A stretch of 64,000 bases of DNA from Halobaculum saliterrae (GTDB lineage Archaea; Halobacteriota; Halobacteria; Halobacteriales; Haloferacaceae): assembly GCF_009831625.1 (NCBI RefSeq), contig NZ_WUUS01000007.1:62001-126000 (forward strand), read 5' to 3'. The position numbers and the translations under genes are program-made. Below the pieces are notes generated by a model. That model saw nothing but the letters and a program-made list of their open reading frames with translations. It was not told the origin of the DNA and made no database searches. Below are positions 1 to 64,000 of the stretch, one piece after another; position 1 is the stretch's first letter; each line of letters begins with the position of its first letter.

Positions 1-1
1 G

Positions 2-1075
2 TTCATCGCGCTCGAGCTCGCCTCGCTGCCGTCGTACGCGCTGGTGGCGTTCCTCAAGCGCGACGCCGGCAGCGTCGAGGCGGGCCTGAAGTACTTCCTC
101 ATCGGCGCGCTGTCGTCGTCGGTGTTCGCGTTCGGCATCTCGCTCGTGTACGCCGCGACGGGGAGCCTCCTGCTGCCCGACGTGTACGCCGCGCTCTCGG
201 GCGGCGTCGAGGGGCTCACCGGCGTCGCGGCCGTCGGCATCCTGATGGTCGCCGGCGGCTTCGCGTTCAAGACCGCCTCCGTCCCGTTCCACTTCTGGGC
301 GCCGGAGGCGTACGAGGGCGCGCCCGCACCCGTGTCGGCGTTCCTCTCGTCGGCCTCGAAGGCGGCCGGCTTCGCGCTCGCGTTCCGCGTGTTCGTCGTC
401 GGCTTCCCGCTGGACGCCGGCATCGACTGGGTGCTCCTGTTTCAGGTGCTCGCGGTCGTCACGATGACGCTCGGCAACTTCGCCGCCGCGACCCAGGAGG
501 AGGTCAAGCGGATGCTCGCGTACTCCTCGATCGGCCACGCGGGCTACGCGCTCATCGGTCTGGCTGCCTTCAGCGGCGGCGCCGGCGGCGACGTGCTGGG
601 CGCGTCGATGGCGCACCTCCTCGTGTACGGCTTCATGAACACCGGCGCGTTCCTGTTCGTCGCGCTCGCGGAGCACTGGGGCGTCGGCCGCACCTTCGAC
701 GACTACGCCGGGCTGGCGAGCCGGGCGCCCATGGCGTCGGTCGCCATGTCCGTGTTCATGTTCTCGCTGGCGGGGCTGCCCCCGTTCGGCGGGTTCTTCT
801 CGAAGTACTTCCTGTTCATGGGCGCGATCGACGCCGGCTTCTGGTGGCTCGCGGCCGTCGGGGCGATCAACAGCGCGCTGTCGCTGTTCTACTACAGCCG
901 CGTCGTGAAGGCGCTGTGGCTCAACGACGCCGTCGGCGAGTTCGAGCTCGGCTCGACGCCGACCGCGCTGTACGCCGCCATCGTCTTCGCGGCCGTGGCG
1001 ACGGTGCTGCTGTTGCCCGGCTTCGCGCCGGTCATCGAGACGGCCCAGTCGGTCGCGACGACGATCGTCCCGTAA
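2..1075 (+). CDS. nuoN: NADH dehydrogenase-like complex subunit N, 5' end cut by the window
   Basis: Membrane proton-pumping subunit of the respiratory complex I-like enzyme. The reading frame is open from base 2 and begins with FIALELASLPSYAL, which matches the inside of NuoN, so the true start lies before the window and the GTG at base 44 is internal. The remaining 357 codons are almost wholly hydrophobic and hold antiporter-type features: a lysine in an amphipathic helix (FKTASVPFHFWAPE), a conserved stretch around EEVKRMLAYSSIGHAGYAL, and LAGLPPFGGFFSKYF. NuoN is usually the last gene of haloarchaeal nuo clusters, and no other nuo gene follows here. Function follows from the family; nothing looks damaged. 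Confidence 0.93.
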   Translation, partial: FIALELASLPSYALVAFLKRDAGSVEAGLKYFLIGALSSSVFAFGISLVYAATGSLLLPDVYAALSGGVEGLTGVAAVGILMVAGGFAFKTASVPFHFWAPEAYEGAPAPVSAFLSSASKAAGFALAFRVFVVGFPLDAGIDWVLLFQVLAVVTMTLGNFAAATQEEVKRMLAYSSIGHAGYALIGLAAFSGGAGGDVLGASMAHLLVYGFMNTGAFLFVALAEHWGVGRTFDDYAGLASRAPMASVAMSVFMFSLAGLPPFGGFFSKYFLFMGAIDAGFWWLAAVGAINSALSLFYYSRVVKALWLNDAVGEFELGSTPTALYAAIVFAAVATVLLLPGFAPVIETAQSVATTIVP

Positions 1076-1200
1076 CCGGCGGGACGACCCGATCCCGTTC
1101 GGCCCCGTCCGCTTCCGTTTCCAACGTTCCGTAGCGCCGCGGTCGCTCGCGTCCCGCGGCAACGAGCGTGTCCGCCGATGCCGGGAGTCGGAGGACGGCA

Positions 1201-1210
1201 GGGTTTTGCC
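1201..1210 (+). promoter_or_regulatory. TATA-like element of the DHH phosphoesterase gene
   Basis: GGTTTTGCC is centred about 29 bases before the ATG at 1235, the spacing of a leaderless haloarchaeal promoter. It supports 1235 rather than an upstream in-frame start. Confidence 0.5.
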
Positions 1211-1234
1211 GGTCCGGACCGAGTGTCCACCGTA

Positions 1235-2692
1235 ATGCGTCGGCTGGTGCTCGGTTGCGGGACCGTCGGCAACGACATCGTCGAGTCCTTGACCGACAGG
1301 ACCGGCGACCTCCACGTGATCACCGACGACAGCGGGCGGGTCTCGGCGCTGCGCGACGAACACGTCGCCGCGCTCGAGGCCGACCCTCGCGACCCCGACA
1401 ACTACCCGGACCACGCCGACCTCGTCGTCGTCGCGGGCGCGTCGGCGACGGCGAACCTCACGGCGGCCGAGCGCGCCGGGGAGCGGTTCCCCGAGGCGGT
1501 CGTCATCGCGTACGCCGGCGACGACGCGACGGAGGCGGATCTCAGGGCGCTGCGGGAGCTGGCCGACCGCGTCATCGACCCGATCGGGGTCGTCGCCGAC
1601 CGCGTGCTCGAGGTGTCGACGGGCGCGACGGCCGACCGGCTCCGCGGGCTGGCTCGCACGCTTCGCTCGGTCGACGGCACGCTCGCCGTCGTCGCCCACG
1701 ACAACCCCGACCCCGACGCCATCGCCTCGGCGCTCGCGCTGGTTCGGATCGCGCAGTTCGCTGGAATCGACGCCGAGGCGTGCTACTACGGCGACATCTC
1801 CCACCAGGAGAACCGCGCGCTGGTCAACCTCCTCGACATCGACATGCGCCAGCTCGACCCCGAGGTCGACCCCCGCGAGGAGTTCGCGGCGTTCGCGCTC
1901 GTCGACCACTCGCGGCCGGGCGTCAACGACTCGCTCCCGATGGACATCGAGCCCGTCGTCGTCGTCGACCACCACCCGCCGCGGGAGGCGATCGACGCCA
2001 CGTTCGTCGACCTGCGGGACGATGTCGGCGCCACGTCCACGCTCATGGTCGAGTACCTCGACCAGTTCGGAGTGACCCCGACGACGCGGGTCGCCACCGC
2101 GCTGCTGTACGGGATCCGGATCGACACGAGGGACTTCACCCGCGAGGTGAGCGAGGCGGACTTCGACGCCGCGGCGTCGCTTCTGTCGCACGTGGACCCG
2201 GAGATCCTCGACCGGGTGGAGTCGCCGAGCCTCACGCCCGAGGTGTTGAACGTGCTCGCGCGTGCCATCGAGGCGCGCGACCGTCGCGGGTCGGTCGTCG
2301 CGTCCTGTGTCGGGGAGATAGCCGACCGCGACGCGCTCGCGCAGGCGGCCGAACGCCTGCTCGACATCGAGGGCGTACACACGACCTTGGTGTACGGCTA
2401 CCGCGACGGCGTCGTCTACGCCTCGGGACGGACCCGCGGCACGGACCTGGACCTGGGTGAGGCGCTGCGCGACGCCCTCGATCAGATGGGATCGGCGGGC
2501 GGCCACGCCGACATGGCGGGCGCGCAGGTTCCCCTCGGCATCCTCGCGGACGTGGGCGACGACTCGACGGAGTCGCTCACCGAGATCGTCCACGACACGA
2601 TCGCCGGCCGGTTCTTCGAGGCGCTCGAGGACGCGCCGGAGACGCCCCACCGTGTCACCGACCGGCTCCTCGCCTTCCCCGACGAGGACTGA
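1235..2692 (+). CDS. DHH-family phosphoesterase with N-terminal Rossmann (TrkA-N-like) domain
   Basis: Predicted cytosolic phosphoesterase of 485 residues. It opens with a nucleotide-binding Rossmann motif (LVLGCGTVGNDIVESL, residues 3-18) of the TrkA-N type. A DHH catalytic domain follows, with VAHDNPDPDAIASAL (about residue 153) and the signature VVDHHPP (about 245). The C-terminal DHHA1 substrate-binding motif reads GSAGGHADMAGAQ near residue 425, where the usual form is GGHxxAAG. Relatives include nanoRNases, pAp phosphatases and c-di-AMP phosphodiesterases, so the substrate is probably a short RNA or a nucleotide, but it cannot be fixed from sequence. The ATG at 1235 is chosen because the Rossmann motif begins right after it. 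The gene appears monocistronic. Confidence 0.85.
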   Translation: MRRLVLGCGTVGNDIVESLTDRTGDLHVITDDSGRVSALRDEHVAALEADPRDPDNYPDHADLVVVAGASATANLTAAERAGERFPEAVVIAYAGDDATEADLRALRELADRVIDPIGVVADRVLEVSTGATADRLRGLARTLRSVDGTLAVVAHDNPDPDAIASALALVRIAQFAGIDAEACYYGDISHQENRALVNLLDIDMRQLDPEVDPREEFAAFALVDHSRPGVNDSLPMDIEPVVVVDHHPPREAIDATFVDLRDDVGATSTLMVEYLDQFGVTPTTRVATALLYGIRIDTRDFTREVSEADFDAAASLLSHVDPEILDRVESPSLTPEVLNVLARAIEARDRRGSVVASCVGEIADRDALAQAAERLLDIEGVHTTLVYGYRDGVVYASGRTRGTDLDLGEALRDALDQMGSAGGHADMAGAQVPLGILADVGDDSTESLTEIVHDTIAGRFFEALEDAPETPHRVTDRLLAFPDED

Positions 2693-2835
2693 TCGGCCGG
2701 GGCCGACCGCCGAGGGTCGACCCTGACACCGGGGCGGGTCGACCGGGGGACCGGACATCGGGGACGAGTCGAGGGGACGCGTATCGCCCGAGAGGAACGC
2801 TTACCCCGGGGGCGGTCGAACCGCACCACGAACAC

Positions 2836-3672
2836 ATGAGCGACGGCCCGAACGAGGTGCCGTCCCCGACGGTCGGGGAGTACATGACCAGGGACGTGGC
2901 GACGGTGTCGCCCGACAACACCGTCGACGAGGCCATCGAGCGGATCCTCGACAGCGACCACAACGGGTTCCCCGTCACCGACGGGCGGACCGTGGTCGGA
3001 TTCATCTCCGCGCGCGACCTGCTGTCGGCCGACGACGGCGCGCCGCTTTTCACCGTGATGAGCGACGACATCATCGTCGCCCACCCGGAGATGGACGTCA
3101 ACGACGCCGCCCGGGTCATCCTCCGCTCCGGCATTCAGAAGCTCCCGGTCGTCGACGACGCGGGCAACCTCGTCGGCATCATCTCCAACACCGACGTGAT
3201 CCGCTCGCAGATCGAGCGTGCGACCCCCGAGAAGGTGGGGAAGCTGATGCGAACCCTCGAGGAGATCCACGGCGTCACCGCCAGCGAGGACCGGCGGGAG
3301 GTCGAACTCGCCGACCTCCTGCCGACACAGGCCCGGGTGTACGCCGACGAGCTCGAGGGACGGCGCTACGAGTTGGAGCGCGGCCTCGCCGAACCGCTGG
3401 TCGTCATCGACAACCCGAGCGCGAGCGGCGAGGTGGAGGACGACGGCAGGCTCGTGCTCGCGGACGGTCACCACCGCGTGATGGCGGCCCACCGGCTCGG
3501 GATCGAGGAGATGGACGCGTACGTCATCGCCATCGCGGACCACGTCGAACTCGGCATGGAGAAGACGGCGCGCAAGGAGGGTCTCCAGTCGATCACCGAC
3601 ATCGACGTGGTCGACTACGCGCGTCACCCGTTGGTCGAGACGACGAAGCGGTTCCAGGGCGACGAGGCCTGA
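2836..3672 (+). CDS. CBS-pair protein fused to a ParB/sulfiredoxin-like domain
   Basis: A 278-residue soluble protein. Residues about 10-135 form two CBS motifs (VGEYMTRDVATVSPDNTVDEA and SDDIIVAHPEMDVNDAARVI), which in other proteins bind adenine nucleotides or S-adenosylmethionine. Residues about 155-245 resemble the ParB N-terminal nuclease-like fold, including VLADGHHRVMAAHRLG, the GHHR element of ParB and sulfiredoxin-type NTPases. The natural reading is a nucleotide-sensing module controlling a CTP/ATP-using domain, but the target is unknown. It is not a chromosome-segregation ParB: there is no helix-turn-helix and no parA neighbour. It is transcribed alone and ends convergent with the next gene. 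Confidence 0.8.
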   Translation: MSDGPNEVPSPTVGEYMTRDVATVSPDNTVDEAIERILDSDHNGFPVTDGRTVVGFISARDLLSADDGAPLFTVMSDDIIVAHPEMDVNDAARVILRSGIQKLPVVDDAGNLVGIISNTDVIRSQIERATPEKVGKLMRTLEEIHGVTASEDRREVELADLLPTQARVYADELEGRRYELERGLAEPLVVIDNPSASGEVEDDGRLVLADGHHRVMAAHRLGIEEMDAYVIAIADHVELGMEKTARKEGLQSITDIDVVDYARHPLVETTKRFQGDEA

Positions 3673-3700
3673 GCGCCGCCGGGTCGGCCGCGGTCGCGTC

Positions 3701-3934
3701 TCACTCCTCGGGGAGGTCGAACGTGCGCTTCCACTCCGTCACCACCTCCTCCGCGTGCTCGCGGTCGCCGACTCGCTCGCGCCGGTACTCGCGTCCGTCC
3801 GGCGCCTGTTCGAGGCGATCCAGCCGAACGACGTAGCTGCCGTCGGGGTGTTCGCGTACGCGAAGCGTCGCGTAGCCGTCCGCGCGCTCCCACTCGTCGT
3901 ACCGCTCGGCCGTCTCGACCTCGCTCCAGGGCAT
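3701..3934 (-). CDS. Small conserved haloarchaeal protein, function unknown
   Basis: A 77-residue acidic protein beginning MPWSEVETAERYDEWERADGYATLRVREH. The pattern of alternating charged and aromatic residues (SYVVRLDRLEQAPDGREY) suggests a small beta-rich fold. There is no membrane segment, cysteine pair or catalytic motif. It is convergent with the CBS-ParB gene 28 bases away. I recognise it as the kind of short protein widespread in haloarchaea but cannot assign a role. Confidence 0.65.
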   Translation of the reverse strand: MPWSEVETAERYDEWERADGYATLRVREHPDGSYVVRLDRLEQAPDGREYRRERVGDREHAEEVVTEWKRTFDLPEE

Positions 3935-4065
3935 GGTCCCCCTTCGTGCTCATCCGTCCTCAACGCGACGGTCGCCGCCGGCTCACCGCGGGGACGCTCC
4001 GAGCGGTCGACCGTACCGCCGTCGACGGCTGTCGCGTCGTCGACGCTCGCCAGCGTGTCCTCGGT

Positions 4066-4251
4066 TCAGAGAACGGCTTGCCGTCGGCGACGGCGTTCGA
4101 ATCGAACCCGCCGGGCGATCGGCCCGGTCGACAGCCCGCACTCGGGACAGATCGGGTAGCCGAGGCGATCGTAGTCGATCCACGTCGACGGTGCGCAGGT
4201 CCCGCAGCCGCCGCACTCGAACGTCGCGGTCGCAACGCGTGACATGTCCAT
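4066..4251 (-). CDS. Small zinc-ribbon protein
   Basis: A 61-residue protein with two paired cysteine knuckles, ECGGCGTC (residues 12-19) and ICPECG (34-39), and a strongly basic C-terminal tail (RRVRFERRRRRQ). This looks like a treble-clef or ribbon zinc finger with a nucleic-acid-binding tail. A second in-frame ATG two codons later is possible. The upstream region on this strand is unusually AT-rich (AACTAACTGG around 4268-4280), consistent with a promoter. The basic tail is atypical for the acidic proteome, so the exact C-terminus is the weakest part of the call. Confidence 0.55.
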   Translation of the reverse strand: MDMSRVATATFECGGCGTCAPSTWIDYDRLGYPICPECGLSTGPIARRVRFERRRRRQAVL

Positions 4252-4384
4252 GTCGTCACGGTAGTTACCAGTTAGTTGTGGAGTGACTAACCGTGGCCTG
4301 ACGGGCTGGAACCGTCGATCCGCCGTGGCATCGGGAGGGCGACTCGCCGGTCCGACCGGACACCGTTCGTCGGTGACCTCGGCG

Positions 4385-5362
4385 TCACTCGTGACCGGAC
4401 ACCCGGACCGGCTCGTACGGCTCCTCCAGGTACTCCATATCGGAGTCGGACAGCGAGATGTCGAGCGCCTCGACGGCGTCCTCGAGATGTTCGACGCTCG
4501 TCGTCCCGACGATCGGCGCGTCGACGGCGTCCTGCTCGAACAGCCACGCGAGGGCGATCTGGGCCATCTTCACGCCCCTGTCCTCGGCCAGTTCCTCGAC
4601 GCGAGCGTTGATCTCCTCGCCGCCGCCCTCCAGGTACGGGTGCCGGCGGGCGTGTTCCTCGCTCTCGCCGCGGGCCGTCGCGTCGAGTTCGTCCACCGGA
4701 CGGGCGAGCCATCCGCGCGCCAGCGGCGACCAGGGGATCACGCCCACGTCCTCCCGGTCGCACAGCGGGAGCATCTCGCGCTCCTCCTCGCGGTACAGGA
4801 GGTTGTAGTGGTTCTGCATCGTCGCGTACCGCTCCAGGCCGAGGCGGTCGGCGGTATGGAGCGCGTCCGCGAACTGGTGGGCCCACATCGAGGAGGCGCC
4901 GACGTAGCGCGCCTTCCGATCGCGGACGGCCTCGTCGAGCGCTCGAACCGTCTGCTCGATCGGCGTGTCGTAGTCGTATCGGTGTGTCTGGTACAGGTCG
5001 ACGGTGTCCATCCCGAGCCTGTCGAGGGAGTTGTCGAGCTCCTGCTGGATGGCCTTCCGGGAGAGTCCCCCGGAGTTGGGGTCGTCCTCGCGCATTTGGA
5101 AGTAGCCCTTCGTCGCGACGACGAACTCGTCGCGGTCGTACTCCGCGAGCGCGTCGCCCAGCACCCGCTCGGACTCGCCGTCTGAGTACATGTTGGCGGT
5201 GTCGAAGAAGTTCACTCCCAACTCGATCGCGCGCTCGACGAGTTCGGTGCCCGCCTCCTCGTCGAGCACCCAGTCGCGCCAGTCGGGGTCGCCGAAGCTC
5301 ATGCAGCCGAGACAGATCCGCGAGACGGTCATTCCCGTGTCACCCAGTGTGGTGTACTCCAT
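4385..5362 (-). CDS. Aldo/keto reductase (Tas/YajO-like)
   Basis: A 325-residue NADPH-dependent oxidoreductase of the aldo/keto reductase superfamily, an (alpha/beta)8 barrel. The catalytic tetrad is visible: Asp and Tyr in FFDTANMYSDGESERVLG, Lys in VATKGYF and His in YQTHRYDYDTPIEQT. The C-terminal cofactor-binding run IVGTTSVEHLEDAVEAL is typical. The start at 5362 (MEYTTLGDTGM) matches the family, and the open frame upstream of it lacks similarity. The physiological aldehyde or ketone is unknown. The gene is divergent from the acyl-CoA synthetase gene, with 140 bases between the starts. Confidence 0.85.
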   Translation of the reverse strand: MEYTTLGDTGMTVSRICLGCMSFGDPDWRDWVLDEEAGTELVERAIELGVNFFDTANMYSDGESERVLGDALAEYDRDEFVVATKGYFQMREDDPNSGGLSRKAIQQELDNSLDRLGMDTVDLYQTHRYDYDTPIEQTVRALDEAVRDRKARYVGASSMWAHQFADALHTADRLGLERYATMQNHYNLLYREEEREMLPLCDREDVGVIPWSPLARGWLARPVDELDATARGESEEHARRHPYLEGGGEEINARVEELAEDRGVKMAQIALAWLFEQDAVDAPIVGTTSVEHLEDAVEALDISLSDSDMEYLEEPYEPVRVSGHE

Positions 5363-5470
5363 GGGCGAGCGTCGTCGGGAGGCGACAAAAACCCGGGTGA
5401 CGGCGTCGGTCACGTCCCGCGGATCCGCCGACCGAACGCCGGTCCCGGACACGTGCGAACGGGACCCAAA

Positions 5471-5482
5471 CGATTATTTCAT
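5471..5482 (+). promoter_or_regulatory. TATA-like element of the acyl-CoA synthetase gene
   Basis: GATTATTTCAT is the only AT-rich run in the 140-base divergent spacer. It is centred about 27 bases before the ATG at 5503, as expected for a leaderless promoter. Confidence 0.6.
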
Positions 5483-5502
5483 ACACCGTTCACGCTCCGC
5501 GT

Positions 5503-7161
5503 ATGCCGGTCGACTACGACACCGCCGTCGCCGACTTCGAGTGGGACATCCCCGACGACTACACCCTCCCGTCGGTGATCGAGGGGCACGCGGAGGCGTT
5601 CGGCGACCGCGTCGCCGTGACGTTCCTCGACGACGGGGGAACCCGAGCCGAGCGGACGTACTCGGACATCCACGGTGACATGAACCGGTTCGCCAACGCC
5701 CTCGAGGAGCTGGGCGTCGGCGAGGGCGACCGCGTGATGCACCTGCTCCCGCGGCATCCGGACGTGTTCGCCGTCCAGTTGGGCGTGCTCAAGCGGGGCG
5801 CGCTGGTCGTCCCCTGCTCGGAGATGCTCAAGCCGAAGGACCTGCAGTTCCGCGCGAACGACTGCGAGGCGACGACCGTCGTCGCCCACGAGTCGCTCGT
5901 GGACATGGTCGAGCCGATCGTCGACGAGACGCCGATCGACACCCTGATCGCGGTCGACGGGTCGGGGACGGACGGCTGGCACTCGTTCGACGACCTGCTC
6001 GACGGGCGCGGGACCGAACACGACGGTCCCGAGGTCGGCGCGCAGGACCCGATGAGCATCAACTACACGTCGGGTACCACCGGACAGCCGAAGCCCGTCC
6101 TCCACAGGCACCGCTGGATGCGGGCGTTCGAGCTGGTGAACGCGCCGTACTGGTGGGGCGTCACCGCGGAGGGAACCGACGCGCCGGGGGTGGCCGACGA
6201 CGACATCGACCTCGACGAGGAGCTCCTGTGGGCGACGACCGGAACCGGCTGGGCGAAGTGGTTCTGGTCGCCGGTCGGCGTCGGGATCACCACCGGCGCG
6301 CGCCAGCTCCTGTACGAGGGCGAGTTCGACGCCGACGAGTTCCTCTCGGTGATGGAGGAGGAGGGCGTCACCCGACTGTGCGCCGTCCCGACGCAGTACC
6401 GGATGTTCACCCAGACGGACCTGAGTCAGTACGACCTCCCCCTGAAGGAGGCGCTGTCGGCGGGCGAGCCGCTCAACCGCGAGCCGATCGAGGCGCTGCA
6501 GGACGCCTACGGGATCACTCCGCGCGACGGCTACGGGCAGACCGAGACGGTCTGTCTCGTCTCCAACTACCCGGGGATCGACGTGAAGGAGGGGTCGATG
6601 GGCAAACCCACGCCCGGCCTCGGCACGACCATCATCGACACGCAGGAGGAGGAGGAGGTCGAGCCGGGCGAGACCGGCGAGATCGCCGTGCCGGTGGGCA
6701 ATCCGGGTACCTTCGACAGCTACTACGAGAAGCCGGACCTCGACGAGAAGACGTTCTCGGGCGAGTACTACCGCACGGGCGACCTCGCCCGCATGGACGA
6801 GGACGGCTACTTCTTCTTCGAGGGCCGCGCCGACGACATCATCCTCTCGGCGGGCTACCGCATCGGCCCGTTCGAGGTCGAGGACGCGCTCGTCTCCCAC
6901 GAGGCGGTCGCGGAGGCCGCCGCGATCGGCTCGCCACACGACGAGCGCGGCAACGTCGTCAAGGCGTACGTCGTCCTCGCCGACGGCTACGAGGGAAGCG
7001 ACGAACTGACGGACGAACTGCAGGAGTACATGAAGGAGGAGACGGCGCCGTACAAGTATCCGCGACGGGTCGAGTACGTCGACGAGTTGCCGAAGACCTC
7101 CTCGGGCAAGACGCGGCGGGTCGAACTGCGCGAGCGCGAGCAGGAGAAGTTCGGGGAGTAA
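5503..7161 (+). CDS. AMP-forming acyl-CoA synthetase (medium-chain acyl-CoA ligase type)
   Basis: A 552-residue cytosolic ligase activating a carboxylic acid to its acyl-CoA via an acyl-adenylate. ANL-superfamily motifs appear in order: the P-loop NYTSGTTGQPKPVLH (about residue 187), DGYGQTETV (A5, about 344), the hinge region YRTGDLARMDEDGYFFFEGR (about 425), and the catalytic lysine in PKTSSGKTRR near the C-terminus. The long WATTGTGWAKWFWSPV stretch resembles acetyl/medium-chain ligases rather than long-chain enzymes. Haloarchaea use such enzymes in fatty-acid or propionate metabolism; the substrate is not determinable here. The acyl-CoA dehydrogenase at 48.4 kb is a possible but distant pathway partner. 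Confidence 0.85.
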   Translation: MPVDYDTAVADFEWDIPDDYTLPSVIEGHAEAFGDRVAVTFLDDGGTRAERTYSDIHGDMNRFANALEELGVGEGDRVMHLLPRHPDVFAVQLGVLKRGALVVPCSEMLKPKDLQFRANDCEATTVVAHESLVDMVEPIVDETPIDTLIAVDGSGTDGWHSFDDLLDGRGTEHDGPEVGAQDPMSINYTSGTTGQPKPVLHRHRWMRAFELVNAPYWWGVTAEGTDAPGVADDDIDLDEELLWATTGTGWAKWFWSPVGVGITTGARQLLYEGEFDADEFLSVMEEEGVTRLCAVPTQYRMFTQTDLSQYDLPLKEALSAGEPLNREPIEALQDAYGITPRDGYGQTETVCLVSNYPGIDVKEGSMGKPTPGLGTTIIDTQEEEEVEPGETGEIAVPVGNPGTFDSYYEKPDLDEKTFSGEYYRTGDLARMDEDGYFFFEGRADDIILSAGYRIGPFEVEDALVSHEAVAEAAAIGSPHDERGNVVKAYVVLADGYEGSDELTDELQEYMKEETAPYKYPRRVEYVDELPKTSSGKTRRVELREREQEKFGE

Positions 7162-7283
7162 CCCGTCGACTGGGCGGCCGCCGTCGCGGTCGATCCGACG
7201 CCTGCGGTCCCGGCGTCCGGTCGACTGTTCTCCCACGTCTCGTCCGCCCAAGACTTATTCTGCACCCCGGAGAACGCCGTCGT

Positions 7284-7508
7284 ATGGCAGCAGCGCCCTC
7301 CACCGATAGCGACGACGGCTGTCCCAAGTGCGGTCACACCGACGCCGAGGTCGGGAAGATATCGACCACCGGCGGCGGACTGAGCAAGATGTTCGACATC
7401 CAGACCAACTCCTTCCGGGTGGTCTCGTGTACGAACTGCGGCTACTCGGAGCTGTACCGCGACACCGGCTCCGCCGGGAGCGACATCGTGGACGTCTTCC
7501 TCGGGTAG
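7284..7508 (+). CDS. Zn-ribbon nucleic-acid-binding-type protein (DUF2082-like)
   Basis: A 74-residue protein with two CPKCG/CTNCG knuckles (residues 13-17 and 51-55) and a conserved linker (STTGGGLSKMFDIQTNSF), matching the small Zn-ribbon family described as nucleic-acid-binding. The start at 7284 is supported by a TATA-like ACTTATTC 27 bases upstream (7252-7260). Its TAG stop is followed with no gap by the ATG of the next small gene, so the two are surely co-transcribed. Confidence 0.8.
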   Translation: MAAAPSTDSDDGCPKCGHTDAEVGKISTTGGGLSKMFDIQTNSFRVVSCTNCGYSELYRDTGSAGSDIVDVFLG

Positions 7509-7673
7509 ATGGCGGGCGTCGGCGTCCTGTTCGTCCTCCTCCTCGTGCTCGCGCTGGCGGCGCCGCTCGTGCTCTACGTGCTGGTCCGCGACGAACGCGA
7601 GCGCGACGCGGCGAACGTCGCGGACCGCGAGGCGGCCGAGCGGGCCGCCCGCCGCGACACCCGCGAGGACTGA
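7509..7673 (+). CDS. 54-residue single-pass membrane protein
   Basis: The ATG abuts the stop of the Zn-ribbon gene. The product starts MAGVGVLFVLLLVLALAAPL, one clear N-terminal transmembrane helix (about residues 5-26), followed by a short, highly charged tail rich in Arg, Asp, Glu and Ala that is probably helical and cytosolic. Codon third positions are GC-rich like its neighbours, supporting real translation. No family is recognised. The zero-base spacing suggests it works with, or is translationally coupled to, the zinc-ribbon protein. Confidence 0.6.
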   Translation: MAGVGVLFVLLLVLALAAPLVLYVLVRDERERDAANVADREAAERAARRDTRED

Positions 7674-7854
7674 GTCGGGCGGGAGGCGAACGTACACGGT
7701 CTGTGAGCGCGTCCGGTCGGCATGCGCGTCCGGGTGCGGATACGCAAGCTCCCCGTCGCAACACCCTTGCGTCGGGCGGTCGTGGATCGGTTCGTCACGC
7801 CCGACCCGACCGCGCCGCCTCGTCGTCCCGGGCCGGGCGCGCGCCCATCAACCC

Positions 7855-9393
7855 ATGACCGTCTGGCTCCTCGGCGACCAGTTGAACCCGAACGCCGCAC
7901 CGCTCCAACACGACGACCACGTCCTCATGATCGAGGCGCACGGCTTCGCCGAGCGCATGCCGTACCACCCGCAGAAGCTCACGCTGGTGTTCTCGGCGAT
8001 GCGCCACGCCCGCGACGCCCTCCGCGACGCCGGCTACGAGGTGACCTACGTCGAGGCCGAGTCGTTCGGCGAGGGGCTCGACCGCTACTTCGAGGCGAAC
8101 CCCGGCGACGCGCTCGTGCTCCAGCGCCCGGCGAGCCACGGCGCCGGCGAGCGCCTGCGCGACGTGGTCGCCGACCGCGGCGGCGACTGCACGCTCGTCG
8201 CCAACGACGGCTTCCTCACGACTCCCGACGACTGGGACGAGTGGGTCGCCGACCGAGAGTCGGGCGGGTCGACGGGCGACGCCGGGACCTACCGGCAGGA
8301 GCACTGGTACCGCCACGTCCGCCGCGAGACGGGGATCCTGTTGACCGACGACGGCGATCCCGCGGGCGGCGAGTGGAACTACGACGACGACAACCGCGAG
8401 ACGCCGCCGGACGGGTGGTCGCCCCCCGGGATCCCCGAGTTCGAACCCGACGAGATCACGCGGGAGGTACACGCGTTCGTCACGGACAGGTACGACGACC
8501 ACTGGGGGAGCGCCGACCTCGCGGACTTCGTGTGGCCCGTCACGCGCGAGCAGGCGCTGCATGCGCTCGACCACTTCGTCGAGGTCCGCCTCCCCGAGTT
8601 CGGCCCGTATCAGGACGCGATGGTCGAGGGCGAGTGGGCGCTGGACCACTCGCTGTTGTCGCCGGCGATCAACCTCGGCCTGTTGCACCCGCGGGAGGTC
8701 GTCGAGGCCGTCGTCGACGCCTACGAGGACCCCGAGCGCGAGGCGCCCCTCAACTCCGTCGAGGGGTTCGTCCGGCAGGTGATCGGCTGGCGGGAGTTCA
8801 TGCGGCACGTCTACCGCGAGTCGATGCCCGGGATGGACGAAGCGAATCAACTCGATCAGATCCGTGATCTCCCCGAGGCGTACTGGACCGGCGAGACGGA
8901 CATGACCTGCCTCTCGGAGGCCGTGGGCCACGTCCGCGACCACGGCTACGCCCACCACATCGAGCGGCTGATGGTGCTCTCGAACTTCGCGCTGATCTAC
9001 GGCGTCGACCCGGGCGAGCTGAACCGCTGGTTCCACCTCGGGTTCGTCGACGCCTTCCACTGGGTGACGACGCCGAACGTCGTCGGCATGGGGACGTTCG
9101 CGACGGACGCGCTCTCCTCGAAGCCGTACGCCTCCTCGGCGAACTACGTGAACGAGATGAGCGACTACTGCTCGTCGTGTCCCTACTACCACACCAAGAC
9201 GACCGGGGAGCGCTCCTGTCCGTTCAACGCGCTCTACTGGGACTTCCTGCGGGACAACGAGGAGGTGCTCCGCGGCACGGGCCGGATGGGCCTGATGTAC
9301 TCCCACGTCGACGACAAGGACGACGAGGAGTGGGAAGCCATCGAGGAACGCGCCGCCGAGATCCGGGAGATGGGCGAGAGCGGGACGCTGTAG
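7855..9393 (+). CDS. Cryptochrome/photolyase family protein, FeS-containing (PhrB/6-4 type)
   Basis: A 512-residue flavoprotein of the bacterial and archaeal FeS-BCP group, which repairs UV photoproducts, chiefly (6-4) lesions in characterised relatives. The N-terminal photolyase-related domain starts MTVWLLGDQLNPNAAPL. The four cysteines that hold the [4Fe-4S] cluster in PhrB are all present at C352, C439, C442 and C455, with the C-x2-C-x12-C spacing of that family. The flavin-binding core (IERLMVLSNFALIYGVDP, WFHLGFVDAFHWV) is intact. No clear TATA element precedes it. DNA repair by light fits a surface brine organism. Confidence 0.9.
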   Translation: MTVWLLGDQLNPNAAPLQHDDHVLMIEAHGFAERMPYHPQKLTLVFSAMRHARDALRDAGYEVTYVEAESFGEGLDRYFEANPGDALVLQRPASHGAGERLRDVVADRGGDCTLVANDGFLTTPDDWDEWVADRESGGSTGDAGTYRQEHWYRHVRRETGILLTDDGDPAGGEWNYDDDNRETPPDGWSPPGIPEFEPDEITREVHAFVTDRYDDHWGSADLADFVWPVTREQALHALDHFVEVRLPEFGPYQDAMVEGEWALDHSLLSPAINLGLLHPREVVEAVVDAYEDPEREAPLNSVEGFVRQVIGWREFMRHVYRESMPGMDEANQLDQIRDLPEAYWTGETDMTCLSEAVGHVRDHGYAHHIERLMVLSNFALIYGVDPGELNRWFHLGFVDAFHWVTTPNVVGMGTFATDALSSKPYASSANYVNEMSDYCSSCPYYHTKTTGERSCPFNALYWDFLRDNEEVLRGTGRMGLMYSHVDDKDDEEWEAIEERAAEIREMGESGTL

Positions 9394-9403
9394 GGGAGGC
9401 GAC

Positions 9404-9802
9404 TCAGCGGTCGTCGCCGCCGACGAGCGAGAGCACGCGGACGCGACGGACCGCGTCGAAGTCGCGGAGCCGGTAGACGAGTTCGCGCACGCGGGCTGCG
9501 TCGCCGCGGCAGAACACCGTCTCCAGACACCACTCGCCCTGATGGACGTGCGAGGTGGTCGTGATCACGTCCTGGTAGTCGTGTTGGACACCGTGGAGGT
9601 CGCGGATCACCTCGTCGTGGACGTAGTCGAACGCGACCACGGCGGCGACCTCGCCGGCGGCGTCCTCCAGACGCGTGTGGCGCTCGACGTACTCGGCCAT
9701 CGCCTCCCGGAGCGCCCGCGACCGGGAGTTGAACCCCTCGGCCTCGGCGACGGCGTCGAACTCGGCGAGGGCGTCGTCGGGGACGTTCAGGCTCGTTCGC
9801 AT
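9404..9802 (-). CDS. nikR: NikR-like ribbon-helix-helix nickel-responsive regulator
   Basis: A 132-residue DNA-binding repressor. The N-terminal ribbon-helix-helix (MRTSLNVPDDALAEFDAVAE) is followed by an ACT-like metal domain. The nickel ligands of NikR can be aligned: His in VQHDYQD (position 76 of E. coli NikR), HVH (87 and 89) and Cys in EWCLE (95), although this protein has one residue fewer between HVH and Cys than E. coli. The ATG at 9802 is preferred over a GTG three codons earlier because the ribbon strand starts there. It is divergent from a nickel/cobalt-type transporter, the classic arrangement. Confidence 0.85.
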   Translation of the reverse strand: MRTSLNVPDDALAEFDAVAEAEGFNSRSRALREAMAEYVERHTRLEDAAGEVAAVVAFDYVHDEVIRDLHGVQHDYQDVITTTSHVHQGEWCLETVFCRGDAARVRELVYRLRDFDAVRRVRVLSLVGGDDR

Positions 9803-9839
9803 GGTCTCCACTGGTCGTCCCCTCCGGTTCGGGGTTTCG

Positions 9840-9868
9840 GTATTACGCCCGCCCCGATCGGGTCATAA
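9840..9868. promoter_or_regulatory. Candidate NikR operator between nikR and the transporter gene
   Basis: GTATTA (9840-9845) and TCATAA (9863-9868) face each other across 17 bases. E. coli NikR binds GTATGA-N16-TCATAC, so each half matches in five of six positions with one extra spacer base. The site sits midway in the 101-base spacer between the two divergent start codons. Confidence 0.45.
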
Positions 9869-9903
9869 CAGGGGTTTTCGCCCGGCGTCGTCGACCGTCG
9901 GCC

Positions 9904-10857
9904 GTGCTTCACGACGTCGCACCCGGCCTGCTCGCCGGCTCGCTCGCGCTCGGCGCGCTCCACGGCGCGGAGCCGGGCCACGGCTGGCCCATCGCCGCCG
10001 CCTACGCCTTCGACCGCGCGAACGCCTGGCTGGCTGGACTCGCCGCCGGCCTCGTCATCGGGATCGGCCACCTGATCTCCAGTCTCGCGGTCGTCGGCGT
10101 CTTCTTCCTGTTGAAGACGCAGGTTCCGATCGACGGACTCTCCGAGCCGCTGTCGGTCGCGGGCGTCCAGATCGGCTCGCCGATCGGCGTCGTCGCCGGC
10201 GCCCTCCTGATACTGCTCGGGATCCGCGAGTACCGTGGCGGCGGACACGGGCACGATCACTCACGCGGGAGCGAACACGGTTCGGACCACGCGGACGGGG
10301 ACGAGCACGCTCACGACGACCGCCACCATCGCCACGGCGACGACGAGCCGGGTCGCCTCCAGGCGGACGTGGACCTCGCGTCGACGGGGCGCACCGCCGG
10401 ACACGAGCACGGGTCCGCCGCCGGCGAGCCCCCCGACGACGGCGTCCTCGCTCGCCTCCGTGGCTCCCTCCCGATCGTCGGGGGCGGGGGAGCGGGCGGC
10501 GGCCACGCGCACGAGCATGGCGACGCCCACGGCCACGGTGACGGTCACACCCACGACCACGACCTCTCGGCCGACGACGGCCTGTACGGCATCGCCGTCT
10601 CGGCGTTCGTGCTCGGGTTCGCCCACGAGGAGGAGTTCGAGATCATCGCCATCTGCGCGGGCTCAGACCACTGCCTCGAACTGATGCTCGCGTACGCCGG
10701 CACCGTCGTCGTCGTCATCACGGCGCTGACGCTCGCGCTGGTCGCGGGATACGAGCGCTTCGAGGACCGCATGGAGCGGTACGCGGAACACTTCCCGACG
10801 GTCTCGGCGGTCGTGCTCGCCGCGATGGGGCTCGGCTTCCTGTTCGGGGTGTTGTAG
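9904..10857 (+). CDS. Nickel/cobalt transporter-like membrane protein with His-rich loop
   Basis: A 317-residue polytopic membrane protein of the NiCoT/UreH/RcnA kind, starting with GTG. The first helices carry LGALHGAEPGHGWP, a His-containing metal-entry motif. Two or three further helices precede a long cytosolic loop (about residues 115-225) packed with His, Asp and Glu (GHGHDHSRG, HEHGDAHGHGDGHTHDHD). The C-terminal helices include FAHEEEFEIIAICAG. The His-rich loop is a metal buffer. Divergence from nikR suggests nickel; direction of transport (uptake or export) is not decidable, and cobalt is possible. Confidence 0.8.
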   Translation: MLHDVAPGLLAGSLALGALHGAEPGHGWPIAAAYAFDRANAWLAGLAAGLVIGIGHLISSLAVVGVFFLLKTQVPIDGLSEPLSVAGVQIGSPIGVVAGALLILLGIREYRGGGHGHDHSRGSEHGSDHADGDEHAHDDRHHRHGDDEPGRLQADVDLASTGRTAGHEHGSAAGEPPDDGVLARLRGSLPIVGGGGAGGGHAHEHGDAHGHGDGHTHDHDLSADDGLYGIAVSAFVLGFAHEEEFEIIAICAGSDHCLELMLAYAGTVVVVITALTLALVAGYERFEDRMERYAEHFPTVSAVVLAAMGLGFLFGVL

Positions 10858-10908
10858 CGCGGCGCGGAGGGAGCCGTCGCCGAGCGACCGCCGTCCGCCT
10901 CTCCGTGT

Positions 10909-13521
10909 CTATCGGAACCGGCCGAACAGCCGGTAGCGATCCTCGGGGTCGTACGACCGGAACGCCATGCTGTTCGCGAGCACCGAGACGCTGGAGAACG
11001 CCATCGCTGCGGCCGCCAACGCCGGCTGGAGCAGGCCCAGCGAGGCGAGCGGGATCATCGCGGTGTTGTAGCCGAGCGCCCAGAAGAGGTTCTGCTTGAT
11101 CTTCGAGAGCGTCCCTTCCGAGACGTTGATCGCCTTCACCACGTCGAACGGGTCCGAGCGCATCAGCGTCACGTCGGCGGCCTCGATGGCCACGTCGGTG
11201 CCCGAGCCGATGGCGACGCCGACGAACGCCGAGGCCAGCGCGGGCGCGTCGTTCACGCCGTCGCCGACCATCATCGCCCGCGAGCCGTCCGACTGGATCG
11301 CCTCCACGGCGTCGGCCTTGTCCTCCGGCAGGACGCCCGCGCGGACGTTCTCCGGGTCGATGCCGACGCGTTCGGCCACGGCGCGGGCCGTGCGCTCGTT
11401 GTCGCCGGTGATCATGTGGACGGCGATCTCGCGCGCGCGGAGCGCCTCAACCGCGGCGACGGCCGACTCCCGCACCTCGTCCGCGACCGCGAGCACGCCC
11501 AGCAGCTCGCCGTCGAGCGCGACCAGCATCGCCGTCTTCCCCTCCGACTCCAGCTCGCGCATCGTCTCCATCGCCGGCTCGGGGTCGACGTCCTCCTCGC
11601 GCAGCAGCTCGGGCTTGCCGACGACGACGGTGCCGTGCTCGGTGCGCGCGCGGATCCCCTTCCCGGAGACGTTCTGGAGCACGTCCAACTCGCCCGGCTC
11701 GACGCCGCGCTCGCGGGCGCCGGCGACGACGGCCTCGGCGATCGGGTGTTCGCTGCCGCCCTCGGCGGTCGCGGCCGCCGCGAGGAGGCGTTCGGTGGGA
11801 TCGTCGGCGACGTCCCCGTCGCTCCCCTCGGCGACCTCGGCGTCGTCCGCGGCGGGCACCGCCCCGTCGGTCGCGGGCGAGACGGGAACGGCGTCGGTGA
11901 GGGTCATCTCGCCGCGCGTGAGCGTCCCGGTCTTGTCGAACACGACCGTGTCGGTGTCGCGGACGCGCTCCAACACGTCGCCGCCCTCGAAGAGGACGCC
12001 GTGTTGGGCGCCGATGCTCGTGCCGACCATCGTCGCCGCCGGCGTCGCCAGCCCGAGCGCGCACGGACAGGCGATGAGGACCGCGGAGGCGAACACCAAC
12101 ACCGCGAACTCGGTGACGCCGACCGCGGCGGGACCGCCCGCGGCGAGCCCCCACAGCGGGAGCCCCGAGATGACGCCGGCGAGCGTCTCGGGCGCGAGGA
12201 ACCACACCGCCCCCCACAGCAGGGCGTTGGCGATCACCGCGGGGACGAAGTACGCGGAGATGCGGTCGGCGACGCGCTGGATGTCGGGCTGGCGCGACTG
12301 CGCCTCCTTCACCCGCGTGACGATCTGCTGGATCGCCGTTTCCTCGCCGACCTTCGTCGCCTCGATCACGAGGACGCCGTTCTCGTTGACCGTCGAGCCG
12401 ATCACCTCGTCGCCGGGCTCCTTGCCGACGGGGACGGACTCGCCGGTCACCATCGACTCGTCGACGGCGGACTCGCCCTCGCGGACGACGCCGTCGGTCG
12501 GGACGCGCTCGCCGGGGCGCACCTTCAGGCGGTCGCCGACCTCGACGTCCTCCAGGGGGACCTCCTCCTCGGACCCGTCGTCCCGGACGACGGTGGCCGT
12601 CTCGGCCTCCAGCTCCAGCAGCGACCGGATCGCCTCGCCCGCCTGCGACTTCGAGCGCGCCTCGAGGTAGTTGCCGAGCGTGATGAACACGAGGATGAGC
12701 GCGGCCGTGTCGAAGTACAGCCCCGCCCGCGGGAGCACCCCGAGCAGGGCGATCACGGAGTAGCCGTACGCGGTCGTCGACCCCAGCGCGATGAGGACGT
12801 CCATGTTGGCGCGGCCGTTGACCACGAGCGCCTTGTAGGAGTTCTCGTAGAACTCCCGGCCGAGGAGGACCTGCACGGGCGTCGCGAGCGCGAACGCGGC
12901 CCACCCGATGTGGAGCCCCGTTCCGGGGATCTCCTCGGGGAGCACGCCCGGCGCGAACAGTTCGAGCACGAGCATCGCCAGAAGCGGCGCCGACAGCGCC
13001 GCGCCGAACAGCGTCAGCCGGCGCTGGCGCCGAAGCTCGGCCGCCCGCGCGGCGTCCTTCGCGGACTGTCCGTCGCCACCGTCCTCGCCGTCCGCGCTGT
13101 CCTCATGGATCGGCTCGTACCCCGCGGCCTCGACGGCGTCGTGGATGTCCTCGCGCGTCGTCACCGACGGCGCGTACGTCACGGTCGCCTCGTCGGTGGC
13201 GTAGTTCGCGTCGACCGAGACGACGCCCGGGAGGTCGCCGACGGCCTCCTCGATGGTCGCCGAGCAGTTCGCGCACGTCATGCCGGTGATCCCCACCGTC
13301 ACCGTCTCGGCGATCGGGTCGTAGCCGGCCGACTCGACCGCGTCGAACACGTCCGCCAGCGAGACCCGATCGGGGTCGTACTCCACGGCCGCCTCGTCGG
13401 TGGCGTAGTTCGCCGTCGCCCCCGCGCCGTCGAGGCCCGCCACGGCGTCCTCGATGGTGGCGGCGCAGTTGGCGCACGTCATCCCGCCGATGTCGATCGT
13501 CACGCGTTGCCTGTCACTCAT
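10909..13521 (-). CDS. copA: Copper-translocating P1B-type ATPase
   Basis: An 870-residue membrane pump exporting Cu(I). Two N-terminal heavy-metal-associated domains carry MTCANCAATIE and MTCANCSATIE (residues about 14 and 80). About eight membrane helices follow, with the actuator motif MVTGES, the ion-channel motif ACPCALG, the phosphorylation site DKTGTLT, the SEHPIAEAV element of the nucleotide domain (HP motif) and the hinge MVGDGVNDAPAL. The CPC motif and paired CxxC domains assign it to copper(I)/silver. It is divergent from a single-domain copper chaperone gene; their promoters carry similar palindromes. Confidence 0.95.
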   Translation of the reverse strand: MSDRQRVTIDIGGMTCANCAATIEDAVAGLDGAGATANYATDEAAVEYDPDRVSLADVFDAVESAGYDPIAETVTVGITGMTCANCSATIEEAVGDLPGVVSVDANYATDEATVTYAPSVTTREDIHDAVEAAGYEPIHEDSADGEDGGDGQSAKDAARAAELRRQRRLTLFGAALSAPLLAMLVLELFAPGVLPEEIPGTGLHIGWAAFALATPVQVLLGREFYENSYKALVVNGRANMDVLIALGSTTAYGYSVIALLGVLPRAGLYFDTAALILVFITLGNYLEARSKSQAGEAIRSLLELEAETATVVRDDGSEEEVPLEDVEVGDRLKVRPGERVPTDGVVREGESAVDESMVTGESVPVGKEPGDEVIGSTVNENGVLVIEATKVGEETAIQQIVTRVKEAQSRQPDIQRVADRISAYFVPAVIANALLWGAVWFLAPETLAGVISGLPLWGLAAGGPAAVGVTEFAVLVFASAVLIACPCALGLATPAATMVGTSIGAQHGVLFEGGDVLERVRDTDTVVFDKTGTLTRGEMTLTDAVPVSPATDGAVPAADDAEVAEGSDGDVADDPTERLLAAAATAEGGSEHPIAEAVVAGARERGVEPGELDVLQNVSGKGIRARTEHGTVVVGKPELLREEDVDPEPAMETMRELESEGKTAMLVALDGELLGVLAVADEVRESAVAAVEALRAREIAVHMITGDNERTARAVAERVGIDPENVRAGVLPEDKADAVEAIQSDGSRAMMVGDGVNDAPALASAFVGVAIGSGTDVAIEAADVTLMRSDPFDVVKAINVSEGTLSKIKQNLFWALGYNTAMIPLASLGLLQPALAAAAMAFSSVSVLANSMAFRSYDPEDRYRLFGRFR

Positions 13522-13531
13522 TGCTCACTAG

Positions 13532-13544
13532 TACGGGGTCCGTA
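13532..13544. promoter_or_regulatory. 13-bp palindrome in the copA promoter
   Basis: TACGG-GGT-CCGTA is a perfect 5-3-5 inverted repeat lying 11-23 bases before the copA start, next to its weak TATA-like element (GAATAC on the minus strand, about 13543-13548). It resembles the second 5-3-5 palindrome at 13629, so a shared copper-responsive repressor is a fair guess. Confidence 0.4.
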
Positions 13545-13617
13545 TTCATGCGGTTTGTGCCTTCGAAACCGGCACTCAGATCGGATATCTATCTAACAAG
13601 CGAAGACAGATCACGGA

Positions 13618-13626
13618 CGATATTTT
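13618..13626 (+). promoter_or_regulatory. TATA-like element for the copper chaperone gene
   Basis: CGATATTTT is the most AT-rich run upstream of the chaperone. It implies a transcript starting near 13650 and a short leader to the ATG at 13693 (or 13666). Confidence 0.4.
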
Positions 13627-13628
13627 CG

Positions 13629-13641
13629 ATCGGAATCCGAT
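13629..13641. promoter_or_regulatory. 13-bp palindrome in the copper chaperone promoter
   Basis: ATCGG-AAT-CCGAT is a perfect 5-3-5 inverted repeat just downstream of the TATA-like run, where a repressor would block initiation. It shares the CGG-N3-CCG core with the palindrome in front of copA. Confidence 0.4.
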
Positions 13642-13692
13642 GTGCGTCCCGAGACCGAAACAGGAATGACGACCCGACCGCTACGGCCGCCC

Positions 13693-13893
13693 ATGACGAC
13701 GACGATGCGGATCACAGGGATGACCTGCGGCGGCTGTGAGACCAACGTGGTCGAGGCGCTCGAGGGCGTCGACGGCGTCGACGGGGCCACCGCGGACCAC
13801 GAGTCCGACGAGGCGGTCGTCGAGGGGGACGCCGACCCGCTCGACCTCATCGCCGCCGTGCCCGACCAGTACGAGGTCGAGTCGACCGCGTAA
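13693..13893 (+). CDS. copZ: Single heavy-metal-associated domain protein (copper chaperone)
   Basis: A 66-residue ferredoxin-like fold protein with the metal site MTCGGC near the N-terminus (residues 9-14). CopZ-type proteins carry Cu(I) in the cytosol and pass it to the CopA N-terminal domains. The ATG at 13693 gives the usual spacing from the first beta strand (MTTTMRITGMTC); an ATG at 13666 would add nine residues of no likeness. It is divergent from copA, supporting the assignment. Confidence 0.85.
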   Translation: MTTTMRITGMTCGGCETNVVEALEGVDGVDGATADHESDEAVVEGDADPLDLIAAVPDQYEVESTA

Positions 13894-13929
13894 GCCGGCG
13901 GCCCGCGATTCGGCCACGGCGGTCCTCGC

Positions 13930-14523
13930 CTACCGCCCCATCCCGTAGAACTCCTCGTTGGGTCGCCAGTCGGCGAACGTCGCCATCCGGTTGGAGAGGT
14001 TGAAGAAGGCGGCGACCATGCCGATGTCCCACACCTCGTCCTCGGAGTATCCGGCCTCGTACAGCAGATCGAGGTCGTCGGTCGTCACCGCGTCCGGCTC
14101 CTCGGTCAGCTTCACCGCCACCTCCAGCATCGCCATGCGCTCGTCGCTCACGTCGGCGGTGCGGTGGTTGGACACGAGCTGGTCCGCGAGGTGCGGATCC
14201 TTCGCATAGATGCGCACGAGCGCGCCGTGGGCGACGTTGCAGTAGAGGCAGTTGTTCCGCCCGGAGACGGCGACGACGATCATCTCCACCTCCTCGCGGT
14301 CGAGCGTGGTGTCGTCGACGAGGGCGTCGTGGAACGCCATGAACGCCCGGAAGTGGCTGGGCTTGTACGCCAGCGCGGACATGACGTTGGGCGTGAAGCC
14401 GGCGCGCTCGGTCTCCTCGTCGAGGCGCTCCCGGATGTCCTCGGGAACCTCGTCGTAGTCGGGCACCGGGAAGCGCCGCTGCGCGTCGTCGAGCAGGTCG
14501 GGTCGAGGGGACTCCTCGCTCAT
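13930..14523 (-). CDS. Peroxidase-related AhpD-like protein (carboxymuconolactone decarboxylase family)
   Basis: A 197-residue all-helical protein of the AhpD-like fold. The redox motif NNCLYCNVAHG (about residue 88) supplies the CxxC and downstream His of alkylhydroperoxidase-like proteins. The C-terminal region (DIGMVAAFFNLSNRMATFADWRPNEEFY) is typical of the longer uncharacterized peroxidase-related subgroup. It probably reduces peroxides or acts as a thiol oxidoreductase; the substrate is unknown. The gene is monocistronic and convergent with the copper chaperone. Confidence 0.85.
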   Translation of the reverse strand: MSEESPRPDLLDDAQRRFPVPDYDEVPEDIRERLDEETERAGFTPNVMSALAYKPSHFRAFMAFHDALVDDTTLDREEVEMIVVAVSGRNNCLYCNVAHGALVRIYAKDPHLADQLVSNHRTADVSDERMAMLEVAVKLTEEPDAVTTDDLDLLYEAGYSEDEVWDIGMVAAFFNLSNRMATFADWRPNEEFYGMGR

Positions 14524-14576
14524 GCGCGTGTGGCTTCGGCGACCCGGGCTAAAGTGCTAGCCCTCGCCCGCGGCCC

Positions 14577-15077
14577 TCAGATCGCCGCGCCCTGCACCGC
14601 CAGCGCGACCGCGCCGGCCATCGCGAACACGCCGAGGACGAACAGCCCCCAGTTCCACAGCGTCGAGTCCGCGGGCGTCAGCGACAGCGACCACGTCCGC
14701 GGGTACGGCCACAGGAAGTTCACGCCCATCGGCGTGATCACGTCGCCGAGGAGGTGGGCGACGACGCTCCCGAACCCGAGGAGGAAGCCGAACGCGACCA
14801 TCGAGACGCCGCCGGGCACCGCGATCGAGAGGACGGGCTCGACGAGCGACGCCGCGCCCGCGAAGACGGCGCCGACGACGCCCGCGAACAGCAGCGAGTG
14901 GGTCGGCCCGCGGTGGGAGACGAGCGGCAGCCGGTGGTCCACGTCGGGCAGCATCGCGAGATACAGCACCGTCCCGGCGACGAGGACGGCGAAGGCCGGG
15001 TACCCGTCGGTCAGCAGCCAGAACGTGATCGGCGCGAGCGTGAGCATGGCGACGCCGAGGTGGCCCCGTTTGTACAC
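14577..15077 (-). CDS. Metal-dependent hydrolase, membrane-bound YdjM type
   Basis: A 166-residue integral membrane protein with about four helices. It carries the metal-site signatures of the YdjM/DUF457 family: KRGHLGVAML near the start, LPDVDHRLP (DxDH) and SHRGPTHSLLF, then HLLGDVITPMGV. The start is taken as the GTG at 15077 because family members begin right at the (M)YKRGH element; a longer frame upstream has no similarity. Family members are predicted hydrolases acting at the membrane; no substrate is known. Confidence 0.75.
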   Translation of the reverse strand: MYKRGHLGVAMLTLAPITFWLLTDGYPAFAVLVAGTVLYLAMLPDVDHRLPLVSHRGPTHSLLFAGVVGAVFAGAASLVEPVLSIAVPGGVSMVAFGFLLGFGSVVAHLLGDVITPMGVNFLWPYPRTWSLSLTPADSTLWNWGLFVLGVFAMAGAVALAVQGAAI

Positions 15078-15199
15078 GGCCGTCGGTGAGTCGGCGTCGG
15101 TGAAGAACGCTCGGGATCGCGGACGCGACGGTCGGGGGCGGACGGTCGCCGGCTGGCGTTCTCGGCGGACGGTCGCCCGCGGGTGTCGCCGCGAGGGCC

Positions 15200-16003
15200 C
15201 TATCGGTTCCAGGCGGCGTCGTCGGGGTCGATGACGCGCTCGCGGACGTCGTACTCGGCGATGCGGTCGAGGTCCTCCCCGTCCAGCTCCAGCTCCTGTG
15301 CCTCGAAGTTCGCACGGACGTGATCGCCCGTCGCCTTCGGGATGGGCACGAGCGCCTCCTGCGCGAACGCCCACGCGAGACAGACTGCGGCGGTACTGGT
15401 GTCGTGCTTCCCCGCGATCTCCGAGAGGAGCGGGTCGTCCAGCGCCTCGCCGCGCCCCAGCGGCGAGTAGCCGACGAGGTAGTGATCGTGCTCGACGGCG
15501 TACTCTCGCAGTTCAGTCTGCGGGAACAGCGGGTGACACTCCACCTGATGGGCCGCGACGGGCGCGTCGAGGATCGCCCGCGCCTCGTCGAGCAGGTCGG
15601 GCGTGAAGTTCGACAGGCCGACGTGGTCACACAGTCCCGCCTCGTGCAGTTCGTCCATCGCGCGCAGGGTCCCCTCGGGGTCGTACGCCGAGATCGGCCA
15701 GTGGACGTACAGGAGGTCGACGGTCTCGAGGCCGAGGCGCTCCAGCGACTCCCGCGCGGTGCGCTTCGCGTCCTCGTACGCGAGGTTGTCGGGGTGGACC
15801 TTCGTCGCCACCACCACCTCCTCGCGGGGAACGTCCGCCCGGCGGATCCCCTCGCCGACGGCCTCCTCGTTGTCGTACATCTGTGCGGTGTCGACGTGGC
15901 GGTAGCCCGTCTCCAGCGCCGTCCTCACCGTCTCGGCGCACTCCTCGAAGTCGTCGTTCGCGGAGGTGCCGAGGCCGAGCGCCGGGAGGTCGAGATCGGT
16001 CAT
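15200..16003 (-). CDS. Aldo/keto reductase (2,5-diketo-gluconate reductase-like)
   Basis: A 267-residue NADPH-dependent reductase, shorter than the first aldo/keto reductase in the window and of the DkgA/AKR5 group. The catalytic residues are in YRHVDTAQMYDNEEAVG (Asp, Tyr), VVATKV (Lys) and LYVHWP (His). The substrate-pocket segment LCDHVGLSNF and the cofactor segment PIPKATGDHVRANF are conserved. It is divergent from the 2Fe-2S ferredoxin gene, but no functional link is evident. Confidence 0.88.
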   Translation of the reverse strand: MTDLDLPALGLGTSANDDFEECAETVRTALETGYRHVDTAQMYDNEEAVGEGIRRADVPREEVVVATKVHPDNLAYEDAKRTARESLERLGLETVDLLYVHWPISAYDPEGTLRAMDELHEAGLCDHVGLSNFTPDLLDEARAILDAPVAAHQVECHPLFPQTELREYAVEHDHYLVGYSPLGRGEALDDPLLSEIAGKHDTSTAAVCLAWAFAQEALVPIPKATGDHVRANFEAQELELDGEDLDRIAEYDVRERVIDPDDAAWNR

Positions 16004-16086
16004 CGCCGGAGGTGCGTACGTGGCGACCGAAAGCGTTCGGGAGGCGGAAGCGCCCCCGCCGTCGCGACGTCCCCGGTCGCGCCCGC

Positions 16087-16097
16087 GGGTATTTGCC
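16087..16097 (+). promoter_or_regulatory. TATA-like element of the ferredoxin gene
   Basis: GGGTATTTGCC is centred about 28 bases before the ATG at 16120, consistent with a leaderless transcript. Confidence 0.5.
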
Positions 16098-16119
16098 GCT
16101 CGCGGCCGTAGGCGACGGT

Positions 16120-16452
16120 ATGCCGATCGTCCGCTTTCGCGGCACCGAGATCGAGTGCGAACGCGGCGACACCCTCCGCGACGTGTTGTTCGAGGCCGGA
16201 CTGTCGCCGCACAACGGCCGCGCCGACGCGGTGAACTGCCGCGGCCACGGCTCCTGTGGCACCTGCGCCGTCCGCGTCGACGGCGCGGTGTCGGAGCCGT
16301 CGCGCCGCGAGCGACTCCGCCTGCGCGTCCCGCCGCACGACCCCGACGCGGGGCTTCGGCTGGCGTGTCAGACGACCGTCGAGGGTGACGTGACCGTCGA
16401 GAAGTTCCCCGGGTTCTGGGGCCAGCACGTCGACGACGGGACGGCAGAGTAG
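16120..16452 (+). CDS. 2Fe-2S plant-type ferredoxin
   Basis: A 110-residue electron carrier. The cluster cysteines are visible as NCRGHGSCGTCAVRV (C-x5-C-x2-C) with the fourth in RLACQTTVEGD. It is shorter than the main haloarchaeal ferredoxin, lacking its acidic N-terminal insertion, and resembles ferredoxins serving oxygenases or desaturases. The start at 16120 (MPIVRFRGTEIECERG) fits the first beta strand. Confidence 0.88.
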   Translation: MPIVRFRGTEIECERGDTLRDVLFEAGLSPHNGRADAVNCRGHGSCGTCAVRVDGAVSEPSRRERLRLRVPPHDPDAGLRLACQTTVEGDVTVEKFPGFWGQHVDDGTAE

Positions 16453-16554
16453 GCGGTCGCCGTCCCGGTTCCGGCGATCCGGACCGGCGACCACGCGCGA
16501 CCGGTTCACTCGGGTTGGGAAACGACCAACACCCCCGCGCCGGTGGTGGAGACG

Positions 16555-17160
16555 ATGACCGAGTTCCGTCGCCGTGTCGCCGCCGTCTCCGGCGCGGGCG
16601 CGATGATCGCCGCGCTGGGCGGCATCGTGGTCGCGATCGCGTTGGCGCCGTGGTTCTCGCTGACCGCGAACGCGCTGTCCGATCTGGGCGTCGCTGACCG
16701 CACGGCGGTCGCGACGGCGTTCAACGGCGGGCTCCTGCTCGGCGGCGCCGTCGCTATCGCGTACGCGTGGGCGCTGTGGGCGGCCGCCCGGACGCTCGGC
16801 GCCCGGGTCGTCGCCGTCGAGTTCGCCGCCGCGGCGACTCTCATGGCCGGGGTGGGCGCGTTCCCGTCCGGCACCTCGCTCCACTTCCCCGTCGCGCTCG
16901 GCTTCTACCTCGCCCTCACGCTGGTGCTGGCGACCGACGGGGCGGTCCGCCGGACGACGACGGCGGGGCGGCTCGCGCTCGCGGCCGCCGGCGTTCACCT
17001 CTGGCAGTGGTGGCTCTGGGTCGCGGGCGTCAGGCTCGGGCCGGGGCTCGCGATCCCGGAACTGGTCGGCGCACTCCTGCTCGCGGCGTGGGTACTCGCG
17101 GGGTCGCCTGTCGCGCCGCTGGCGAGGGTGGCCCGAGATCTGACTCGCCCCCCGGAGTGA
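16555..17160 (+). CDS. DUF998-family membrane protein
   Basis: A 201-residue protein with about six transmembrane helices. It has the DUF998 hallmark after helix 1, WFSLTANALSDLGV, and a mid-protein GAFPSGTSLHFPVALGFY segment. The function of the family is unknown. The ATG at 16555 is chosen over a GTG four codons upstream. It stands alone, 70 bases from the convergent K+ channel gene. Confidence 0.75.
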   Translation: MTEFRRRVAAVSGAGAMIAALGGIVVAIALAPWFSLTANALSDLGVADRTAVATAFNGGLLLGGAVAIAYAWALWAAARTLGARVVAVEFAAAATLMAGVGAFPSGTSLHFPVALGFYLALTLVLATDGAVRRTTTAGRLALAAAGVHLWQWWLWVAGVRLGPGLAIPELVGALLLAAWVLAGSPVAPLARVARDLTRPPE

Positions 17161-17230
17161 GGCGCGATGGGACGGTCGAGCGGGGATCCGTGGCGTCGGG
17201 CGTTGTCCGACGGAGCCGCCGACGGTCGAT

Positions 17231-18865
17231 TCAGACGAACCGTTCGTTGAACCGGTTCACGGCGTCGTCGGTGCCGGCCACGACGAGCCTGTCGCCCTCG
17301 ATCACCTTCGTGTCGGGACCGACGTTCGTGAGGAGGGCGCCGTCGCGCTCGACGGCGACGATGGTGACGCCGGTCTCGGCGCGCACGTCCGCCCCCGCGA
17401 GCGTCCGACCCTCCAGACGCGGGGCGACCGTCCGGATCAGGTCGACCTGCGTTTCCGGCCGGAGCACCTCCTCGTCGAGCAGGTGAGAGGCGATGAGGCG
17501 GCCCGAGACCGTCGACAGCGAGAGCACGTAGTCGGCGCCCGCGCGATACAGCTTCGGGACCGAGTCGGCGTCGTTCGCCCGGGCGATCACCTCGGCGTGG
17601 GGCGCGACCTGCTTCACCGCCAGCGTGGCGAAGATGGTCGTCGTGTCCGAGTCGAGCGCGATCACGACCGCCCGCGCCTCGTCGACGCCGGCCGCTTCCA
17701 AGGTCTCGCGGTCGGTCGCGTCGCCGACGACGTCGACCCCCGGCGCGTCGTGCTCGTCGACGACGACGACCTCCTCGCTGGGGCGCACTTCCGCGGCCGC
17801 GCTGTGGCCGACTCTCCCGTACCCGGCGACGACGACGGGGCCGCGACGACGTCGTCGCGTCTCCGAGAGGGTGAGGTCCTTCAACTCCTCCAACTCCGAC
17901 TCCGTCCCGACGACCAGCAGGACGGTGTGTTCGTCGATGACCCGGTCGGGTCGCGGCGGCGACTCGAACTCGCCGTCCTTCCACGCGCCGAGGACGTTCG
18001 CGCCGGTCCGGTCGCCGATCGACGACCCGACGACGGACTCGCCGACCAGCGGGCTGCCGCGGTGGACCAGCAGCTCCGCGATCTGGAAGTCCTCGCCGAT
18101 CTCGACGCCGTCCCCGAGTTCGTCGGCGACGCTCGCGGTCGCCTTCGCTCCGAGGCTCTCGCCGAGCAGGCGTCGCGGCGAGACGACGCGGTCGGCGCCG
18201 GCGTACCGGTGGTAGTCGGCGACGTCCTCGTCCTCGACGAGGCTGACGACGCGGAGGTCGCCGTCGTCGACACACTCGCGTGCGGAGAGGACGACGCTCG
18301 CGTTCGTCTCGTCGTCCGCGTCGGCGACGAGCGCCCGCGCCTCCGCGACGTTCGCGTCGTGGAGCGTCCCGACCTCCTCGGGATCGCCGTGGATCACGTG
18401 TTCCTCGCCGTCGTCGTAGATCCGGCCGGCCTCGTCGTCGTCGTCGACGACGAACAGGTACGGCACGTCGCGGGCCCGGAGCTCCTCGCGGAGGACGCGT
18501 CCACGCGGCGTGTGTCCGCAGATCACGACGTGGTCGGCGAGGCCGTCGACGGACGTCGGCACCGTCGTCGAGAGCGTCTCCTCGAACAGCGGGAAGACGA
18601 ACGCCGGCAGCGCCATGAAGATGAGCAGTACGCCCGTCAGGTCCATCGCCACGACGATGAGGTTCATCTCCGTCGTCGACCAGGGGGCGTCCGAACCGAA
18701 CCCGGTGGTGGTGAACGTCTCGACGACGACCTGCAGCGAGTGGGCGAACGACTGCTCGCGCCCCTCGAACGCCGCCATCGCCTCGTGGTACGCGACCGTG
18801 TACAGCAGGATGACGACGACGAGCGCACCCAGATACGCCGCCGTCCGCCGTCGCCACTTTCCCAT
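17231..18865 (-). CDS. Two-helix K+ channel with duplicated RCK (TrkA-N/TrkA-C) regulatory units
   Basis: A 544-residue protein. The N-terminus has two membrane helices (about residues 9-26 and 70-95) flanking a pore loop with the filter-like sequence TTTGFG (52-57). Two tandem RCK units follow, each a Rossmann NAD-binding part (VVICGHTPRGRVL about 112; VVVAGYGRVGHSAA about 342) plus a TrkA-C ligand domain (AELLVHRGSPLVGESV; VAPRLEGRTLAGADV). This is the MthK/GsuK plan with both RCK modules in one chain. It likely controls K+ flux, which matters in salt-in organisms. The filter differs from the canonical TVGYG. Confidence 0.85.
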   Translation of the reverse strand: MGKWRRRTAAYLGALVVVILLYTVAYHEAMAAFEGREQSFAHSLQVVVETFTTTGFGSDAPWSTTEMNLIVVAMDLTGVLLIFMALPAFVFPLFEETLSTTVPTSVDGLADHVVICGHTPRGRVLREELRARDVPYLFVVDDDDEAGRIYDDGEEHVIHGDPEEVGTLHDANVAEARALVADADDETNASVVLSARECVDDGDLRVVSLVEDEDVADYHRYAGADRVVSPRRLLGESLGAKATASVADELGDGVEIGEDFQIAELLVHRGSPLVGESVVGSSIGDRTGANVLGAWKDGEFESPPRPDRVIDEHTVLLVVGTESELEELKDLTLSETRRRRRGPVVVAGYGRVGHSAAAEVRPSEEVVVVDEHDAPGVDVVGDATDRETLEAAGVDEARAVVIALDSDTTTIFATLAVKQVAPHAEVIARANDADSVPKLYRAGADYVLSLSTVSGRLIASHLLDEEVLRPETQVDLIRTVAPRLEGRTLAGADVRAETGVTIVAVERDGALLTNVGPDTKVIEGDRLVVAGTDDAVNRFNERFV

Positions 18866-18996
18866 ACCCCACACTGCGCGGGCACGGTGTTAACCGGCAC
18901 GGAAGCGCGGTCGGTCGCGACGTGACGCGAACGCGGACGACCGCGACCGCGTGAGCCGTCGAAAGAGCGAGGACGACAGGCCCCGTCCGGATAGCC

Positions 18997-19395
18997 GTGA
19001 AGCCACGCCACCGGGACGGCCTGCTCGCGCTCGCCGCGACTGTGGTCCTCCTCGCGGGTGCCGCGGCGCTCGGCGTCGCGCCCGCGTCGCTCCTGGCTCC
19101 GCCTGCACCACTCGCCGCGGCCGTCGGCGCGCTCGGCGCCGTCGCGATCGAACTCGCCATGGCGGCCCGTCCGGAGGCGGCGCGGCGAGTCTGGGCGGAC
19201 GCCCGCGTCCGGTGGGGCGGCACCCTCCTCGTCGCCGCCGGCGGCCCCGCCGCCGTCGCGTTCGGCCGGCCCGTTGTCGGGAGGATCGTCGTCGCGGGGC
19301 TGGCCGGCGGCCTGCTCGCCTACTTCCTCCTGCTCGCGGGGGTGCTCTCCGGAACCCTCCCGCCGCCGGAGACGTGGCTCGATGACGGAGGATGA
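18997..19395 (+). CDS. Small membrane protein, function unknown
   Basis: A 132-residue, Ala- and Leu-rich protein starting at GTG, with four predicted membrane segments (for example LLALAATVVLLAGAAALGV and IVVAGLAGGLLAYFLLLAGV) and a short C-terminal tail, PPPETWLDDGG. I recognise no family. GC-rich codon usage matches real genes nearby. Its stop is 50 bases before the CDGSH gene, which is in the same direction, so co-transcription is possible. Confidence 0.55.
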   Translation: MKPRHRDGLLALAATVVLLAGAAALGVAPASLLAPPAPLAAAVGALGAVAIELAMAARPEAARRVWADARVRWGGTLLVAAGGPAAVAFGRPVVGRIVVAGLAGGLLAYFLLLAGVLSGTLPPPETWLDDGG

Positions 19396-19445
19396 CTCCG
19401 GGTGGAGGGCGGGGAGTGATACCGGGCGAGCGCCAACCCCCTCGC

Positions 19446-19730
19446 GTGCGCGAAGTCACGCTCGACGCGACCGGACCGATCCGACTGGACGAGGACGACA
19501 TCGACGACGGGAAGGGCGACATCGCGGTGTGTCGCTGCGGGCTCAGCGACGAGTTCCCGTTCTGCGACGGGTCTCACCGACGGACCGAGGGCGAGGAGGC
19601 GGGCGTCCGATACACGTACGTCGACGGGGAGCGCCGGGTCGTCGAGGAGATCCGGCTGGCCGACGGGGACGTGATCGGTGGGCCGGACGAGACCGAGGTC
19701 GAGGACGCGAGAACGGCGGAAACGGAGTAA
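19446..19730 (+). CDS. CDGSH iron-sulfur domain protein
   Basis: A 94-residue protein with the [2Fe-2S] mitoNEET-type motif CRCGLSDEFPFCDGSH (residues about 25-40), three Cys and one His as ligands. The GTG at 19446 begins MREVTLDATGPIRLDEDDID, the usual N-terminal strand of prokaryotic members, so it is preferred to an upstream GTG-like start at 19392 that would overlap the previous gene. CDGSH proteins take part in cluster or electron transfer; the partner is unknown. Confidence 0.85.
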   Translation: MREVTLDATGPIRLDEDDIDDGKGDIAVCRCGLSDEFPFCDGSHRRTEGEEAGVRYTYVDGERRVVEEIRLADGDVIGGPDETEVEDARTAETE

Positions 19731-19737
19731 CGGGTCG

Positions 19738-20604
19738 TTACGCGCCGACCTCGGCGCCGGCGTACAGCGCGACGACGAGGAAGATCCAGACGGCGTCGAC
19801 GAAGTGCCAGTACATCGAGGCGGTCGTCACGGAGACGTGGCGGTCGGCGGAGTACTGTCCCGCGAGCGCACGAACGAACACGATCGCGAGCAGCACCGCG
19901 CCCATCGTGACGTGCAACCCGTGCAGCCCGGTGAGGCCGTAGAACGCCGATCCGAACAGCCCGGACGTGAGGCTGAAGCCCTCGTGGACGATGAACTCGT
20001 AGTACTCGTACACCTGCCCGCCGATGAACACGACCCCCAGGAGCAGCGTGACCGCGAGCCACCCGATGAACCGCTGGCGGTCGTTGCGACGGATGGCGCC
20101 GTGGGCGAAGTGCAGCGTCACCGACGAGACGATCAGGATGGTGGTGTTGATGATGACCAGCGACCCGAGCAGATGCGGGAGGTCGCTCGCGATCTCCGCC
20201 CACGCGTCCTGCGAGCGGATGAAGAAGAAGTACGTGAAGCCGGCGCTGAAGGTGGCGATCTCCGACCCGAGGAACGCGAGCATCCCCCACCTGAGCTTGC
20301 TGGCGCTGTGTTCGTCGGCGCCGCGCTCCCAGAAGTGGGTGACGAACGCGTGGTACATCCACCCGTAGATCCCGAGCAGGAACAGCCCGATGCTCCCGAC
20401 GAGCACGCCGGGACCGATCAGCGGCCCGACGATGTTCCGATCGCCGACGGCCATGAGGTACAGCGCCGCGCCGATGTAGATGCCGCCGGCCCCGAGCGCC
20501 GTGACGAACGGCCACCACGAGGCCTCCCCGAACCCGCGGGGCCAGTCCTCGACCGCGGGCAAGTGGTGCCCGTCGTCGTGGGCGTCCTCCGTTTCTGTAG
20601 CCAT
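19738..20604 (-). CDS. coxC: Heme-copper terminal oxidase subunit III
   Basis: A 288-residue membrane protein with seven helices, as in cytochrome oxidase subunit III. Typical segments are AFVTHFWERG, MLAFLGSEIATFSAGFTYFF and GFSLTSGLFGSAFYGLTGLHG, then the C-terminal YWHFVDAVWIFLVVALY. It supports the catalytic subunits and oxygen or proton access. No subunit I or II gene lies within this window, so it is an orphan relative to coxA and coxB here. A TATA-like ATTTTTGTC (20628-20636, minus strand) lies about 28 bases upstream of the ATG. Confidence 0.93.
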   Translation of the reverse strand: MATETEDAHDDGHHLPAVEDWPRGFGEASWWPFVTALGAGGIYIGAALYLMAVGDRNIVGPLIGPGVLVGSIGLFLLGIYGWMYHAFVTHFWERGADEHSASKLRWGMLAFLGSEIATFSAGFTYFFFIRSQDAWAEIASDLPHLLGSLVIINTTILIVSSVTLHFAHGAIRRNDRQRFIGWLAVTLLLGVVFIGGQVYEYYEFIVHEGFSLTSGLFGSAFYGLTGLHGLHVTMGAVLLAIVFVRALAGQYSADRHVSVTTASMYWHFVDAVWIFLVVALYAGAEVGA

Positions 20605-20627
20605 GCGCGCCGGTAGCCGACGGGGAG

Positions 20628-20636
20628 ACAAAAATC
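20628..20636 (-). promoter_or_regulatory. TATA-like element of the oxidase subunit III gene
   Basis: Read on the minus strand, GATTTTTGT lies about 28 bases before the start codon at 20604 in an otherwise GC-rich spacer. Confidence 0.55.
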
Positions 20637-20737
20637 CTCCCACCTGCATCGGCCGTCGACGGCCCGACGGCGATCCGATGCCGTGACCCGGCGATCCGAT
20701 GGCGCGTCGACACCCCTCGCTCGTGGTTCCCATCCCG

Positions 20738-20770
20738 GTAGTTTGTGTGATCGGCCGACACACATACTAC
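20738..20770. promoter_or_regulatory. Inverted repeat covering the promoter of the small zinc-finger gene
   Basis: GTAGTTTGTGTG (20738-20749) and CACACATACTAC (20759-20770) are reverse complements except for one base, separated by nine bases. The right arm contains the TATA-like CATACTAC, about 28 bases before the ATG at 20794. A repressor bound here would block transcription, so this is a candidate operator. Confidence 0.5.
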
Positions 20771-20793
20771 GGTAGACGGTAACCATCGGATGT

Positions 20794-20949
20794 ATGCCGG
20801 AGTGTAGAAACTGTAGTTCGTTCGTCACCGAACGGTACGTCCGAGTGTTCGCTCCGGAAGGGATGGACAACGTTCGCGTGTGCCCCTCCTGTGAGGACAT
20901 GATCCGTGAGGGCGCCGGTGTGCGGGAGGCCCGGTCGAAGCGCGCCTGA
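20794..20949 (+). CDS. 51-residue zinc-finger protein
   Basis: A tiny protein with two CxxC knuckles, MPECRNCSSF and VCPSCEDM, and a charged C-terminal helix ending EARSKRA. Small haloarchaeal proteins of this type are common and likely bind zinc, and perhaps nucleic acid or a protein partner. The start is fixed by the ATG and by the promoter element 28 bases upstream. It sits alone, next to a striking inverted repeat. Confidence 0.75.
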   Translation: MPECRNCSSFVTERYVRVFAPEGMDNVRVCPSCEDMIREGAGVREARSKRA

Positions 20950-20997
20950 GTCGACCCGTCAGACCCCATCGAATCGCGTGTCCACGTCTCGGCGGTG

Positions 20998-21007
20998 TGT
21001 TTTTGCC
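20998..21007 (+). promoter_or_regulatory. TATA-like element of the DUF488 gene
   Basis: GTGTTTTTGC is centred about 28 bases before the ATG at 21031. Confidence 0.5.
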
Positions 21008-21030
21008 CGCCGAGAAGCCCCTTCTCCCCA

Positions 21031-21498
21031 ATGGCGGTGTTCGACACCTACGTCGCCGAACTCGACCGCGGGGACGGCGACGTTCCGCCCGAGGCCCGAC
21101 TGATCGGCGTCGCGGCGTCGCCCCCGCGGCGCCTGCGTGCGCTCGTCGACGAGGTTCGCCCGGCGCTGGCCCCGCCGCCCGCGCTCCGCGACGACCACGC
21201 CGACGCCGCCGCGGCGTTCCGGATCGACGGGCTCTGTGAGTCCGGCGCGCACAACGCGGCGTGGGGCCGCGTCGACTTCGCCGACCGCTACCGCGAGCAC
21301 CTCGCGTCCGACCCCGAGGCGGGTGCCGCGGTCGATTCGCTGTGTGCGACGCTGAGATCGGGCGCGGACGTCGTGCTCGTGGGCCCCGAGCGCTCCGGCG
21401 AACTGCGGAGCCATCGAACGGTCCTTCGCGAGCTGCTCGCCGAGCGGTCGGGCGATGTGGACTCCGAGGCGGGTGACCGCCCCGACGAACCCGGCTGA
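21031..21498 (+). CDS. DUF488-family protein
   Basis: A 155-residue protein starting MAVFDTYVAELDRGD. It carries the DUF488 layout: an N-terminal strand region with LIGVAASPPR, a middle segment with HNAAWGRVDFADRYREHL, and a C-terminal strand-turn-helix VVLVGPERSGELRSHRTVL. The usual CHR triad of DUF488 is SHR here, so the cysteine of that motif is missing. The family is uncharacterised, with DNA-binding or thiol chemistry suggested. ATG 21031 matches the family start. Confidence 0.75.
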   Translation: MAVFDTYVAELDRGDGDVPPEARLIGVAASPPRRLRALVDEVRPALAPPPALRDDHADAAAAFRIDGLCESGAHNAAWGRVDFADRYREHLASDPEAGAAVDSLCATLRSGADVVLVGPERSGELRSHRTVLRELLAERSGDVDSEAGDRPDEPG

Positions 21499-21584
21499 CT
21501 GGCCCCCGCCCGAGTTCCACGAGACCCCCTACGGTTCGCGGCGGTTTCGCAAGCTACTCGGCGGCCCGCCCGCAATCGACGGTG

Positions 21585-22979
21585 ATGGATCGCCACTCAC
21601 GACGTGCCCGTGTCGCGAGACGCGCGACCCCGTTCGCGCTCGCGACGCTGGCGTTGGTCGCGAGTGCGGCGCGGGTCGCCGCCCACGCGGGGGGCGTCCG
21701 CGGCGCGACCCGCGAGACGGTGACGGTGCCGACGTGGCTGTTCCTCGCGACGGGCGGCGCCGTCGTCGGCGCGTCCTTCCTCCTCGCGTCCGCGGTCACC
21801 GACCGGGCGTACATCCGTCGGATCGACGGCTGGGGCCGCGAGCTCCCCGACGCCGGTCGTGTCGCTCGGCTCCTCGCGAGAGCGGTCGGGCTCGCGGCGC
21901 TCGCGATCACGGTCGTCGCCGGCCTGTTCGGCCCGACCACGGCCACCGACAGCGCGGCCGTCCTGATCGTGTGGGTCGGCTGGTGGGCCGTGTTCGTGCT
22001 CTCGGCGTACCTCCTCGGCAACGCGTGGCCGGCGGTCGACCCGTTCCGCGCGATCGCCGGCGCGCTCCCGTCGCTCGACCGCCCGTACCCCGATCGGCTC
22101 GGGTCGTGGCCCGCGGTCGCCGGCCTGCTCGCGCTCGTGTACTTGGAGGTCGTGACGCCGATGGCGGACGACCCGCGACTGCTCACCGCGCTCGTGCTCG
22201 GCTATCTGGGCGTCTCCGTCGCCGGGAGCGTCGTCTTCGGCGTCGACGACTGGTTCGGACGCGCGGACCCGGTGTCCAAGTTGTTGGCGGCGTACGGCCG
22301 GGTCGCCCCCGTGGCGCTCACCGACGACGGCCTTCGCCTGCGGCTCCCGGGGATGGGGCTCACCGACGCCGCGTGGATCGGCGGCCGCGACGACGTCGGC
22401 TTCGTCGTCGCCGTCGTCTTCGTCACCACCTACGACGGGTTCGTCGGCACCGGGGCGTGGGCCGACACCGCGCGCCCGCTGGTCGAGGCGGGCGTCCCCG
22501 CGCTCGCCGTCTATCTGGCGGCGATGCTGGTCGGGTACGGCCTGTTCCTCGCGCTGTATCTGGCGTCGGCTCGCGCGGCCCGACGGACCGCCGACACGTA
22601 CCTCGCGCCCGGCGTGCTCGCTCGACGCTTCGCGCCGTCGCTGCTTGCGATCGCCGCAGGGTACCACCTCGCGCACAACCTCGCGACGGCGCTGTCGCTG
22701 TCGCCGACGCTCGCGGTCGTGCTCTCGTCACCGCTGTCGCCGCCCGCGAACGTCCCGGCGCTGCTGGTGCCCGACTGGATCGGCGCCGTCGGGATCGCCG
22801 CGGTGCTCGCGGGGCATCTGTTGGCCGTCTGGGTGGCACACGCCGTCGCCTACGACCTGTTCCCCGACCGGCTCCAGGCGATCCGGAGCCAGTACGGCGT
22901 CACCCTCGCGATGGTGGCGTACACGATGGCGAGCCTGTGGATCGTTTCACGCCCCGGAGGTGCGCCCCCGTTCGTATGA
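21585..22979 (+). CDS. Polytopic membrane protein, function unknown
   Basis: A 464-residue protein with roughly ten to eleven transmembrane helices. The N-terminus (TPFALATLALVASAARVAAHAGG) looks like a signal peptide or signal anchor. A conserved-looking polar loop holds RAYIRRIDGWGRELPDAG, and later loops contain VTPMADDPRLL and YHLAHNLATALS (His residues within a helix). No transporter signature is recognised. Its TGA overlaps the ATG of the next gene, so the two are translationally coupled. ATG 21585 follows an in-frame GTG. Confidence 0.7.
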   Translation: MDRHSRRARVARRATPFALATLALVASAARVAAHAGGVRGATRETVTVPTWLFLATGGAVVGASFLLASAVTDRAYIRRIDGWGRELPDAGRVARLLARAVGLAALAITVVAGLFGPTTATDSAAVLIVWVGWWAVFVLSAYLLGNAWPAVDPFRAIAGALPSLDRPYPDRLGSWPAVAGLLALVYLEVVTPMADDPRLLTALVLGYLGVSVAGSVVFGVDDWFGRADPVSKLLAAYGRVAPVALTDDGLRLRLPGMGLTDAAWIGGRDDVGFVVAVVFVTTYDGFVGTGAWADTARPLVEAGVPALAVYLAAMLVGYGLFLALYLASARAARRTADTYLAPGVLARRFAPSLLAIAAGYHLAHNLATALSLSPTLAVVLSSPLSPPANVPALLVPDWIGAVGIAAVLAGHLLAVWVAHAVAYDLFPDRLQAIRSQYGVTLAMVAYTMASLWIVSRPGGAPPFV

Positions 22980-23320
22980 ACCGAGACGGACCAGACGTAC
23001 TCGATGGCGACGACGACTCCCGCCGCGCTGGCGCCTCCGCGAGCAACGACGCGCGCGACACGGGGACCGACCCGTACGAGGTGCCGCCGGACGCGACCGC
23101 GTTCGCGTGCCCGCGGTGCGGTCGTCCGTTCGCCCGGGAGCGCCACCGCGACCTCCACCTCGGCGCCGATCATCGGGACCTCGACGACGACGAGCGTGCG
23201 GCCTACGAGGACGCACGCGAGGCCGAGACCGACGACCTCCGGCGGTTCCGGATCGTGTCGCTCGGGACGCTCGTCCTCCTGTACTTCGGGTTCCTGCTCC
23301 TGTACGCCGTCGCGGCCTGA
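22976..23320 (+). CDS. C2H2-like zinc-finger protein with C-terminal membrane anchor
   Basis: A 114-residue protein. A disordered acidic N-terminus is followed by a single finger FACPRCGRPFARERHRDLHLGADH (C-x2-C-x12-H-x5-H, about residues 44-67). The tail is one membrane helix, IVSLGTLVLLYFGFLLLYAV (95-114). Start and stop overlap with the upstream membrane-protein gene (ATGA). A membrane-tethered finger suggests a role at the membrane with its neighbour rather than ordinary transcription control. No function is known. Confidence 0.75.
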   Translation: MNRDGPDVLDGDDDSRRAGASASNDARDTGTDPYEVPPDATAFACPRCGRPFARERHRDLHLGADHRDLDDDERAAYEDAREAETDDLRRFRIVSLGTLVLLYFGFLLLYAVAA

Positions 23321-23398
23321 CCGGCGCCCTCGACACCCGAGGCCGAAGCTGTCAACCGTAGCGAACCACCGTCCGACGGCCGTCCGACCAGGCGGAAG

Positions 23399-23407
23399 GT
23401 ATTTGCG
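23399..23407 (+). promoter_or_regulatory. TATA-like element of the 804-residue protein gene
   Basis: GGTATTTGC is centred about 29 bases before the ATG at 23431. Confidence 0.5.
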
Positions 23408-23430
23408 TCGGACGCAGCGATGTATCGGCG

Positions 23431-25845
23431 ATGGACGGCGAAACAGTCGAAACGGTGACCGGGTGGGAGTCCGAGCCGCTCTCGGGGGGGATCGACGGGC
23501 TCCGTACCCTGCAGTCCCGCGAGTTCACCGGGGCGGTCACCGAGGGACACGCGTGGCTGTTCATGTTGAACGGTCGCGTGGTCGGCGTGTTCGACGGGTC
23601 GTTGGACTCGTTCGCGGACGCCGACGGCACCGCATACGCCGCGCCCGACCCGTCGCTGCCGCTGCTGTACGCGATGCGCGAGCGCGGCGGCGAGACGAAG
23701 GCGCGCTACTACACGAACGACACGGCCCTGTCGGCCGCGGACGCGAAGCTCTCCTCCGGGAAGTTCACCGGCTACATCGAGCTGTCGGAGAACGTCCTCT
23801 CGGGCGACTACTACGTGGTCTACTACGGCGGTCGCCGGCTCGCGTGCGCGTTCGTCGGCACGGGCGAACAGAAACAGGTCCTCACCGGCGACGAGGCGTT
23901 CGAGGCCGCCGACGACGAGGTCGGGATCTACGAGGTCGTCGACGTCGACGTCGACGTCGTCGACATCCCGGAACCGGAACCCGAACCGGAGTCGGAGCCG
24001 GACCCGGATCCGGATCGGGGGCCGGACGCCGGAAGCGCGGTCGCGAGCGCGGGCCCGGACGACACCGTCGGCGACGACCCGTCCGCGGGCGGTAACGACT
24101 CGCCCGGGGACGACTCATCGACGAGCATCACCTTCGGCGGCGCCGACGCGTCGACCGACGCGGACGACTCGGCGACGAACGCCGACGCCGGCGACGACGA
24201 GTCCGACCAGAGCGCTCCCACGGGGACCGCCTCCGACGTACCCGACGCCCCGAACGATACCGGCGGCGTCGAGGGCGGATCCGGGGAGAGCGACGACCCG
24301 CCTGCCGACGCCGCCGCGACGGAGCGTGGGTCGGATTCGACGGCGGCGTCGAACACGACTGGGGAGCCGGACGAGTCGGTCGGGACCGACGAAGCCGCCG
24401 ATCCGACCGCCGGTGCACCGGCGGCGGAGGACGACGCGACGGCGGGCCCGACGCGATCGGTCGACGACCTGCCCGCCGAGGACGGCGCCGCGACCGGGAC
24501 GGACCCGGCCCAGCCGGCGCGACCCGCTGCGTCGCGGTCGGCGGACCCGTCCCCCGATGCGGGGGAGGCGGGGGAGCCGGGCGGCGACGGCGACCCGTTC
24601 TCCGCGGAGGAGCAGTGGCGCGAGACCCGATCGATCCCGTCGCTCGACCCGTCGCGAACGGCGACCCCTGAGGCGGAGGGAACGCAGGCGAACGGGGCCA
24701 CCGAGGCCGCCGAGCGCCGCCGCAGGGACCGATCGGCGCACGGGTCCGCCTCGAGGGCGGGCGAGACCGGCCGAGGCGATCGCCCCGGAACCGTCGATTC
24801 GGACGCCCGGCAGTCGGGCGATCGCGGCGACGGCGGGTCGGCCCGCGTCGAGGGACCGGCCGACGCCAGCGAGGAGCTGGCGGCCGCACGCGAGGCGCTG
24901 GCGACGGCCCGCGCCGAGCGGGACCGCGCCGTCGAGGGCGCTCGCGAGGCCCGCGAGCAGCTCGAATCGAACGAGGACGAGCTCGATCGCCTCCGCGAGG
25001 AGAACGCCCGCCTCTCCGAGCGGGTCGACGAGCTCGAGACGGAGCTGGCCGAGACGCGCGAGGAACTGGCCGAGGCGCGCGAGCGGGCGTCGTCCGGCGA
25101 CGGAACCGACGACGGGATGCCCGCGAACGCGATCCCGGCGGACCGGGCGCTGGCGGGGACGAACCTGTTCGTCCGCTACGAGTCGAAGGGCGGCGCGACC
25201 CTGGAGAAGGCCCACGCCGGCGGCGCGAGCCGGTCGGACGTGAACGACAACCTCCGGCTGGAGCTTCACACGGACTTCGACGCCGCCGACGCGGCCGTCG
25301 AGGGGCGACCGTTCCGGGAGTTCCTCACCGACACCATCGAGTACGGCTTCGTCGAGTGGGCGGTGCGCGAGCTGCTGTACGAGATCCAAAGCACCGGCAA
25401 CGAGTCGGCGCTGCGGGACCTGTTCGACGCCCTCCCGGCGGTCGACCGCGCGGAGCTCGACGGCACCGTCACGGTCGACGACGCGGACGGCGGCGCGACC
25501 GAGCACACGTTCGACGTCGTGCTCCGCGACCGGATGGGCAACCCGTTGGTCGTCGCCGACGTGACCGAGGGCCGCGACGCGACGACCGAGTCGATGCTCG
25601 ACGGACTCGTCGGCGACGCGAGCGCGGTCGCCGACGCCGACGACCACCTCGCGGCCGGCTTCTACGTCACGGCCTCCTTCTTCGACCCCGGCGCGCTCGA
25701 GGCGGCCGCGGACGCCACCGGCGGGGGACTGCTCTCCCGCGGCAAGCGGAAGAGCTTCGTGAAGCTCTCGCGCAAGCAGGGCTTCCACCTCTGTCTGGTC
25801 GAGTCGCGCGACGGGGAGTTCCACGTGAACGTCCCCGAACTGTAG
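23431..25845 (+). CDS. Large modular haloarchaeal protein, function unknown
   Basis: An 804-residue protein in four parts. Residues 1-170 form a folded domain with two related beta-rich halves (FTGAVTEGHAWLFMLNGRVVG and FTGYIELSENVLSGDYYVVY), reminiscent of the PATAN/DUF4388 scaffold. Residues about 170-480 are a low-complexity acidic linker that opens with EPEPEPESEPDPDPDR and is rich in Asp, Ser, Thr, Gly and Pro. Residues about 485-570 are a clear coiled coil (AREALATARAERDRAVEGAR). Residues about 590-804 are a second folded domain with HTFDVVLRDRMGNPLVVADV, FYVTASFF and GFHLCLVESRDGEFHV, looking like an alpha/beta domain. There is no membrane segment. Architecture suggests a scaffold or signalling adaptor; catalysis is unproven. 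Confidence 0.8.
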   Translation: MDGETVETVTGWESEPLSGGIDGLRTLQSREFTGAVTEGHAWLFMLNGRVVGVFDGSLDSFADADGTAYAAPDPSLPLLYAMRERGGETKARYYTNDTALSAADAKLSSGKFTGYIELSENVLSGDYYVVYYGGRRLACAFVGTGEQKQVLTGDEAFEAADDEVGIYEVVDVDVDVVDIPEPEPEPESEPDPDPDRGPDAGSAVASAGPDDTVGDDPSAGGNDSPGDDSSTSITFGGADASTDADDSATNADAGDDESDQSAPTGTASDVPDAPNDTGGVEGGSGESDDPPADAAATERGSDSTAASNTTGEPDESVGTDEAADPTAGAPAAEDDATAGPTRSVDDLPAEDGAATGTDPAQPARPAASRSADPSPDAGEAGEPGGDGDPFSAEEQWRETRSIPSLDPSRTATPEAEGTQANGATEAAERRRRDRSAHGSASRAGETGRGDRPGTVDSDARQSGDRGDGGSARVEGPADASEELAAAREALATARAERDRAVEGAREAREQLESNEDELDRLREENARLSERVDELETELAETREELAEARERASSGDGTDDGMPANAIPADRALAGTNLFVRYESKGGATLEKAHAGGASRSDVNDNLRLELHTDFDAADAAVEGRPFREFLTDTIEYGFVEWAVRELLYEIQSTGNESALRDLFDALPAVDRAELDGTVTVDDADGGATEHTFDVVLRDRMGNPLVVADVTEGRDATTESMLDGLVGDASAVADADDHLAAGFYVTASFFDPGALEAAADATGGGLLSRGKRKSFVKLSRKQGFHLCLVESRDGEFHVNVPEL

Positions 25846-25981
25846 GCGAGTCGGCCCGGAGCCGCCGCCGATCTCGCTTCGTCAGTGTGATCCGACAGAG
25901 TCGCGTGTGAGCGAGGAAAGGGAGAGCCGCGGCGCTACTCGGCCGCGGCGAGACGATCGCAGGAAGTCGATCGAGGTCCGT

Positions 25982-26287
25982 TCAGCCCTCGAGCTCCGGC
26001 GCGTCCTCGATCCGCATGCCGCCGATCTTCTCGACGATCTCGTCGATCTTGCCGTCGAGCTCGTCGACGAACTCGGCGGTCCGTTCGGTCGTGATCGCGC
26101 CCTGGCTGGACGGCTCGATGAGGTTCTCCTCCTCGAGCACGCGCAGCGAGTAGCGGACCTTGTGGTGGGGGTACCCCGTCTCGTTGGACATCTTCACGAT
26201 CCCGATCGGTTCGTTCTCGATGACCATACGGAGGACTTGGAGGTGTCGCTCCAGCATATCGACCTCCTTCTCCAGTCTGTCTATCAT
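25982..26287 (-). CDS. Small winged-helix transcriptional regulator
   Basis: A 101-residue protein. An N-terminal coiled coil (MIDRLEKEVDMLERHLQVL) leads into a winged helix (IGIVKMSNETGYPHHKVRYSLRVLEEENLIEPS), then a C-terminal helix for dimerisation (VDELDGKIDEIVEKIGGM). It resembles the small haloarchaeal regulators that sense growth conditions; the targets are unknown. It has one of the best promoters in the window. Confidence 0.8.
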   Translation of the reverse strand: MIDRLEKEVDMLERHLQVLRMVIENEPIGIVKMSNETGYPHHKVRYSLRVLEEENLIEPSSQGAITTERTAEFVDELDGKIDEIVEKIGGMRIEDAPELEG

Positions 26288-26314
26288 GGCACGTGTTAAC
26301 TCGTCCGTGCTCCC

Positions 26315-26321
26315 TTTAAAA
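26315..26321 (-). promoter_or_regulatory. TATA box of the winged-helix regulator gene
   Basis: TTTTAAA on the minus strand, centred about 31 bases before the start codon at 26287, a near-consensus haloarchaeal TATA box. A 12-bp palindrome, TCCCGGCCGGGA (26329-26340), lies just upstream of it. Confidence 0.65.
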
Positions 26322-26514
26322 GTTCTCCTCCCGGCCGGGAACGGGTCGCCCGACGGTCACGATGTCCGGCGATCTCGTTCACGACTCCGCTGTGGGTGTG
26401 GTTAACGGTTACGCCCGCGCCTCGACGGTGAAATGCGCAGACGCGAACAGTCCCGTCGATTCGAGGTCACGATAATGCATATACATGGATCATCGTTGCG
26501 CGCGGACCGTAATC

Positions 26515-26522
26515 GGTTTATC
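26515..26522 (+). promoter_or_regulatory. TATA box of purA
   Basis: GGTTTATC is centred about 29 bases before the ATG at 26548, giving a leaderless purA transcript. A further AT-rich run (ATAATGCATATACAT, from 26473) lies farther upstream. Confidence 0.6.
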
Positions 26523-26547
26523 GCGCGGCGCGGAATCGACGCTCGGT

Positions 26548-27882
26548 ATGACTGTCACCATCGTCGGCTCCCAGCTCGGCGACGAGGGCAAGGGCGCCCT
26601 CGTCGACCTCTGGGGCGGGGACGCCGACGTCGTCGTGCGGTATCAGGGCGGCGACAACGCCGGCCACACCGTCGTCGAGGGCGGCGAGGAGTACGCGCTC
26701 TCGCTGGTTCCCTCCGGCGCGGTCCGCGGCAAGGTCGGCGTGCTCGGCAACGGCTGCGTCGTGAACCCGCGGACGCTCTTCGAGGAGATCGGAACGCTCC
26801 GGGAACGCGGGCTGGACCCGGACGTGCGCGTCGCCAAGCGCGCGCACGTCATCATGCCGTACCACCGACGCATCGACGGCATCGAGGAGGGGGCGAAGGC
26901 CGACTCCGACTCCGGCGTCGAGGTCGGCACCACCGGTCGCGGGATCGGCCCCACCTACGAGGACAAGGCCGGCCGCCGCGGCGTCCGGATCGGCGACCTG
27001 CTCGACCCGGAGGTGCTGCGCGAGCGGCTGGAGTACGTCGTCCCGCAGAAGCGCGCGCTCGTCGAGGACGTGTACGGGCTCGAGGCGGGGGAGGAACTCG
27101 ACGTCGACGCGCTCCACGAGGAGTACGCCCGGTTCGGTCGTCGCCTCCGCGAGGAGGGGATGGTCGTCAACTGCTCGGACTTCCTGTACGAGCGCCGCGA
27201 GGCCGGGGACGACGTGATGTTCGAGGGCGCGCAGGGCACCCTCATCGACGTCGACCACGGGAGCTACCCGTACGTCACGTCCTCGAACCCGACCGCCGGC
27301 GGCGCCGCGACCGGCACCGGCGTCGGACCCACCGTCACCGGACGCGGCGAGGTCGTCGGCGTCGTGAAGGGGTACCTCTCGCGCGTCGGCGAGGGCCCGA
27401 TGCCGACCGAGTTGGACGGCGACGAGCGCGAGGAGGCGCTGGCCTCGGACATCCGCGAGAAGGGCGGCGAGTTCGGCACCGTCACCGGCCGTCCACGCCG
27501 AATCGGCTGGCTCGACGTGCCCATGCTGCGCCACGCCACCCGCGTCAACGGCTACACCGGGATCGCGGTCAACCACCTCGACGTGCTCGCCGGACTGGAC
27601 GAACTGAAGGTCGGCCACGCCTACGAGCTGGAGGGCGAGGAGCGACTGTCGCTGCCCGCGACGACCGAGCGCTGGGGGGAGTGCGAGCCCGTGTACCGCG
27701 AGTTCGACACCTGGGAGGAGTTCGACGCCGACGCCGTCTCCGAGGGCGGGTACGAGGCGCTCCCGGGGGCGGCCCGCGAGTATCTGGAGTACCTCGAGGA
27801 CCAACTCGACACGCCCGTCCACGCCGTCGGCGTCGGCCCCGACCGCGAGCAGACGGTCGTGCGGACGAACCCCTGGACGTAG
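26548..27882 (+). CDS. purA: Adenylosuccinate synthetase
   Basis: A 444-residue cytosolic enzyme that joins IMP and aspartate with GTP to make adenylosuccinate, the first committed step to AMP. Family motifs are intact: the GTP P-loop GSQLGDEGKGALVD at residues 6-19, with the catalytic Asp, and GGDNAGHTV (IMP and Mg site). TTGRGIGPTYEDK, FEGAQGTLIDVDHG and VTGRPRRIGWLD follow. The length is near normal for the family. The ATG at 26548 gives the strand MTVTIVGSQ, the correct family start. It is transcribed alone. Confidence 0.97.
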   Translation: MTVTIVGSQLGDEGKGALVDLWGGDADVVVRYQGGDNAGHTVVEGGEEYALSLVPSGAVRGKVGVLGNGCVVNPRTLFEEIGTLRERGLDPDVRVAKRAHVIMPYHRRIDGIEEGAKADSDSGVEVGTTGRGIGPTYEDKAGRRGVRIGDLLDPEVLRERLEYVVPQKRALVEDVYGLEAGEELDVDALHEEYARFGRRLREEGMVVNCSDFLYERREAGDDVMFEGAQGTLIDVDHGSYPYVTSSNPTAGGAATGTGVGPTVTGRGEVVGVVKGYLSRVGEGPMPTELDGDEREEALASDIREKGGEFGTVTGRPRRIGWLDVPMLRHATRVNGYTGIAVNHLDVLAGLDELKVGHAYELEGEERLSLPATTERWGECEPVYREFDTWEEFDADAVSEGGYEALPGAAREYLEYLEDQLDTPVHAVGVGPDREQTVVRTNPWT

Positions 27883-27978
27883 GCTGATCGATCGGGTCTT
27901 CGGTCCTCGCGTCCAGTACTCCGTCTGACCCGGCGACACGAACGCGCGGATGACGGGGTCGGAACACGGAACCCGCAC

Positions 27979-27986
27979 GCTTTTGG
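27979..27986 (+). promoter_or_regulatory. TATA-like element of the Trm112-like gene
   Basis: GCTTTTGG lies about 29 bases before the ATG at 28011. Confidence 0.5.
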
Positions 27987-28010
27987 CCGACCCGCGCCAC
28001 GATTCGGGCA

Positions 28011-28202
28011 ATGAAGGAGTCCCTGTTGGACATCGTCTGCTGTCCGCTCGACAAGCACGACCTCGAGCTCGAGGTGACCGAGCGCGAGGAGGGAGAGGAC
28101 GGCGAGATCGTCGCGGGCACGCTCACCTGCACCGACTGCGGCGAGACGTACCCCATCGAGGACGGGATCCCGAACCTGCTGCCGCCGGACATGCGCGAGT
28201 AG
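28011..28202 (+). CDS. Trm112-family methyltransferase partner protein
   Basis: A 63-residue zinc-binding protein starting MKESLLDIVCCPLDKHDLELEV. The CCPLDK, CTDCGETYPIEDGIPNLLP pattern is that of Trm112/YcaR. In eukaryotes and Haloferax, Trm112 is an obligate partner that stabilises several rRNA, tRNA and protein methyltransferases. The second knuckle (CTDC) is intact, and the first supplies adjacent Cys residues. No methyltransferase gene is adjacent, as is usual for this shared subunit. Confidence 0.88.
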   Translation: MKESLLDIVCCPLDKHDLELEVTEREEGEDGEIVAGTLTCTDCGETYPIEDGIPNLLPPDMRE

Positions 28203-28280
28203 GCGTCGCGCCCGCCGAAGCCGTCGACGGCCGCTCGTCGTCGAGGGCTGACCGCCGATCGTCGCCGCGGCGCGGCGACG

Positions 28281-28290
28281 AACTTTTTTG
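28281..28290 (+). promoter_or_regulatory. TATA-like element of the 234-residue membrane-protein gene
   Basis: AACTTTTTTG is centred about 28 bases before the GTG at 28314, and supports the GTG start. Confidence 0.55.
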
Positions 28291-28313
28291 CCGTCTCCGC
28301 GGGAGGGGAACCT

Positions 28314-29018
28314 GTGTCGTCAGAGGCAGCCATCCTGGGGGTGACGCTGAACCGTGACCGACTCAACGGGGTGACCGCGCCGGAGTCGTTCGCGGCCGAC
28401 GGCGAGTTCGCCGTCGCGCTCAGAAACGAGGGGGAGCCGATCCACGTGCACCTGCGGTTCGACGGACCGATCGCCGAGGTCGCGTCGGTCGCGCCGCCCA
28501 ACCACTACGTCGACGGCGGGGCGACCCGCACGGTTCGCGTGTCGGTCGCGCCGGTGAACGCCGCGGTGGAGGGGACCCTCGACGTCGTCGTGGGCCACGG
28601 CGCGGAGCGAACGACCGTGCCGCTCCGGATCGACCCGTCGTCGACCCCCGCCGGCGACCCGGCGGACGACGACCCAGGGGATCACGACCACACGGACGAG
28701 GCCACGGGAGAACCGCGATCCGGAGACCCGCGGGCGTCGACGCCGCCCGAGGGCGGACCCTCGGTATCGGCGCCGATGGTCCGACGGCGACTCGCGGAGG
28801 GTGTCGAACGCGTCCGTGCCGCCGCGGGGGCAACGATCGACGGCGACGCGGCGGGAGCGTCGCCGAACCCGGGGACGCTCGCGGTCGTCGCCCTCGCGGC
28901 CGCGGCGCTCGTCGGGGCGGGGATCGTCGCCGTCACGCTCGACGGACTCGCGGTCACGCTCGGCGTGGTCGCCGTCTGCGTCGCGGTGCTGGTCGCCGGG
29001 TTCCTGCTGTTTGGCTAG
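28314..29018 (+). CDS. Haloarchaeal membrane-anchored protein with beta-sandwich domain
   Basis: A 234-residue protein from a GTG start. Residues 1-105 look like an immunoglobulin-type beta domain (FAADGEFAVALRNEGEPIHV, ATRTVRVSVAPVNAAVEG). A flexible acidic and Pro-rich stretch follows (about 106-145), and the C-terminus carries two membrane helices (LAVVALAAAALVGAGIVAV and LGVVAVCVAVLVAGFLLFG). No family function is known. It is convergent with the DR2241-like gene, 38 bases apart. Confidence 0.7.
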   Translation: MSSEAAILGVTLNRDRLNGVTAPESFAADGEFAVALRNEGEPIHVHLRFDGPIAEVASVAPPNHYVDGGATRTVRVSVAPVNAAVEGTLDVVVGHGAERTTVPLRIDPSSTPAGDPADDDPGDHDHTDEATGEPRSGDPRASTPPEGGPSVSAPMVRRRLAEGVERVRAAAGATIDGDAAGASPNPGTLAVVALAAAALVGAGIVAVTLDGLAVTLGVVAVCVAVLVAGFLLFG

Positions 29019-29056
29019 GCGAATCGGCGAACCGGGGCGATCCGTCGACGTGAGGA

Positions 29057-30268
29057 CTATTCGTCGTCGTGGTCGTCGTGGTCGTCGTGGTCGTCGTGGT
29101 CGTCGTGGTCGTCGTGGTCGTCGTGGTCGTCGTGGTCGTCGTGGTCGTCGTGGTCGTGCCCCTCCTCGGGATCGGTCGGAACGCTGCCCAAGTTGCCGTG
29201 GTCGTCGAACAGTTTCGCGCGGAGGTAGCGCGTCCGGTAGCGGTTGGCGTCCTCGTACACGTCCGCCTCGCGGATCTCGTCGACGCGGCCGTCGGCGACG
29301 GCGTCGATGACTCCCTCGATCTGGTCCTTCTCGCTGGGCGTCAGGTGGAACGTGTACTCGCGGGGCTCCTCCTCCTCCAACTTCGTCCACCTGCGCGCGG
29401 CGGCGATCACGAGCGAGCACGGCTCCCGGCACGGGAACGCGCCGGTCCCGCCGTCGGCGGCGAGGTCGTCCCCCTCGTCGTACTGCCACTCGCGGCGCTT
29501 CACGCACTGGGAGTCGTCGCAGGCGGCCTCGGCGACCCACTCGACGGCCTCGCGGGGAAGCTCCGAGACGATGCCGTAGATGCCGGTCTGTCGGTCGGTC
29601 GTGTCCGTCCAGTGGTCGATGTCGAGGCGTCCTTCCCGCTCGCGGTACCAGTTGGCCACCGTCGCGGGGTACAGCGTCTCGACCGTCTCCACCGCGTCGC
29701 GCCAATCGAGGTCGTGGAACGCCCACCCGGTCGGCATGTTCGTCCCGGTCTTCAGCGGGCGGTACATCCCGTCGTCGTCGTGTTTCGACAGCTCGCGGGC
29801 CTCCAGCGGATCGTCGTATCGCTCCAGTTCCTCGACCGGGTGGTCGGCGTCGTCGACGTGGCGCACGTCGTAGCGGCGGGAGCCGTCAGCGGGGGTCGCG
29901 TCGCCCGCGGCGTCCGCGAGCGTCGCCTCGATCCTGAGCTGGCCCCACTCGGTGACCATCCCGTCGGCGAGCGCGTCGTACCGCTCGTGGACGCCGTGAT
30001 CGTCGGCCGCCTCCGCGTGCCGAAGGAACGCCCGACGCGGGGACTCGTGGCGCTGCACCTCCCGCTCCCAGAAGTACCAGTTGGTGACGTACGGGCTCCC
30101 GTCGGCATGCGCGTGGAGCTCGGACTCCGAGAGGCCGGTCGCCTCGTGCTCGGGCGTGGCGAAGGTGTAGCCGCCGTCGCTCTCGTGGGCGACGTGTAGC
30201 CCGTCGAAGTCGATCCCGTCGTCGGAGTCGGCGGCCGCTAGCAGCGCGTCGAACTGTCGCGCCAGCAT
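29057..30268 (-). CDS. DR2241-family protein with 4Fe-4S site and His-Asp repeat tail
   Basis: A 403-residue protein. The main part (1-240) matches the DR2241 stabilising domain known beside cobaltochelatase CbiX. A C-terminal cysteine set, CDDSQC and CREPC (about residues 246-283), fits the DR2241 [4Fe-4S] domain. The last 40 residues are a metal-binding tail of ten HDD triplets, encoded by a nine-base tandem repeat. Its ATG directly follows the cbiX stop codon (no spacer), so it shares that transcript. A role in cobalamin or siroheme metal handling is inferred from this linkage; the biochemical role of DR2241 is not established. Confidence 0.82.
   Translation of the reverse strand: MLARQFDALLAAADSDDGIDFDGLHVAHESDGGYTFATPEHEATGLSESELHAHADGSPYVTNWYFWEREVQRHESPRRAFLRHAEAADDHGVHERYDALADGMVTEWGQLRIEATLADAAGDATPADGSRRYDVRHVDDADHPVEELERYDDPLEARELSKHDDDGMYRPLKTGTNMPTGWAFHDLDWRDAVETVETLYPATVANWYREREGRLDIDHWTDTTDRQTGIYGIVSELPREAVEWVAEAACDDSQCVKRREWQYDEGDDLAADGGTGAFPCREPCSLVIAAARRWTKLEEEEPREYTFHLTPSEKDQIEGVIDAVADGRVDEIREADVYEDANRYRTRYLRAKLFDDHGNLGSVPTDPEEGHDHDDHDDHDDHDDHDDHDDHDDHDDHDDHDDE
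29063..29152. repeat. Ten-copy 9-bp tandem repeat encoding the HDD tail
   Basis: The unit GTCGTCGTG is repeated ten times without interruption on the plus strand, and reads as His-Asp-Asp on the minus strand at the C-terminus of the DR2241-like protein. Identical codons throughout mean copy number may change by slippage. Confidence 0.95.
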
Positions 30269-31147
30269 TCAGTCGTCCGCCCCCGGGGCGACGCGGGTCG
30301 TCTCGCGGACGGACTCGATGGCGGCCGAGACGTCGGCCCCGGCGTCGGCCGCGCGCTCCAGCACCACGTCGGCCATCAGCGACTCGGTGCCGACGGCGCC
30401 CGCGTACCAGATCCGGTGGCCGTCGACGGCGGCGGGGACGTCGTAGCCGGTGCGGTAGTCGTCGGTGAGGCCCATGTCCTCGGGGATGTCCTCCTGCGTG
30501 TGGAAGCCGTCGGAGATGAACAGCGGGACGACGACAACGTCCTCGGCGGTGAAGTAGTCGGTCACGTCGTCGACCTCGGGCTCCTCGTCCATGTACAGGG
30601 CCTGCACCTCGTCGAAGCGGTCCATGTCGCGGACGCGATCGGCGTGGTACTCGATCGCCTTCGCGGAGTTCTCGTTGCGCTCGGTGCCGTGGCCGACGAC
30701 GGCGAACCCGAAGCCCTCCCCCACGTCGGGGTCGTTCGTCACGCTCTCGGCTCGCCGCACCAGCACGTCGGTCATCGACTCGTGGGTGCCGACCGGCCCG
30801 CAGTAGTGGACCGTCTGGCCGGTGTCCTCGGCGGTGTAGGTGGCCACGTCCGCGGAGAGCCCGTCGGAGTCCCAGTCGGCCACGTCCCAGTCGTCCAGCC
30901 TGAGCTCCCGGGGGATCACCTGCTCGGTGAAGTACCCCTCCGAGATGAACATCGGGACGACGTACACCTCGTCGGCCTCGCAGGTGCGCAACACCTCCCG
31001 CAGGCTCGGTTCCTCCTTCCAGAATCCGGTTCGGACCTCGTCGAACGCGCCAGCCGCGCGGATCGTGTCCGCGTGGTCGTAGGTTGGCGCGCTCGACCCG
31101 GGGTTCAGATGCGACCCGTGGGCAACGATGACCAGCGCCTGACTCAT
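30269..31147 (-). CDS. cbiX: Sirohydrochlorin cobaltochelatase, two-domain form
   Basis: A 292-residue class II chelatase inserting Co2+ into sirohydrochlorin in early cobalamin synthesis. It contains two CbiX halves, each with a metal-ligand His: VIVAHGSHLNPGS at the start and FAVVGHGTERNENS at about residue 140. Each half also has the paired EVYVVPMFISEGYFT / VVVVPLFISDGFHT segments. The long form suggests internal duplication. ATG 31147 fits the first strand (MSQALVIVAHG) and lies 28 bases from a TATA-like CGATAAGG (31171-31178). The stop abuts the start of the DR2241-like gene. Confidence 0.92.
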   Translation of the reverse strand: MSQALVIVAHGSHLNPGSSAPTYDHADTIRAAGAFDEVRTGFWKEEPSLREVLRTCEADEVYVVPMFISEGYFTEQVIPRELRLDDWDVADWDSDGLSADVATYTAEDTGQTVHYCGPVGTHESMTDVLVRRAESVTNDPDVGEGFGFAVVGHGTERNENSAKAIEYHADRVRDMDRFDEVQALYMDEEPEVDDVTDYFTAEDVVVVPLFISDGFHTQEDIPEDMGLTDDYRTGYDVPAAVDGHRIWYAGAVGTESLMADVVLERAADAGADVSAAIESVRETTRVAPGADD

Positions 31148-31170
31148 GGACGATTCGAGGGCCGGAGCGA

Positions 31171-31178
31171 CCTTATCG
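31171..31178 (-). promoter_or_regulatory. TATA-like element of the cbiX operon
   Basis: CGATAAGG on the minus strand, about 28 bases before the cbiX start codon. Confidence 0.5.
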
Positions 31179-31277
31179 CCTTCGGCAGGAGAGGGCGGGC
31201 GCGTCGGGGGAACGGGACGGGGGCGAAGCCGACGAGTGTGGGGAGGGGCGTCAGCGGGGGACCGAAACTCGACCGCT

Positions 31278-31532
31278 TCAGATCTCGACACAGGCGCGGG
31301 AATCGGGGAGGCACAACCGTCGGCGGCGCCGGCGATCGACGAACCGCGTCCGCGCCGCGGGCACGAGTCGTCTCGCGGCGAGCGTGATCGCACCCCCGCC
31401 CGCCGCCGCGGCGACGAGCGGGAACAACGACGCGAGCAGCGCCGCCAGCACGACCGCGACGACCGCGACTGCCGGACCGATCGATGCGTCGGGCTCGGGG
31501 ACGCCGTGTCCCAACTGGGTCGGTTGTCTCAT
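31278..31532 (-). CDS. Small membrane protein, function unknown
   Basis: An 84-residue product with two likely membrane segments (AVAVVAVVLAALLASLFPLV and the Ala/Gly-rich run after it) and a very basic C-terminus (RFVDRRRRRRLCLPDS). Codon third positions are mainly G or C, as in real genes, and a TATA-like CCTTTAG lies about 31 bases upstream on this strand. Basic tails are unusual in this proteome, so the call stays moderate. Confidence 0.5.
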   Translation of the reverse strand: MRQPTQLGHGVPEPDASIGPAVAVVAVVLAALLASLFPLVAAAAGGGAITLAARRLVPAARTRFVDRRRRRRLCLPDSRACVEI

Positions 31533-31559
31533 CGCATGTGGACGGTGGGCTCCCGTCGA

Positions 31560-31566
31560 CTAAAGG
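31560..31566 (-). promoter_or_regulatory. TATA-like element of the 84-residue membrane-protein gene
   Basis: CCTTTAG on the minus strand, about 31 bases before the start codon at 31532. Confidence 0.45.
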
Positions 31567-31692
31567 GTAATCTGAATGATGTTTCTGTCCGCGGTCTTAC
31601 TGAAACTCGCTTCCGTGGGCGGCGTGTCGCCGGTTGTACGGCGGCGCTGTCGGAGTCGTCGCAGCCGCCGGAGTCGCGTCCGTGTCGCCACC

Positions 31693-31798
31693 GGAACCGT
31701 CGCCCGTGAATCAGCATCCCCACTGGAACCGTCGCCCGTGAATCAGCATCCCCACCGGAACCGTCGCCCGTGAATCAGCATCCCCACCGGAACCGTCG
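31693..31798. repeat. 32-bp tandem repeat, three copies plus a 10-base partial
   Basis: Units start GGAACCGTCG at 31693, 31725, 31757 and 31789 (partial). Copies differ at one position (ACT versus ACC at the unit end). There are no unique spacers, so it is not a CRISPR array. The array ends about 30 bases before the most likely start of the downstream gene and overlaps its promoter region. Confidence 0.9.
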
Positions 31799-31830
31799 CG
31801 GTTATGTCCGCCGCCGCCGCGTCCCCGCCC

Positions 31831-32388
31831 ATGACCGTCGCCGAGGAGACCCGTGCCGCCGTCCGCGAGCGACCGTTCCTGTACGACGCCCTCCGCGCGG
31901 GCGTCGTGAACTACGCGGCCGCCGCGGCGACGCTCGACGTCGACGCCGACCCCGACGCCGTGGCGACGGCGCTGCGGCGGTTCGCGAACGACCTGAGCGG
32001 CGACGGGAGTTCGCCCGACGGAGACGACGCGGAGGGCGTCGCTGCCGGCGACTCCGACGCCGGTGGCGACGCGCGCGTTCGGATGGTACGGGGGATCGGG
32101 GCGGTCGACGCCGCCGCCCGCGACGGAAGCGACGCCGAGGGCGACGATGCCGACCCCGTGCTCGCCGTCGGCGGGACCGAGTACGCCGCCGACGCGGGCG
32201 ATGCGACCGCTGTCGTCGCCGTCGGCGACGTGGGACCGCGTGCACTCGAACGCGTGCTCGGGCGGCTCCGCACCGCCGGGGTCGACGCCGACGCCGCCGG
32301 CGTGACGCCGAGCGGGCTGGCCGTGGTTGTCGGCCGCCGGGCCGGCGCCGACGCGCTCCGGGCCGTCGAGGCCGCGATGGACGGCTGA
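31831..32388 (+). CDS. Haloarchaeal conserved protein, function unknown
   Basis: A 185-residue acidic protein starting MTVAEETRAAVRERPFLYDALRAGVVNYAAAAATL, a helical N-terminal region resembling a small DNA-binding or regulatory module. A Gly/Asp/Ala-rich linker (about 52-75) precedes an ACT-like C-terminal half (DATAVVAVGDVGPRALERVL and LAVVVGRRAGADALRAVEAAM). ATG 31831 is favoured over the in-frame ATG 31804 because the array and a weak GGTTATG element end about 30 bases before it; both remain possible. Confidence 0.65.
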   Translation: MTVAEETRAAVRERPFLYDALRAGVVNYAAAAATLDVDADPDAVATALRRFANDLSGDGSSPDGDDAEGVAAGDSDAGGDARVRMVRGIGAVDAAARDGSDAEGDDADPVLAVGGTEYAADAGDATAVVAVGDVGPRALERVLGRLRTAGVDADAAGVTPSGLAVVVGRRAGADALRAVEAAMDG

Positions 32389-32459
32389 CCGCGCCGCTCC
32401 GCACCGGGGCCCGTCTCCCGCCGCATCCGCCCCCACCGCCCGCCGACTCGATCTTCGAC

Positions 32460-32468
32460 CGTTTAACA
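32460..32468 (+). promoter_or_regulatory. TATA box of cysS
   Basis: CGTTTAACA is centred about 31 bases before the ATG at 32495. Confidence 0.6.
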
Positions 32469-32494
32469 CGGAGGACCGCGTAGCGGCGCCCGAT

Positions 32495-34030
32495 ATGGGT
32501 CTGTCCGTGACCAACACCCTGACGGGCGAACGGGAGGCGTTCGAGCCGGCGAGCGACGACGAGGTCCTGCTGTACGTCTGTGGGCTGACGGTCTCGGACG
32601 ACGCGCACCTCGGCCACGCCCGGCTGTGGTTCCATGCCGACGTGCTCCATCGGTGGCTCGACCACCTCGGCTACGACGTGCGCCACGTCGAGAACGTCAC
32701 CGACGTGAACGAGAAGATCGCCGCCCGTGTCGGCGAGCGCGAGGGCTGGGACACCGAGGCCGACGTGGCCCGCCACTTCACCCGCGAGGTGATCGAGGAC
32801 ATGCGCGGGCTCAACCTCAAGCGCGCGGCGGTGTACCCCCGGGTCTCCGAGCACGTCCCGGAGATCATCGCGCTCGTCGAGCGCCTGATCGAGTCGGGCC
32901 ACGCCTACGAGGCGAACGGCTCCGTCTACTTCGACGTGACCTCCTTCGAGGAGTACGGTCACCTCTCGAACCAGCGTCCCGAGGATCTGGAGGCGGACGA
33001 CGACGAGGACGACGACGTGCTCGCGGAGAAGCGCCACCCCGGGGACTTCGCGCTGTGGAAGGCCGGCGGCGTCGACGGGGAGGCCGTCCGCGAGCACCGG
33101 AAACACGACCACGATGGTGACCTCCCGACCGGGCAGACGTGGGACTCGCCGTGGGGCGAGGGGCGCCCCGGCTGGCACATCGAGTGCTCGGCGATGTCGA
33201 CCAGCCACCTCGGCGACACCCTCGACGTGCACATGGGCGGGCGCGACCTGGTGTTCCCCCACCACGAGAACGAGATCGCTCAGAGCGAGGCCGCCACCGA
33301 CGAGACGTTCGCGCGCTACTGGCTCCACAACGGCCTGCTGGAGACGACCGAGGACAAGATGTCCTCCAGCCTCGGCAACTTCTTCACCGTCGAGGACGCC
33401 CTCGAGGAGTTCGGCGTGAACGTCGTGCGCACGTTCTACCTCGGGGCGCAGTACCGCGGCGACCAGACCTTCTCCGAGGACGCGTTGGCCGAGGCCGAGG
33501 AGCGCTGGGACCGCCTCGAACGCGCCTACGAGACCGCGGTCGACGCCTGCGACTCGGTCGACGCACGCGCGAAGGCGACCGACGAGGACCTTCGGGGGGC
33601 GGTCGACGACGCACGCGAGGCGTTCGTGACGGCGATGAACGACGACCTGAACGTCCGCGAGGCGTTCGGCGCCCTCCTCGATCTGGGGACGGCGGTTCAC
33701 CGCCACGTCGAGCACGTCGACGCCGCGGACGGGAACGGGGGTGACGACGGCGACAACGCGGCGCCCGCCGCCTACGACTACCGGGGCCTGCGCCGCGCGG
33801 TCGAGACCTTCGAGGAGTTCGGCGGCGACGTGTTCGGGCTCGAACTCGGTCGGGAGGCCGGCGGCGACGTGGAACTGGTCGGCGACCTCGCGGACCTCGT
33901 GCTCGACGTGCGCGAGGCCGAGCGCGAGGCCGGCAACTACGAGCGCGCCGACCGCCTCCGGGACGACTTGGAGGCGCTCGGGCTCACCGTCGAGGACGGA
34001 GCGAACGGTTCGGTGGTCCGGTTCGACTGA
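32495..34030 (+). CDS. cysS: Cysteinyl-tRNA synthetase
   Basis: A 511-residue class I aminoacyl-tRNA synthetase charging tRNA-Cys. The zinc-site region [19 protein letters not shown] combines the first Cys with the HIGH-like [15 protein letters not shown] supplies further zinc ligands, and [10 protein letters not shown] the rest. The signature loop reads [10 protein letters not shown] where KMSKS is usual. Two acidic insertions typical of halophiles are present (about residues 165-178 and 410-425). The C-terminal DALR-like helical domain is intact, so it should be functional. Confidence 0.96.
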
Positions 34031-34045
34031 CGCGAACGGCGACGC

Positions 34046-34996
34046 CTACTCCTCCGGGTCCGAATCCGTTTTCGCCCCCGGTTCGATGAACGAGCCGGAG
34101 GCCGCCGGGACGACGAGGACCGGTCGGTCCGCGCCGCGGATCACGCGTTCGGCGACGCTGCCGAGCACGATCCGACGGATGCCCCCGCGACCGTGGGTGC
34201 CGACGACGATCAGGTCGGCGTCGTCGTCGCTCGCGAACCCGCAGATCGCACGGCTCGGCTCTCCGCCGATCACGTCGCCGTCGGCGTCGACGCCGGCGTC
34301 GCGGGCGCGGTCGAGCACGCGGTCGACGGCCTCACCCGCCCGCTCGTCGAGCGCCCGTCTGACCGCCGCGATCGTCTCCTCGGTGAGCATCCCGCCGCCG
34401 ATGTTCGCGACCGTTCCGCCCTCATCGACGACGCTGACGGCGGTCAGGTGCGCGTCGATTCTCCCGGCGAGCGCGACGCCGGTCTGTTCGGCGCCGGCCG
34501 CCGCGTCGCTCCCGTCGGTGGCGAGCACGATCTCGGCGTCGGTCCAGCCGGGCCCGTTCCCGTCCGGGCGGTCGTGTTCGTGGACCACCAGCACGGGCAC
34601 CGTGGCGGTTCGCACGGCTTTCTCCGTGACGCTCCCGAGCAGCGCGCGTCGGGTCCCGCCCCGGCCGTGCGTTCCGAGCACGAGCAGATCCGCGCCGACG
34701 TCGTCGACGTACGCCGACAGCTCGCGGTGGGGTGACCCCTCCCGGACGACGGGATCGACGTCGACGCCGGCGTCTCGGGCGCGCTCGGCGACCGCGGCGA
34801 CGCGCTCGTCCGCGGCCTCGCGGGCCGCCTGAAGGTCGGGCAGTCGCTGGCCGATGGCGAACGGGTTCACCACGGTGCAGGCGTGGAGTCTCGCACCGAG
34901 AGCGGCCGAAACCGAGACCGCCGTCTCCACGGCGGCCGCCGCGGGGTCGCTCCCGTCGGTCGCGACGACGACGTCCGCGAACTCGAGATCGTCCAT
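34046..34996 (-). CDS. Tandem universal stress protein (two UspA domains)
   Basis: A 316-residue cytosolic protein made of two UspA folds. Each begins with a strand and the VATDGSDPAAAA / LATDGSDAAAGA loop, and ends with the ATP-binding signature GTHGRGGTRRALLGSVTE or GTHGRGGIRRIVLGSVAE. Both halves keep the G-x2-G-x9-G(S) pattern, so both may bind ATP. Such proteins are numerous in haloarchaea and respond to stress. A TATA element GGATTTATC lies 29 bases upstream, overlapped by a 10-bp palindrome. Confidence 0.92.
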   Translation of the reverse strand: MDDLEFADVVVATDGSDPAAAAVETAVSVSAALGARLHACTVVNPFAIGQRLPDLQAAREAADERVAAVAERARDAGVDVDPVVREGSPHRELSAYVDDVGADLLVLGTHGRGGTRRALLGSVTEKAVRTATVPVLVVHEHDRPDGNGPGWTDAEIVLATDGSDAAAGAEQTGVALAGRIDAHLTAVSVVDEGGTVANIGGGMLTEETIAAVRRALDERAGEAVDRVLDRARDAGVDADGDVIGGEPSRAICGFASDDDADLIVVGTHGRGGIRRIVLGSVAERVIRGADRPVLVVPAASGSFIEPGAKTDSDPEE

Positions 34997-35013
34997 GTCG
35001 CGACGTTGAATGG

Positions 35014-35029
35014 ATCGTACGATAAATCC
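35014..35029 (-). promoter_or_regulatory. TATA box and palindrome of the universal stress gene
   Basis: GGATTTATC (35021-35029, minus strand) sits about 29 bases before the start at 34996. ATCGTACGAT (35014-35023) is a perfect 10-bp palindrome overlapping its downstream edge, a possible repressor site. Confidence 0.5.
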
Positions 35030-35070
35030 GCCGCCGACTCCCGTCGCGTCCCCGTTCGCCCCGAGGGTGG

Positions 35071-35358
35071 CTACTCCGTGGTGAACAGCTCGGTGTCCTC
35101 GGGGATCGCGAACAGGCCCATGCGGACGCCGCAGTCGAGCCAGCCGTAGCCGTAGGAGTACGACGCCAGCGCGTTCACCGGGTCGCCGCGCTCGCGGAAG
35201 TGCCGTCCGTCCTCAAGGTAGGAGACGGCCATCTCCTCGCACTCCAGCGCCATCTCGTGCAGCGGCGTCCCCTCCGGGACGCACACCTCCGCCGCCGCGA
35301 GGGCGTCCGCGAGCATCTCCCCGTATCTGGTCGTCTTCTCGTCGAGATCGGCGGGCAT
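35071..35358 (-). CDS. DUF357-domain protein
   Basis: A 95-residue helical protein starting MPADLDEKTTRYGEMLADAL, with the DUF357 core ALECEEMAVSYLEDGRHFRERGDPVNALASYSYGYGWLDCGVRMGLF described by residues 37-84 (key residues Glu, Tyr and the SYGYGWLD turn). DUF357 proteins are archaeal helical hairpins of unknown function, often near tRNA or translation genes. ATG 35358 is chosen since the longer frame upstream runs into a GC hairpin. It lies downstream of the Lrp gene in the same direction. Confidence 0.8.
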   Translation of the reverse strand: MPADLDEKTTRYGEMLADALAAAEVCVPEGTPLHEMALECEEMAVSYLEDGRHFRERGDPVNALASYSYGYGWLDCGVRMGLFAIPEDTELFTTE

Positions 35359-35392
35359 GTCAGGAGCGATCCGGCCGGCGGTCCCTGAGGGT

Positions 35393-35427
35393 GTCGCGGT
35401 CGCGGCGACGGCGTGCCCGACCGCGAC
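35393..35427. terminator. GC-rich hairpin between the Lrp and DUF357 genes
   Basis: GTCGCGGTCG and CGACCGCGAC form a perfect 10-bp stem around a 15-base loop, 49 bases after the Lrp stop. There is no U-rich tail, so it may be a pause, processing or attenuation site rather than a true terminator. Confidence 0.35.
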
Positions 35428-35475
35428 GGTACATCCGACCACGACAGCATGCTCGACCGCCCCGGGTCCTCGCGG

Positions 35476-35979
35476 TCATGAATCGTCGTCCCCGGTTCCG
35501 TTCTCCGGGTCCTCCTCGGGATCGAGGAAGCCGCGGTACGGGCAGACGTGCTCGTCGCGGATGAGCTGCTCGTCGATGATCTCCAGCCCCAACTCGTCCA
35601 ACTCCCGGTTGATGCGGTCGAGGTCGTCGTGATCGCGACCGATCGCGTTCACGTACACGTTCCGTTCGCCCGTCATGATCTCGCGGACCGCCGTCACGCC
35701 GCGGATCTCTCTGGCCTTCCTCCCCAGCTCGTCGCGCTCCGGGATGCGCGCGGTACAGACGATCTTCGTGTACAGCGGGTAGCCCGCGAGGTCGTAGTCG
35801 ATGTCGATGTGGTAGCCGCGGACGATCCCGGACTCTTCGAGCTTGTTGAGTCGGGTCCGGACCGTGCTCGCCGAGAGGTCGAGTTTCTCGGCGATGTCGC
35901 TCGAGGACGTCCCTCGTGCGTCCTGCTGGAGGTAATAGAGGATGTGTCTGTCGACCGAGTCCAACTCGCCGTCCTTCAT
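35476..35979 (-). CDS. Lrp/AsnC-family transcriptional regulator
   Basis: A 167-residue regulator. The N-terminal helix-turn-helix (LDSVDRHILYYLQQDARGTSSSDIAEKLDLSASTVRTRL, residues 5-43) is followed by an AsnC ligand-binding domain (GYPLYTKIVCTARIPERDEL, VREIMTGERNVYVNAIGRD). The C-terminus, HVCPYRGFLDPEEDPENG, has one Cys that might sense redox or metal. It is divergent from an amino-acid permease gene, and a 15-bp palindrome lies between them, so the permease is the likely target. The effector would be an amino acid by family precedent. Confidence 0.9.
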   Translation of the reverse strand: MKDGELDSVDRHILYYLQQDARGTSSSDIAEKLDLSASTVRTRLNKLEESGIVRGYHIDIDYDLAGYPLYTKIVCTARIPERDELGRKAREIRGVTAVREIMTGERNVYVNAIGRDHDDLDRINRELDELGLEIIDEQLIRDEHVCPYRGFLDPEEDPENGTGDDDS

Positions 35980-36006
35980 CTCTATCGTGGAGTGCTCCCG
36001 CCGACG

Positions 36007-36014
36007 CTTTAGTG
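36007..36014 (-). promoter_or_regulatory. TATA box of the Lrp gene
   Basis: CACTAAAG on the minus strand, centred about 31 bases before the start at 35979. Confidence 0.5.
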
Positions 36015-36084
36015 TTCCCCGGTCGGCCGTGCGACCTCGGCGCGGGTTTTCTGCAGACGAGTAGGGGACAATCCATACCGATCG

Positions 36085-36099
36085 TTGACGATCCGTCAA
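36085..36099. promoter_or_regulatory. 15-bp palindrome, candidate Lrp operator
   Basis: TTGACG-ATC-CGTCAA is a perfect 6-3-6 inverted repeat in the 217-base Lrp/permease spacer, 12 bases upstream of the permease TATA box. Lrp-family sites are typically about 15 bp palindromes of this type. Confidence 0.55.
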
Positions 36100-36110
36100 T
36101 AGAAACGCCT

Positions 36111-36118
36111 GTTTTATC
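36111..36118 (+). promoter_or_regulatory. TATA box of the permease gene
   Basis: GTTTTATC is the best TATA match in the spacer. It lies about 82 bases before the ATG at 36197, so the transcript should carry a leader of about 50 bases, unlike most genes here. Confidence 0.5.
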
Positions 36119-36196
36119 TGGTTCCGTCATGTAGGGGCGATCGAGCATCCGGGCGGCTCCGTCCCCCGATCCGGGTCGCCCGCACCAAACTCCATC

Positions 36197-38380
36197 ATGA
36201 AGGAACTCGAACGAGACCTCGGTCTCCCGTCCGTCCTCGCGATCAGCATCGGCGCGATGATCGGCAGCGGCATCTTCATCCTCCCCGCGCTGGCGCTGGA
36301 GATCGCCGGCCCGGCGGTGATCCTCGCGTACGCGCTCGCCGGCCTGCTCGTCGTTCCGGCGGCCCTCTCGAAGTCGGAGATGGCGACCGCGATGCCGGAG
36401 GCGGGCGGGACGTACATCTACATCGAACGCGGGATGGGACCGCTGCTCGGCACGATCGCCGGCGTCGGCACGTGGTTCTCGCTGTCGTTCAAGGGCGCGC
36501 TCGCGCTCGTGGGCGGCGTTCCGTATCTCCTCCTGCTGTTCGATCTCCCCCTCAAGCCCGTCGCGCTGGGGCTCGCGGCCGTGTTGATCCTCGTGAACGT
36601 CGTCGGCGCCAAGCAGACCGGCCGGCTCCAGGTCGCCATCGTCGTCGTGATGCTGGCGGCGCTCGGGTGGTTCGCCGCGGGGAGCGCCCCCAGCGTTCAG
36701 TCCGCGAACTACGTCGACTTCTTCGGCTACGGCCTCGACGGCGTCCTCGCGGCGACCGGGCTCGTGTTCGTCTCGTACGCGGGCGTCACCAAGGTCGCCA
36801 GCGTCGCCGAGGAGGTGGAGGACCCCGGCCGCAACATCCCGCTTGGGATCCTCGGATCGTTGGCGTTCACGACGGTGCTGTACGTCGTCGTCGTCGCCGT
36901 GCTGGTCGGCATCACCGACCCCGGCAGCGTCGCCGGCTCGCTGACGCCCGTCGCCGTCGGCGCGGAACAGACGCTCGGGCAGGCGGGGGTCGTCGCGGTC
37001 ATCATTGCGGCGGTGCTCGCGCTCGTCTCGACGGCGAACGCGGGAATCCTCTCGTCGTCGCGATACCCCTTCGCGATGAGTCGCGACATGCTCGCGCCGC
37101 CGTCGCTGTCGTCCGTCAGCGAGCGGTTCGGCACGCCCGTCACGTCGATCACGCTGACCGGCGCGGTGCTGCTCGCGCTGATCGCGTTCGTCCCGATCCT
37201 CGACATCGCCAAGCTCGCGAGCGCGTTCCAGATCATGGTGTTCGCGATGATCAACGTCGCCGTGATCGCCTTCCGGGAGGGGAGCACCGAGTACGAGCCG
37301 GTGTTCACCTCGCCGCTGTACCCGTGGGTCCAGGTGTTCGGCACCGTCTCGGGGCTCCTGCTGTTGACGCAGATGGGGACGATCGCGCTCGCGGGCGCCG
37401 GAGTCATCACCGTCGGCAGCGTCGTCTGGTACTTCCTGTACGTCCGCTCGCGGGTCGACCGCGAGGGCGCCGCCACCGACGCGATCCGGCGGCAGGTCAG
37501 TCGGGACGCGCTCTCGGAGATCGAGTCCGCGCTCGCCGAGCGTCCCGACACCAGGGAGGTGCTGGTCGCGCTCACGAAGGACCTCGACCCGAAGCGCGAG
37601 CGCGCGCTGGTCGCGCTGGCGGCGGACCTCGTCCGCGAGGACGACGGCCGCGTCGTCGCCGTCCGGTTCGAGGAGGTTCCCGACCAGGCGCCGCTCACCG
37701 AGGACACGACGGTCCAGTCGGACGCCGACCGCTCGTTCGAGACCCGGATACACGCGCTCGCCGACGAGTTGGGCGTGGCCATCGAGGCCGACGAGATCGT
37801 CAGCCACGACACGAAACACGCGGTCGTCAACTTCGCGGCCCACCGCGGGGTGGACACGATCGTCGCCGAGCACGAACCCCTCCGGGTCCGGTCACGGCTG
37901 TTCGGCGACCCGATCGACTGGGTCGTCAGGCACGCCCCCTGCGACGTGCTGCTCGTCGACAACCTCGGCTACGACGACCCCGGACGGGTCGTGCTCTCGG
38001 GCGACGTCGGCCCGTACCCGCCGCTCGCCGTCGACGTTGCTGAGGCGGTCGCAGCCGCGAACGGGGGCGAGCTGTCGCTGTGGCAGCCGACGGGCGGCGA
38101 CGGCTCGGACAAACAGCGGCGGCTCGTCGAGGACTACCGCTCGGAACTGTCCGAACTGGTGTCCGTTCCCGTCGGGACCGAGTCGGTCCGGGCGGACGGG
38201 GGCCGTCCCCCGATGCCCGACCTGCTCGTCCGTCGCGGCGCCGACCACCGGCTCCGAAACGCCCTGCTCGACGAGCGGCCGGAGTTCCCGAACCCGGGCT
38301 GTACAACCGTCACCGTCTACCCCCACGAGTCAAGCCGCGTTGGGCTGGCACGTCGGCTGATCGAGCGGGTCGCGTTCTGA
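36197..38380 (+). CDS. APC-superfamily amino-acid permease fused to universal stress domains
   Basis: A 727-residue membrane protein. Residues 1-430 form the 12-helix APC transporter, with the helix 1 unwound motif SIGAMIGSGIFILPA and the helix 6 region VFVSYAGVTKVASVAEEVEDPGRNIP. Residues about 450-590 and 590-727 are cytosolic UspA-like domains (EVLVALTKDLDPKRERALVAL; RVVLSGDVGPYPPLAVDVAEA). This fusion is typical of haloarchaeal permeases, where the stress domains may regulate transport by nucleotide binding. The neighbouring Lrp regulator points to amino acids as substrate; the exact one is unknown. Confidence 0.92.
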   Translation: MKELERDLGLPSVLAISIGAMIGSGIFILPALALEIAGPAVILAYALAGLLVVPAALSKSEMATAMPEAGGTYIYIERGMGPLLGTIAGVGTWFSLSFKGALALVGGVPYLLLLFDLPLKPVALGLAAVLILVNVVGAKQTGRLQVAIVVVMLAALGWFAAGSAPSVQSANYVDFFGYGLDGVLAATGLVFVSYAGVTKVASVAEEVEDPGRNIPLGILGSLAFTTVLYVVVVAVLVGITDPGSVAGSLTPVAVGAEQTLGQAGVVAVIIAAVLALVSTANAGILSSSRYPFAMSRDMLAPPSLSSVSERFGTPVTSITLTGAVLLALIAFVPILDIAKLASAFQIMVFAMINVAVIAFREGSTEYEPVFTSPLYPWVQVFGTVSGLLLLTQMGTIALAGAGVITVGSVVWYFLYVRSRVDREGAATDAIRRQVSRDALSEIESALAERPDTREVLVALTKDLDPKRERALVALAADLVREDDGRVVAVRFEEVPDQAPLTEDTTVQSDADRSFETRIHALADELGVAIEADEIVSHDTKHAVVNFAAHRGVDTIVAEHEPLRVRSRLFGDPIDWVVRHAPCDVLLVDNLGYDDPGRVVLSGDVGPYPPLAVDVAEAVAAANGGELSLWQPTGGDGSDKQRRLVEDYRSELSELVSVPVGTESVRADGGRPPMPDLLVRRGADHRLRNALLDERPEFPNPGCTTVTVYPHESSRVGLARRLIERVAF

Positions 38381-38407
38381 CGGGCGGGTGCGGTCTGACG
38401 GCCGGCT

Positions 38408-38421
38408 GTGCCGACCGGCAC
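38408..38421 (+). terminator. Possible hairpin after the permease gene
   Basis: GTGCCG-AC-CGGCAC is a perfect short inverted repeat, followed 15-30 bases later by a pyrimidine-rich run (TTGTCTTGTCTT). It could help end the permease transcript, but the loop is only two bases, so this is tentative. Confidence 0.3.
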
Positions 38422-38524
38422 GCTGGCCCCGGGCGTTGTCTTGTCTTACTGCTACAATACTGTTGGTCGCGAGTCGAGCACGACAGCACAACGTACAAAC
38501 CCCGTTCGACCCTACCGGACGGTA

Positions 38525-39583
38525 ATGACCGACGCCTCCGATATCGTCGAACATCGCCCGTTGATCATCGCCGGGACCGGCTCCGCCGGCCTGACGGCGG
38601 CGATCTACGCGGCCCGATCCAACAACGAGCCCCTCGTGTTCGAGGGCGACGAGCCGGGCGGCCAGCTCACGCTCACCTCCGAGGTCGAGAACTTCCCGGG
38701 GTTCCCCGAGGGGATCAACGGCGCGGAGTTCATCAACGACGCCAAGGAGCAGGCGAAGCGCTTCGGCGCCGACGTGAAGAACGGCATCGTCGAGCGCGTG
38801 GACGACTCACAGCGGCCCTTCCGCGTCGAGCTGTCCAACGGCGACGTGTACACCGCCGACGCCGTCATCGCCGCCTCCGGCGCCTCCGCGCGCACGCTCG
38901 GGGTCCCCGGCGAGGACGACCTGATGGGGTTCGGGCTCTCGACGTGCGCGACGTGTGACGGCGCGTTCTTCCGCGGCGAGGACATGCTCGTCGTCGGCGG
39001 CGGCGACGCCGCGATGGAGGAGGCGAGCTTCCTGACGAAGTTCGCCGACACCGTGTACATCGCGCACCGTCGCGAGGAGTTCCGCGCCGAGGACTACTGG
39101 ATCGACCGCGTGATGGACCACGTGGACGACGGGAACATCGAGATCATGCGCAACACCGAGGTGACCGAGCTCCACGGGAGCGCCGAGGCCGGCGTCGAGT
39201 CGGTCACGCTCGTGCGCAACCCAGAGGGACACCCGACCGACAGGCTCGACGGCCCCGATACCGAGGAATGGGAGTTCGACGTCGGCGCGGTGTTCTACGC
39301 CATCGGCCACACGCCCAACACCGACTACCTCACGGACACGGGCGTCGAACTCGACGACGACGGCTACCTGGAGACGGTCGGCGGCACCGGCGGCGGCCAG
39401 ACCGAGACGGGGGTCCCCGGGCTGTTCGGCGCCGGCGACGTGGTCGACTACCACTACCAGCAGGCGGTCACCGCCGCCGGCATGGGCTGTAAGGCCGCCA
39501 TCGACGCCGACGACTACCTCGAGGACCTGAAGCGCGAGGCGGCGGCGCAGCCGGAAGGGGAGCCCGCGGCCGCCGACGACTGA
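38525..39583 (+). CDS. trxB: Thioredoxin-disulfide reductase
   Basis: A 352-residue FAD enzyme reducing thioredoxin. The FAD-binding motif is GTGSAGLTAAIYAARS. The redox-active pair sits in STCATCDGAFF (C-A-T-C), followed by the NAD(P)H-binding VVGGGDAAMEEA and the FAD motif GLFGAGDVVDYHYQQAVTAA. A haloarchaeal insertion after the NAD domain (GHPTDRLDGPDTEEW) lengthens it. The ATG at 38525 gives the usual short N-terminal lead. NADPH or NADH preference cannot be told by eye. Confidence 0.92.
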   Translation: MTDASDIVEHRPLIIAGTGSAGLTAAIYAARSNNEPLVFEGDEPGGQLTLTSEVENFPGFPEGINGAEFINDAKEQAKRFGADVKNGIVERVDDSQRPFRVELSNGDVYTADAVIAASGASARTLGVPGEDDLMGFGLSTCATCDGAFFRGEDMLVVGGGDAAMEEASFLTKFADTVYIAHRREEFRAEDYWIDRVMDHVDDGNIEIMRNTEVTELHGSAEAGVESVTLVRNPEGHPTDRLDGPDTEEWEFDVGAVFYAIGHTPNTDYLTDTGVELDDDGYLETVGGTGGGQTETGVPGLFGAGDVVDYHYQQAVTAAGMGCKAAIDADDYLEDLKREAAAQPEGEPAAADD

Positions 39584-39636
39584 TCTCGGCGCAGTCGCCG
39601 AGTCCTCGGCGACCTCGGGAGCCGCGACCCACGGAC

Positions 39637-39643
39637 CTTTACG
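39637..39643 (+). promoter_or_regulatory. TATA-like element of the 94-residue protein gene
   Basis: CTTTACG lies about 26 bases before the ATG at 39666 and supports that start. Confidence 0.45.
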
Positions 39644-39665
39644 TCCGGTGACCCTTCTGAGAGCC

Positions 39666-39950
39666 ATGGTTGGAACTGAAACCTACACGATCACCGGTCC
39701 CGACGGAGACAGCGACGAGGTCGACCTCCCCGAGGGGCTCGTCGACATGCTCGCCGAGCAGGGCGAGAACCCCAGCGAGGTCATCAGCGACGTGGTCCTG
39801 CAGGCGTTCGCCCAGCAGGCACACGCCATCGCCCACCACAGCGAGGGCGAGGCGCCCCAGGACGTGCTCGACATCAACGAGAAGGCGGAGGAGCTGTTCG
39901 AGGAGCGCTTCGGGCAGAGCCTCTCGGACGCGATGGGCCACTCGCACTAA
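39666..39950 (+). CDS. Small acidic haloarchaeal protein, function unknown
   Basis: A 94-residue protein starting MVGTETYTITGPDGDSDEVDLP. An N-terminal beta hairpin is followed by two or three helices (VISDVVLQAFAQQAHAIAHH; INEKAEELFEERFGQSLSDA), and it ends MGHSH. There is no membrane segment or cysteine. It resembles widespread haloarchaeal small proteins with no assigned function. It stands alone between trxB and the convergent ZIP transporter gene. Confidence 0.7.
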   Translation: MVGTETYTITGPDGDSDEVDLPEGLVDMLAEQGENPSEVISDVVLQAFAQQAHAIAHHSEGEAPQDVLDINEKAEELFEERFGQSLSDAMGHSH

Positions 39951-40007
39951 CGCGACCGCCTCGACGGAACGCCGCTTCTACAGCGACGGAACACCGCTTC
40001 TCGCGAC

Positions 40008-40820
40008 CTACACCGACGTGACGGACAGCAGCGGCACCATCGCGCCGATCCCGACGAGGACGCCGGCGACGAGCTCGCGCCTGCCGTCGCCCGCGAGCCC
40101 CTCGCCCAGCTCCAGCGCCTCCGGGATGAACTCCGTGAGCACGAGATACACCATCGCGCCCGCGGCGAAGCCGAACCCGACCGGGAGGAACCGCTCGGCG
40201 AGCGTGACGAGGTGGAACGCGATCACCGCCCCGACCGGCTGCGGGAGGCTGGAGAACACCGCCCACCAGACCATCCTCGGGGGTGACACGTCCATCGAGC
40301 GCAGGGGGATCGACACCGCGACGCCCTCGGGGACGTTGTGGATCGAGATGGCGACCGTCATGAACACCGCCAGCAGCGGCACCGCGGTGCCGAACACGAG
40401 GACCCCGCCGGGCGTGTCGAACCCCAACTCCGCGAAGGAGACGCCGACGGCGACGCCCTCGGGGAAGCTGTGGACCGTGAGGACGCCGAGGATGAGCAGG
40501 AGCTTCTTGAAGTCCGCCTCCTCGTACACCCCGGGGTCGACCTCGGCGCCCTCGATCACCTCGTGGGCGACGACGACCAGCAGGACGCCCGCGAGCGCTC
40601 CGACCGCCAACTCCAGCGGGCCGCCATACGCGAGGCCCTCGACGACCAACCCGAACAGCGACGCGCCGAGCATGATCCCCGACGCGAGCCCCCACAACGC
40701 GACGTTCCACCGGTCGCCGATCTCCTCCACGAGGAAGAAGGGGATCGCGCCCAGCCCGGTCGCGAGCGCGGTGACGAGCCCCGCGAGGAACACGAACGCG
40801 TACGCGCCGGCGTCGACCAT
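40008..40820 (-). CDS. ZIP-family metal transporter
   Basis: A 270-residue, eight-helix membrane protein importing Zn2+ or other divalent metals. The ZIP signature is present: LLLILGVLTVHSFPEGVAVG in helix 4 and TVAISIHNVPEGVAVSIPL in helix 5 (the His-x3-Glu binuclear metal site). The variable loop is short and acidic rather than His-rich. ATG 40820 follows a TATA element GTTATAGT (40846-40853, minus strand) by 29 bases. Confidence 0.9.
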   Translation of the reverse strand: MVDAGAYAFVFLAGLVTALATGLGAIPFFLVEEIGDRWNVALWGLASGIMLGASLFGLVVEGLAYGGPLELAVGALAGVLLVVVAHEVIEGAEVDPGVYEEADFKKLLLILGVLTVHSFPEGVAVGVSFAELGFDTPGGVLVFGTAVPLLAVFMTVAISIHNVPEGVAVSIPLRSMDVSPPRMVWWAVFSSLPQPVGAVIAFHLVTLAERFLPVGFGFAAGAMVYLVLTEFIPEALELGEGLAGDGRRELVAGVLVGIGAMVPLLSVTSV

Positions 40821-40845
40821 GTCCGGAGCTAGCCGGGCCGCGACT

Positions 40846-40853
40846 ATAACTTT
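40846..40853 (-). promoter_or_regulatory. TATA box of the ZIP transporter gene
   Basis: GTTATAGT on the minus strand, 29 bases before the start codon. A partial inverted repeat, ATTTTG-N6-CGAAAT (40867-40884 region), lies just upstream and might bind a metal regulator. Confidence 0.5.
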
Positions 40854-40914
40854 CACGTCGCTGACTATTTTGGTCCGACGAAATCGGTGTGTCGACCGAC
40901 CCCGAACACGTACG

Positions 40915-40935
40915 CGTGATCGTCGACCGATCACG
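40915..40935. repeat. Perfect 8-bp inverted repeat between the peptidase and ZIP genes
   Basis: CGTGATCG and CGATCACG are separated by five bases. It lies 38 bases after the peptidase stop and about 95 bases before the ZIP start, both on the minus strand. It could be a protein-binding site for ZIP control or a hairpin ending the peptidase transcript; there is no U-tract. Confidence 0.5.
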
Positions 40936-40972
40936 TCGTACCGTACATATCAGAAACCGACTACGTTCCGGA

Positions 40973-42187
40973 CTACGCCGTCCGCCAGTCGCGGTCGGTT
41001 CGATTCAGGCGGACGCAGCCGTCGTCGGTGACGACGACGAGGTCCTCGATCCGGACGCCGAACTCGCCGGACAGGTAGATCCCGGGCTCGACGCTGAACA
41101 CCATTCCGGGCTCGAGTTCTCGCTCGCCGCCGGCGACGACGTACGGCTCCTCGTGCACGTCGAGGCCGACGCCGTGGCCCGTGCGGTGGACGAACTCCTC
41201 GCCGTAGCCCGCGTCCTCGATCACCTCGCGGGCGGCGGCGTCGACCTCGCCGGTCGTGACGCCCGGCTCGACCGCCTCGACGGCTGCGTCCTGCGCCTCG
41301 CGGACGACGCGATGGACCTCCCGGAAGCCGTCGGGGGGCGACTCGTCGCCGAACACGAGGGTCCGGGTCTGGTCCGAGGGGTAGCCGTCGACGCGGGTGC
41401 CGAAGTCGAGGACGACGGGGTCGCCCGCGCGGACCGTGCGGTCGCCGTGGGTGTGGTGGGGCATCGCCCCGTTCGGCCCGGAGCCGACGATCGTCTCGAA
41501 GGAGACGCCCGTGCCGCCGTTGGCGACGAGGCGGTCCTCGACGTGGCGCGCGAGCTCCGCCTCGGTCATCCCGACCACGTCGTCGCCGTCGGTCCGAAGC
41601 TCCCGGATCACCGCGTCGGCGGCCTCGCCCGCGCGGCGAAGCGCCGCGACCTCGGCGTCGTCCTTGGTCACGCGCAGGTCCGCGAGCACCTCGCTCGCGA
41701 GCCCGAACGTCGCGCCCGGGAGCACCTCACGGAGGTCCTGTGTGAACCGGGCGTGCATGGTGTCGTCGACGAGGACGCGGGGGCCGTCGCCGCCGTCGGC
41801 GTCGCCGGCGCTATCGCCGCGGTCGTCGACCCCGCGCCGCAGTCCGAGGTCGTCGGCGACCGCCGAGAGCGCCGCGGTCGGGTCGTCGTCGTCGGCCCAC
41901 GTCCGCACGTCGTCGACGGGAGTCCCGGTGCGGACCTGCTCGCCGGAGAGTTCGGGCACGAGGAACACCGGGTCGTGGCCGGCGGTCACGAACAGCAGGA
42001 AGTGGCGCTCGCTCGGGTGTTCGCTGTGGCCCGTGAGGTACCGGAGGTTCGTGCTCGGGAACAGGACGACGGCGTCGGCGGCGCGCTCACGGGTCGCCTC
42101 TCCGTCTCGCGGGTCGCACTCGCTGTCGCGGAGGCGGTCGCGGACGGCGTCGATGCGGCGGGCGTGCGGCGCGTCGGTGTCGTTCAT
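40973..42187 (-). CDS. M24-family Xaa-Pro peptidase
   Basis: A 404-residue metallopeptidase of the aminopeptidase P/prolidase type, cutting peptides next to proline. The N-terminal creatinase-like domain (DAVVLFPSTNLRYLTGHSEH) is followed by the pita-bread catalytic domain. Metal ligands can be read: Asp in VLDFGTRVDGYPSDQTRT (two Asp), His in HRTGHGVGLDVHEEP, Glu in VFSVEPGIYL and Glu in VRIEDLVVV. An Asp/Gly-rich insert near residue 125 looks halophile-specific. Function is intracellular peptide turnover by inference. Confidence 0.9.
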   Translation of the reverse strand: MNDTDAPHARRIDAVRDRLRDSECDPRDGEATRERAADAVVLFPSTNLRYLTGHSEHPSERHFLLFVTAGHDPVFLVPELSGEQVRTGTPVDDVRTWADDDDPTAALSAVADDLGLRRGVDDRGDSAGDADGGDGPRVLVDDTMHARFTQDLREVLPGATFGLASEVLADLRVTKDDAEVAALRRAGEAADAVIRELRTDGDDVVGMTEAELARHVEDRLVANGGTGVSFETIVGSGPNGAMPHHTHGDRTVRAGDPVVLDFGTRVDGYPSDQTRTLVFGDESPPDGFREVHRVVREAQDAAVEAVEPGVTTGEVDAAAREVIEDAGYGEEFVHRTGHGVGLDVHEEPYVVAGGERELEPGMVFSVEPGIYLSGEFGVRIEDLVVVTDDGCVRLNRTDRDWRTA

Positions 42188-42342
42188 GCGCGACGGTTCC
42201 CCCGCCTTCGAGTTGAACGCGTCGGAGCCCGAAACCCGGAGCCCCCGCCGCCCGTCGATACCCGGGATCGCGGTCCTCGTCGTCTCGAACGCGCCCGTCG
42301 CTCGGTCGAGCCCGCTACCCGTCGTTGTCGTACGATTGCGCA

Positions 42343-42351
42343 AGGAATTTC
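42343..42351 (+). promoter_or_regulatory. TATA-like element of the MFS transporter gene
   Basis: GGAATTTCT is centred about 28 bases before the GTG start at 42375 and supports that start. Confidence 0.45.
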
Positions 42352-42374
42352 TCGCCCCCGGAACACCCTCGGCC

Positions 42375-43676
42375 GTGGATCGGAACCGCCGCTGGCTGAT
42401 CGCGTGGGGGCTCGGGTACGCCGCCGTCGGCGGCGCCTCGGTGCTCGTCCCGCTGTACGCGATCGCGTTGGACGCCAGCCTCGCGTTCGTGGGCCTCATC
42501 GCCGCGACCGCGGCGCTCGTCGGCGTTCCCGGCGCGCTCGCGTGGGCCGCGCTGGCCGCCAAGACGCACCGGCGGCGCCCGTTCGTCCTCGTCGCGCTCG
42601 GGGCGACCGCGGGCGTGCTCGCGCTCGTGCCGCTGGCGACGACGCCGGCGGCGGTGCTCGCGCTCAACGCGGCGCTGTGGTTCGTCGTCGCCGCCGCGGT
42701 GCCCGTCCTGAACCTGATCGTCGTCGAGGGCGCGCCCGTCGAGGAGTGGGACGGCCGCATCGCCTCCCTGAACGCCTGGCAGGGGTACGGCTGGGTGGCC
42801 GGCCTCGTCGTCGGGACCGCGTGGACGCTCGCCGTCCCCCGGTTCGGCGTCGCCCCGATCAGGGGCCAGCGACTGCTGTTTCTCGTCCTCGCGGTCGTCG
42901 CGACGGCCGCCCTGCTGCTCGCGCGGGTGTGGTATCCGGAGCCGTCGACCGTCTCCGCCGAGCGCTTCCGGCGGGTGTACGACCGGCTTTCGCGCTCGAA
43001 CTGGGGCGCCGGTCGCTACCTCCGCGCGAGCCTCTACGGCCCGACTCGGGTGTTCTGGGGGCTGCGGACGCTCGGAAACGGGACTCGACCGCGTCGGGAG
43101 AGTGCGGGGGTCCCGAACCCCCTCGCCGGCTTCTCCCCGTCGCTGCGGCGGTACGTCCTCGCGGTGGTCGTCTTCTCGCTGGGCTTCGCCGTCTTCTGGG
43201 GGCCGGTGCCGGCGTTCCTCGCCGAGCGCGTCGACGACGGGGCGGTGTTCGCCGTCTACCTCGCGGGCAACCTCGGCTCCGCGGTGTGTTACGGCCCGGC
43301 GGGACGGCTCGCGGGGAAGTACGCGCCGCGGTCGGTCCAGGCGGCGGCGCTGGCGGGGCGTGCCGGGCTGTTCCCCGGCGTCGCGTTCGTCGCGCTCGTG
43401 CTCCCCGCGCTGGCGGGCTTCTCGCTGGTGTTCGGGCTCATCGGCGTGACGTGGGCGGTCATCGCGATCACCTCCGCGAGCATCGTCACCCGGCTCGCAG
43501 ACGACGGGAACCGGGGGGCGGCCCTGGGCGTTCAGGCCGCGGCCGCCGGCCTCGCCACGGCGGTCGGCTCCGCGCTCGGCGGCGTCGTCGCCGGCGCCGC
43601 GGGCTACCTCCCGACGTTCGGCCTCGGCGCGGCGCTGGTGCTGACGGGGCTCGTGCTCGTGATGTTGGCGCGGTGA
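42375..43676 (+). CDS. MFS transporter
   Basis: A 433-residue major facilitator with 12 predicted helices, starting at GTG. After helix 2 comes the loop AAKTHRRRPFVLVALG, a variant of the MFS motif A (usually GxLaDrxGrrxxl). The central cytosolic loop (about residues 180-245) is long, charged and includes LRTLGNGTRPRRES. The second half repeats the pattern (GRLAGKYAPRSVQAAAL). The substrate is unknown; it could export a drug or a metabolite. It is convergent with the sugar kinase pair. Confidence 0.85.
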   Translation: MDRNRRWLIAWGLGYAAVGGASVLVPLYAIALDASLAFVGLIAATAALVGVPGALAWAALAAKTHRRRPFVLVALGATAGVLALVPLATTPAAVLALNAALWFVVAAAVPVLNLIVVEGAPVEEWDGRIASLNAWQGYGWVAGLVVGTAWTLAVPRFGVAPIRGQRLLFLVLAVVATAALLLARVWYPEPSTVSAERFRRVYDRLSRSNWGAGRYLRASLYGPTRVFWGLRTLGNGTRPRRESAGVPNPLAGFSPSLRRYVLAVVVFSLGFAVFWGPVPAFLAERVDDGAVFAVYLAGNLGSAVCYGPAGRLAGKYAPRSVQAAALAGRAGLFPGVAFVALVLPALAGFSLVFGLIGVTWAVIAITSASIVTRLADDGNRGAALGVQAAAAGLATAVGSALGGVVAGAAGYLPTFGLGAALVLTGLVLVMLAR

Positions 43677-43749
43677 GCGAACCGGCGCCGGCCGCTCGTG
43701 TCGGCGCCGAGTCCAGACGCCTCCTCCACGTCGAGCGGCGCCCCGAGGC

Positions 43750-44697
43750 CTACCCGTCATCGAGGAACGCCGCCACCTGCTCCCGCGTCGGCAGCGCCGC
43801 CATCGCCCCCTGCGCCGTCGTCGCCCGGGCGCCGACGGCGTTGCCGAAGCGGAGCGCCTCCGCGAGGGAGGACCCCCCGTCCAGCGCGTCGATCGCGCCC
43901 GCGGTGAAGGCGTCGCCCGCACCGGTCGTGTCGACCACGTCGGCGTCGAAGCCCGGATGCTCGGCGTGGCCGGCGCCCCACGGCGCGTCGGCGGTCGAGC
44001 GGGCGTCCGCCCCGGCCGCGCCGCGCGTGATCAGCGCGGTGTGGGGACCGTCGGCGACGACCGCGGACGCGACAGCCTCGGCGGTCCCCTCGTATCCTGC
44101 GGGGTCGAGGTCCTCCACGGACGCGACGAGCACGTCCACGTCCGGGAGCACCCGCGCGAGCGTGTCGGCGTAGTCGAACTCCCGCCACAGCGAGGGGCGC
44201 GCGTTCGGGTCGAACGAGACGGTGACGCCGTCCGGGACCCGATCCAGCAGGTCGAACACGGCCGAGCGCGAGGGATCGTGGGCGAGCTCGACGCCGCCGA
44301 CGTGGAGCCAGTCGACCGTCGCGAGCGCGTCGTCGTCGACCCGGCCGGGTTCCAGCCGGGTGCTCGCGGTGCCGTCGAGGTACAGCGAGAACGACCGGTC
44401 GCCGTCGGCGTCGAGCGCGACGACCGCGAGGCCCGTCGGCGCGTCCGGGTCGCGCTCGACGTACGCCCCCGGTATCCCCTCCTCGCGCAGCGTCGACGCG
44501 AGGAAGTCGCCGAAGCCGTCCCGGCCCAGTCTGGTCCACAGCGCCGGCGCCTCGCCGAGGCGCGCGAGGCCGACGGCGACGTTCGCGGGTGCGCCGCCTG
44601 GCCGTCTGGCGTACGTCCCGGCGTCGCCGTGGTCGCCCGACTCGGCCCCCTCGGGGTGGAGGTCGACGATGCACTCGCCGACGACGAGCCGCCTCAC
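43750..44697 (-). CDS. PfkB-family sugar kinase
   Basis: A 315-residue ribokinase-like enzyme phosphorylating a sugar or nucleoside. Signature 1 reads RPGGAPANVAVGLARLG (residues 31-47) and signature 2 DTTGAGDAFTAGAIDALDGG (about 256), with the catalytic Asp of GAGD. The start ATGA overlaps the stop of the upstream sugar-isomerase gene, so they are coupled. The fructokinase or 2-keto-3-deoxygluconate kinase subgroup is likeliest, but the substrate cannot be fixed. Confidence 0.88.
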   Translation of the reverse strand: MRRLVVGECIVDLHPEGAESGDHGDAGTYARRPGGAPANVAVGLARLGEAPALWTRLGRDGFGDFLASTLREEGIPGAYVERDPDAPTGLAVVALDADGDRSFSLYLDGTASTRLEPGRVDDDALATVDWLHVGGVELAHDPSRSAVFDLLDRVPDGVTVSFDPNARPSLWREFDYADTLARVLPDVDVLVASVEDLDPAGYEGTAEAVASAVVADGPHTALITRGAAGADARSTADAPWGAGHAEHPGFDADVVDTTGAGDAFTAGAIDALDGGSSLAEALRFGNAVGARATTAQGAMAALPTREQVAAFLDDG

Positions 44698-45566
44698 TCC
44701 CCGCCCTCCTCGCCGCCGTCGGCGTCGCGTCCGGCGTTCGCGCCGTCGACGGCGCCCGAACCGTCCGCTCGGTCAGCCTCGGCCGCCGAAAGCGACTCCT
44801 CGATCCGGTCGAGGCTGTGGCCGAGGTAGCCGGCGTCGTGGGTGAACACCTCCGCCGAGAGCGTCCCCGTCCAGTCGTCGGGGAGCGCCCGAAACAGGCG
44901 CTCGAAGTCGACGAACCCCGCACCGACCGGGAGGTGCTCGTCGCTCGCGCCGCGCACGTCGTTCAGGTGGAAATGCGAGATCCGGTCGGCGTGGGCGTCG
45001 ATCAACGCCGCGATGCCGCCGTCGTCGCGGCCGTCGACGCGGGCGTGACCCGTGTCGAGACACATCGACACGTCCGTGCGGTCGAGCAGTTCGTCGATCC
45101 GGTTCGTGTCGAACCGCCCCTTCGGGATGTTCTCGGCGACCAGTTCGACGTCGCGGTCGGCGGCGTAGCCGTCGAGGTGGCGGACCGACTCGACGATCGC
45201 GTCGCCGACCGTCGCGTCGTCGTGGGCGGGCGCCCACGCGTCCGTCGTCGGGTGTACTGTCGCCTTCGTCGCCCCGAGGGCCGACGCGAGGTCGAGATGC
45301 GCCTCCAGCTCGGCGACCGCGCCGGAGCGCACGGCGTCGAACGGGGAGCCGGGGTCGATCGATCCGAACGGGAGGTGGACCGTGCAGTCGACGCCGTGGT
45401 CGGACAGCGCCGTTCGGAGTTCGTCGCGGCGGGGGGCGAGTCGGTCGCGCGCGCCGGCGCCGTCGAGCATCACCTCGACGTAGTCGTAGCCGTGGTCGGC
45501 CGCGATCGCCACCGCGTCCGGGAGGCCCATGCCGAGCTGCGTGACGAATCCGATGTCGACGTTCAT
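44694..45566 (-). CDS. Sugar phosphate isomerase/epimerase (xylose-isomerase-like TIM barrel)
   Basis: A 290-residue TIM-barrel protein of the AP-endonuclease-2 superfamily. Metal-binding residues appear in VELVAENIPKG (Glu), MCLDTGHAR (Asp, His), HFHLNDVRG (His, Asp) and AEVFTHDAG (Glu). The C-terminal 30 residues are a disordered Asp/Gly/Ala tail. It overlaps the PfkB kinase gene by four bases, suggesting a two-step sugar pathway: isomerisation or epimerisation, then phosphorylation. AP-endonuclease activity is a less likely alternative. Confidence 0.85.
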   Translation of the reverse strand: MNVDIGFVTQLGMGLPDAVAIAADHGYDYVEVMLDGAGARDRLAPRRDELRTALSDHGVDCTVHLPFGSIDPGSPFDAVRSGAVAELEAHLDLASALGATKATVHPTTDAWAPAHDDATVGDAIVESVRHLDGYAADRDVELVAENIPKGRFDTNRIDELLDRTDVSMCLDTGHARVDGRDDGGIAALIDAHADRISHFHLNDVRGASDEHLPVGAGFVDFERLFRALPDDWTGTLSAEVFTHDAGYLGHSLDRIEESLSAAEADRADGSGAVDGANAGRDADGGEEGGE

Positions 45567-45693
45567 ACCGCCCGTACCACCCGTCGGAACTTCGACCCAC
45601 CGCATCGATCGTCGGTCCACGCATGCTCCTCGACCGATCGCGTGGCCGTCGACCACCGCATCGCTCATGTCGTCGCGGGGCACACCCCGACGC

Positions 45694-46065
45694 ATGGAGG
45701 ATCTCGGTCCGCTCGCGCCACACGTCGCGGACGCGGCGACGGCCGCCGGGGTCGACGAGTCCGCCGTGCGGAGGACGCTGGCCACGATGCAGGCCGACGT
45801 GCGGGCGTATCCGGGCGTCGCCGACCTCGTCTTCGAGTACCGGCGGGCGTTCGAGTACGACCCGCTCGTCCGTCGTGACGGCCGGGCGTACTACCTGCTC
45901 GTTCCGCCGCGCGTGTGGCGCGAGTTCGCGGCGACGCTCGAGGCGTCGGCGGCCGTTCTCGCGGCGGCGCGGGCGGTCCACGACCGGGCGTTCACCGCGG
46001 GGACGGAGTTACCGCCGGAGGAACGGGGCGACTGGGAGCCGCTGGTGTTCCTCGCGTCGTCGTAG
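45694..46065 (+). CDS. Conserved haloarchaeal protein, function unknown
   Basis: A 123-residue protein starting MEDLGPLAPHVADAATAAGVDESAVRRTLATMQADVRAYPGV (residues 1-42, helical). An aromatic strand region follows (LVFEYRRAFEYDPLVRRDGRAYY) and then a long helix (FAATLEASAAVLAAARAVHD). No catalytic or metal-binding motif is recognised. ATG 45694 gives a compact product; an upstream in-frame start lacks likeness. It is convergent with the histidine kinase gene. Confidence 0.65.
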   Translation: MEDLGPLAPHVADAATAAGVDESAVRRTLATMQADVRAYPGVADLVFEYRRAFEYDPLVRRDGRAYYLLVPPRVWREFAATLEASAAVLAAARAVHDRAFTAGTELPPEERGDWEPLVFLASS

Positions 46066-46083
46066 ACCGGCCCCTCGTTCGCG

Positions 46084-48324
46084 TCATGGTCCGCCGTCCG
46101 GCTGCTGTGGCGGGACGGCTTGGTCGAACGGCGCCACGTCGTCGTCGTCCCCGCCGTCTGTGCGCTGGGCCCGCGCTCTGGTGACGTCCCACGGGTCCAT
46201 CTGGTCGACCGACCCCGTCGTCACCGATTCGCCGTCGGCCGCTCGCAGGCGGAGAACGACGACGGTTCCGACGTCGTCGATCGGCTCGTCCGTCGCCTCC
46301 TCGCCGTCGACGAAGGTGAGTTCCCCGTTGACGCCGTCCACGATCCACCTGACGAGCCAGAGACCCAGCCCGCTGGCGTGGCGGAGCTGGGTCTCGCGAC
46401 CCGACTCCACCGCCTCACGGTCCTCCGCGGGTATCCCCGGCCCGTCGTCCGCGATCCGGACCTCGACGGTCCCCGAGTCGTCCGACAGCGTGATCGCCAC
46501 CCGTGGTCCGTCGTCGTGGTGGTGCCGACCGGCGTTCTCCACGAGGTTCCACACCGCGGTGGCGAACAGCTCGTCGGCGTACGCGACCGCCTCGTCGGCC
46601 TCCACGGTCACCGTCATCTCCGGGAACCGGTCGCGGGCGCGGTCGGCCACGTTCCCGACGACGCGCGTCACGTCGATCGGACGGCCGCCGTGTTCCGTCC
46701 GGCGAAGCGTCTGGTCGACCCCGCGGACTCGACTCCCCAGCGACGCGAGTCGTTCGGCCGACCGTTGGATGCGCTCGGCGTGCTCGGCGGTGTCGCCGTC
46801 CTCGGCCGCGATCACGTCCGCGTAGCCGTGCACGACGTTGAGCTCGTTGCGGAGGTCGTGTCGGAGGACGCGGGTCAGCACTCGCAGCCGCTGCTCGTAC
46901 CGGTCCCTGCGGGTCTCGTCCCGGAGGTTCAGCAGGTAGCCGCCGATGTGCGGGTCGTCGAAGCGGTTCACCCCGACGCCGTCGAGCACGCGCCAGCCGC
47001 CGTCACGGTGCTCCGCGCGGAAGGAGAGGCGAACGCGCTCGCCGGGCCGACCAAGGCTCTCGGCGAACGGCCTCGCGACCGACCGCCGGTCGTCGGGGTG
47101 GATGTAGTCCGTGAGCACCTCCCCTTCGAGCGTCTCCGTGTCGTACCCGAGGACGGTCTCGACGGCGGGACTGATGTACTCGAGCACGCCGTCGGCGTCG
47201 GCGACGGCGACGATGTCCTCGGAGTGCTCGACGTACGCTCGATACCGTCTCCGGATCCCCCGTCGCTCGGTCACGTCACGGAACACGAGCAGCCGGAGCC
47301 CCTCCCGTCCGAGCGACTCGCAGGTCGCCTCGAAGTACGTCGGATCCGGAACCGGCTCCCCGTACCCCCCGTCGCCCGCGATGTCGGGGTCCGTGTCGTC
47401 GAGGACGACCTCGGCCCCGTCGTCGCCGTCGTCGTCGAGCAGCCCGGACTCGACGACGGCGCCCGGCAGCACGCTCGCGGCGTCGTCGCCGACCCAGTCG
47501 TCGCCGAGGGCGAACGTCTCCCGCGCGGCCGGGTTCGCCTCGAGCACCCGGTCGTCCTCGTCGACGACGACGATCGCGTCGTCGAGCCCGGCGAACACCG
47601 TCTCGTGGGCGACGGCTGCGACGTCGAACAGGTCGTACCGGGTCATCGCGATCAACAGCGCGAGGCTCACCGCCCCGAAGCTCAGCGGCGTGAGGTCGAC
47701 GGGCGGCAGCCACGACGGCCCCAGGGCGAACAGCGAGAGGGTGGTGACCGGGACCGCGGTTCCGACGCACAACACGGCCGCCTGAGCCCGATACGTCCCC
47801 GACGAGCGCAGGGCCGCCAGACCCAGGACCGAGACGAACACCGCCCCGGCGAGCACGCTGTAGACGACGTGTGCGACGAGGGCCGGCCCGGGCTCGCCGA
47901 CGAGCACGACCGCCCCCAAGGCGCTCCGTGGCTCGATCCCGGCGAGGAACACGCCGTTCGGGTTCACGACGACCAGCGCGCCGATGACCGCGGGCTCGGC
48001 GGTGAGTGCGGCTGTCCTCGGCGTAGTCAGCCACTCGCCGTGGCCGGCGTACGTGAACGCGAACAACAGGGAGGTGCTCACGATCGGCAGCGAGACGAGC
48101 CACTTCACCCGGAGCAACGTCCCGGCCGTGGCCGTCGTTCCGGCCGCCCACTGGAGACCCAGCGCGGCCGACCAGGCGGCGACGAGAAACAGCGTCGCCG
48201 CGATCGCGGCGCCGGCGTGGTCCGTTCGCTCGCGAGTTCGCACGTACGCGAGCACACCCGCGCCGGTTGCCAACAGCGCGGAGCCGGCAGCGGCGGCGAG
48301 GAAGACGTCTGACACGTGGACCAT
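46084..48324 (-). CDS. Membrane histidine kinase with 7TM sensor and two PAS domains
   Basis: A 746-residue sensor kinase. Residues 1-225 hold seven membrane helices of the histidine-kinase 7TM type. Two PAS domains follow (about 235-350 with AIVVVDEDDRVLEANPAA; 362-480 with DIVAVADADGVLEYISPAVE). The phosphoacceptor region reads RVLRHDLRNELNVVHGYAD (His, about residue 490). The ATPase domain has the N box NLVENAGRHH and the G1 box ADDGPGIPAEDR. No response regulator is adjacent, so its partner is elsewhere. A TATA-like GATAAAGG region lies near 48360. Confidence 0.9.
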   Translation of the reverse strand: MVHVSDVFLAAAAGSALLATGAGVLAYVRTRERTDHAGAAIAATLFLVAAWSAALGLQWAAGTTATAGTLLRVKWLVSLPIVSTSLLFAFTYAGHGEWLTTPRTAALTAEPAVIGALVVVNPNGVFLAGIEPRSALGAVVLVGEPGPALVAHVVYSVLAGAVFVSVLGLAALRSSGTYRAQAAVLCVGTAVPVTTLSLFALGPSWLPPVDLTPLSFGAVSLALLIAMTRYDLFDVAAVAHETVFAGLDDAIVVVDEDDRVLEANPAARETFALGDDWVGDDAASVLPGAVVESGLLDDDGDDGAEVVLDDTDPDIAGDGGYGEPVPDPTYFEATCESLGREGLRLLVFRDVTERRGIRRRYRAYVEHSEDIVAVADADGVLEYISPAVETVLGYDTETLEGEVLTDYIHPDDRRSVARPFAESLGRPGERVRLSFRAEHRDGGWRVLDGVGVNRFDDPHIGGYLLNLRDETRRDRYEQRLRVLTRVLRHDLRNELNVVHGYADVIAAEDGDTAEHAERIQRSAERLASLGSRVRGVDQTLRRTEHGGRPIDVTRVVGNVADRARDRFPEMTVTVEADEAVAYADELFATAVWNLVENAGRHHHDDGPRVAITLSDDSGTVEVRIADDGPGIPAEDREAVESGRETQLRHASGLGLWLVRWIVDGVNGELTFVDGEEATDEPIDDVGTVVVLRLRAADGESVTTGSVDQMDPWDVTRARAQRTDGGDDDDVAPFDQAVPPQQPDGGP

Positions 48325-48443
48325 TGACGACAGGTGTCTCCGGGTGGTCCGGGTCGGTAGATAAAGGCGCCCCCGGAATTATCAGAACGGATTATCCGAG
48401 GGTCGGCACGGTGGCGCCGCCCGGCCGCGATCGGGACCGCCGG

Positions 48444-49586
48444 CTACAGCCCGAGCTGGCGTCCGATGATGAGGTGCTGGATCTCGCTGGTCCCCTCGCC
48501 GATCTCCATCAGCTTCGCGTCGCGGTAGAACCGCTGGGGCGGGAAGTCGGTGGTGTAACCGTAGCCGCCGTGGACCTGCACGGCGTCCTCGGCGACCTCC
48601 CGGGCGGCCTCGCTGGCGTCGAGCTTCGCGAGCGCCGACGCGCGCGTCACGTCCTCGCCGTCGTCGTACCTCGTCGCGGCCTTGTGGGTGAGCAGCCGCG
48701 CGCGCTCGGTCTTGCGGTGCATGTCGACGACCATGTCGCGGACGGCGTCGAACGACGAGATCGGCTCGCCGAACTGCTCGCGCTCGCCGGAGTACTCCTT
48801 GGCGGCCTCGTAGGCGCCCTGCGCGAGCCCCGTCGACAGCGCGGCGATGGAGATGCGTCCGCCCTCCAGCGTCTTCATCGTCTGGGTCCACCCCTCGCCC
48901 TCCTCGCCGAGCAGTCGGTCCTCGGGGATCCGCACGTCGTCCAGTTGGATCTCGCAGGTCGGCGAGGAGTTGAGCCCCATCTTGTCCCAGACGGTCGTCA
49001 CCTCGAAGCCGTCGTCGTTCTCGGGATCGACGATGAACGTCGAGATACCGTCGTAGCCCGCGTCGGGGTCGGTGACGGCCTTCACGAGCACGCTGTTGGC
49101 GACGTTGGCGTTCGTGATGAACTGCTTCGTGCCGTTCAGCACCCACTCGTCGCCGTCCCGTTCCGCCGTCGTGTCCATGTCCGAGGCGTCGGAGCCCGAG
49201 CCGGGCTCGGTGAGCGCCCACGCGCCCATCCCCTCGCCCCCCGCGAGCGGCCGGAGCCACTCCTCCTTCTGCTCGTCGGTGCCGAACAGCTCGATCGGCT
49301 TCGACCCCAGCGAGACGTGTGCCGCGTACGAGAGCCCGATACCGCCGGAGACGCGGCCCAGCTCCTCGGTGACGAGCGCGTACATCAGCTGGTCGCCGCC
49401 GAGGCCGCCGTACTCCTCGGAGACGGGGACGCCCATCATGTCGAGCTCCCCGAGCTGTTCGAAGACCTCCTCGGGGAACCGGTGCTCCTCCTCGATCTCC
49501 TGGGCGATGGGGGCGATCTCCTCCTCGCAGAACTCCCGGACTTGGTCCCGGATCATCCGGTGTTCCGCGGGTAGATCGAAGTTCAT
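48444..49586 (-). CDS. Acyl-CoA dehydrogenase
   Basis: A 380-residue FAD enzyme that introduces the alpha-beta double bond in acyl-CoA. ACAD signatures: ALTEPGSGSDASDM (FAD/substrate binding), KQFITNANVAN, and the C-terminal VQVHGGYGYTTDFPPQRFYRDAK. The catalytic glutamate is expected in EGTSEIQHLIIGR at the C-terminus, the short/medium-chain type position. ATG 49586 fits the first helix (MNFDLPAEHRMIRDQV) and a TATA-like GTATTTCG is 27 bases upstream on this strand. Chain-length preference is unknown. Confidence 0.93.
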   Translation of the reverse strand: MNFDLPAEHRMIRDQVREFCEEEIAPIAQEIEEEHRFPEEVFEQLGELDMMGVPVSEEYGGLGGDQLMYALVTEELGRVSGGIGLSYAAHVSLGSKPIELFGTDEQKEEWLRPLAGGEGMGAWALTEPGSGSDASDMDTTAERDGDEWVLNGTKQFITNANVANSVLVKAVTDPDAGYDGISTFIVDPENDDGFEVTTVWDKMGLNSSPTCEIQLDDVRIPEDRLLGEEGEGWTQTMKTLEGGRISIAALSTGLAQGAYEAAKEYSGEREQFGEPISSFDAVRDMVVDMHRKTERARLLTHKAATRYDDGEDVTRASALAKLDASEAAREVAEDAVQVHGGYGYTTDFPPQRFYRDAKLMEIGEGTSEIQHLIIGRQLGL

Positions 49587-49608
49587 GATCGAACCACGGG
49601 CGCCCCCC

Positions 49609-49617
49609 GAAATACCT
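49609..49617 (-). promoter_or_regulatory. TATA-like element of the acyl-CoA dehydrogenase gene
   Basis: CAGGTATTT on the minus strand, about 27 bases before the start codon. Confidence 0.5.
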
Positions 49618-49668
49618 GTTTCGATGGCTTTCGGTCGGCGCAATATCCGCGGGCCGAGCGCCGCAACG

Positions 49669-49677
49669 ATTTATCCC
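49669..49677 (+). promoter_or_regulatory. TATA box of the RIO-like kinase gene
   Basis: CGATTTATC is centred about 29 bases before the ATG at 49702. Confidence 0.6.
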
Positions 49678-49701
49678 CGCTCGCGGACTACGAACCACCG
49701 C

Positions 49702-50532
49702 ATGGACCTCCAGCGCCTCCTCCGTGGAACCGTCGAGTGGGGACGCCTGGAGACGGTCGCGCGCGAACTCGCCGTCCGCTACGGCGACGGGACGGCGCGC
49801 GTCGAGTTCCTCGAGGCCGACAACTGGCTGTCGACCCCGTTCATCCTCCACGCCGGCGGGGAGCCGTACTTCGTGAAGGTGGTGAGCCGCCAGAACTCCG
49901 TCGTCCACGCGCTGTTCACCGCCGGGCGCAACCTCGGCGCGTTCTCCTCGGGCACGGAGGGGTTCTTCGAGCACTTCGGCACGCCCGCGGAGATGGCCCG
50001 TCACGAGCTGGAGGCGACCGAGCGGATGCGCGCCATCGGCGTCAACGCGCCCGAGCCGGTCGAGGCGCTGGAGGTCGACGGGCTGGGCGTGCTCGTCGTC
50101 GAGTACCTCCCGGCCTTTCGGCCGCTCGATGAACTCGACGTCGACGCCGAACGCGAACTGGCCCCGGAGCTGTTTCGATCGCTCAGGCGACTCCACGACA
50201 ACGGGCTCGCCCACGGCGACCTCCGCGCGGAGAACGTGCTCATCCTCGACGGCGACCTCTACTTCATCGACGCGACGAGCGTCCGGGAGCCGGGCGAGCT
50301 GGACGCACGGGAGTACGACCTCGCGTGCGGGCTGGCGGCGCTGGAGCCGCTCATCGGCGCCTCAGACGCGGTCGCGGCGGCGCTGTCGGCGTACCCCCGA
50401 GCGGAGGTGCTGGCCGCTCGCGAGTACCTCGACTTCGTCGCCATCCGCCCGGACCACGACTTCGACGGGCCGGGGCTCAAAGGCGAGATCGAGAAGCGCG
50501 CGACGGCGGAAGGGGAGCGGAGCGAGTCGTGA
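49702..50532 (+). CDS. RIO/ABC1-like protein kinase
   Basis: A 276-residue predicted atypical kinase. A nucleotide-binding lysine is in EPYFVKVVSRQN (about residue 56). The catalytic loop is LAHGDLRAENVLIL (HGDxxxxN, about 170), with the metal-binding Asp in YFIDATSVREPG in place of DFG. An N-terminal helix-turn region (RLLRGTVEWGRLETVAREL) precedes the lobe. It resembles the archaeal RIO-type and ABC1-type kinases but belongs to neither exactly. Target proteins are unknown. It is divergent from the acyl-CoA dehydrogenase gene. Confidence 0.75.
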   Translation: MDLQRLLRGTVEWGRLETVARELAVRYGDGTARVEFLEADNWLSTPFILHAGGEPYFVKVVSRQNSVVHALFTAGRNLGAFSSGTEGFFEHFGTPAEMARHELEATERMRAIGVNAPEPVEALEVDGLGVLVVEYLPAFRPLDELDVDAERELAPELFRSLRRLHDNGLAHGDLRAENVLILDGDLYFIDATSVREPGELDAREYDLACGLAALEPLIGASDAVAAALSAYPRAEVLAAREYLDFVAIRPDHDFDGPGLKGEIEKRATAEGERSES

Positions 50533-50589
50533 CTTCGGGTGACCCGCGGGACGGGCGCGAGACCGTCGCCCGTTACGGCGGCTCTCGGA

Positions 50590-51030
50590 TCACTCCTCCG
50601 TGATCTCGATGGCGACCGGACCGTCGCCACCGTCGGCGGCGCCCCGCTCGTCGTCGGCGTCTGCGACGAACTCCTCGAGGGAGGAGACGTTCCACGTGTT
50701 CGCCTTGAGGAACGTGTCGAACACCGGCCCGACGACCGGGATCGATCCGAGCACCGCGTCGGCGGTCACGTTCGCGAGCATCCGGACGACCGTCGTCAGC
50801 GGGACGCCGAGGTACGCCGCCTCGGCGACGATGTACAGCGAGACGCCGACGGCGACCGCGTCGCCGGCGCCGGGGACCACACCGAGCACCGGGTCGAGAC
50901 CGATCCACGTGTTCGTCCCGGGGATCCGGACCGCCTCGTCCATGAGCCGGGCGACGGTCTTCACGCGTCGCAGCGCCGGCTCGTCGACCGATTCGGGCAG
51001 GTCCATCGTGAGCGACTCGGCGTCTGTCAT
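50590..51030 (-). CDS. DUF4112-family membrane-associated protein
   Basis: A 146-residue protein. The core RVKTVARLMDEAVRIPGTNTWIGLDPVLGVVPGAGDAVAVGVSLY (residues 22-66) is the DUF4112 signature, with IPG-T, GLDP and PGAGD. Two hydrophobic stretches (VAVGVSLYIVAEAAYLGV; LGSIPVVGPVFDTFL) suggest partial membrane insertion. The function of the family is unknown. It is divergent from the aldehyde dehydrogenase gene. Confidence 0.85.
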   Translation of the reverse strand: MTDAESLTMDLPESVDEPALRRVKTVARLMDEAVRIPGTNTWIGLDPVLGVVPGAGDAVAVGVSLYIVAEAAYLGVPLTTVVRMLANVTADAVLGSIPVVGPVFDTFLKANTWNVSSLEEFVADADDERGAADGGDGPVAIEITEE

Positions 51031-51177
51031 GGTCGTGCGGAGGCGACCACGAGGAAAGGCTCTTGCGGCGGTGGCTGGCCGGCGGGAATCCGCGGCGCCG
51101 ACGACGCCGAGGGGAGTCCCTCCCGCGAATCCGGTTCCGGGGGCACGATCACACTCGGCGGGCGACGAACTTCCCGC

Positions 51178-51186
51178 ATCTATATG
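51178..51186 (+). promoter_or_regulatory. TATA box of the aldehyde dehydrogenase gene
   Basis: ATCTATATG is centred about 28 bases before the ATG at 51211. Confidence 0.6.
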
Positions 51187-51210
51187 ACGCCGGTGACGCA
51201 AGTTTTGCCC

Positions 51211-52740
51211 ATGAGTCGAGACGACGGCGTCTATCAGCACTACATCGACGGCGAGTGGACCGACGGCACGGGCGAGGAGACGTTCACCAGCCGGAACCCC
51301 GCCAACGGCGAGGAGCTCGGCGAGTTCCGTCGCGGCACCGAGGCCGACGTCGACCGCGCGGTCGCCGCCGCCGACGAGGCATTCGAGGAGTGGAAGGAGC
51401 TCTCCCACATCGACCGCGCGGAGTACCTCTGGGACATCTACCACGAGCTCAAGGAACGCCACGACGAGCTTGGCGAGATCGTCACCAAGGAGTGTGGGAA
51501 GGAGATCTCCGAGGGGAAGGCGGACGTAACCGAGGCGTGGCACATGGTCGAGTGGGCCGCCGGCGACGCTCGCCACCCTAAGGGCGACGTGGTTCCCTCC
51601 GAGATCCCCAGCAAGGACGCGTACATGCGCCGCAAGCCCCGGGGCGTCGTGGGCTGCATCACGCCGTGGAACTTCCCGGTCGCCATCCCGTTCTGGCACA
51701 TGGCCGTCGCGCTCGTCGAGGGCAACACGGTGGTGTTCAAGCCCGCCGAACAGACGCCGTGGTGCGCGCAGATCCTCGCGGAGATGTTCGAGGACTCGGG
51801 CGTTCCCGACGGCGTGTTCAACATGGTCCAGGGCTTCGGCGACGCGGGCAACGCCGTCGTCGAGGACGACCGCGTCGACACGGTGCTGTTCACGGGCAGC
51901 GCGGAGGTCGGCCACAAGATCGCCAGCAAGGTCGGGGGCGAACCCGGCAAGCTCGCGGCCTGCGAGATGGGTGGGAAGAACAACATCGTGATCACCGAGA
52001 AGGCGGATCTGGACGTGGCCGTCCACTCGGCGGTCATGTCCAGCTTCAAGACCACCGGCCAGCGCTGCGTGTCGAGCGAGCGGCTGGTCGTCCACGAGGA
52101 CGTGTACGACGAGTTCAAGGAGCGCTTCGTCGAGAACGCGAAGAACGTCGCAGTGGGAGACCCGCTGGACGAGGACACGTTCATGGGCCCGCTCATCGAG
52201 GAAGAGCACAAGCAGAAGGTCTCGGAGTACAACCAACTCGCGAAGGACGAGGGCGTGAACGTGCTCGTCGACCGCGAGGAGCTCGACGACGAGGAGATCC
52301 CCGACGGCCACGAGGAGGGCCACTGGGTCGGGCCGTTCGTGTACGAGGCCGACGCCAAAGAAGACCTGCGGTGTACCCACGAGGAGGTGTTCGGCCCGCA
52401 CGTGGCGCTGTTGAAATATTCGGGCGACATCGAGGATGCGGTGGAGATCCACAACGACACGGACTACGGGCTCGCCGGGGCGATCATCTCGGAGGACTAC
52501 CGCCAGATCAACTACTTCCGCGACAACGCGGACGTGGGCCTCGCGTACGGCAACCTCCCGTGCATCGGCGCGGAGGTCCAGCTGCCGTTCGGGGGCGTGA
52601 AGAAGTCGGGCAACGGCTACCCGTCGGCGCGTGAGGTCATCGAGGCGGTGACCGAGCGTACCGCGTGGACGCTCAACAACTCCAAGGAGATCGAGATGGC
52701 ACAGGGCCTCTCCGCCGACATCAAGACCAAGGACGACTGA
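51211..52740 (+). CDS. NAD(P)-dependent aldehyde dehydrogenase
   Basis: A 509-residue enzyme oxidising an aldehyde to a carboxylate. The Rossmann substrate region is CITPWNFPVAIPFW. Glu is in ACEMGGKNNIVI (canonical ELGGK), and the catalytic cysteine in TTGQRCVSSERL. EVFGPHVALLKY and LPFGGVKKSGNGYPS close the active site. It resembles alpha-ketoglutaric-semialdehyde or glycolaldehyde dehydrogenases of haloarchaeal pentose oxidation, and a xylose-dehydrogenase-like gene lies downstream. Substrate identity is an inference. Confidence 0.93.
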   Translation: MSRDDGVYQHYIDGEWTDGTGEETFTSRNPANGEELGEFRRGTEADVDRAVAAADEAFEEWKELSHIDRAEYLWDIYHELKERHDELGEIVTKECGKEISEGKADVTEAWHMVEWAAGDARHPKGDVVPSEIPSKDAYMRRKPRGVVGCITPWNFPVAIPFWHMAVALVEGNTVVFKPAEQTPWCAQILAEMFEDSGVPDGVFNMVQGFGDAGNAVVEDDRVDTVLFTGSAEVGHKIASKVGGEPGKLAACEMGGKNNIVITEKADLDVAVHSAVMSSFKTTGQRCVSSERLVVHEDVYDEFKERFVENAKNVAVGDPLDEDTFMGPLIEEEHKQKVSEYNQLAKDEGVNVLVDREELDDEEIPDGHEEGHWVGPFVYEADAKEDLRCTHEEVFGPHVALLKYSGDIEDAVEIHNDTDYGLAGAIISEDYRQINYFRDNADVGLAYGNLPCIGAEVQLPFGGVKKSGNGYPSAREVIEAVTERTAWTLNNSKEIEMAQGLSADIKTKDD

Positions 52741-53330
52741 GGACCCTCCCGACCGGCTGTCGACCCCCGACGGCCCCAGTCGTCGCCACTGCGATCGTAT
52801 CCGGCGTGACCGTCGAACAGGCGAGCCCCGCGGCCGCCGTTCCGGTCCTGCTGCAGCTGCTGGGCGTCGTGAGAACCGCTCCCGTCGGCGCGGCGACGAC
52901 TGGTGCGGTGAGGCGACGGGCGCGACGCGGGTGGTGCATGGTGCGTCGCGTGCGTCCGTGCCGGACTGTGGGTGATGTACGGTGCGTCGCGCCTCTCGCC
53001 GCCGTCGGACCGCACCTCTGCGCGGTGCCGGGACCGCGGGGCCGGAGCGGGAGTGGGAGCGGGAGTTGCTCCGGCCGGCCCGCGCGGATGGGCAAACGTG
53101 CCGTCGCGCGGGCGGTCCCGGTTCGCTGGGGACGGCTGTCCCCGGGCCGCGAAGCCGAACGAACCGACCGAAACGGCCGGTACGCCCGAACACGCTGGGG
53201 AGTGCGTTCGGGCGGGGTTCGGTTCCGCGGTAGTTCGAACGGCGCGCGTCCAGTACTTGAACGCACCGTCGAGATTATCGGATGCGATTCTCGGGCGACC
53301 GGTGCGGTTTAGCCGGCGCGCCCGGACGGT
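52741..53330. other. 590-base intergenic stretch without a convincing gene
   Basis: Open frames on both strands exist only because stops are rare at this GC level. Their products are Arg/Pro-rich, unlike the acidic proteins around them. There is a G/C-rich, somewhat repetitive middle (GGAGCGGGAGTGGGAGCGGGA at 53043-53062). One short segment from 52806 reads TVEQASPAAAVPVLLQLLGV but degenerates within 40 codons. It may be decayed coding DNA or a long regulatory spacer. Confidence 0.4.
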
Positions 53331-54479
53331 GTGTCTGTGTTCGAGTCGACGTTCTCCGAGACGACGCGGCGCGATTGGACGGACGACGGCGGCGCGGGCG
53401 GCGACGCCGACGCGACGACCCGGATCGCGACGGTCGGCTGCGGCAACTACGCGCGCTCGGTCTCGATCCCGGCGATGGAGCGCGGCGAGTACGCGGCGCC
53501 GACGGTCGTCGTCAGCGGCGACCCGGAGAAGCGCGCCCGCCTCGCCGACGAGTTCGACGTGACCGCGATCGGCTACGACGAGTACGACGCCGGCGTCGCG
53601 AGCGACGAGTACGACGCCGTCTACGTCGCCACCCCGAACCGGCTCCACCTGCCCCACGTCGAGACGGCCGCCGGCCATGGGAAGCACGTCATCTGCGAGA
53701 AGCCGCTCGAGGCGACCGTCGAGCGCGCCGAGCGGCTCGTCGCCGCCTGCGACGACGCGGGCGTCCGGCTGATGACCGCCTACCGGATGCAGACCGACCC
53801 CGTGATGCGGCGCCTGCGGGAGTTCGTCGCCGCCGGCGGCATCGGCGACCTCCAGCGGGCGTCCGGCGACTTCACGTTCCCGGTGCTGGGCGGCGACGCC
53901 GGCCCGGACCAGTGGCGCCTCGACGGCCGCCTCGCGGGCGGCGGCGCGCTGTACGACGTGGGCGTGTACCCGCTCAACACCGCGCGGTTCCTCGCCGGGG
54001 ACGACCCGGTCGCGGTCTCGGCGACGACCCGGTCGCCGGACCCCGCGTTCGACGGGGTCGATCAACACGTCGACTTCCGGGTCGAGTTCGGCGCCGCCAG
54101 CGGTGCCGGCGACGGCGACGCGGACGACATCGACGGGGCGGGCCCGGTCGACGGCGGCGGCTGGGTCGGGAACTTCTCGGCGTCGTTCTCGGGCCACCCG
54201 AACACGTCGCTGGAGCTGCTCGGGAGCGACGGGCGGATCGCGGTCCGGTCGGCGTTCCAGCCCGGGGCGGACCGCGAGGTGACCGTGGAGACGAGCGAGG
54301 GGACCGTGGAACTCGCGGACGCCGGCGCAGACGAGACGGTGGAGGAGTTCGACTACTTCGCGCACGCGGTGGCGACCGGCGGGGACATCGAGCCCGACGG
54401 GAGCGACGGGCTCGTGGACATGCGGGCGCTCGCGGCGGCGCAGGAATCGGCGCGGACGGGGGGACGGGTCGAACTATAG
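53331..54479 (+). CDS. Gfo/Idh/MocA oxidoreductase, D-xylose 1-dehydrogenase-like
   Basis: A 382-residue NADP-dependent sugar dehydrogenase starting at GTG. The Rossmann motif is IATVGCGNYARSVSIPAM. The conserved catalytic lysine lies in HVICEKPLEATVERAERL, and the C-terminal beta-sheet domain has GGGALYDVGVYPLNTARF. It closely resembles in layout the haloarchaeal D-xylose 1-dehydrogenase of the oxidative xylose pathway (Gfo6/Xdh). An Asp/Gly loop (GAGDGDADDIDGAGPVDG) is a haloarchaeal insertion. The aldehyde dehydrogenase upstream could serve the last step of the same pathway. Confidence 0.82.
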   Translation: MSVFESTFSETTRRDWTDDGGAGGDADATTRIATVGCGNYARSVSIPAMERGEYAAPTVVVSGDPEKRARLADEFDVTAIGYDEYDAGVASDEYDAVYVATPNRLHLPHVETAAGHGKHVICEKPLEATVERAERLVAACDDAGVRLMTAYRMQTDPVMRRLREFVAAGGIGDLQRASGDFTFPVLGGDAGPDQWRLDGRLAGGGALYDVGVYPLNTARFLAGDDPVAVSATTRSPDPAFDGVDQHVDFRVEFGAASGAGDGDADDIDGAGPVDGGGWVGNFSASFSGHPNTSLELLGSDGRIAVRSAFQPGADREVTVETSEGTVELADAGADETVEEFDYFAHAVATGGDIEPDGSDGLVDMRALAAAQESARTGGRVEL

Positions 54480-54673
54480 CACGGCAATCCCGCTGGGCGG
54501 GGTGATACGTCGCGGCGAACGAAGGTGGGGGTGGGGAGGCGGTGGTGCGCGCGTCCGTCGCGGTGGACCCCTGACCGCGGGTCGGGCGCGCGCAGTCGCG
54601 TCGGTGCGGCGGCGCGGATCTTGGGTGTGCCAGCTTACGACGAGAAAAGCGTCGGTTCGCCGGCATCGGTTTC

Positions 54674-54692
54674 TATCCCACTCACCGGGATA
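54674..54692. repeat. Short inverted repeat upstream of the 87-residue protein gene
   Basis: TATCCC and GGGATA are separated by seven bases. They lie about 45 bases upstream of the TATA element at 54735 and could be an activator or repressor site. The rest of the 54480-54764 spacer holds only a G-rich run (54524-54550). Confidence 0.35.
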
Positions 54693-54734
54693 AATGCTCC
54701 GGCACCGGGCGGCGAGGATCGGATCGACGGAAAC

Positions 54735-54742
54735 GGTTATGT
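54735..54742 (+). promoter_or_regulatory. TATA-like element of the 87-residue protein gene
   Basis: GGTTATGT is centred about 27 bases before the ATG at 54765. Confidence 0.45.
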
Positions 54743-54764
54743 CCGCGCACGGAAAGCGTTCGAT

Positions 54765-55028
54765 ATGGCTCGCCTCAGGGCCGAGGCGCTGGTCGGCGGC
54801 GCCGAGGGCCTGCTGTCACAGCCGCGCCGTATCGTCGACCACCGCCGGCTCGGGGCGCCGGGCGACTCGATCGACGCCGATGCCGACGCCGACATCCACG
54901 GCGGGGGGAAACTTCTCCGGGTCGAGGAGGTTCCACTGGCGCACGTCGACGTGGAGCCGGACGTCCGCGAGCGCCTCTGTCAGTTCCTCGACGACGAGTA
55001 CACCGTGTTCGTTCACCACGTCGAGTAG
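54765..55028 (+). CDS. Small conserved haloarchaeal protein, function unknown
   Basis: An 87-residue acidic protein starting MARLRAEALVGGAEGLLSQP, ending in a helix and strand (EPDVRERLCQFLDDEYTVFVHHVE). It contains one Cys and no metal motif. Codon usage is GC-rich at third positions and a TATA-like element sits at the leaderless distance, both supporting the call. Its end is convergent with the nitrilase gene. Confidence 0.6.
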   Translation: MARLRAEALVGGAEGLLSQPRRIVDHRRLGAPGDSIDADADADIHGGGKLLRVEEVPLAHVDVEPDVRERLCQFLDDEYTVFVHHVE

Positions 55029-55074
55029 CCGGGCTCCACGGTTCGACCGCCCTCGATCCCCGTCGCTCTCCGAG

Positions 55075-55902
55075 TCAGTAGTCGCGCCTGTCGCGAAGCG
55101 CCGGGAACTCCTCGCGCACGCGTTCGACGCGATCGGGCTCGATATCGGCCGAGACGAGCGCCGGCTCGTCGCCTGCCGACGCCAGCGTCGTCCCCCACGG
55201 GTCGTACACGGTCGACCGGCCGAGCAACTCGGCGTCCTCGAAGCTCCCCGAGCCGTTCACGGTCGCGACGTACGCGAGGTTCTCGATGGCCCGCGCACGC
55301 GAGAGCGTCCGCCAGTGTTCGACCCGCGGATACGGCCACGCGCTGGGGACGAGCACGAGGTCGACGCCGGTCTCGCCGTCGCCGCCGTCCGCGAGCGCCC
55401 GGAACTGTTCGGGGAACCGAAGGTCGTAACACGTCGTCACGCCGATGCGAACGCCCGACAGGTCGACGACCGGCAGCGCCTCGCCGGGCGTGAGCAGTCG
55501 CGTCTCCGCGGACTCGTAGCCGAACAGGTGGTGTTTCCGGTACACCGCGCGCCGGTCGCCGTCCGAGTCGAACAGGACGGCGGTGTTCGCGAGGCCGCCG
55601 TCCGCGGGCACGTCCTCGCCGGCGGCGGCGCTCTCGGCGAGGTCCTCGACGATCGAGCCGGCGAGCAGGGCGACGTCGTGGTCGGTGGCGGCCTCGGCGA
55701 GCCGGGTCAGGGTCGGTCCCGAGAGGGGCTCGGCGCCGCGTTCGTACGCCTCGAACGCGAAGTAGCCGACGTTCCACAGCTCCGGAAGCGCGACCAGGTC
55801 CGCGCCGCGGTCGGCGGCGTCGGCGATCGCCGCCAGCGCTCGGTCGAGGTTGCCGTCGCGGTCGGCCGCGCGGACCTCGATCTGTGCGAGCGCGAGCCTC
55901 AT
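55075..55902 (-). CDS. Carbon-nitrogen hydrolase (nitrilase superfamily)
   Basis: A 275-residue enzyme with the Glu-Lys-Cys triad: Glu in VALPELWNVGY (residue about 41), Lys in VYRKHHLF, and Cys in TTCYDLRFPEQFR. The layout fits amidases such as omega-amidase or deaminated-glutathione amidase (branch with a CYDxRFPE loop). The start overlaps the stop of the upstream SRPBCC gene by four bases (ATGA), so they are co-expressed. The substrate is unknown. Confidence 0.9.
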   Translation of the reverse strand: MRLALAQIEVRAADRDGNLDRALAAIADAADRGADLVALPELWNVGYFAFEAYERGAEPLSGPTLTRLAEAATDHDVALLAGSIVEDLAESAAAGEDVPADGGLANTAVLFDSDGDRRAVYRKHHLFGYESAETRLLTPGEALPVVDLSGVRIGVTTCYDLRFPEQFRALADGGDGETGVDLVLVPSAWPYPRVEHWRTLSRARAIENLAYVATVNGSGSFEDAELLGRSTVYDPWGTTLASAGDEPALVSADIEPDRVERVREEFPALRDRRDY

Positions 55903-56327
55903 GCGAGCCCCAGATCGCGCTCCAGGGCGCGTTCCAGGTTGTCCAGCTCGTCGCCGAACTTCCGCTCGAAGAACGACTCGACCCCGGGGAGGCGGCCGTC
56001 GACGACGAACTCGTTGACGAGGCGGGCGCGACCGTCCTCGGTCTCGGAGACCGTGTGCTCGCCCGTCACGCGGAACGCCCGGGACTTCCCGACGAACTTG
56101 ACGTACTCGGGCGGGTCCTTGCGCACCTCCTCCGTCTCGACGGCGATGCTCGATCGGATCACCGGGATCGGCAGGCGGACGTGCCACGTCGCGGTCCCCT
56201 CCTCGTCGACCTCGTACTCGTCGACGACGCTGATCGCCCCGGCACGCTTGGCCGGATCGGAGATGAACGCCCAGACGTCCTCCGGGTCGGCCTCGAAGAC
56301 GAACTCCCGGCGTACACGCACGGTCAT
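55899..56327 (-). CDS. SRPBCC (polyketide cyclase/START-like) protein
   Basis: A 142-residue helix-grip fold protein. It begins MTVRVRREFVFEADPEDVWAFISDPAKRAGAI, the characteristic strand then helix, with later strands (ATWHVRLPIPVIRSSIAVET, YVKFVGKSRAFRVTGEHTV) and a long C-terminal helix (VESFFERKFGDELDNLERAL). Family members bind lipids or small hydrophobic ligands. It is the first gene of a two-gene operon with the nitrilase, behind a TATA-like CGTTTTTTC at 56352-56360. Confidence 0.85.
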   Translation of the reverse strand: MTVRVRREFVFEADPEDVWAFISDPAKRAGAISVVDEYEVDEEGTATWHVRLPIPVIRSSIAVETEEVRKDPPEYVKFVGKSRAFRVTGEHTVSETEDGRARLVNEFVVDGRLPGVESFFERKFGDELDNLERALERDLGLA

Positions 56328-56506
56328 CGAACCGACGTACGTGCGGGGGGCGAAAAAACGGGGTGGTTCGCCCGAGCCCCCGGTCGACCGGGGCGGGTCG
56401 CGTCGACGGTCACGACGATCCGCTCCCTGTTCGTCCGGGCTGGATCGATCGGCCGTCGCGGCGACCGACGTACGCGGACGGTGTGTCGGCGGACATCGGG
56501 CGGCGG

Positions 56507-56731
56507 CTACGGAACCTCGACGCGCCAGGTGGTCGAGCGGGCGCGGCCCCACTTCTCGATGTCGACCTCCTCGGACTTCTCCGCGAGCGTCGGGAGGCGG
56601 GTGCCGACCTGCTTGGCGGAGAGGCCGATGGCCTCCGCGATGTTCTTCGCTCGGAAGTACTCCTCCCCCCGGGAGACGCTGTCGCGCAGGTACGCGAGGA
56701 TGCGCTTCTCCTCGTCGGTGTACTCCGTCAT
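56507..56731 (-). CDS. Small winged-helix-like regulator
   Basis: A 74-residue protein: MTEYTDEEKRILAYLRDSVSRG, then the helix-turn-helix YFRAKNIAEAIGLSAKQVGTRLPTL (residues 25-49), and a C-terminal wing (WGRARSTTWRVEVP). It is short, basic in the recognition helix and acidic elsewhere. Similar single-domain proteins are common in haloarchaea. The target genes are unknown. ATG 56731 is chosen since the frame upstream is atypical. Confidence 0.75.
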   Translation of the reverse strand: MTEYTDEEKRILAYLRDSVSRGEEYFRAKNIAEAIGLSAKQVGTRLPTLAEKSEEVDIEKWGRARSTTWRVEVP

Positions 56732-56762
56732 TTGTGCTGTCTCAGTGTTGGGTGCGAGCGTT

Positions 56763-56768
56763 CTTAAC
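56763..56768 (-). promoter_or_regulatory. TATA-like element of the 74-residue regulator gene
   Basis: GTTAAG on the minus strand, about 35 bases before the start at 56731, allowing a leader of a few bases. Confidence 0.4.
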
Positions 56769-56819
56769 GCTTCCCTCACACTCACCCGACGGCCTCGACC
56801 GACGACGTGACGCCCCGTG

Positions 56820-57005
56820 TCAGATGTCGAACGCCTGCAGCGCGACGACCGCCAGTATCGCCGCGGTCAGCGCCAGCGCGAACCCCCAGGCCATCACGAT
56901 CTGGGAGGCGCCCGCGAGCATGAACCCCGCGCCCACCACGGCGAACGCGCCGAACACGAGCGAGACGCCGATCGCCTTGTCGCTTTCGAGAGTCTCGGTT
57001 TCCAT
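56820..57005 (-). CDS. 61-residue two-helix membrane protein
   Basis: The product starts METETLESDKAIGVSLVFGAFAVVGAGFML and has two transmembrane segments (about 12-31 and 36-57) with a short acidic N-terminus. Similar tiny membrane proteins are widespread in haloarchaea without known function. A TATA-like GTTAGG (57031-57038 region, minus strand) lies about 29 bases upstream. It is divergent from the LEA-type gene. Confidence 0.7.
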   Translation of the reverse strand: METETLESDKAIGVSLVFGAFAVVGAGFMLAGASQIVMAWGFALALTAAILAVVALQAFDI

Positions 57006-57103
57006 ACGCGTCGCTCCGACGCGGCGTACCTAACGCTTGCGGATGCGGGGCAGCCGTGGGCTCCGCGTCCGTCGTCCGGTCCTCGCTCGTCGCCCTCGGT
57101 CGG

Positions 57104-57112
57104 ATCGTATAT
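57104..57112 (+). promoter_or_regulatory. TATA box of the LEA-type protein gene
   Basis: TCGTATATG is centred about 30 bases before the ATG at 57139. Confidence 0.6.
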
Positions 57113-57138
57113 GTTCGGGGAGCGGTACGGCGGCAGTG

Positions 57139-58323
57139 ATGACAGCACCGTCGGAACGCGCTCCGACACCTGGGGGAACAGACCGCGGCCTCTCGACCGT
57201 CAGAACCCTGCTCGTCGCGCTCCTCGTTCTCGGCGGATCGGTGGGAGGGGCGTTCGCCCTCGGCGTCGTCGGGGCGCCGTCGGTCGTCGGCGTCGAGAAT
57301 CGCTTCGGCGAGGTGACCAACGAGACCACGACGATCGAGAGCGACCTACAGGTGAACAACCCCAACCCGATCGGCGTCAGTCTGGGCGGGACGACGATCG
57401 ACTACGGGGTCTCGATGAACGACGTGTCGATGGCCAGCGGGACCAAGGAGGGCGTCTCGGTCGGCACCGGCAACACCTCGGTCCCGTTCACGACGGAACT
57501 GGACAACTCGAGGATCCCCGCCTGGTGGGTGACCCACGTCCGAAACGGAGAGCACACCGACCTGCGGGTCGACGCCACGGCGACCTCCTCGCTCGTGGGG
57601 CAGAGCTACACGACGCAGGTGTCCCGCGACGTGAACACGTCCGTCATCGAGGCGTTCCGCACGGACGAGCCGAAACCGCTGAACGCGAGTTCCCCCGTCG
57701 TCTCTGACCCGGTCTTGATCCTCGAACGCACCGAGGCCGAGTGGGGAACCGTGAACGAGGAGCGGACGGAGATCGGGATGACGCTGCACCTCCACAACCC
57801 GAAGGCGTACCCGATCGTCGTCTCGGAGATCGGCTACGACATCTACATGAACAACATCACGATGGGAAGCGGCGAGGCCGCCCGCACCACGACCATCGGT
57901 CCCGGCGAGACGGTGGCCGTCGAGGCGACGACCGTGATCCGAACGGGGACGCTCGACGAGTGGTGGGTGTCGCACCTCCGGCGAAACCAAGTGACGGACC
58001 TGCGGATGCCGTTCTACCTCGTGATCGACCTCTCCAACGGCGGCGGCGGCGAACAACGGATCGAACTCGATAGCTACGAGCGGACGATCGAGACGGACGT
58101 GTTCGGAACGAAGCCCGCCGACTCGGGAGTGGACACCGGGTCGAACGGCTCGAGCGACGGTGACGGATCCACCGACGGATCCACCGACGGAACGCCGACG
58201 GACACGCCGACCGGGACCCCGACCCCGTCGTCAACGCCGACAGCGACGCCGACTGCAACGCCGACAGCGACGCCGACTAGCACTCCCACGGGAACGACGA
58301 CGGACGACGGCGGACTCTTCTGA
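57139..58323 (+). CDS. LEA14/WHy-type desiccation-related protein, membrane-anchored
   Basis: A 394-residue protein. An N-terminal membrane anchor (RTLLVALLVLGGSVGGAFALG) is followed by two repeats of the LEA_2/WHy beta domain, each with an N-P pair after a strand (SDLQVNNPNPIGV about residue 72; MTLHLHNPKAYPI about 215). Its tail is a Thr-Pro-rich stalk (TPTATPTATPTATP) ending in GGLF. LEA14 proteins are implicated in tolerance to drying and osmotic stress. The stalk is likely extracellular. It seems monocistronic. Confidence 0.85.
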   Translation: MTAPSERAPTPGGTDRGLSTVRTLLVALLVLGGSVGGAFALGVVGAPSVVGVENRFGEVTNETTTIESDLQVNNPNPIGVSLGGTTIDYGVSMNDVSMASGTKEGVSVGTGNTSVPFTTELDNSRIPAWWVTHVRNGEHTDLRVDATATSSLVGQSYTTQVSRDVNTSVIEAFRTDEPKPLNASSPVVSDPVLILERTEAEWGTVNEERTEIGMTLHLHNPKAYPIVVSEIGYDIYMNNITMGSGEAARTTTIGPGETVAVEATTVIRTGTLDEWWVSHLRRNQVTDLRMPFYLVIDLSNGGGGEQRIELDSYERTIETDVFGTKPADSGVDTGSNGSSDGDGSTDGSTDGTPTDTPTGTPTPSSTPTATPTATPTATPTSTPTGTTTDDGGLF

Positions 58324-58510
58324 CCGGGGTCGCTCGCCGCGTCTCGGACCGGTTCCGATCCCGTTCCCGCTGTTTCCTCTGTGTGTTCGGTGTTCGAGCG
58401 TGGGAACCGACGATCGAGGACTGTCGAGTGTCGACCGCCGACCGTTAACCGACGACTGCCGACGACCTCGTCCGAAGCCGCGCACGGAACTCGCCAGCGC
58501 CGACAAGGCT

Positions 58511-59023
58511 TTGTCCTCGGGCGGACACGTCCGGGTATGTTCCGGAGTCCATCCGCTCCTGATCGAGTTCTCGGACGGTAACGTAACCGCCTCCCCGGAC
58601 GGCGATGGCATCGTCGTGGAGGTGGACGGGCAGACGCACGAACTGACACGCGAGGCCGCGGCCGACCTGCTGGAGTCGCTGGGGGACGCGTTGACCGAGC
58701 GTCGGGAGTTCTTCCGCACCGCCGGCGAGTTTCGCACCGACGGGAGCTACGTCGTCTCGCGCAAGGCCGCCGACTCCGCGGGCAACGCGAAGGTGTTCGA
58801 CTCCTTCGACGCGCTCGTCCGGCTGTACGACCGGCTGCCGGACCGGTTCGACGCCGACGACGTGGGCCGAACCGGGATCACCGGCTCGCGGCGACACATG
58901 CTGATCCGGCACTTCGCCGAACACCCGGCGTTCGACTGTCGGATCCGGCGTCGAAACCCCCTCAGCGCAGAGAAGGCCGAGCACGACGGGGGGACTGAGA
59001 CGGTTGCCGAGGCGGAGGAGTAG
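58511..59023 (+). CDS. Conserved haloarchaeal protein, function unknown, start unclear
   Basis: About 150-170 residues. The conserved part begins LLIEFSDGNVTASPDG and runs through VDGQTHELTREAAADLLESLGDAL, EFRTDGSYVVSRKAADSAGN and ITGSRRHMLIRHFAEHPAFDC, a beta-then-helical protein. No ATG lies in frame near the expected start. Options are the TTG at 58511 given here, a CTG at 58559, or the GTG at 58616, which would cut off conserved sequence. An ATG at 58537 at the right distance from a TATA-like element (58508-58514) is out of frame. Confidence 0.6.
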   Translation: MSSGGHVRVCSGVHPLLIEFSDGNVTASPDGDGIVVEVDGQTHELTREAAADLLESLGDALTERREFFRTAGEFRTDGSYVVSRKAADSAGNAKVFDSFDALVRLYDRLPDRFDADDVGRTGITGSRRHMLIRHFAEHPAFDCRIRRRNPLSAEKAEHDGGTETVAEAEE

Positions 59024-59118
59024 GGCCGCGACCGCGAACGCGTCGCGGTCGGGGACCTCGCTGGGTCGCCGTTCCGCCGGGGTCTTCCTGCGATCGACCT
59101 CGCTCCCCGCTCGCTTTC

Positions 59119-59150
59119 CGGGACCTCCCGGTGGTCGGTCCCGCTCTTTT
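59119..59150 (+). terminator. Stem-loop with U-rich tail after the conserved protein gene
   Basis: CGGGACC and GGTCCCG pair across an 11-base loop and are followed at once by CTCTTTTAT. This has the shape of an intrinsic terminator, 96 bases after the stop at 59023. Confidence 0.6.
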
Positions 59151-59152
59151 AT

Positions 59153-59182
59153 CGGCGGCGCGGCACGGAGACCGCGCCGCCG
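59153..59182. terminator. Second GC-rich hairpin, on the side of the PhoU-like gene
   Basis: CGGCGGCGCGG and CCGCGCCGCCG form a perfect 11-bp stem around eight bases. It lies 37 bases beyond the stop of the convergent minus-strand gene, and with the preceding stem-loop could separate the two transcripts. There is no U-tract on the minus strand. Confidence 0.4.
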
Positions 59183-59218
59183 GTACCCGAGACGCTCGGC
59201 TCCGCCTCGCGTCCCGCC

Positions 59219-60250
59219 CTACTCGATCGTCACGAACTCGTTCTCCTCGTTGAGCGCGAGGTTCGCGGACACCTCCGCGATCCGCATCGCGTACTGGGCG
59301 GTCTCCTGGAGGCTGACGAGCACCTCGCGCACCTGCAGCAGCTGTGCGTTCGACATCTCCGGGAGGTCGGCGAGGATGTCCTGCTCGCGGTCCTTCAGCT
59401 CCTGGAAGAGGTACTTCACCTCGATAGTGAGCGCGTAGTCGCGCTTGACCGCCGACTCGACGGCCATCTCGGTGATCTCGTCGACCTGATCGGTGAAGTC
59501 GCGGATGCGCCGCATCGTCGACTCGTCCACGTCGAGGGTGTTGCCCTCGGCCTCCATCGCGATCTCGGCGATGTCCTCGGCGTTGTCCGCGATGAGTTCG
59601 AGGTTCTTCGCGATCGAGCGGTAGCCGATGAGCGGGAACCCGGAGTCCAGCCCGACGGCGCGCGCGAGGTTCGGGTTCTGGTAGGCCGTGAAGATGAGCC
59701 GCAGGAGGAGGACGAAGATCTTGTTCGCCTGCCGCTCGCGGTTGAGCGCGCGCTGGGCGAGGTCGGCGTTGCCGTGCGCGAGCGCCTTCACCGCCTCCCC
59801 GCGCATCGTCGAGCCGGTGTTCTCCAGACGCTCCAGCAGGTTGTCGAGCGTGAAGTCCTCGGGGTCCACCGAACACCGAATGGCGATGTTCTCCGGCGTC
59901 TCCTCGATCACGCCCAGCCCCATGAGCTGGGTCTCGGCCTTGTACACCGCGTTGATGTGGTCCGAGCCGAGCGCGCCCTCCTTCGTGGTGATGTTGATGA
60001 CGCGCCGCCCGAGCACGTACTGCGCGAGGATCGCGCGCTCCAGCGCGTCCGCGTCGAGGTTGTCGGCGTGCAGCGTCGCCTCCGCGTCCTCGGTGCTCGC
60101 GGACTCGGGCAGCACCGTCAGCGTCCCCTTGCCGCCCATCCGGAGCGACACCTCGTCGCCCTTCTCCACGTTCTGTTCTTTCGCCCACTCGGCCGGCAGC
60201 GTCATCGCCAGCGTCGAGGGGCCCAGCCGCTGGACCTTCCGCGTCTCCAT
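59219..60250 (-). CDS. AbrB-PhoU fusion protein
   Basis: A 343-residue regulator. Residues 1-50 form a SpoVT/AbrB-like swapped-hairpin DNA-binding domain (METRKVQRLGPSTLAMTLPAEWAKEQNVEKGDEVSLRM). Two PhoU three-helix repeats follow (about 100-210 and 220-330, with ENTGSTMRGEAVKAL and IAKNLELIADNAEDIAEIA, the E(D)xxxDxxE-type metal sites). Haloarchaeal proteins of this design are linked to phosphate control, but no pst or phoR gene is nearby. A TATA element lies 28 bases upstream. Confidence 0.9.
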   Translation of the reverse strand: METRKVQRLGPSTLAMTLPAEWAKEQNVEKGDEVSLRMGGKGTLTVLPESASTEDAEATLHADNLDADALERAILAQYVLGRRVINITTKEGALGSDHINAVYKAETQLMGLGVIEETPENIAIRCSVDPEDFTLDNLLERLENTGSTMRGEAVKALAHGNADLAQRALNRERQANKIFVLLLRLIFTAYQNPNLARAVGLDSGFPLIGYRSIAKNLELIADNAEDIAEIAMEAEGNTLDVDESTMRRIRDFTDQVDEITEMAVESAVKRDYALTIEVKYLFQELKDREQDILADLPEMSNAQLLQVREVLVSLQETAQYAMRIAEVSANLALNEENEFVTIE

Positions 60251-60274
60251 ACGCGAGGCGAGTCTCTATACGAC

Positions 60275-60282
60275 CTTAACCT
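60275..60282 (-). promoter_or_regulatory. TATA box of the AbrB-PhoU gene
   Basis: GGTTAAGG on the minus strand, centred about 28 bases before the start at 60250. Confidence 0.6.
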
Positions 60283-60360
60283 TGACCCTATGTCCATTAT
60301 ATACTTGGGCGATTATGTAAGGATCGACCCTCCGGTTCAAGTGCGGGCCGGCGACGAGAC

Positions 60361-61431
60361 TCACACGACCTTCATCATCCGGCGCTCGAAGCGCCCGACC
60401 CGCACCTTCACCCACCCCCGGAGCGCTTCGTCGAGTTCGGGGTCGTCGGTGTCGACGCGCAACACCCGCAGGTCGTCGAGCTTGTCCCGCGAGGCGACGA
60501 TCTCCAGATCGCACTCGCGGATCACCGCCGGCGACAGCTGGGGGTTGCCGCGGCCGAAGACGAACCCCTGTCCGCCGATGGGGGTGACGACGATGACGTT
60601 GTCCTCGCCCAGCGAGTCGAGGATCTCTGCCTCCGCGGCGTCGAGCGCGAGCACGTCGCCGTCCCGGTACACGTCGACGCCGATGGGCGACCCCTCGAAC
60701 CCCAACTGCTCCTTCACCTCGCCGACGGTCGAGCCGGGGCCGAGCACCCACGTCGTCTCCGGGCGCGCGCGAACGTCGTCGGCGACGCCGGTCGCCAGCG
60801 ACTCGACGGTGCCGCCGCCGGTCTGCTTGCCCGACTGAAGCCGCTCGGCGACGGGGACGTGCGCGACGGCGCGCAGTTCGGGGTGGACCTCCCCCTCGCG
60901 ATAGTCGTCCTCGTCGATGTCCATCACCTCGCGGCGCTCGGCGCGCTCGAACGTCGTGGCCACGTACGCGGCGTCCTCCGGGGAGACGGCGAACACCGAC
61001 GAGTACACCTTCACGCCCGCGGGAACGCCGAGCATCGGGACGTCGCTCCCCTCCAGCGCCTCCGCCACGTCCGCGGCGGTGCCGTCGCCGCCGACGAACA
61101 ACACGAGGTCGACGCCGGCCTCGCGGAACGCGTCGACGGCGCGGCGGGTGTCCTCGGCGTCGCTTCCCGCATCGCTGTCCGCGGGTTCGCCGAGCACCTC
61201 CGGGGCGAAGCCGGCCTCGCGGGCCTCGGTCGCCCCCATCGGATCACCCCACGCCAGCAGTTCGGCGTCGGGGGCGCGCTCGGCGAGGGCGTCGAGCGCT
61301 CGGCGGGCACGGTCGGGTGCCCGCGGCTCGGCGCCGCGGGCGCGGGCCTCGGCGACCTTCCCGTCGGTGCCCTTCAGCCCGACCCGGCCGCCCATCCCCG
61401 CGACGGGGTTGAGCAGGAACCCGATTCGCAT
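60361..61431 (-). CDS. NAD-kinase-like protein (ATP-NAD kinase/AcoX type)
   Basis: A 356-residue protein with the NAD-kinase fold. It starts MRIGFLLNPVAGMGGRVGLKGTDG (glycine-rich strand). The catalytic GGDGT motif is in VLFVGGDGTAADVAEAL (about residue 122), followed by PAGVKVYSSVFAVSP and, in the C-terminal domain, TPIGGQGFVFGRGNPQLSP. This longer form is typical of the COG3199-like group found beside acetoin genes, whose substrate is uncertain. It could phosphorylate NAD or another diphosphate. It is transcribed alone behind GCTTTTGT at 61455-61462. Confidence 0.82.
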   Translation of the reverse strand: MRIGFLLNPVAGMGGRVGLKGTDGKVAEARARGAEPRAPDRARRALDALAERAPDAELLAWGDPMGATEAREAGFAPEVLGEPADSDAGSDAEDTRRAVDAFREAGVDLVLFVGGDGTAADVAEALEGSDVPMLGVPAGVKVYSSVFAVSPEDAAYVATTFERAERREVMDIDEDDYREGEVHPELRAVAHVPVAERLQSGKQTGGGTVESLATGVADDVRARPETTWVLGPGSTVGEVKEQLGFEGSPIGVDVYRDGDVLALDAAEAEILDSLGEDNVIVVTPIGGQGFVFGRGNPQLSPAVIRECDLEIVASRDKLDDLRVLRVDTDDPELDEALRGWVKVRVGRFERRMMKVV

Positions 61432-61568
61432 GTCGATCGGAGGACGCGCCGGCGACAAAAGCCCGCCGGCTCGACGGGATCGCGTCGCTGTCGGGGAGGC
61501 GGTTCACTGCCGAAGGAGAACGGAGTCGGTTCGGGAACGAGCGGACGAACGAACGCTGTGCGGACCGC

Positions 61569-62021
61569 TTACAGGAGCGAGAGGTCCAGCGCGTACGGCC
61601 ACGGCGCCGACGAGAGCGCGAGGAACGCCAGGGACGCGCCCGCCATGACGGCGTTCTTGAGGAACGAGGTCATCTCGTCCTGCTGCTGGTCCTCGGGCAC
61701 CACCCAGAAGTCGTGGATCGTGACCGCCGACACCAGCAGGAACACCGCGAGCCCGCCGGCCGCGAGCGTGACGAACGCGCCCGTGGCGACGCCCAGCCCG
61801 CCGAATATCAACAGGCCGCCGGAGAACAGCGTCGCGAGCCGGGGCGCGGGGATCCCCTTCGCCTCCGAGTAGCCCGCGAGGCCGTCGGTCATCATGAAGT
61901 GATTCAGTCCCATGAACGCGAGGACGAAGCCGAACAGGAGCCGCGCGAGGAGGAAGACCTCCGCGGAGCCGGCGCTGTTGAACAGGTCTGACGCACCCTG
62001 AAGCAGGATCGTATCGAGCAT
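61569..62021 (-). CDS. DoxX-family membrane protein
   Basis: A 150-residue protein with four membrane helices and the DoxX layout: FLLARLLFGFVLAFMGLNHFMM (helix 1), APRLATLFSGGLLIFGGLGV and LAAGGLAVFLLVSAVTIHDFW. DoxX members are subunits of thiosulfate:quinone oxidoreductase in Acidianus, but most relatives are of unknown or thiol/redox-related function. ATG 62021 follows an AT-rich promoter (AATAATAAG at 62050-62058, minus strand). Confidence 0.85.
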   Translation of the reverse strand: MLDTILLQGASDLFNSAGSAEVFLLARLLFGFVLAFMGLNHFMMTDGLAGYSEAKGIPAPRLATLFSGGLLIFGGLGVATGAFVTLAAGGLAVFLLVSAVTIHDFWVVPEDQQQDEMTSFLKNAVMAGASLAFLALSSAPWPYALDLSLL

Positions 62022-62069
62022 CACTCCTCCGTACACGTCGCACCGACTTATTATTTCCCTGACATAGAA

Positions 62070-62082
62070 GTAACCGGGTTAC
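62070..62082. promoter_or_regulatory. 13-bp palindrome upstream of the DoxX promoter
   Basis: GTAACC-G-GGTTAC is a perfect inverted repeat with a one-base centre, about 15 bases upstream of the DoxX TATA-like run. Two more GTTACC half-sites follow at 62089-62100 (GTTACCGTTACC), making this a candidate operator cluster. Confidence 0.45.
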
Positions 62083-62272
62083 GCCCGCGTTACCGTTACC
62101 TTGGAACCCGTAGAAGACTCTCAGGGGCAGGTATCTCGAACTCGCCCTCGGTCCAGCGACCGTGGCGTTCCTATATAGTCAGAATTCTATCAATGGATCG
62201 AGGAGCCGCGACGGTCGCGACCCGACCGCCGGTGGCGACGGAGGTTTCCCCGTCCGGCCCCACCAGTCACCC

Positions 62273-62713
62273 ATGTACACGGGGCGAACCGAGCAGCCGT
62301 GTTGCCTGTGTGATTCCCCGGAAACGGCCGCTCGGATCGACATCCCGCCGCGAGCGGTTCAGTTGATGAAACACTCCGACCCGATCGCTTGGCGGGACAT
62401 CGTCGGTGAGGTGTCGATCCACTTCTGTGAGTCCGACTGGGAGACGGTCACGGACCTCGTCGTCGACCTCGGCATGAACCCGCTCTCGCGGTGTAACGTC
62501 GCACGGGCGTCCTTCGACCTGCGCGAGGACTTCGAGGCGCTGTTGAACGACACCCGCGACGAGCCCGATCAGACCGAGTTGGAGGCGCGGATGCTCGCGG
62601 ACGCGGAGGAGACGCTGGCGGCCGTCGACGACCCGATGACCGAGGAGCGGGCCGTCGTCGAGGCGCACGTAGTGATCGACTCGCTGGCCGAGTTCGGCGT
62701 CGCGTCGGCGTGA
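62273..62713 (+). CDS. Conserved haloarchaeal protein with cysteine-rich N-terminus
   Basis: A 146-residue protein. The start MYTGRTEQPCCLCDSPETAARIDIPP holds a CCxC cluster; further Cys residues are in VSIHFCESDWETV and PLSRCNVARASF. The C-terminal half is helical and acidic (LEARMLADAEETLAAVDDPM). The cysteine spacing could build a zinc site. No family is recognised. AT-rich DNA (TCCTATATAGTC, 62168-62179) about 95 bases upstream suggests a promoter with a longer leader. Confidence 0.6.
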   Translation: MYTGRTEQPCCLCDSPETAARIDIPPRAVQLMKHSDPIAWRDIVGEVSIHFCESDWETVTDLVVDLGMNPLSRCNVARASFDLREDFEALLNDTRDEPDQTELEARMLADAEETLAAVDDPMTEERAVVEAHVVIDSLAEFGVASA

Positions 62714-62770
62714 CGAGCGCTCGGTCGTGTCGGACGATTGGTGTGTCGATGTGGGTGCACGTCGGTGATA

Positions 62771-62780
62771 GGCTTTTATC
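62771..62780 (+). promoter_or_regulatory. TATA box of the DICT-domain gene
   Basis: GGCTTTTATC is centred about 34 bases before the ATG at 62810 but only 13 before an in-frame ATG at 62789, so it decides for 62810. Confidence 0.55.
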
Positions 62781-62809
62781 GGTGCCCGATGTATCACACC
62801 CGAGACCAG

Positions 62810-63529
62810 ATGTCACTCCGTGGGGTTATCGACGCCGTCAAGGGTCGGGAGAAGCGCCTGACGGTGTTCGATCCGCCGAACGACGACGCGGTCGCGGAAC
62901 TTCGCGAGTACTTCGCCTCCCAGGCCGTCCGGATCGAGGAGGGCACCACCGACAGCGGTCTCTCGGGATACGTCGTGCTCTCGGACGAACACGACGACGA
63001 AGTGCTCGCAGCCGTCGACCTCCGGCACCTCGAGGGTGACGTCGCGGTCGGGCCGGGCGAGGAGTCCGCGTTCGCACCGATCCTCGAACACCTCGACGGG
63101 ACGACGTTCACCTCCTACGACATCCCACGGATGATGGCGGCGACCCGGGAGATGGAGGACCGCGCGTGGCGCGTGGGGTCGGGTGAGCTCCACGCCGGGT
63201 TCCAACGCGTCGAGGCGATCCGCGCGCAGAAGGGCGTCTACGAGGACCTCGCGACCGAGGACATCGACGTCCACGCCTACTGTGCCCCGAGCGACGACGC
63301 GCCCGATATCGAGGGCGTGTCGATACATCAGGAGGACACCGACGAGATCCGGCGCTCGTGGTTCGTCGCGTTCGACGGGGGCGGCGACCCCGCCGACGCC
63401 TGTCTGCTCCTCGCCGAGGAGCGCGGCGAGCCCGACGACCGCCGATTCTACGGGTTCTGGACCTACGAGCCGACCACCGTCGCGACGGTGATCGACCACC
63501 TCCAGGAGGCGTACGCGATCCCCGCGTAG
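62810..63529 (+). CDS. DICT sensory-domain protein
   Basis: A 239-residue protein starting MSLRGVIDAVKGREKRLTVFDPPNDDAVAELREYF. The middle and C-terminal parts fit the DICT domain, which associates with two-component and cyclic-nucleotide signalling in other prokaryotes: RMMAATREMEDRAWRVGSGELHAGFQ and WFVAFDGGGDPADACLLLAEE are characteristic. It has no kinase or output domain, so it probably acts as a single-domain sensor or regulator partner. The ligand is unknown. Confidence 0.8.
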   Translation: MSLRGVIDAVKGREKRLTVFDPPNDDAVAELREYFASQAVRIEEGTTDSGLSGYVVLSDEHDDEVLAAVDLRHLEGDVAVGPGEESAFAPILEHLDGTTFTSYDIPRMMAATREMEDRAWRVGSGELHAGFQRVEAIRAQKGVYEDLATEDIDVHAYCAPSDDAPDIEGVSIHQEDTDEIRRSWFVAFDGGGDPADACLLLAEERGEPDDRRFYGFWTYEPTTVATVIDHLQEAYAIPA

Positions 63530-63591
63530 CGTTCCGTCGCGATCGGCGACTCCCGGACGCGGTCCGGTTTCACACAGATTATATGCGTCCC

Positions 63592-63609
63592 TGACTGAAC
63601 GTTCAGACA
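63592..63609. promoter_or_regulatory. 18-bp inverted repeat, TetR-type operator
   Basis: TGACTGAACGTTCAGACA: the central CTGAACGTTCAG is a perfect 12-bp palindrome, and the full 9-bp arms match at eight positions. It directly follows the TATA-like ATTATATG (63578-63585) and precedes the start at 63616, where a bound repressor would block initiation. Confidence 0.6.
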
Positions 63610-63615
63610 AGACCG

Positions 63616-64000
63616 ATGTCACGCCGCCCACAGACGCTTGTGATCGCAGCACTACTGATCCTCTCCGCGGTCGGCGCGGGGTTCGTCGGGGTCGCCACCG
63701 CCGACGAGGACCCCCGGTTCGAGACGGACGTGTCGGAGCCGGTGCTCCAGCCCGGGACGACCCAGGAACTCACCGTCGAACTCACGAACGACGCCGCCGA
63801 CCGCGACGACGACGTCGAGCCGGCGCTCGACGTGAACGCCACGGTCGGGGATATCGACGGGATCGACGTGCTCTCGGCCACCAGGGAACTCGGCCGAATG
63901 AGCGACAGCGCCACCCGATCGGTGACGGTACAGATCGACGTCGCGGCCGACATTCCCGGCGGGGAACACCGGGTCCCGATCACCGTCAAGTACCGCGACG
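63616..64000 (+). CDS. Exported COG1361-like protein, 3' end cut by the window
   Basis: The first 128 residues are visible. A signal peptide opens the protein (MSRRPQTLVIAALLILSAVGAGFVGVATA, residues 1-29; likely cleaved after ATA). A beta-sandwich region follows with PVLQPGTTQELTVELTNDAADRDDDV and SVTVQIDVAADIPGGEHRVPITVKY, the pattern of S-layer-like COG1361 extracellular domains. Such proteins often sit beside RND-type exporters and a TetR regulator in haloarchaea; the operator just upstream agrees, but those genes would lie beyond the window. Confidence 0.75.
   Translation, partial: MSRRPQTLVIAALLILSAVGAGFVGVATADEDPRFETDVSEPVLQPGTTQELTVELTNDAADRDDDVEPALDVNATVGDIDGIDVLSATRELGRMSDSATRSVTVQIDVAADIPGGEHRVPITVKYRD

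Follow-up and report, generated by a model that had tools for sequence, protein, structure and literature searches.

An abutting cbiX-DR2241 gene pair in Halobaculum saliterrae: probably a split siroheme ferrochelatase with a repeat-encoded His/Asp tail

Two genes of the haloarchaeon Halobaculum saliterrae that abut end to end raise the question of which metal their products handle. The first encodes a chelatase of the CbiX family and the second encodes a homologue of Deinococcus radiodurans DR2241 that terminates in a run of His-Asp-Asp triplets. The CbiX name and the His-rich tail together invite a cobalt reading, and the combination stands as a warning, as the genomes contradict that reading. 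We analyzed the pair within a window of 64,000 nucleotides (contig NZ_WUUS01000007.1, positions 62,001 to 126,000) and in related genomes. Judging from sequence comparison, the two genes probably encode a split DR2241-type sirohydrochlorin ferrochelatase that uses iron, not cobalt. We consider the wider proposal likely as well: a siroheme ferrochelatase divided into CbiX2 and an Fe-S DR2241 subunit, with a tail that grew by tandem duplication and most likely binds metal.

The gene pair and its domains

The cbiX gene ends in GAC TGA and the ATG of the DR2241-like gene follows with 0 bases between and in the same frame of the window ORFs (Table 1), confirming the sequence-only reading that there is no intergenic base. 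In PDB, the window CbiX matches residues 4-177 of 2JH3, the DR2241 protein of D. radiodurans (E 2.4e-21), and the DR2241-like protein matches residues 273-463 of the same chain. The order of chelatase, stabilising and four-Cys domains is shared by the Deinococcus protein and the Halobaculum pair, but the former is one chain, whereas Halobaculum has two genes, with DUF7348 heading the second and a His/Asp tail added. A CbiX on the same chain as DR2241, of the 2JH3 kind, was not encountered in the window, where the chelatase is a separate abutting gene. The window CbiX is also different from CbiX-S/CfbA, which is a single small domain forming a homodimer, in possessing two CbiX stretches within 292 aa.

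Table 1. Features of the gene pair, in window positions
Feature	Position	Strand	Evidence
cbiX2-type two-domain class II chelatase, 292 aa	30269-31147	-	Pfam CbiX 2.7e-35, two stretches; PDB 2JH3
C-terminal chelatase domain, His153 to His216, predicted catalytic pair	30500-30691	-	conserved in aligned CbiX rows
Phe73, second-His position of the N-terminal chelatase domain	30929-30931	-	Phe in 94/95 rows, gap in 1
DR2241-family iron-sulfur partner protein, 403 aa	29057-30268	-	Pfam domains, PDB match; ATG start directly 3' of cbiX stop
DUF7348 domain, residues 4-72	30053-30259	-	PF24039 1.5e-26
DR2241 stabilising domain, residues 93-211	29636-29992	-	PF18069 1.1e-39, 135.2 bits (cut-off 26.4)
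4Fe-4S domain Fer4_23, residues 212-293	29390-29635	-	PF18009 3.5e-32, 111.1 bits (cut-off 27)
Variable C-terminal tail after YLRAKL motif, residues 354-403	29060-29209	-	sequence, homologue alignment
Perfect 9-bp tandem repeat, ten HDD triplets and a part copy	29063-29157	-	TRF score 190, 10.6 copies, 100% match

The second protein belongs to the DR2241 family, with both of its diagnostic domains (PF18069 and PF18009) exceeding the curated cut-offs. Four residues of the Fer4_23 domain, Cys250, Cys255, Cys280 and Cys284, are conserved as Cys in all 104 aligned homologues, and together with the domain match they support the probable 4Fe-4S site that had been recognized from the letters. A structure search with the predicted model of the DR2241-like protein returned 2JH3 as the sole match at E <0.001 with a low TM-score of 0.26, and this model-based match appears to add little beyond the sequence match. 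A model of the joined pair, built from 7 sequences, was set aside as too low in confidence (mean pLDDT 45.7).

Linkage to cbiX is widespread among the 104 homologue rows. Fusion to CbiX accounts for seven, and in 86 the end of cbiX overlaps the estimated DR2241 start or lies no more than 300 bases from it, with 0 bases between in 19 of these. Only two rows have cbiX at a greater distance and nine have no adjacent cbiX, although seven of those nine have less than 1.3 kb of upstream sequence. By Pfam scan, the gene neighbours in the window are of PurA, DUF7524, DUF7523 and CysS types and not cobalamin genes. A 32-bp tandem unit (3.5 copies, 97% matches, window 31688-31799) lies upstream of cbiX just before the DUF7523 ORF, which starts at 31804, and overlapping 12- and 24-bp tandem repeats are present at window 58162-58278.

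Siroheme genes and the distribution of the pair

In five haloarchaeal genomes from three genera, CbiX and DR2241 are joined in a single ORF, 506-550 aa long when counted from the earliest possible start. Each of the five has a TP_methylase ORF downstream and a nitrite/sulfite reductase ORF upstream; the reductase shares the strand of the fusion except in L132, where it is divergent. Pfam confirmed all five fusions, two of the reductases and two of the methylases, and the remaining assignments come from phmmer. In two Deinococcus records the fusion is flanked by a divergent nitrite/sulfite reductase on one side and an overlapping cobA on the other, with the sulfate assimilation genes sat, cysC and PAPS reductase beside the fusion. 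In Halorussus halophilus the split pair is followed by cobA, the cbiX there being an ORF match, not an annotated gene. At the other split loci, many of which span only 3-4 kb, the methyltransferase and reductase queries matched no siroheme-type neighbour; their matches are confined to the loci named above and the overlapping L122, with two cobalamin clusters also matched by the methyltransferase. Six cobalamin enzymes have been reported as lost from D. radiodurans, with two paralogues, DRA0012 and DR2241, present (PMC1274311).

The DR2241 domain is encoded by 360 of 391 genomes of the class Halobacteria. We examined co-occurrence in a set of 80, consisting of 60 DR2241-positive genomes (every one of the 11 from the window's genus, plus 49 hand-picked to cover a spread of genera) and 20 of the 31 DR2241-negative ones. 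Siroheme use was represented by NIR_SIR and by the siroheme-decarboxylase-type domain PF17805 (AsnC_trans_reg2), which includes the siroheme decarboxylases. By Fisher tests, whose p values are overstated since the genomes are related, CbiG was found in 22 of 60 DR2241-positive vs 10 of 20 DR2241-negative genomes (p 0.31), PF17805 in 48 of 60 vs 1 of 20 (p 2e-9), and PF17805 or NIR_SIR in 60 of 60 vs 2 of 20 (p 5e-16). NIR_SIR alone was found in 58 of 60 vs 2 of 20. In the 80 genomes tested, the presence of the DR2241 gene tracks siroheme use, not cobalamin synthesis. Most PF17805-positive genomes have four matches each, which fits the description of AhbA and AhbB as two two-domain proteins (PMC8305020).

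The two DR2241-negative genomes that possess a siroheme-user family merit individual mention. In G092 a plus-strand CbiX match ends 354 bases from a contig end, so any gene lying downstream would fall outside the contig. G129 carries a pair of CbiX genes, of which one is close to CbiG and the second lies approximately 5 kb from the NIR_SIR gene. Five genera in the set mix DR2241-positive and DR2241-negative genomes. In four of them (g32, g40, g45 and g50) the DR2241-negative genome is without both siroheme-user families and the DR2241-positive relatives have at least one, while CbiG is the same; the fifth (g27) is the exception G092. Of the DR2241-positive genomes, 38 are without CbiG, and exactly two CbiX domain matches are found in 37 of these and three in one, vs none in all 10 DR2241-negative genomes that are also without CbiG. 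Within the window's genus, 5 of 11 genomes are without a CbiG match and contain a single two-domain CbiX, yet they keep the pair; one of them is the genus member with the most tail His (20).

Prediction of the haloarchaeal cbiX2 product (HVO_1128) as a sirohydrochlorin ferrochelatase is already published (PMC3403918; PMC8305020), and the iron-insertion enzyme for siroheme is given as a prediction among the open issues of haloarchaeal annotation (PMC8305020). In the available portions of these papers cbiX2 is, like the window cbiX, a second CbiX outside the cobalamin cluster that is kept where cobalamin synthesis is absent (PMC8305020; PMC3403918), and we infer that HVO_1128 is orthologous to the window cbiX. 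The word DR2241 is absent from the main texts of both papers, and no His tail is mentioned in their available portions. Our literature search found the DR2241 name in a family table only and, among titles and abstract starts, nothing on a His tail of a DR2241 protein. Relative to the literature searched, the present analysis adds a partner subunit, the occurrence of fused forms next to siroheme genes, and the His tail. Co-occurrence, the fusions among siroheme genes and the arrangement of His residues provide independent support for the cbiX2 prediction, and the partner subunit can now be named.

We propose that CbiX2 would insert Fe2+ into sirohydrochlorin at a bilobal site in which His153 and His216 of the second domain are the likely catalytic pair. 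The DR2241 subunit, probably co-translated, would pack against CbiX2 through its stabilising domain and would carry a 4Fe-4S cluster, acting in trans, the equivalent Deinococcus region being in cis. The siroheme product would serve nitrite/sulfite reductase and the alternative haem pathway.

The His/Asp tail

The C-terminus of the DR2241-like protein is GHD(HDD)x10 E, a stretch containing 11 His. Its ten HDD triplets had been ascribed to a perfect nine-base repeat, and the tandem repeat search bears this out, with the repeat number taken as assembled and an assembly error possible. All ten triplets have identical codons, CAC GAC GAC, and the HDDHDDHDD coding pattern occurs 8 times in the 3.78 Mb genome, always in the tail, vs 0 times in the reversed control. 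Comparison of tail length in related genomes, as suggested alongside the sequence-only reading, does reveal differences between species: the window tail has 50 residues with 12 His, and that of the closest homologue (94% identity over 341 core columns) has 25 residues with 3 His. Because the tail of the closest relative is 25 residues long and the ten triplets share their codons, the HDD tract looks as expected of a recent tandem expansion.

We counted tail His from the end of the YLRAKL motif in 104 distinct rows, 20 of 124 loci having been dropped as duplicate or open. The number ranges from 0 to 23, with none in 73 rows and four or more in 12. Those 12 comprise five from the window's genus, four from Halobellus and three from three other genera of the same family. 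Conservation in relatives had been put forward as decisive for both the cbiX linkage and the tail; the linkage is kept and the long His tail is not. On a quick tree with 33 of 101 inner branches well supported, the tail His state changes at least 10 times, a count that does not distinguish gain from loss. The units of the His-rich tails are diverse: HDD in the window, HNHDD in Halobellus salinus and HSDDGDHDD in G109, with the tails of L043 and L045 being of mixed sequence.

It is probable that in Halobaculum and some other lineages the DR2241 C-terminus has been repeatedly extended by tandem duplication into a His/Asp tract. The tract would most likely bind labile divalent metal near the active site as an Fe2+ buffer or delivery device, and would be unneeded for the core reaction. 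The analogy is with CbiX-L of Bacillus megaterium, in which a class II chelatase likewise comes with a 4Fe-4S centre and a His-rich region, but with both on one chain, an MXCXXC motif and an N-domain His pair (PMC7689651). In the available text, deletion of the CbiX-L extension containing the cluster and the His-rich region left cobalt insertion unaffected, and storage or delivery is only proposed (PMC7689651). By the same analogy, the Halobaculum tail may hold metal ions or buffer metal (Fe2+). We tentatively entertain, with rather less than even confidence, a two-subunit siroheme ferrochelatase with a fast-evolving His/Asp iron reservoir, re-invented by codon-repeat expansion, as the in-trans iron counterpart of the His-rich extension of CbiX-L. 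In the predicted structure of the DR2241-like protein, pLDDT is <50 over residues 333-396 and 401-403. This is consistent with a disordered tail, as weak evidence, because pLDDT in the same single-protein model is also <50 over residues 218-306, the conserved cluster region.

A siroheme ferrochelatase whose tail has no metal function, having arisen by slippage of the GC-rich CAC GAC GAC repeat at a tolerant end, is somewhat unlikely. Haloarchaeal proteins commonly tolerate acidic, loose sequence, and the window repeat is perfect and built from a single codon set, with the closest relative lacking such a repeat. Long acidic tails without His also exist, three of 42 residues and 0 His being found among the rows listed. 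As tail His is missing from 73 of the 104 homologues, the tail is dispensable and possibly neutral, and judged by the alignment it is optional. However, every one of the 11 tails in the genus has one or more His following the [PA]T motif, and long His-rich tails built from differing units are found in several branches. Of five other HDx codon sites in the 11 genomes, one falls in a nickel-insertion protein and another in a protein that binds molybdopterin.

The only other HDx codon site in the window genome, a looser one, is in a His/Asp-rich insert of the nickel-insertion protein (PF01969, presumably LarC-like; L136:344-2002, minus strand). The molybdopterin-binding protein (PF00994; L138:1008-1586, minus strand) of the relative G109 has a His/Asp-rich N-terminus, and such tracts therefore occur on more than one metal-cofactor protein in the genus.

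It is unlikely that the tail acts as a sink keeping Ni2+, Co2+, Zn2+ and Cu2+ off the chelatase, or as a high-metal sensor slowing it, and not as an Fe2+ supplier. His-rich sites bind those four ions more tightly than Fe2+ (Irving-Williams order), which favours this explanation, as does the absence of a CbiG match, hence of any sign of early cobalt insertion for B12, from two of the five long-tailed genus genomes. Tails of at least 40 residues are nevertheless found both with CbiG (3 of 6 genus genomes) and without it (2 of 5, one of which, G385, is only 85% complete). The tails form a natural series, from 0 to 23 His, for asking whether repeat tails tune the metal supply of a chelatase.

Two CbiX proteins in one genome

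The four CbiX domain matches of the genome are shared equally between the window gene and a single other gene. The other gene clusters with CbtA, CbtB, four TP_methylase-type ORFs, CbiG and DUF3209. The corresponding cluster of Halobaculum magnesiiphilum is plasmid-borne and carries a cobalamin-synthesis annotation. His153 and His216 of the window CbiX are His in all 95 CbiX rows with an alignment spanning 200 or more query residues, among them the Deinococcus fusions. The cobalamin-cluster CbiX has R and L at those columns. Its His pair is instead in the N-terminal domain, accompanied by MSCDTC (MXCXXC) and a His-rich stretch of its own; the 292-aa window CbiX has neither the MXCXXC motif nor a His-rich extension. 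CbiX-L is recorded as having an N-domain His pair, MXCXXC and a His-rich stretch (PMC7689651; PMC5816740). On sequence grounds, the cobalamin-cluster CbiX bears these marks of the cobaltochelatase, and the window CbiX has the opposite arrangement.

Membership in the class II chelatase family and a His pair, as for sirohydrochlorin ferrochelatase, are both found in the window CbiX. The Paracoccus CbiX (PDB 4CCS) provides a likeness, being annotated cbiX and once thought to be a cobaltochelatase, yet shown to be a siroheme ferrochelatase with an essential His pair in its C-terminal half (PMC4063343). It is different in being a 231-residue chain, with no DR2241 partner named in the available text (PMC4063343), and it resembles the window CbiX only weakly in sequence (E 0.019). 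The arrangement of His residues alone does not settle the metal, because the cobaltochelatase CbiK likewise has its His pair in the C-terminal domain (PMC7689651). The C-terminal pair of the window CbiX is consistent with iron, not proof of it.

It is very unlikely that a bifunctional SirC inserts the siroheme iron and that the CbiX2-DR2241 pair performs another siroheme-linked job, such as cluster-dependent regulation or repair. The available literature leaves the ferrochelatase role of haloarchaeal SirC undecided (PMC8305020; PMC3403918), but the chelatase His pair is kept in every aligned row, and the fused form adjoins the branch-starting methyltransferase and the siroheme-using reductase. 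Least probable, and rejected here, is the sequence-only reading of a cobaltochelatase with a cobalt store or delivery function for B12 synthesis, which has on its side the Pfam name CbiX and a resemblance of the His-rich region and 4Fe-4S site to B. megaterium CbiX-L, where metal storage or delivery is proposed (PMC7689651), and against it the distinct, CbiX-L-like CbiX of the cobalamin cluster, the retention of the pair in genomes without CbiG, the tracking of siroheme use and the siroheme genes adjoining the fused versions.

The cobalamin-cluster CbiX is plasmid-borne in H. magnesiiphilum and H. roseum. Because this CbiX sits on plasmids and CbiG is unmatched in 5 of 11 genus genomes, B12 synthesis in Halobaculum looks losable and perhaps mobile.
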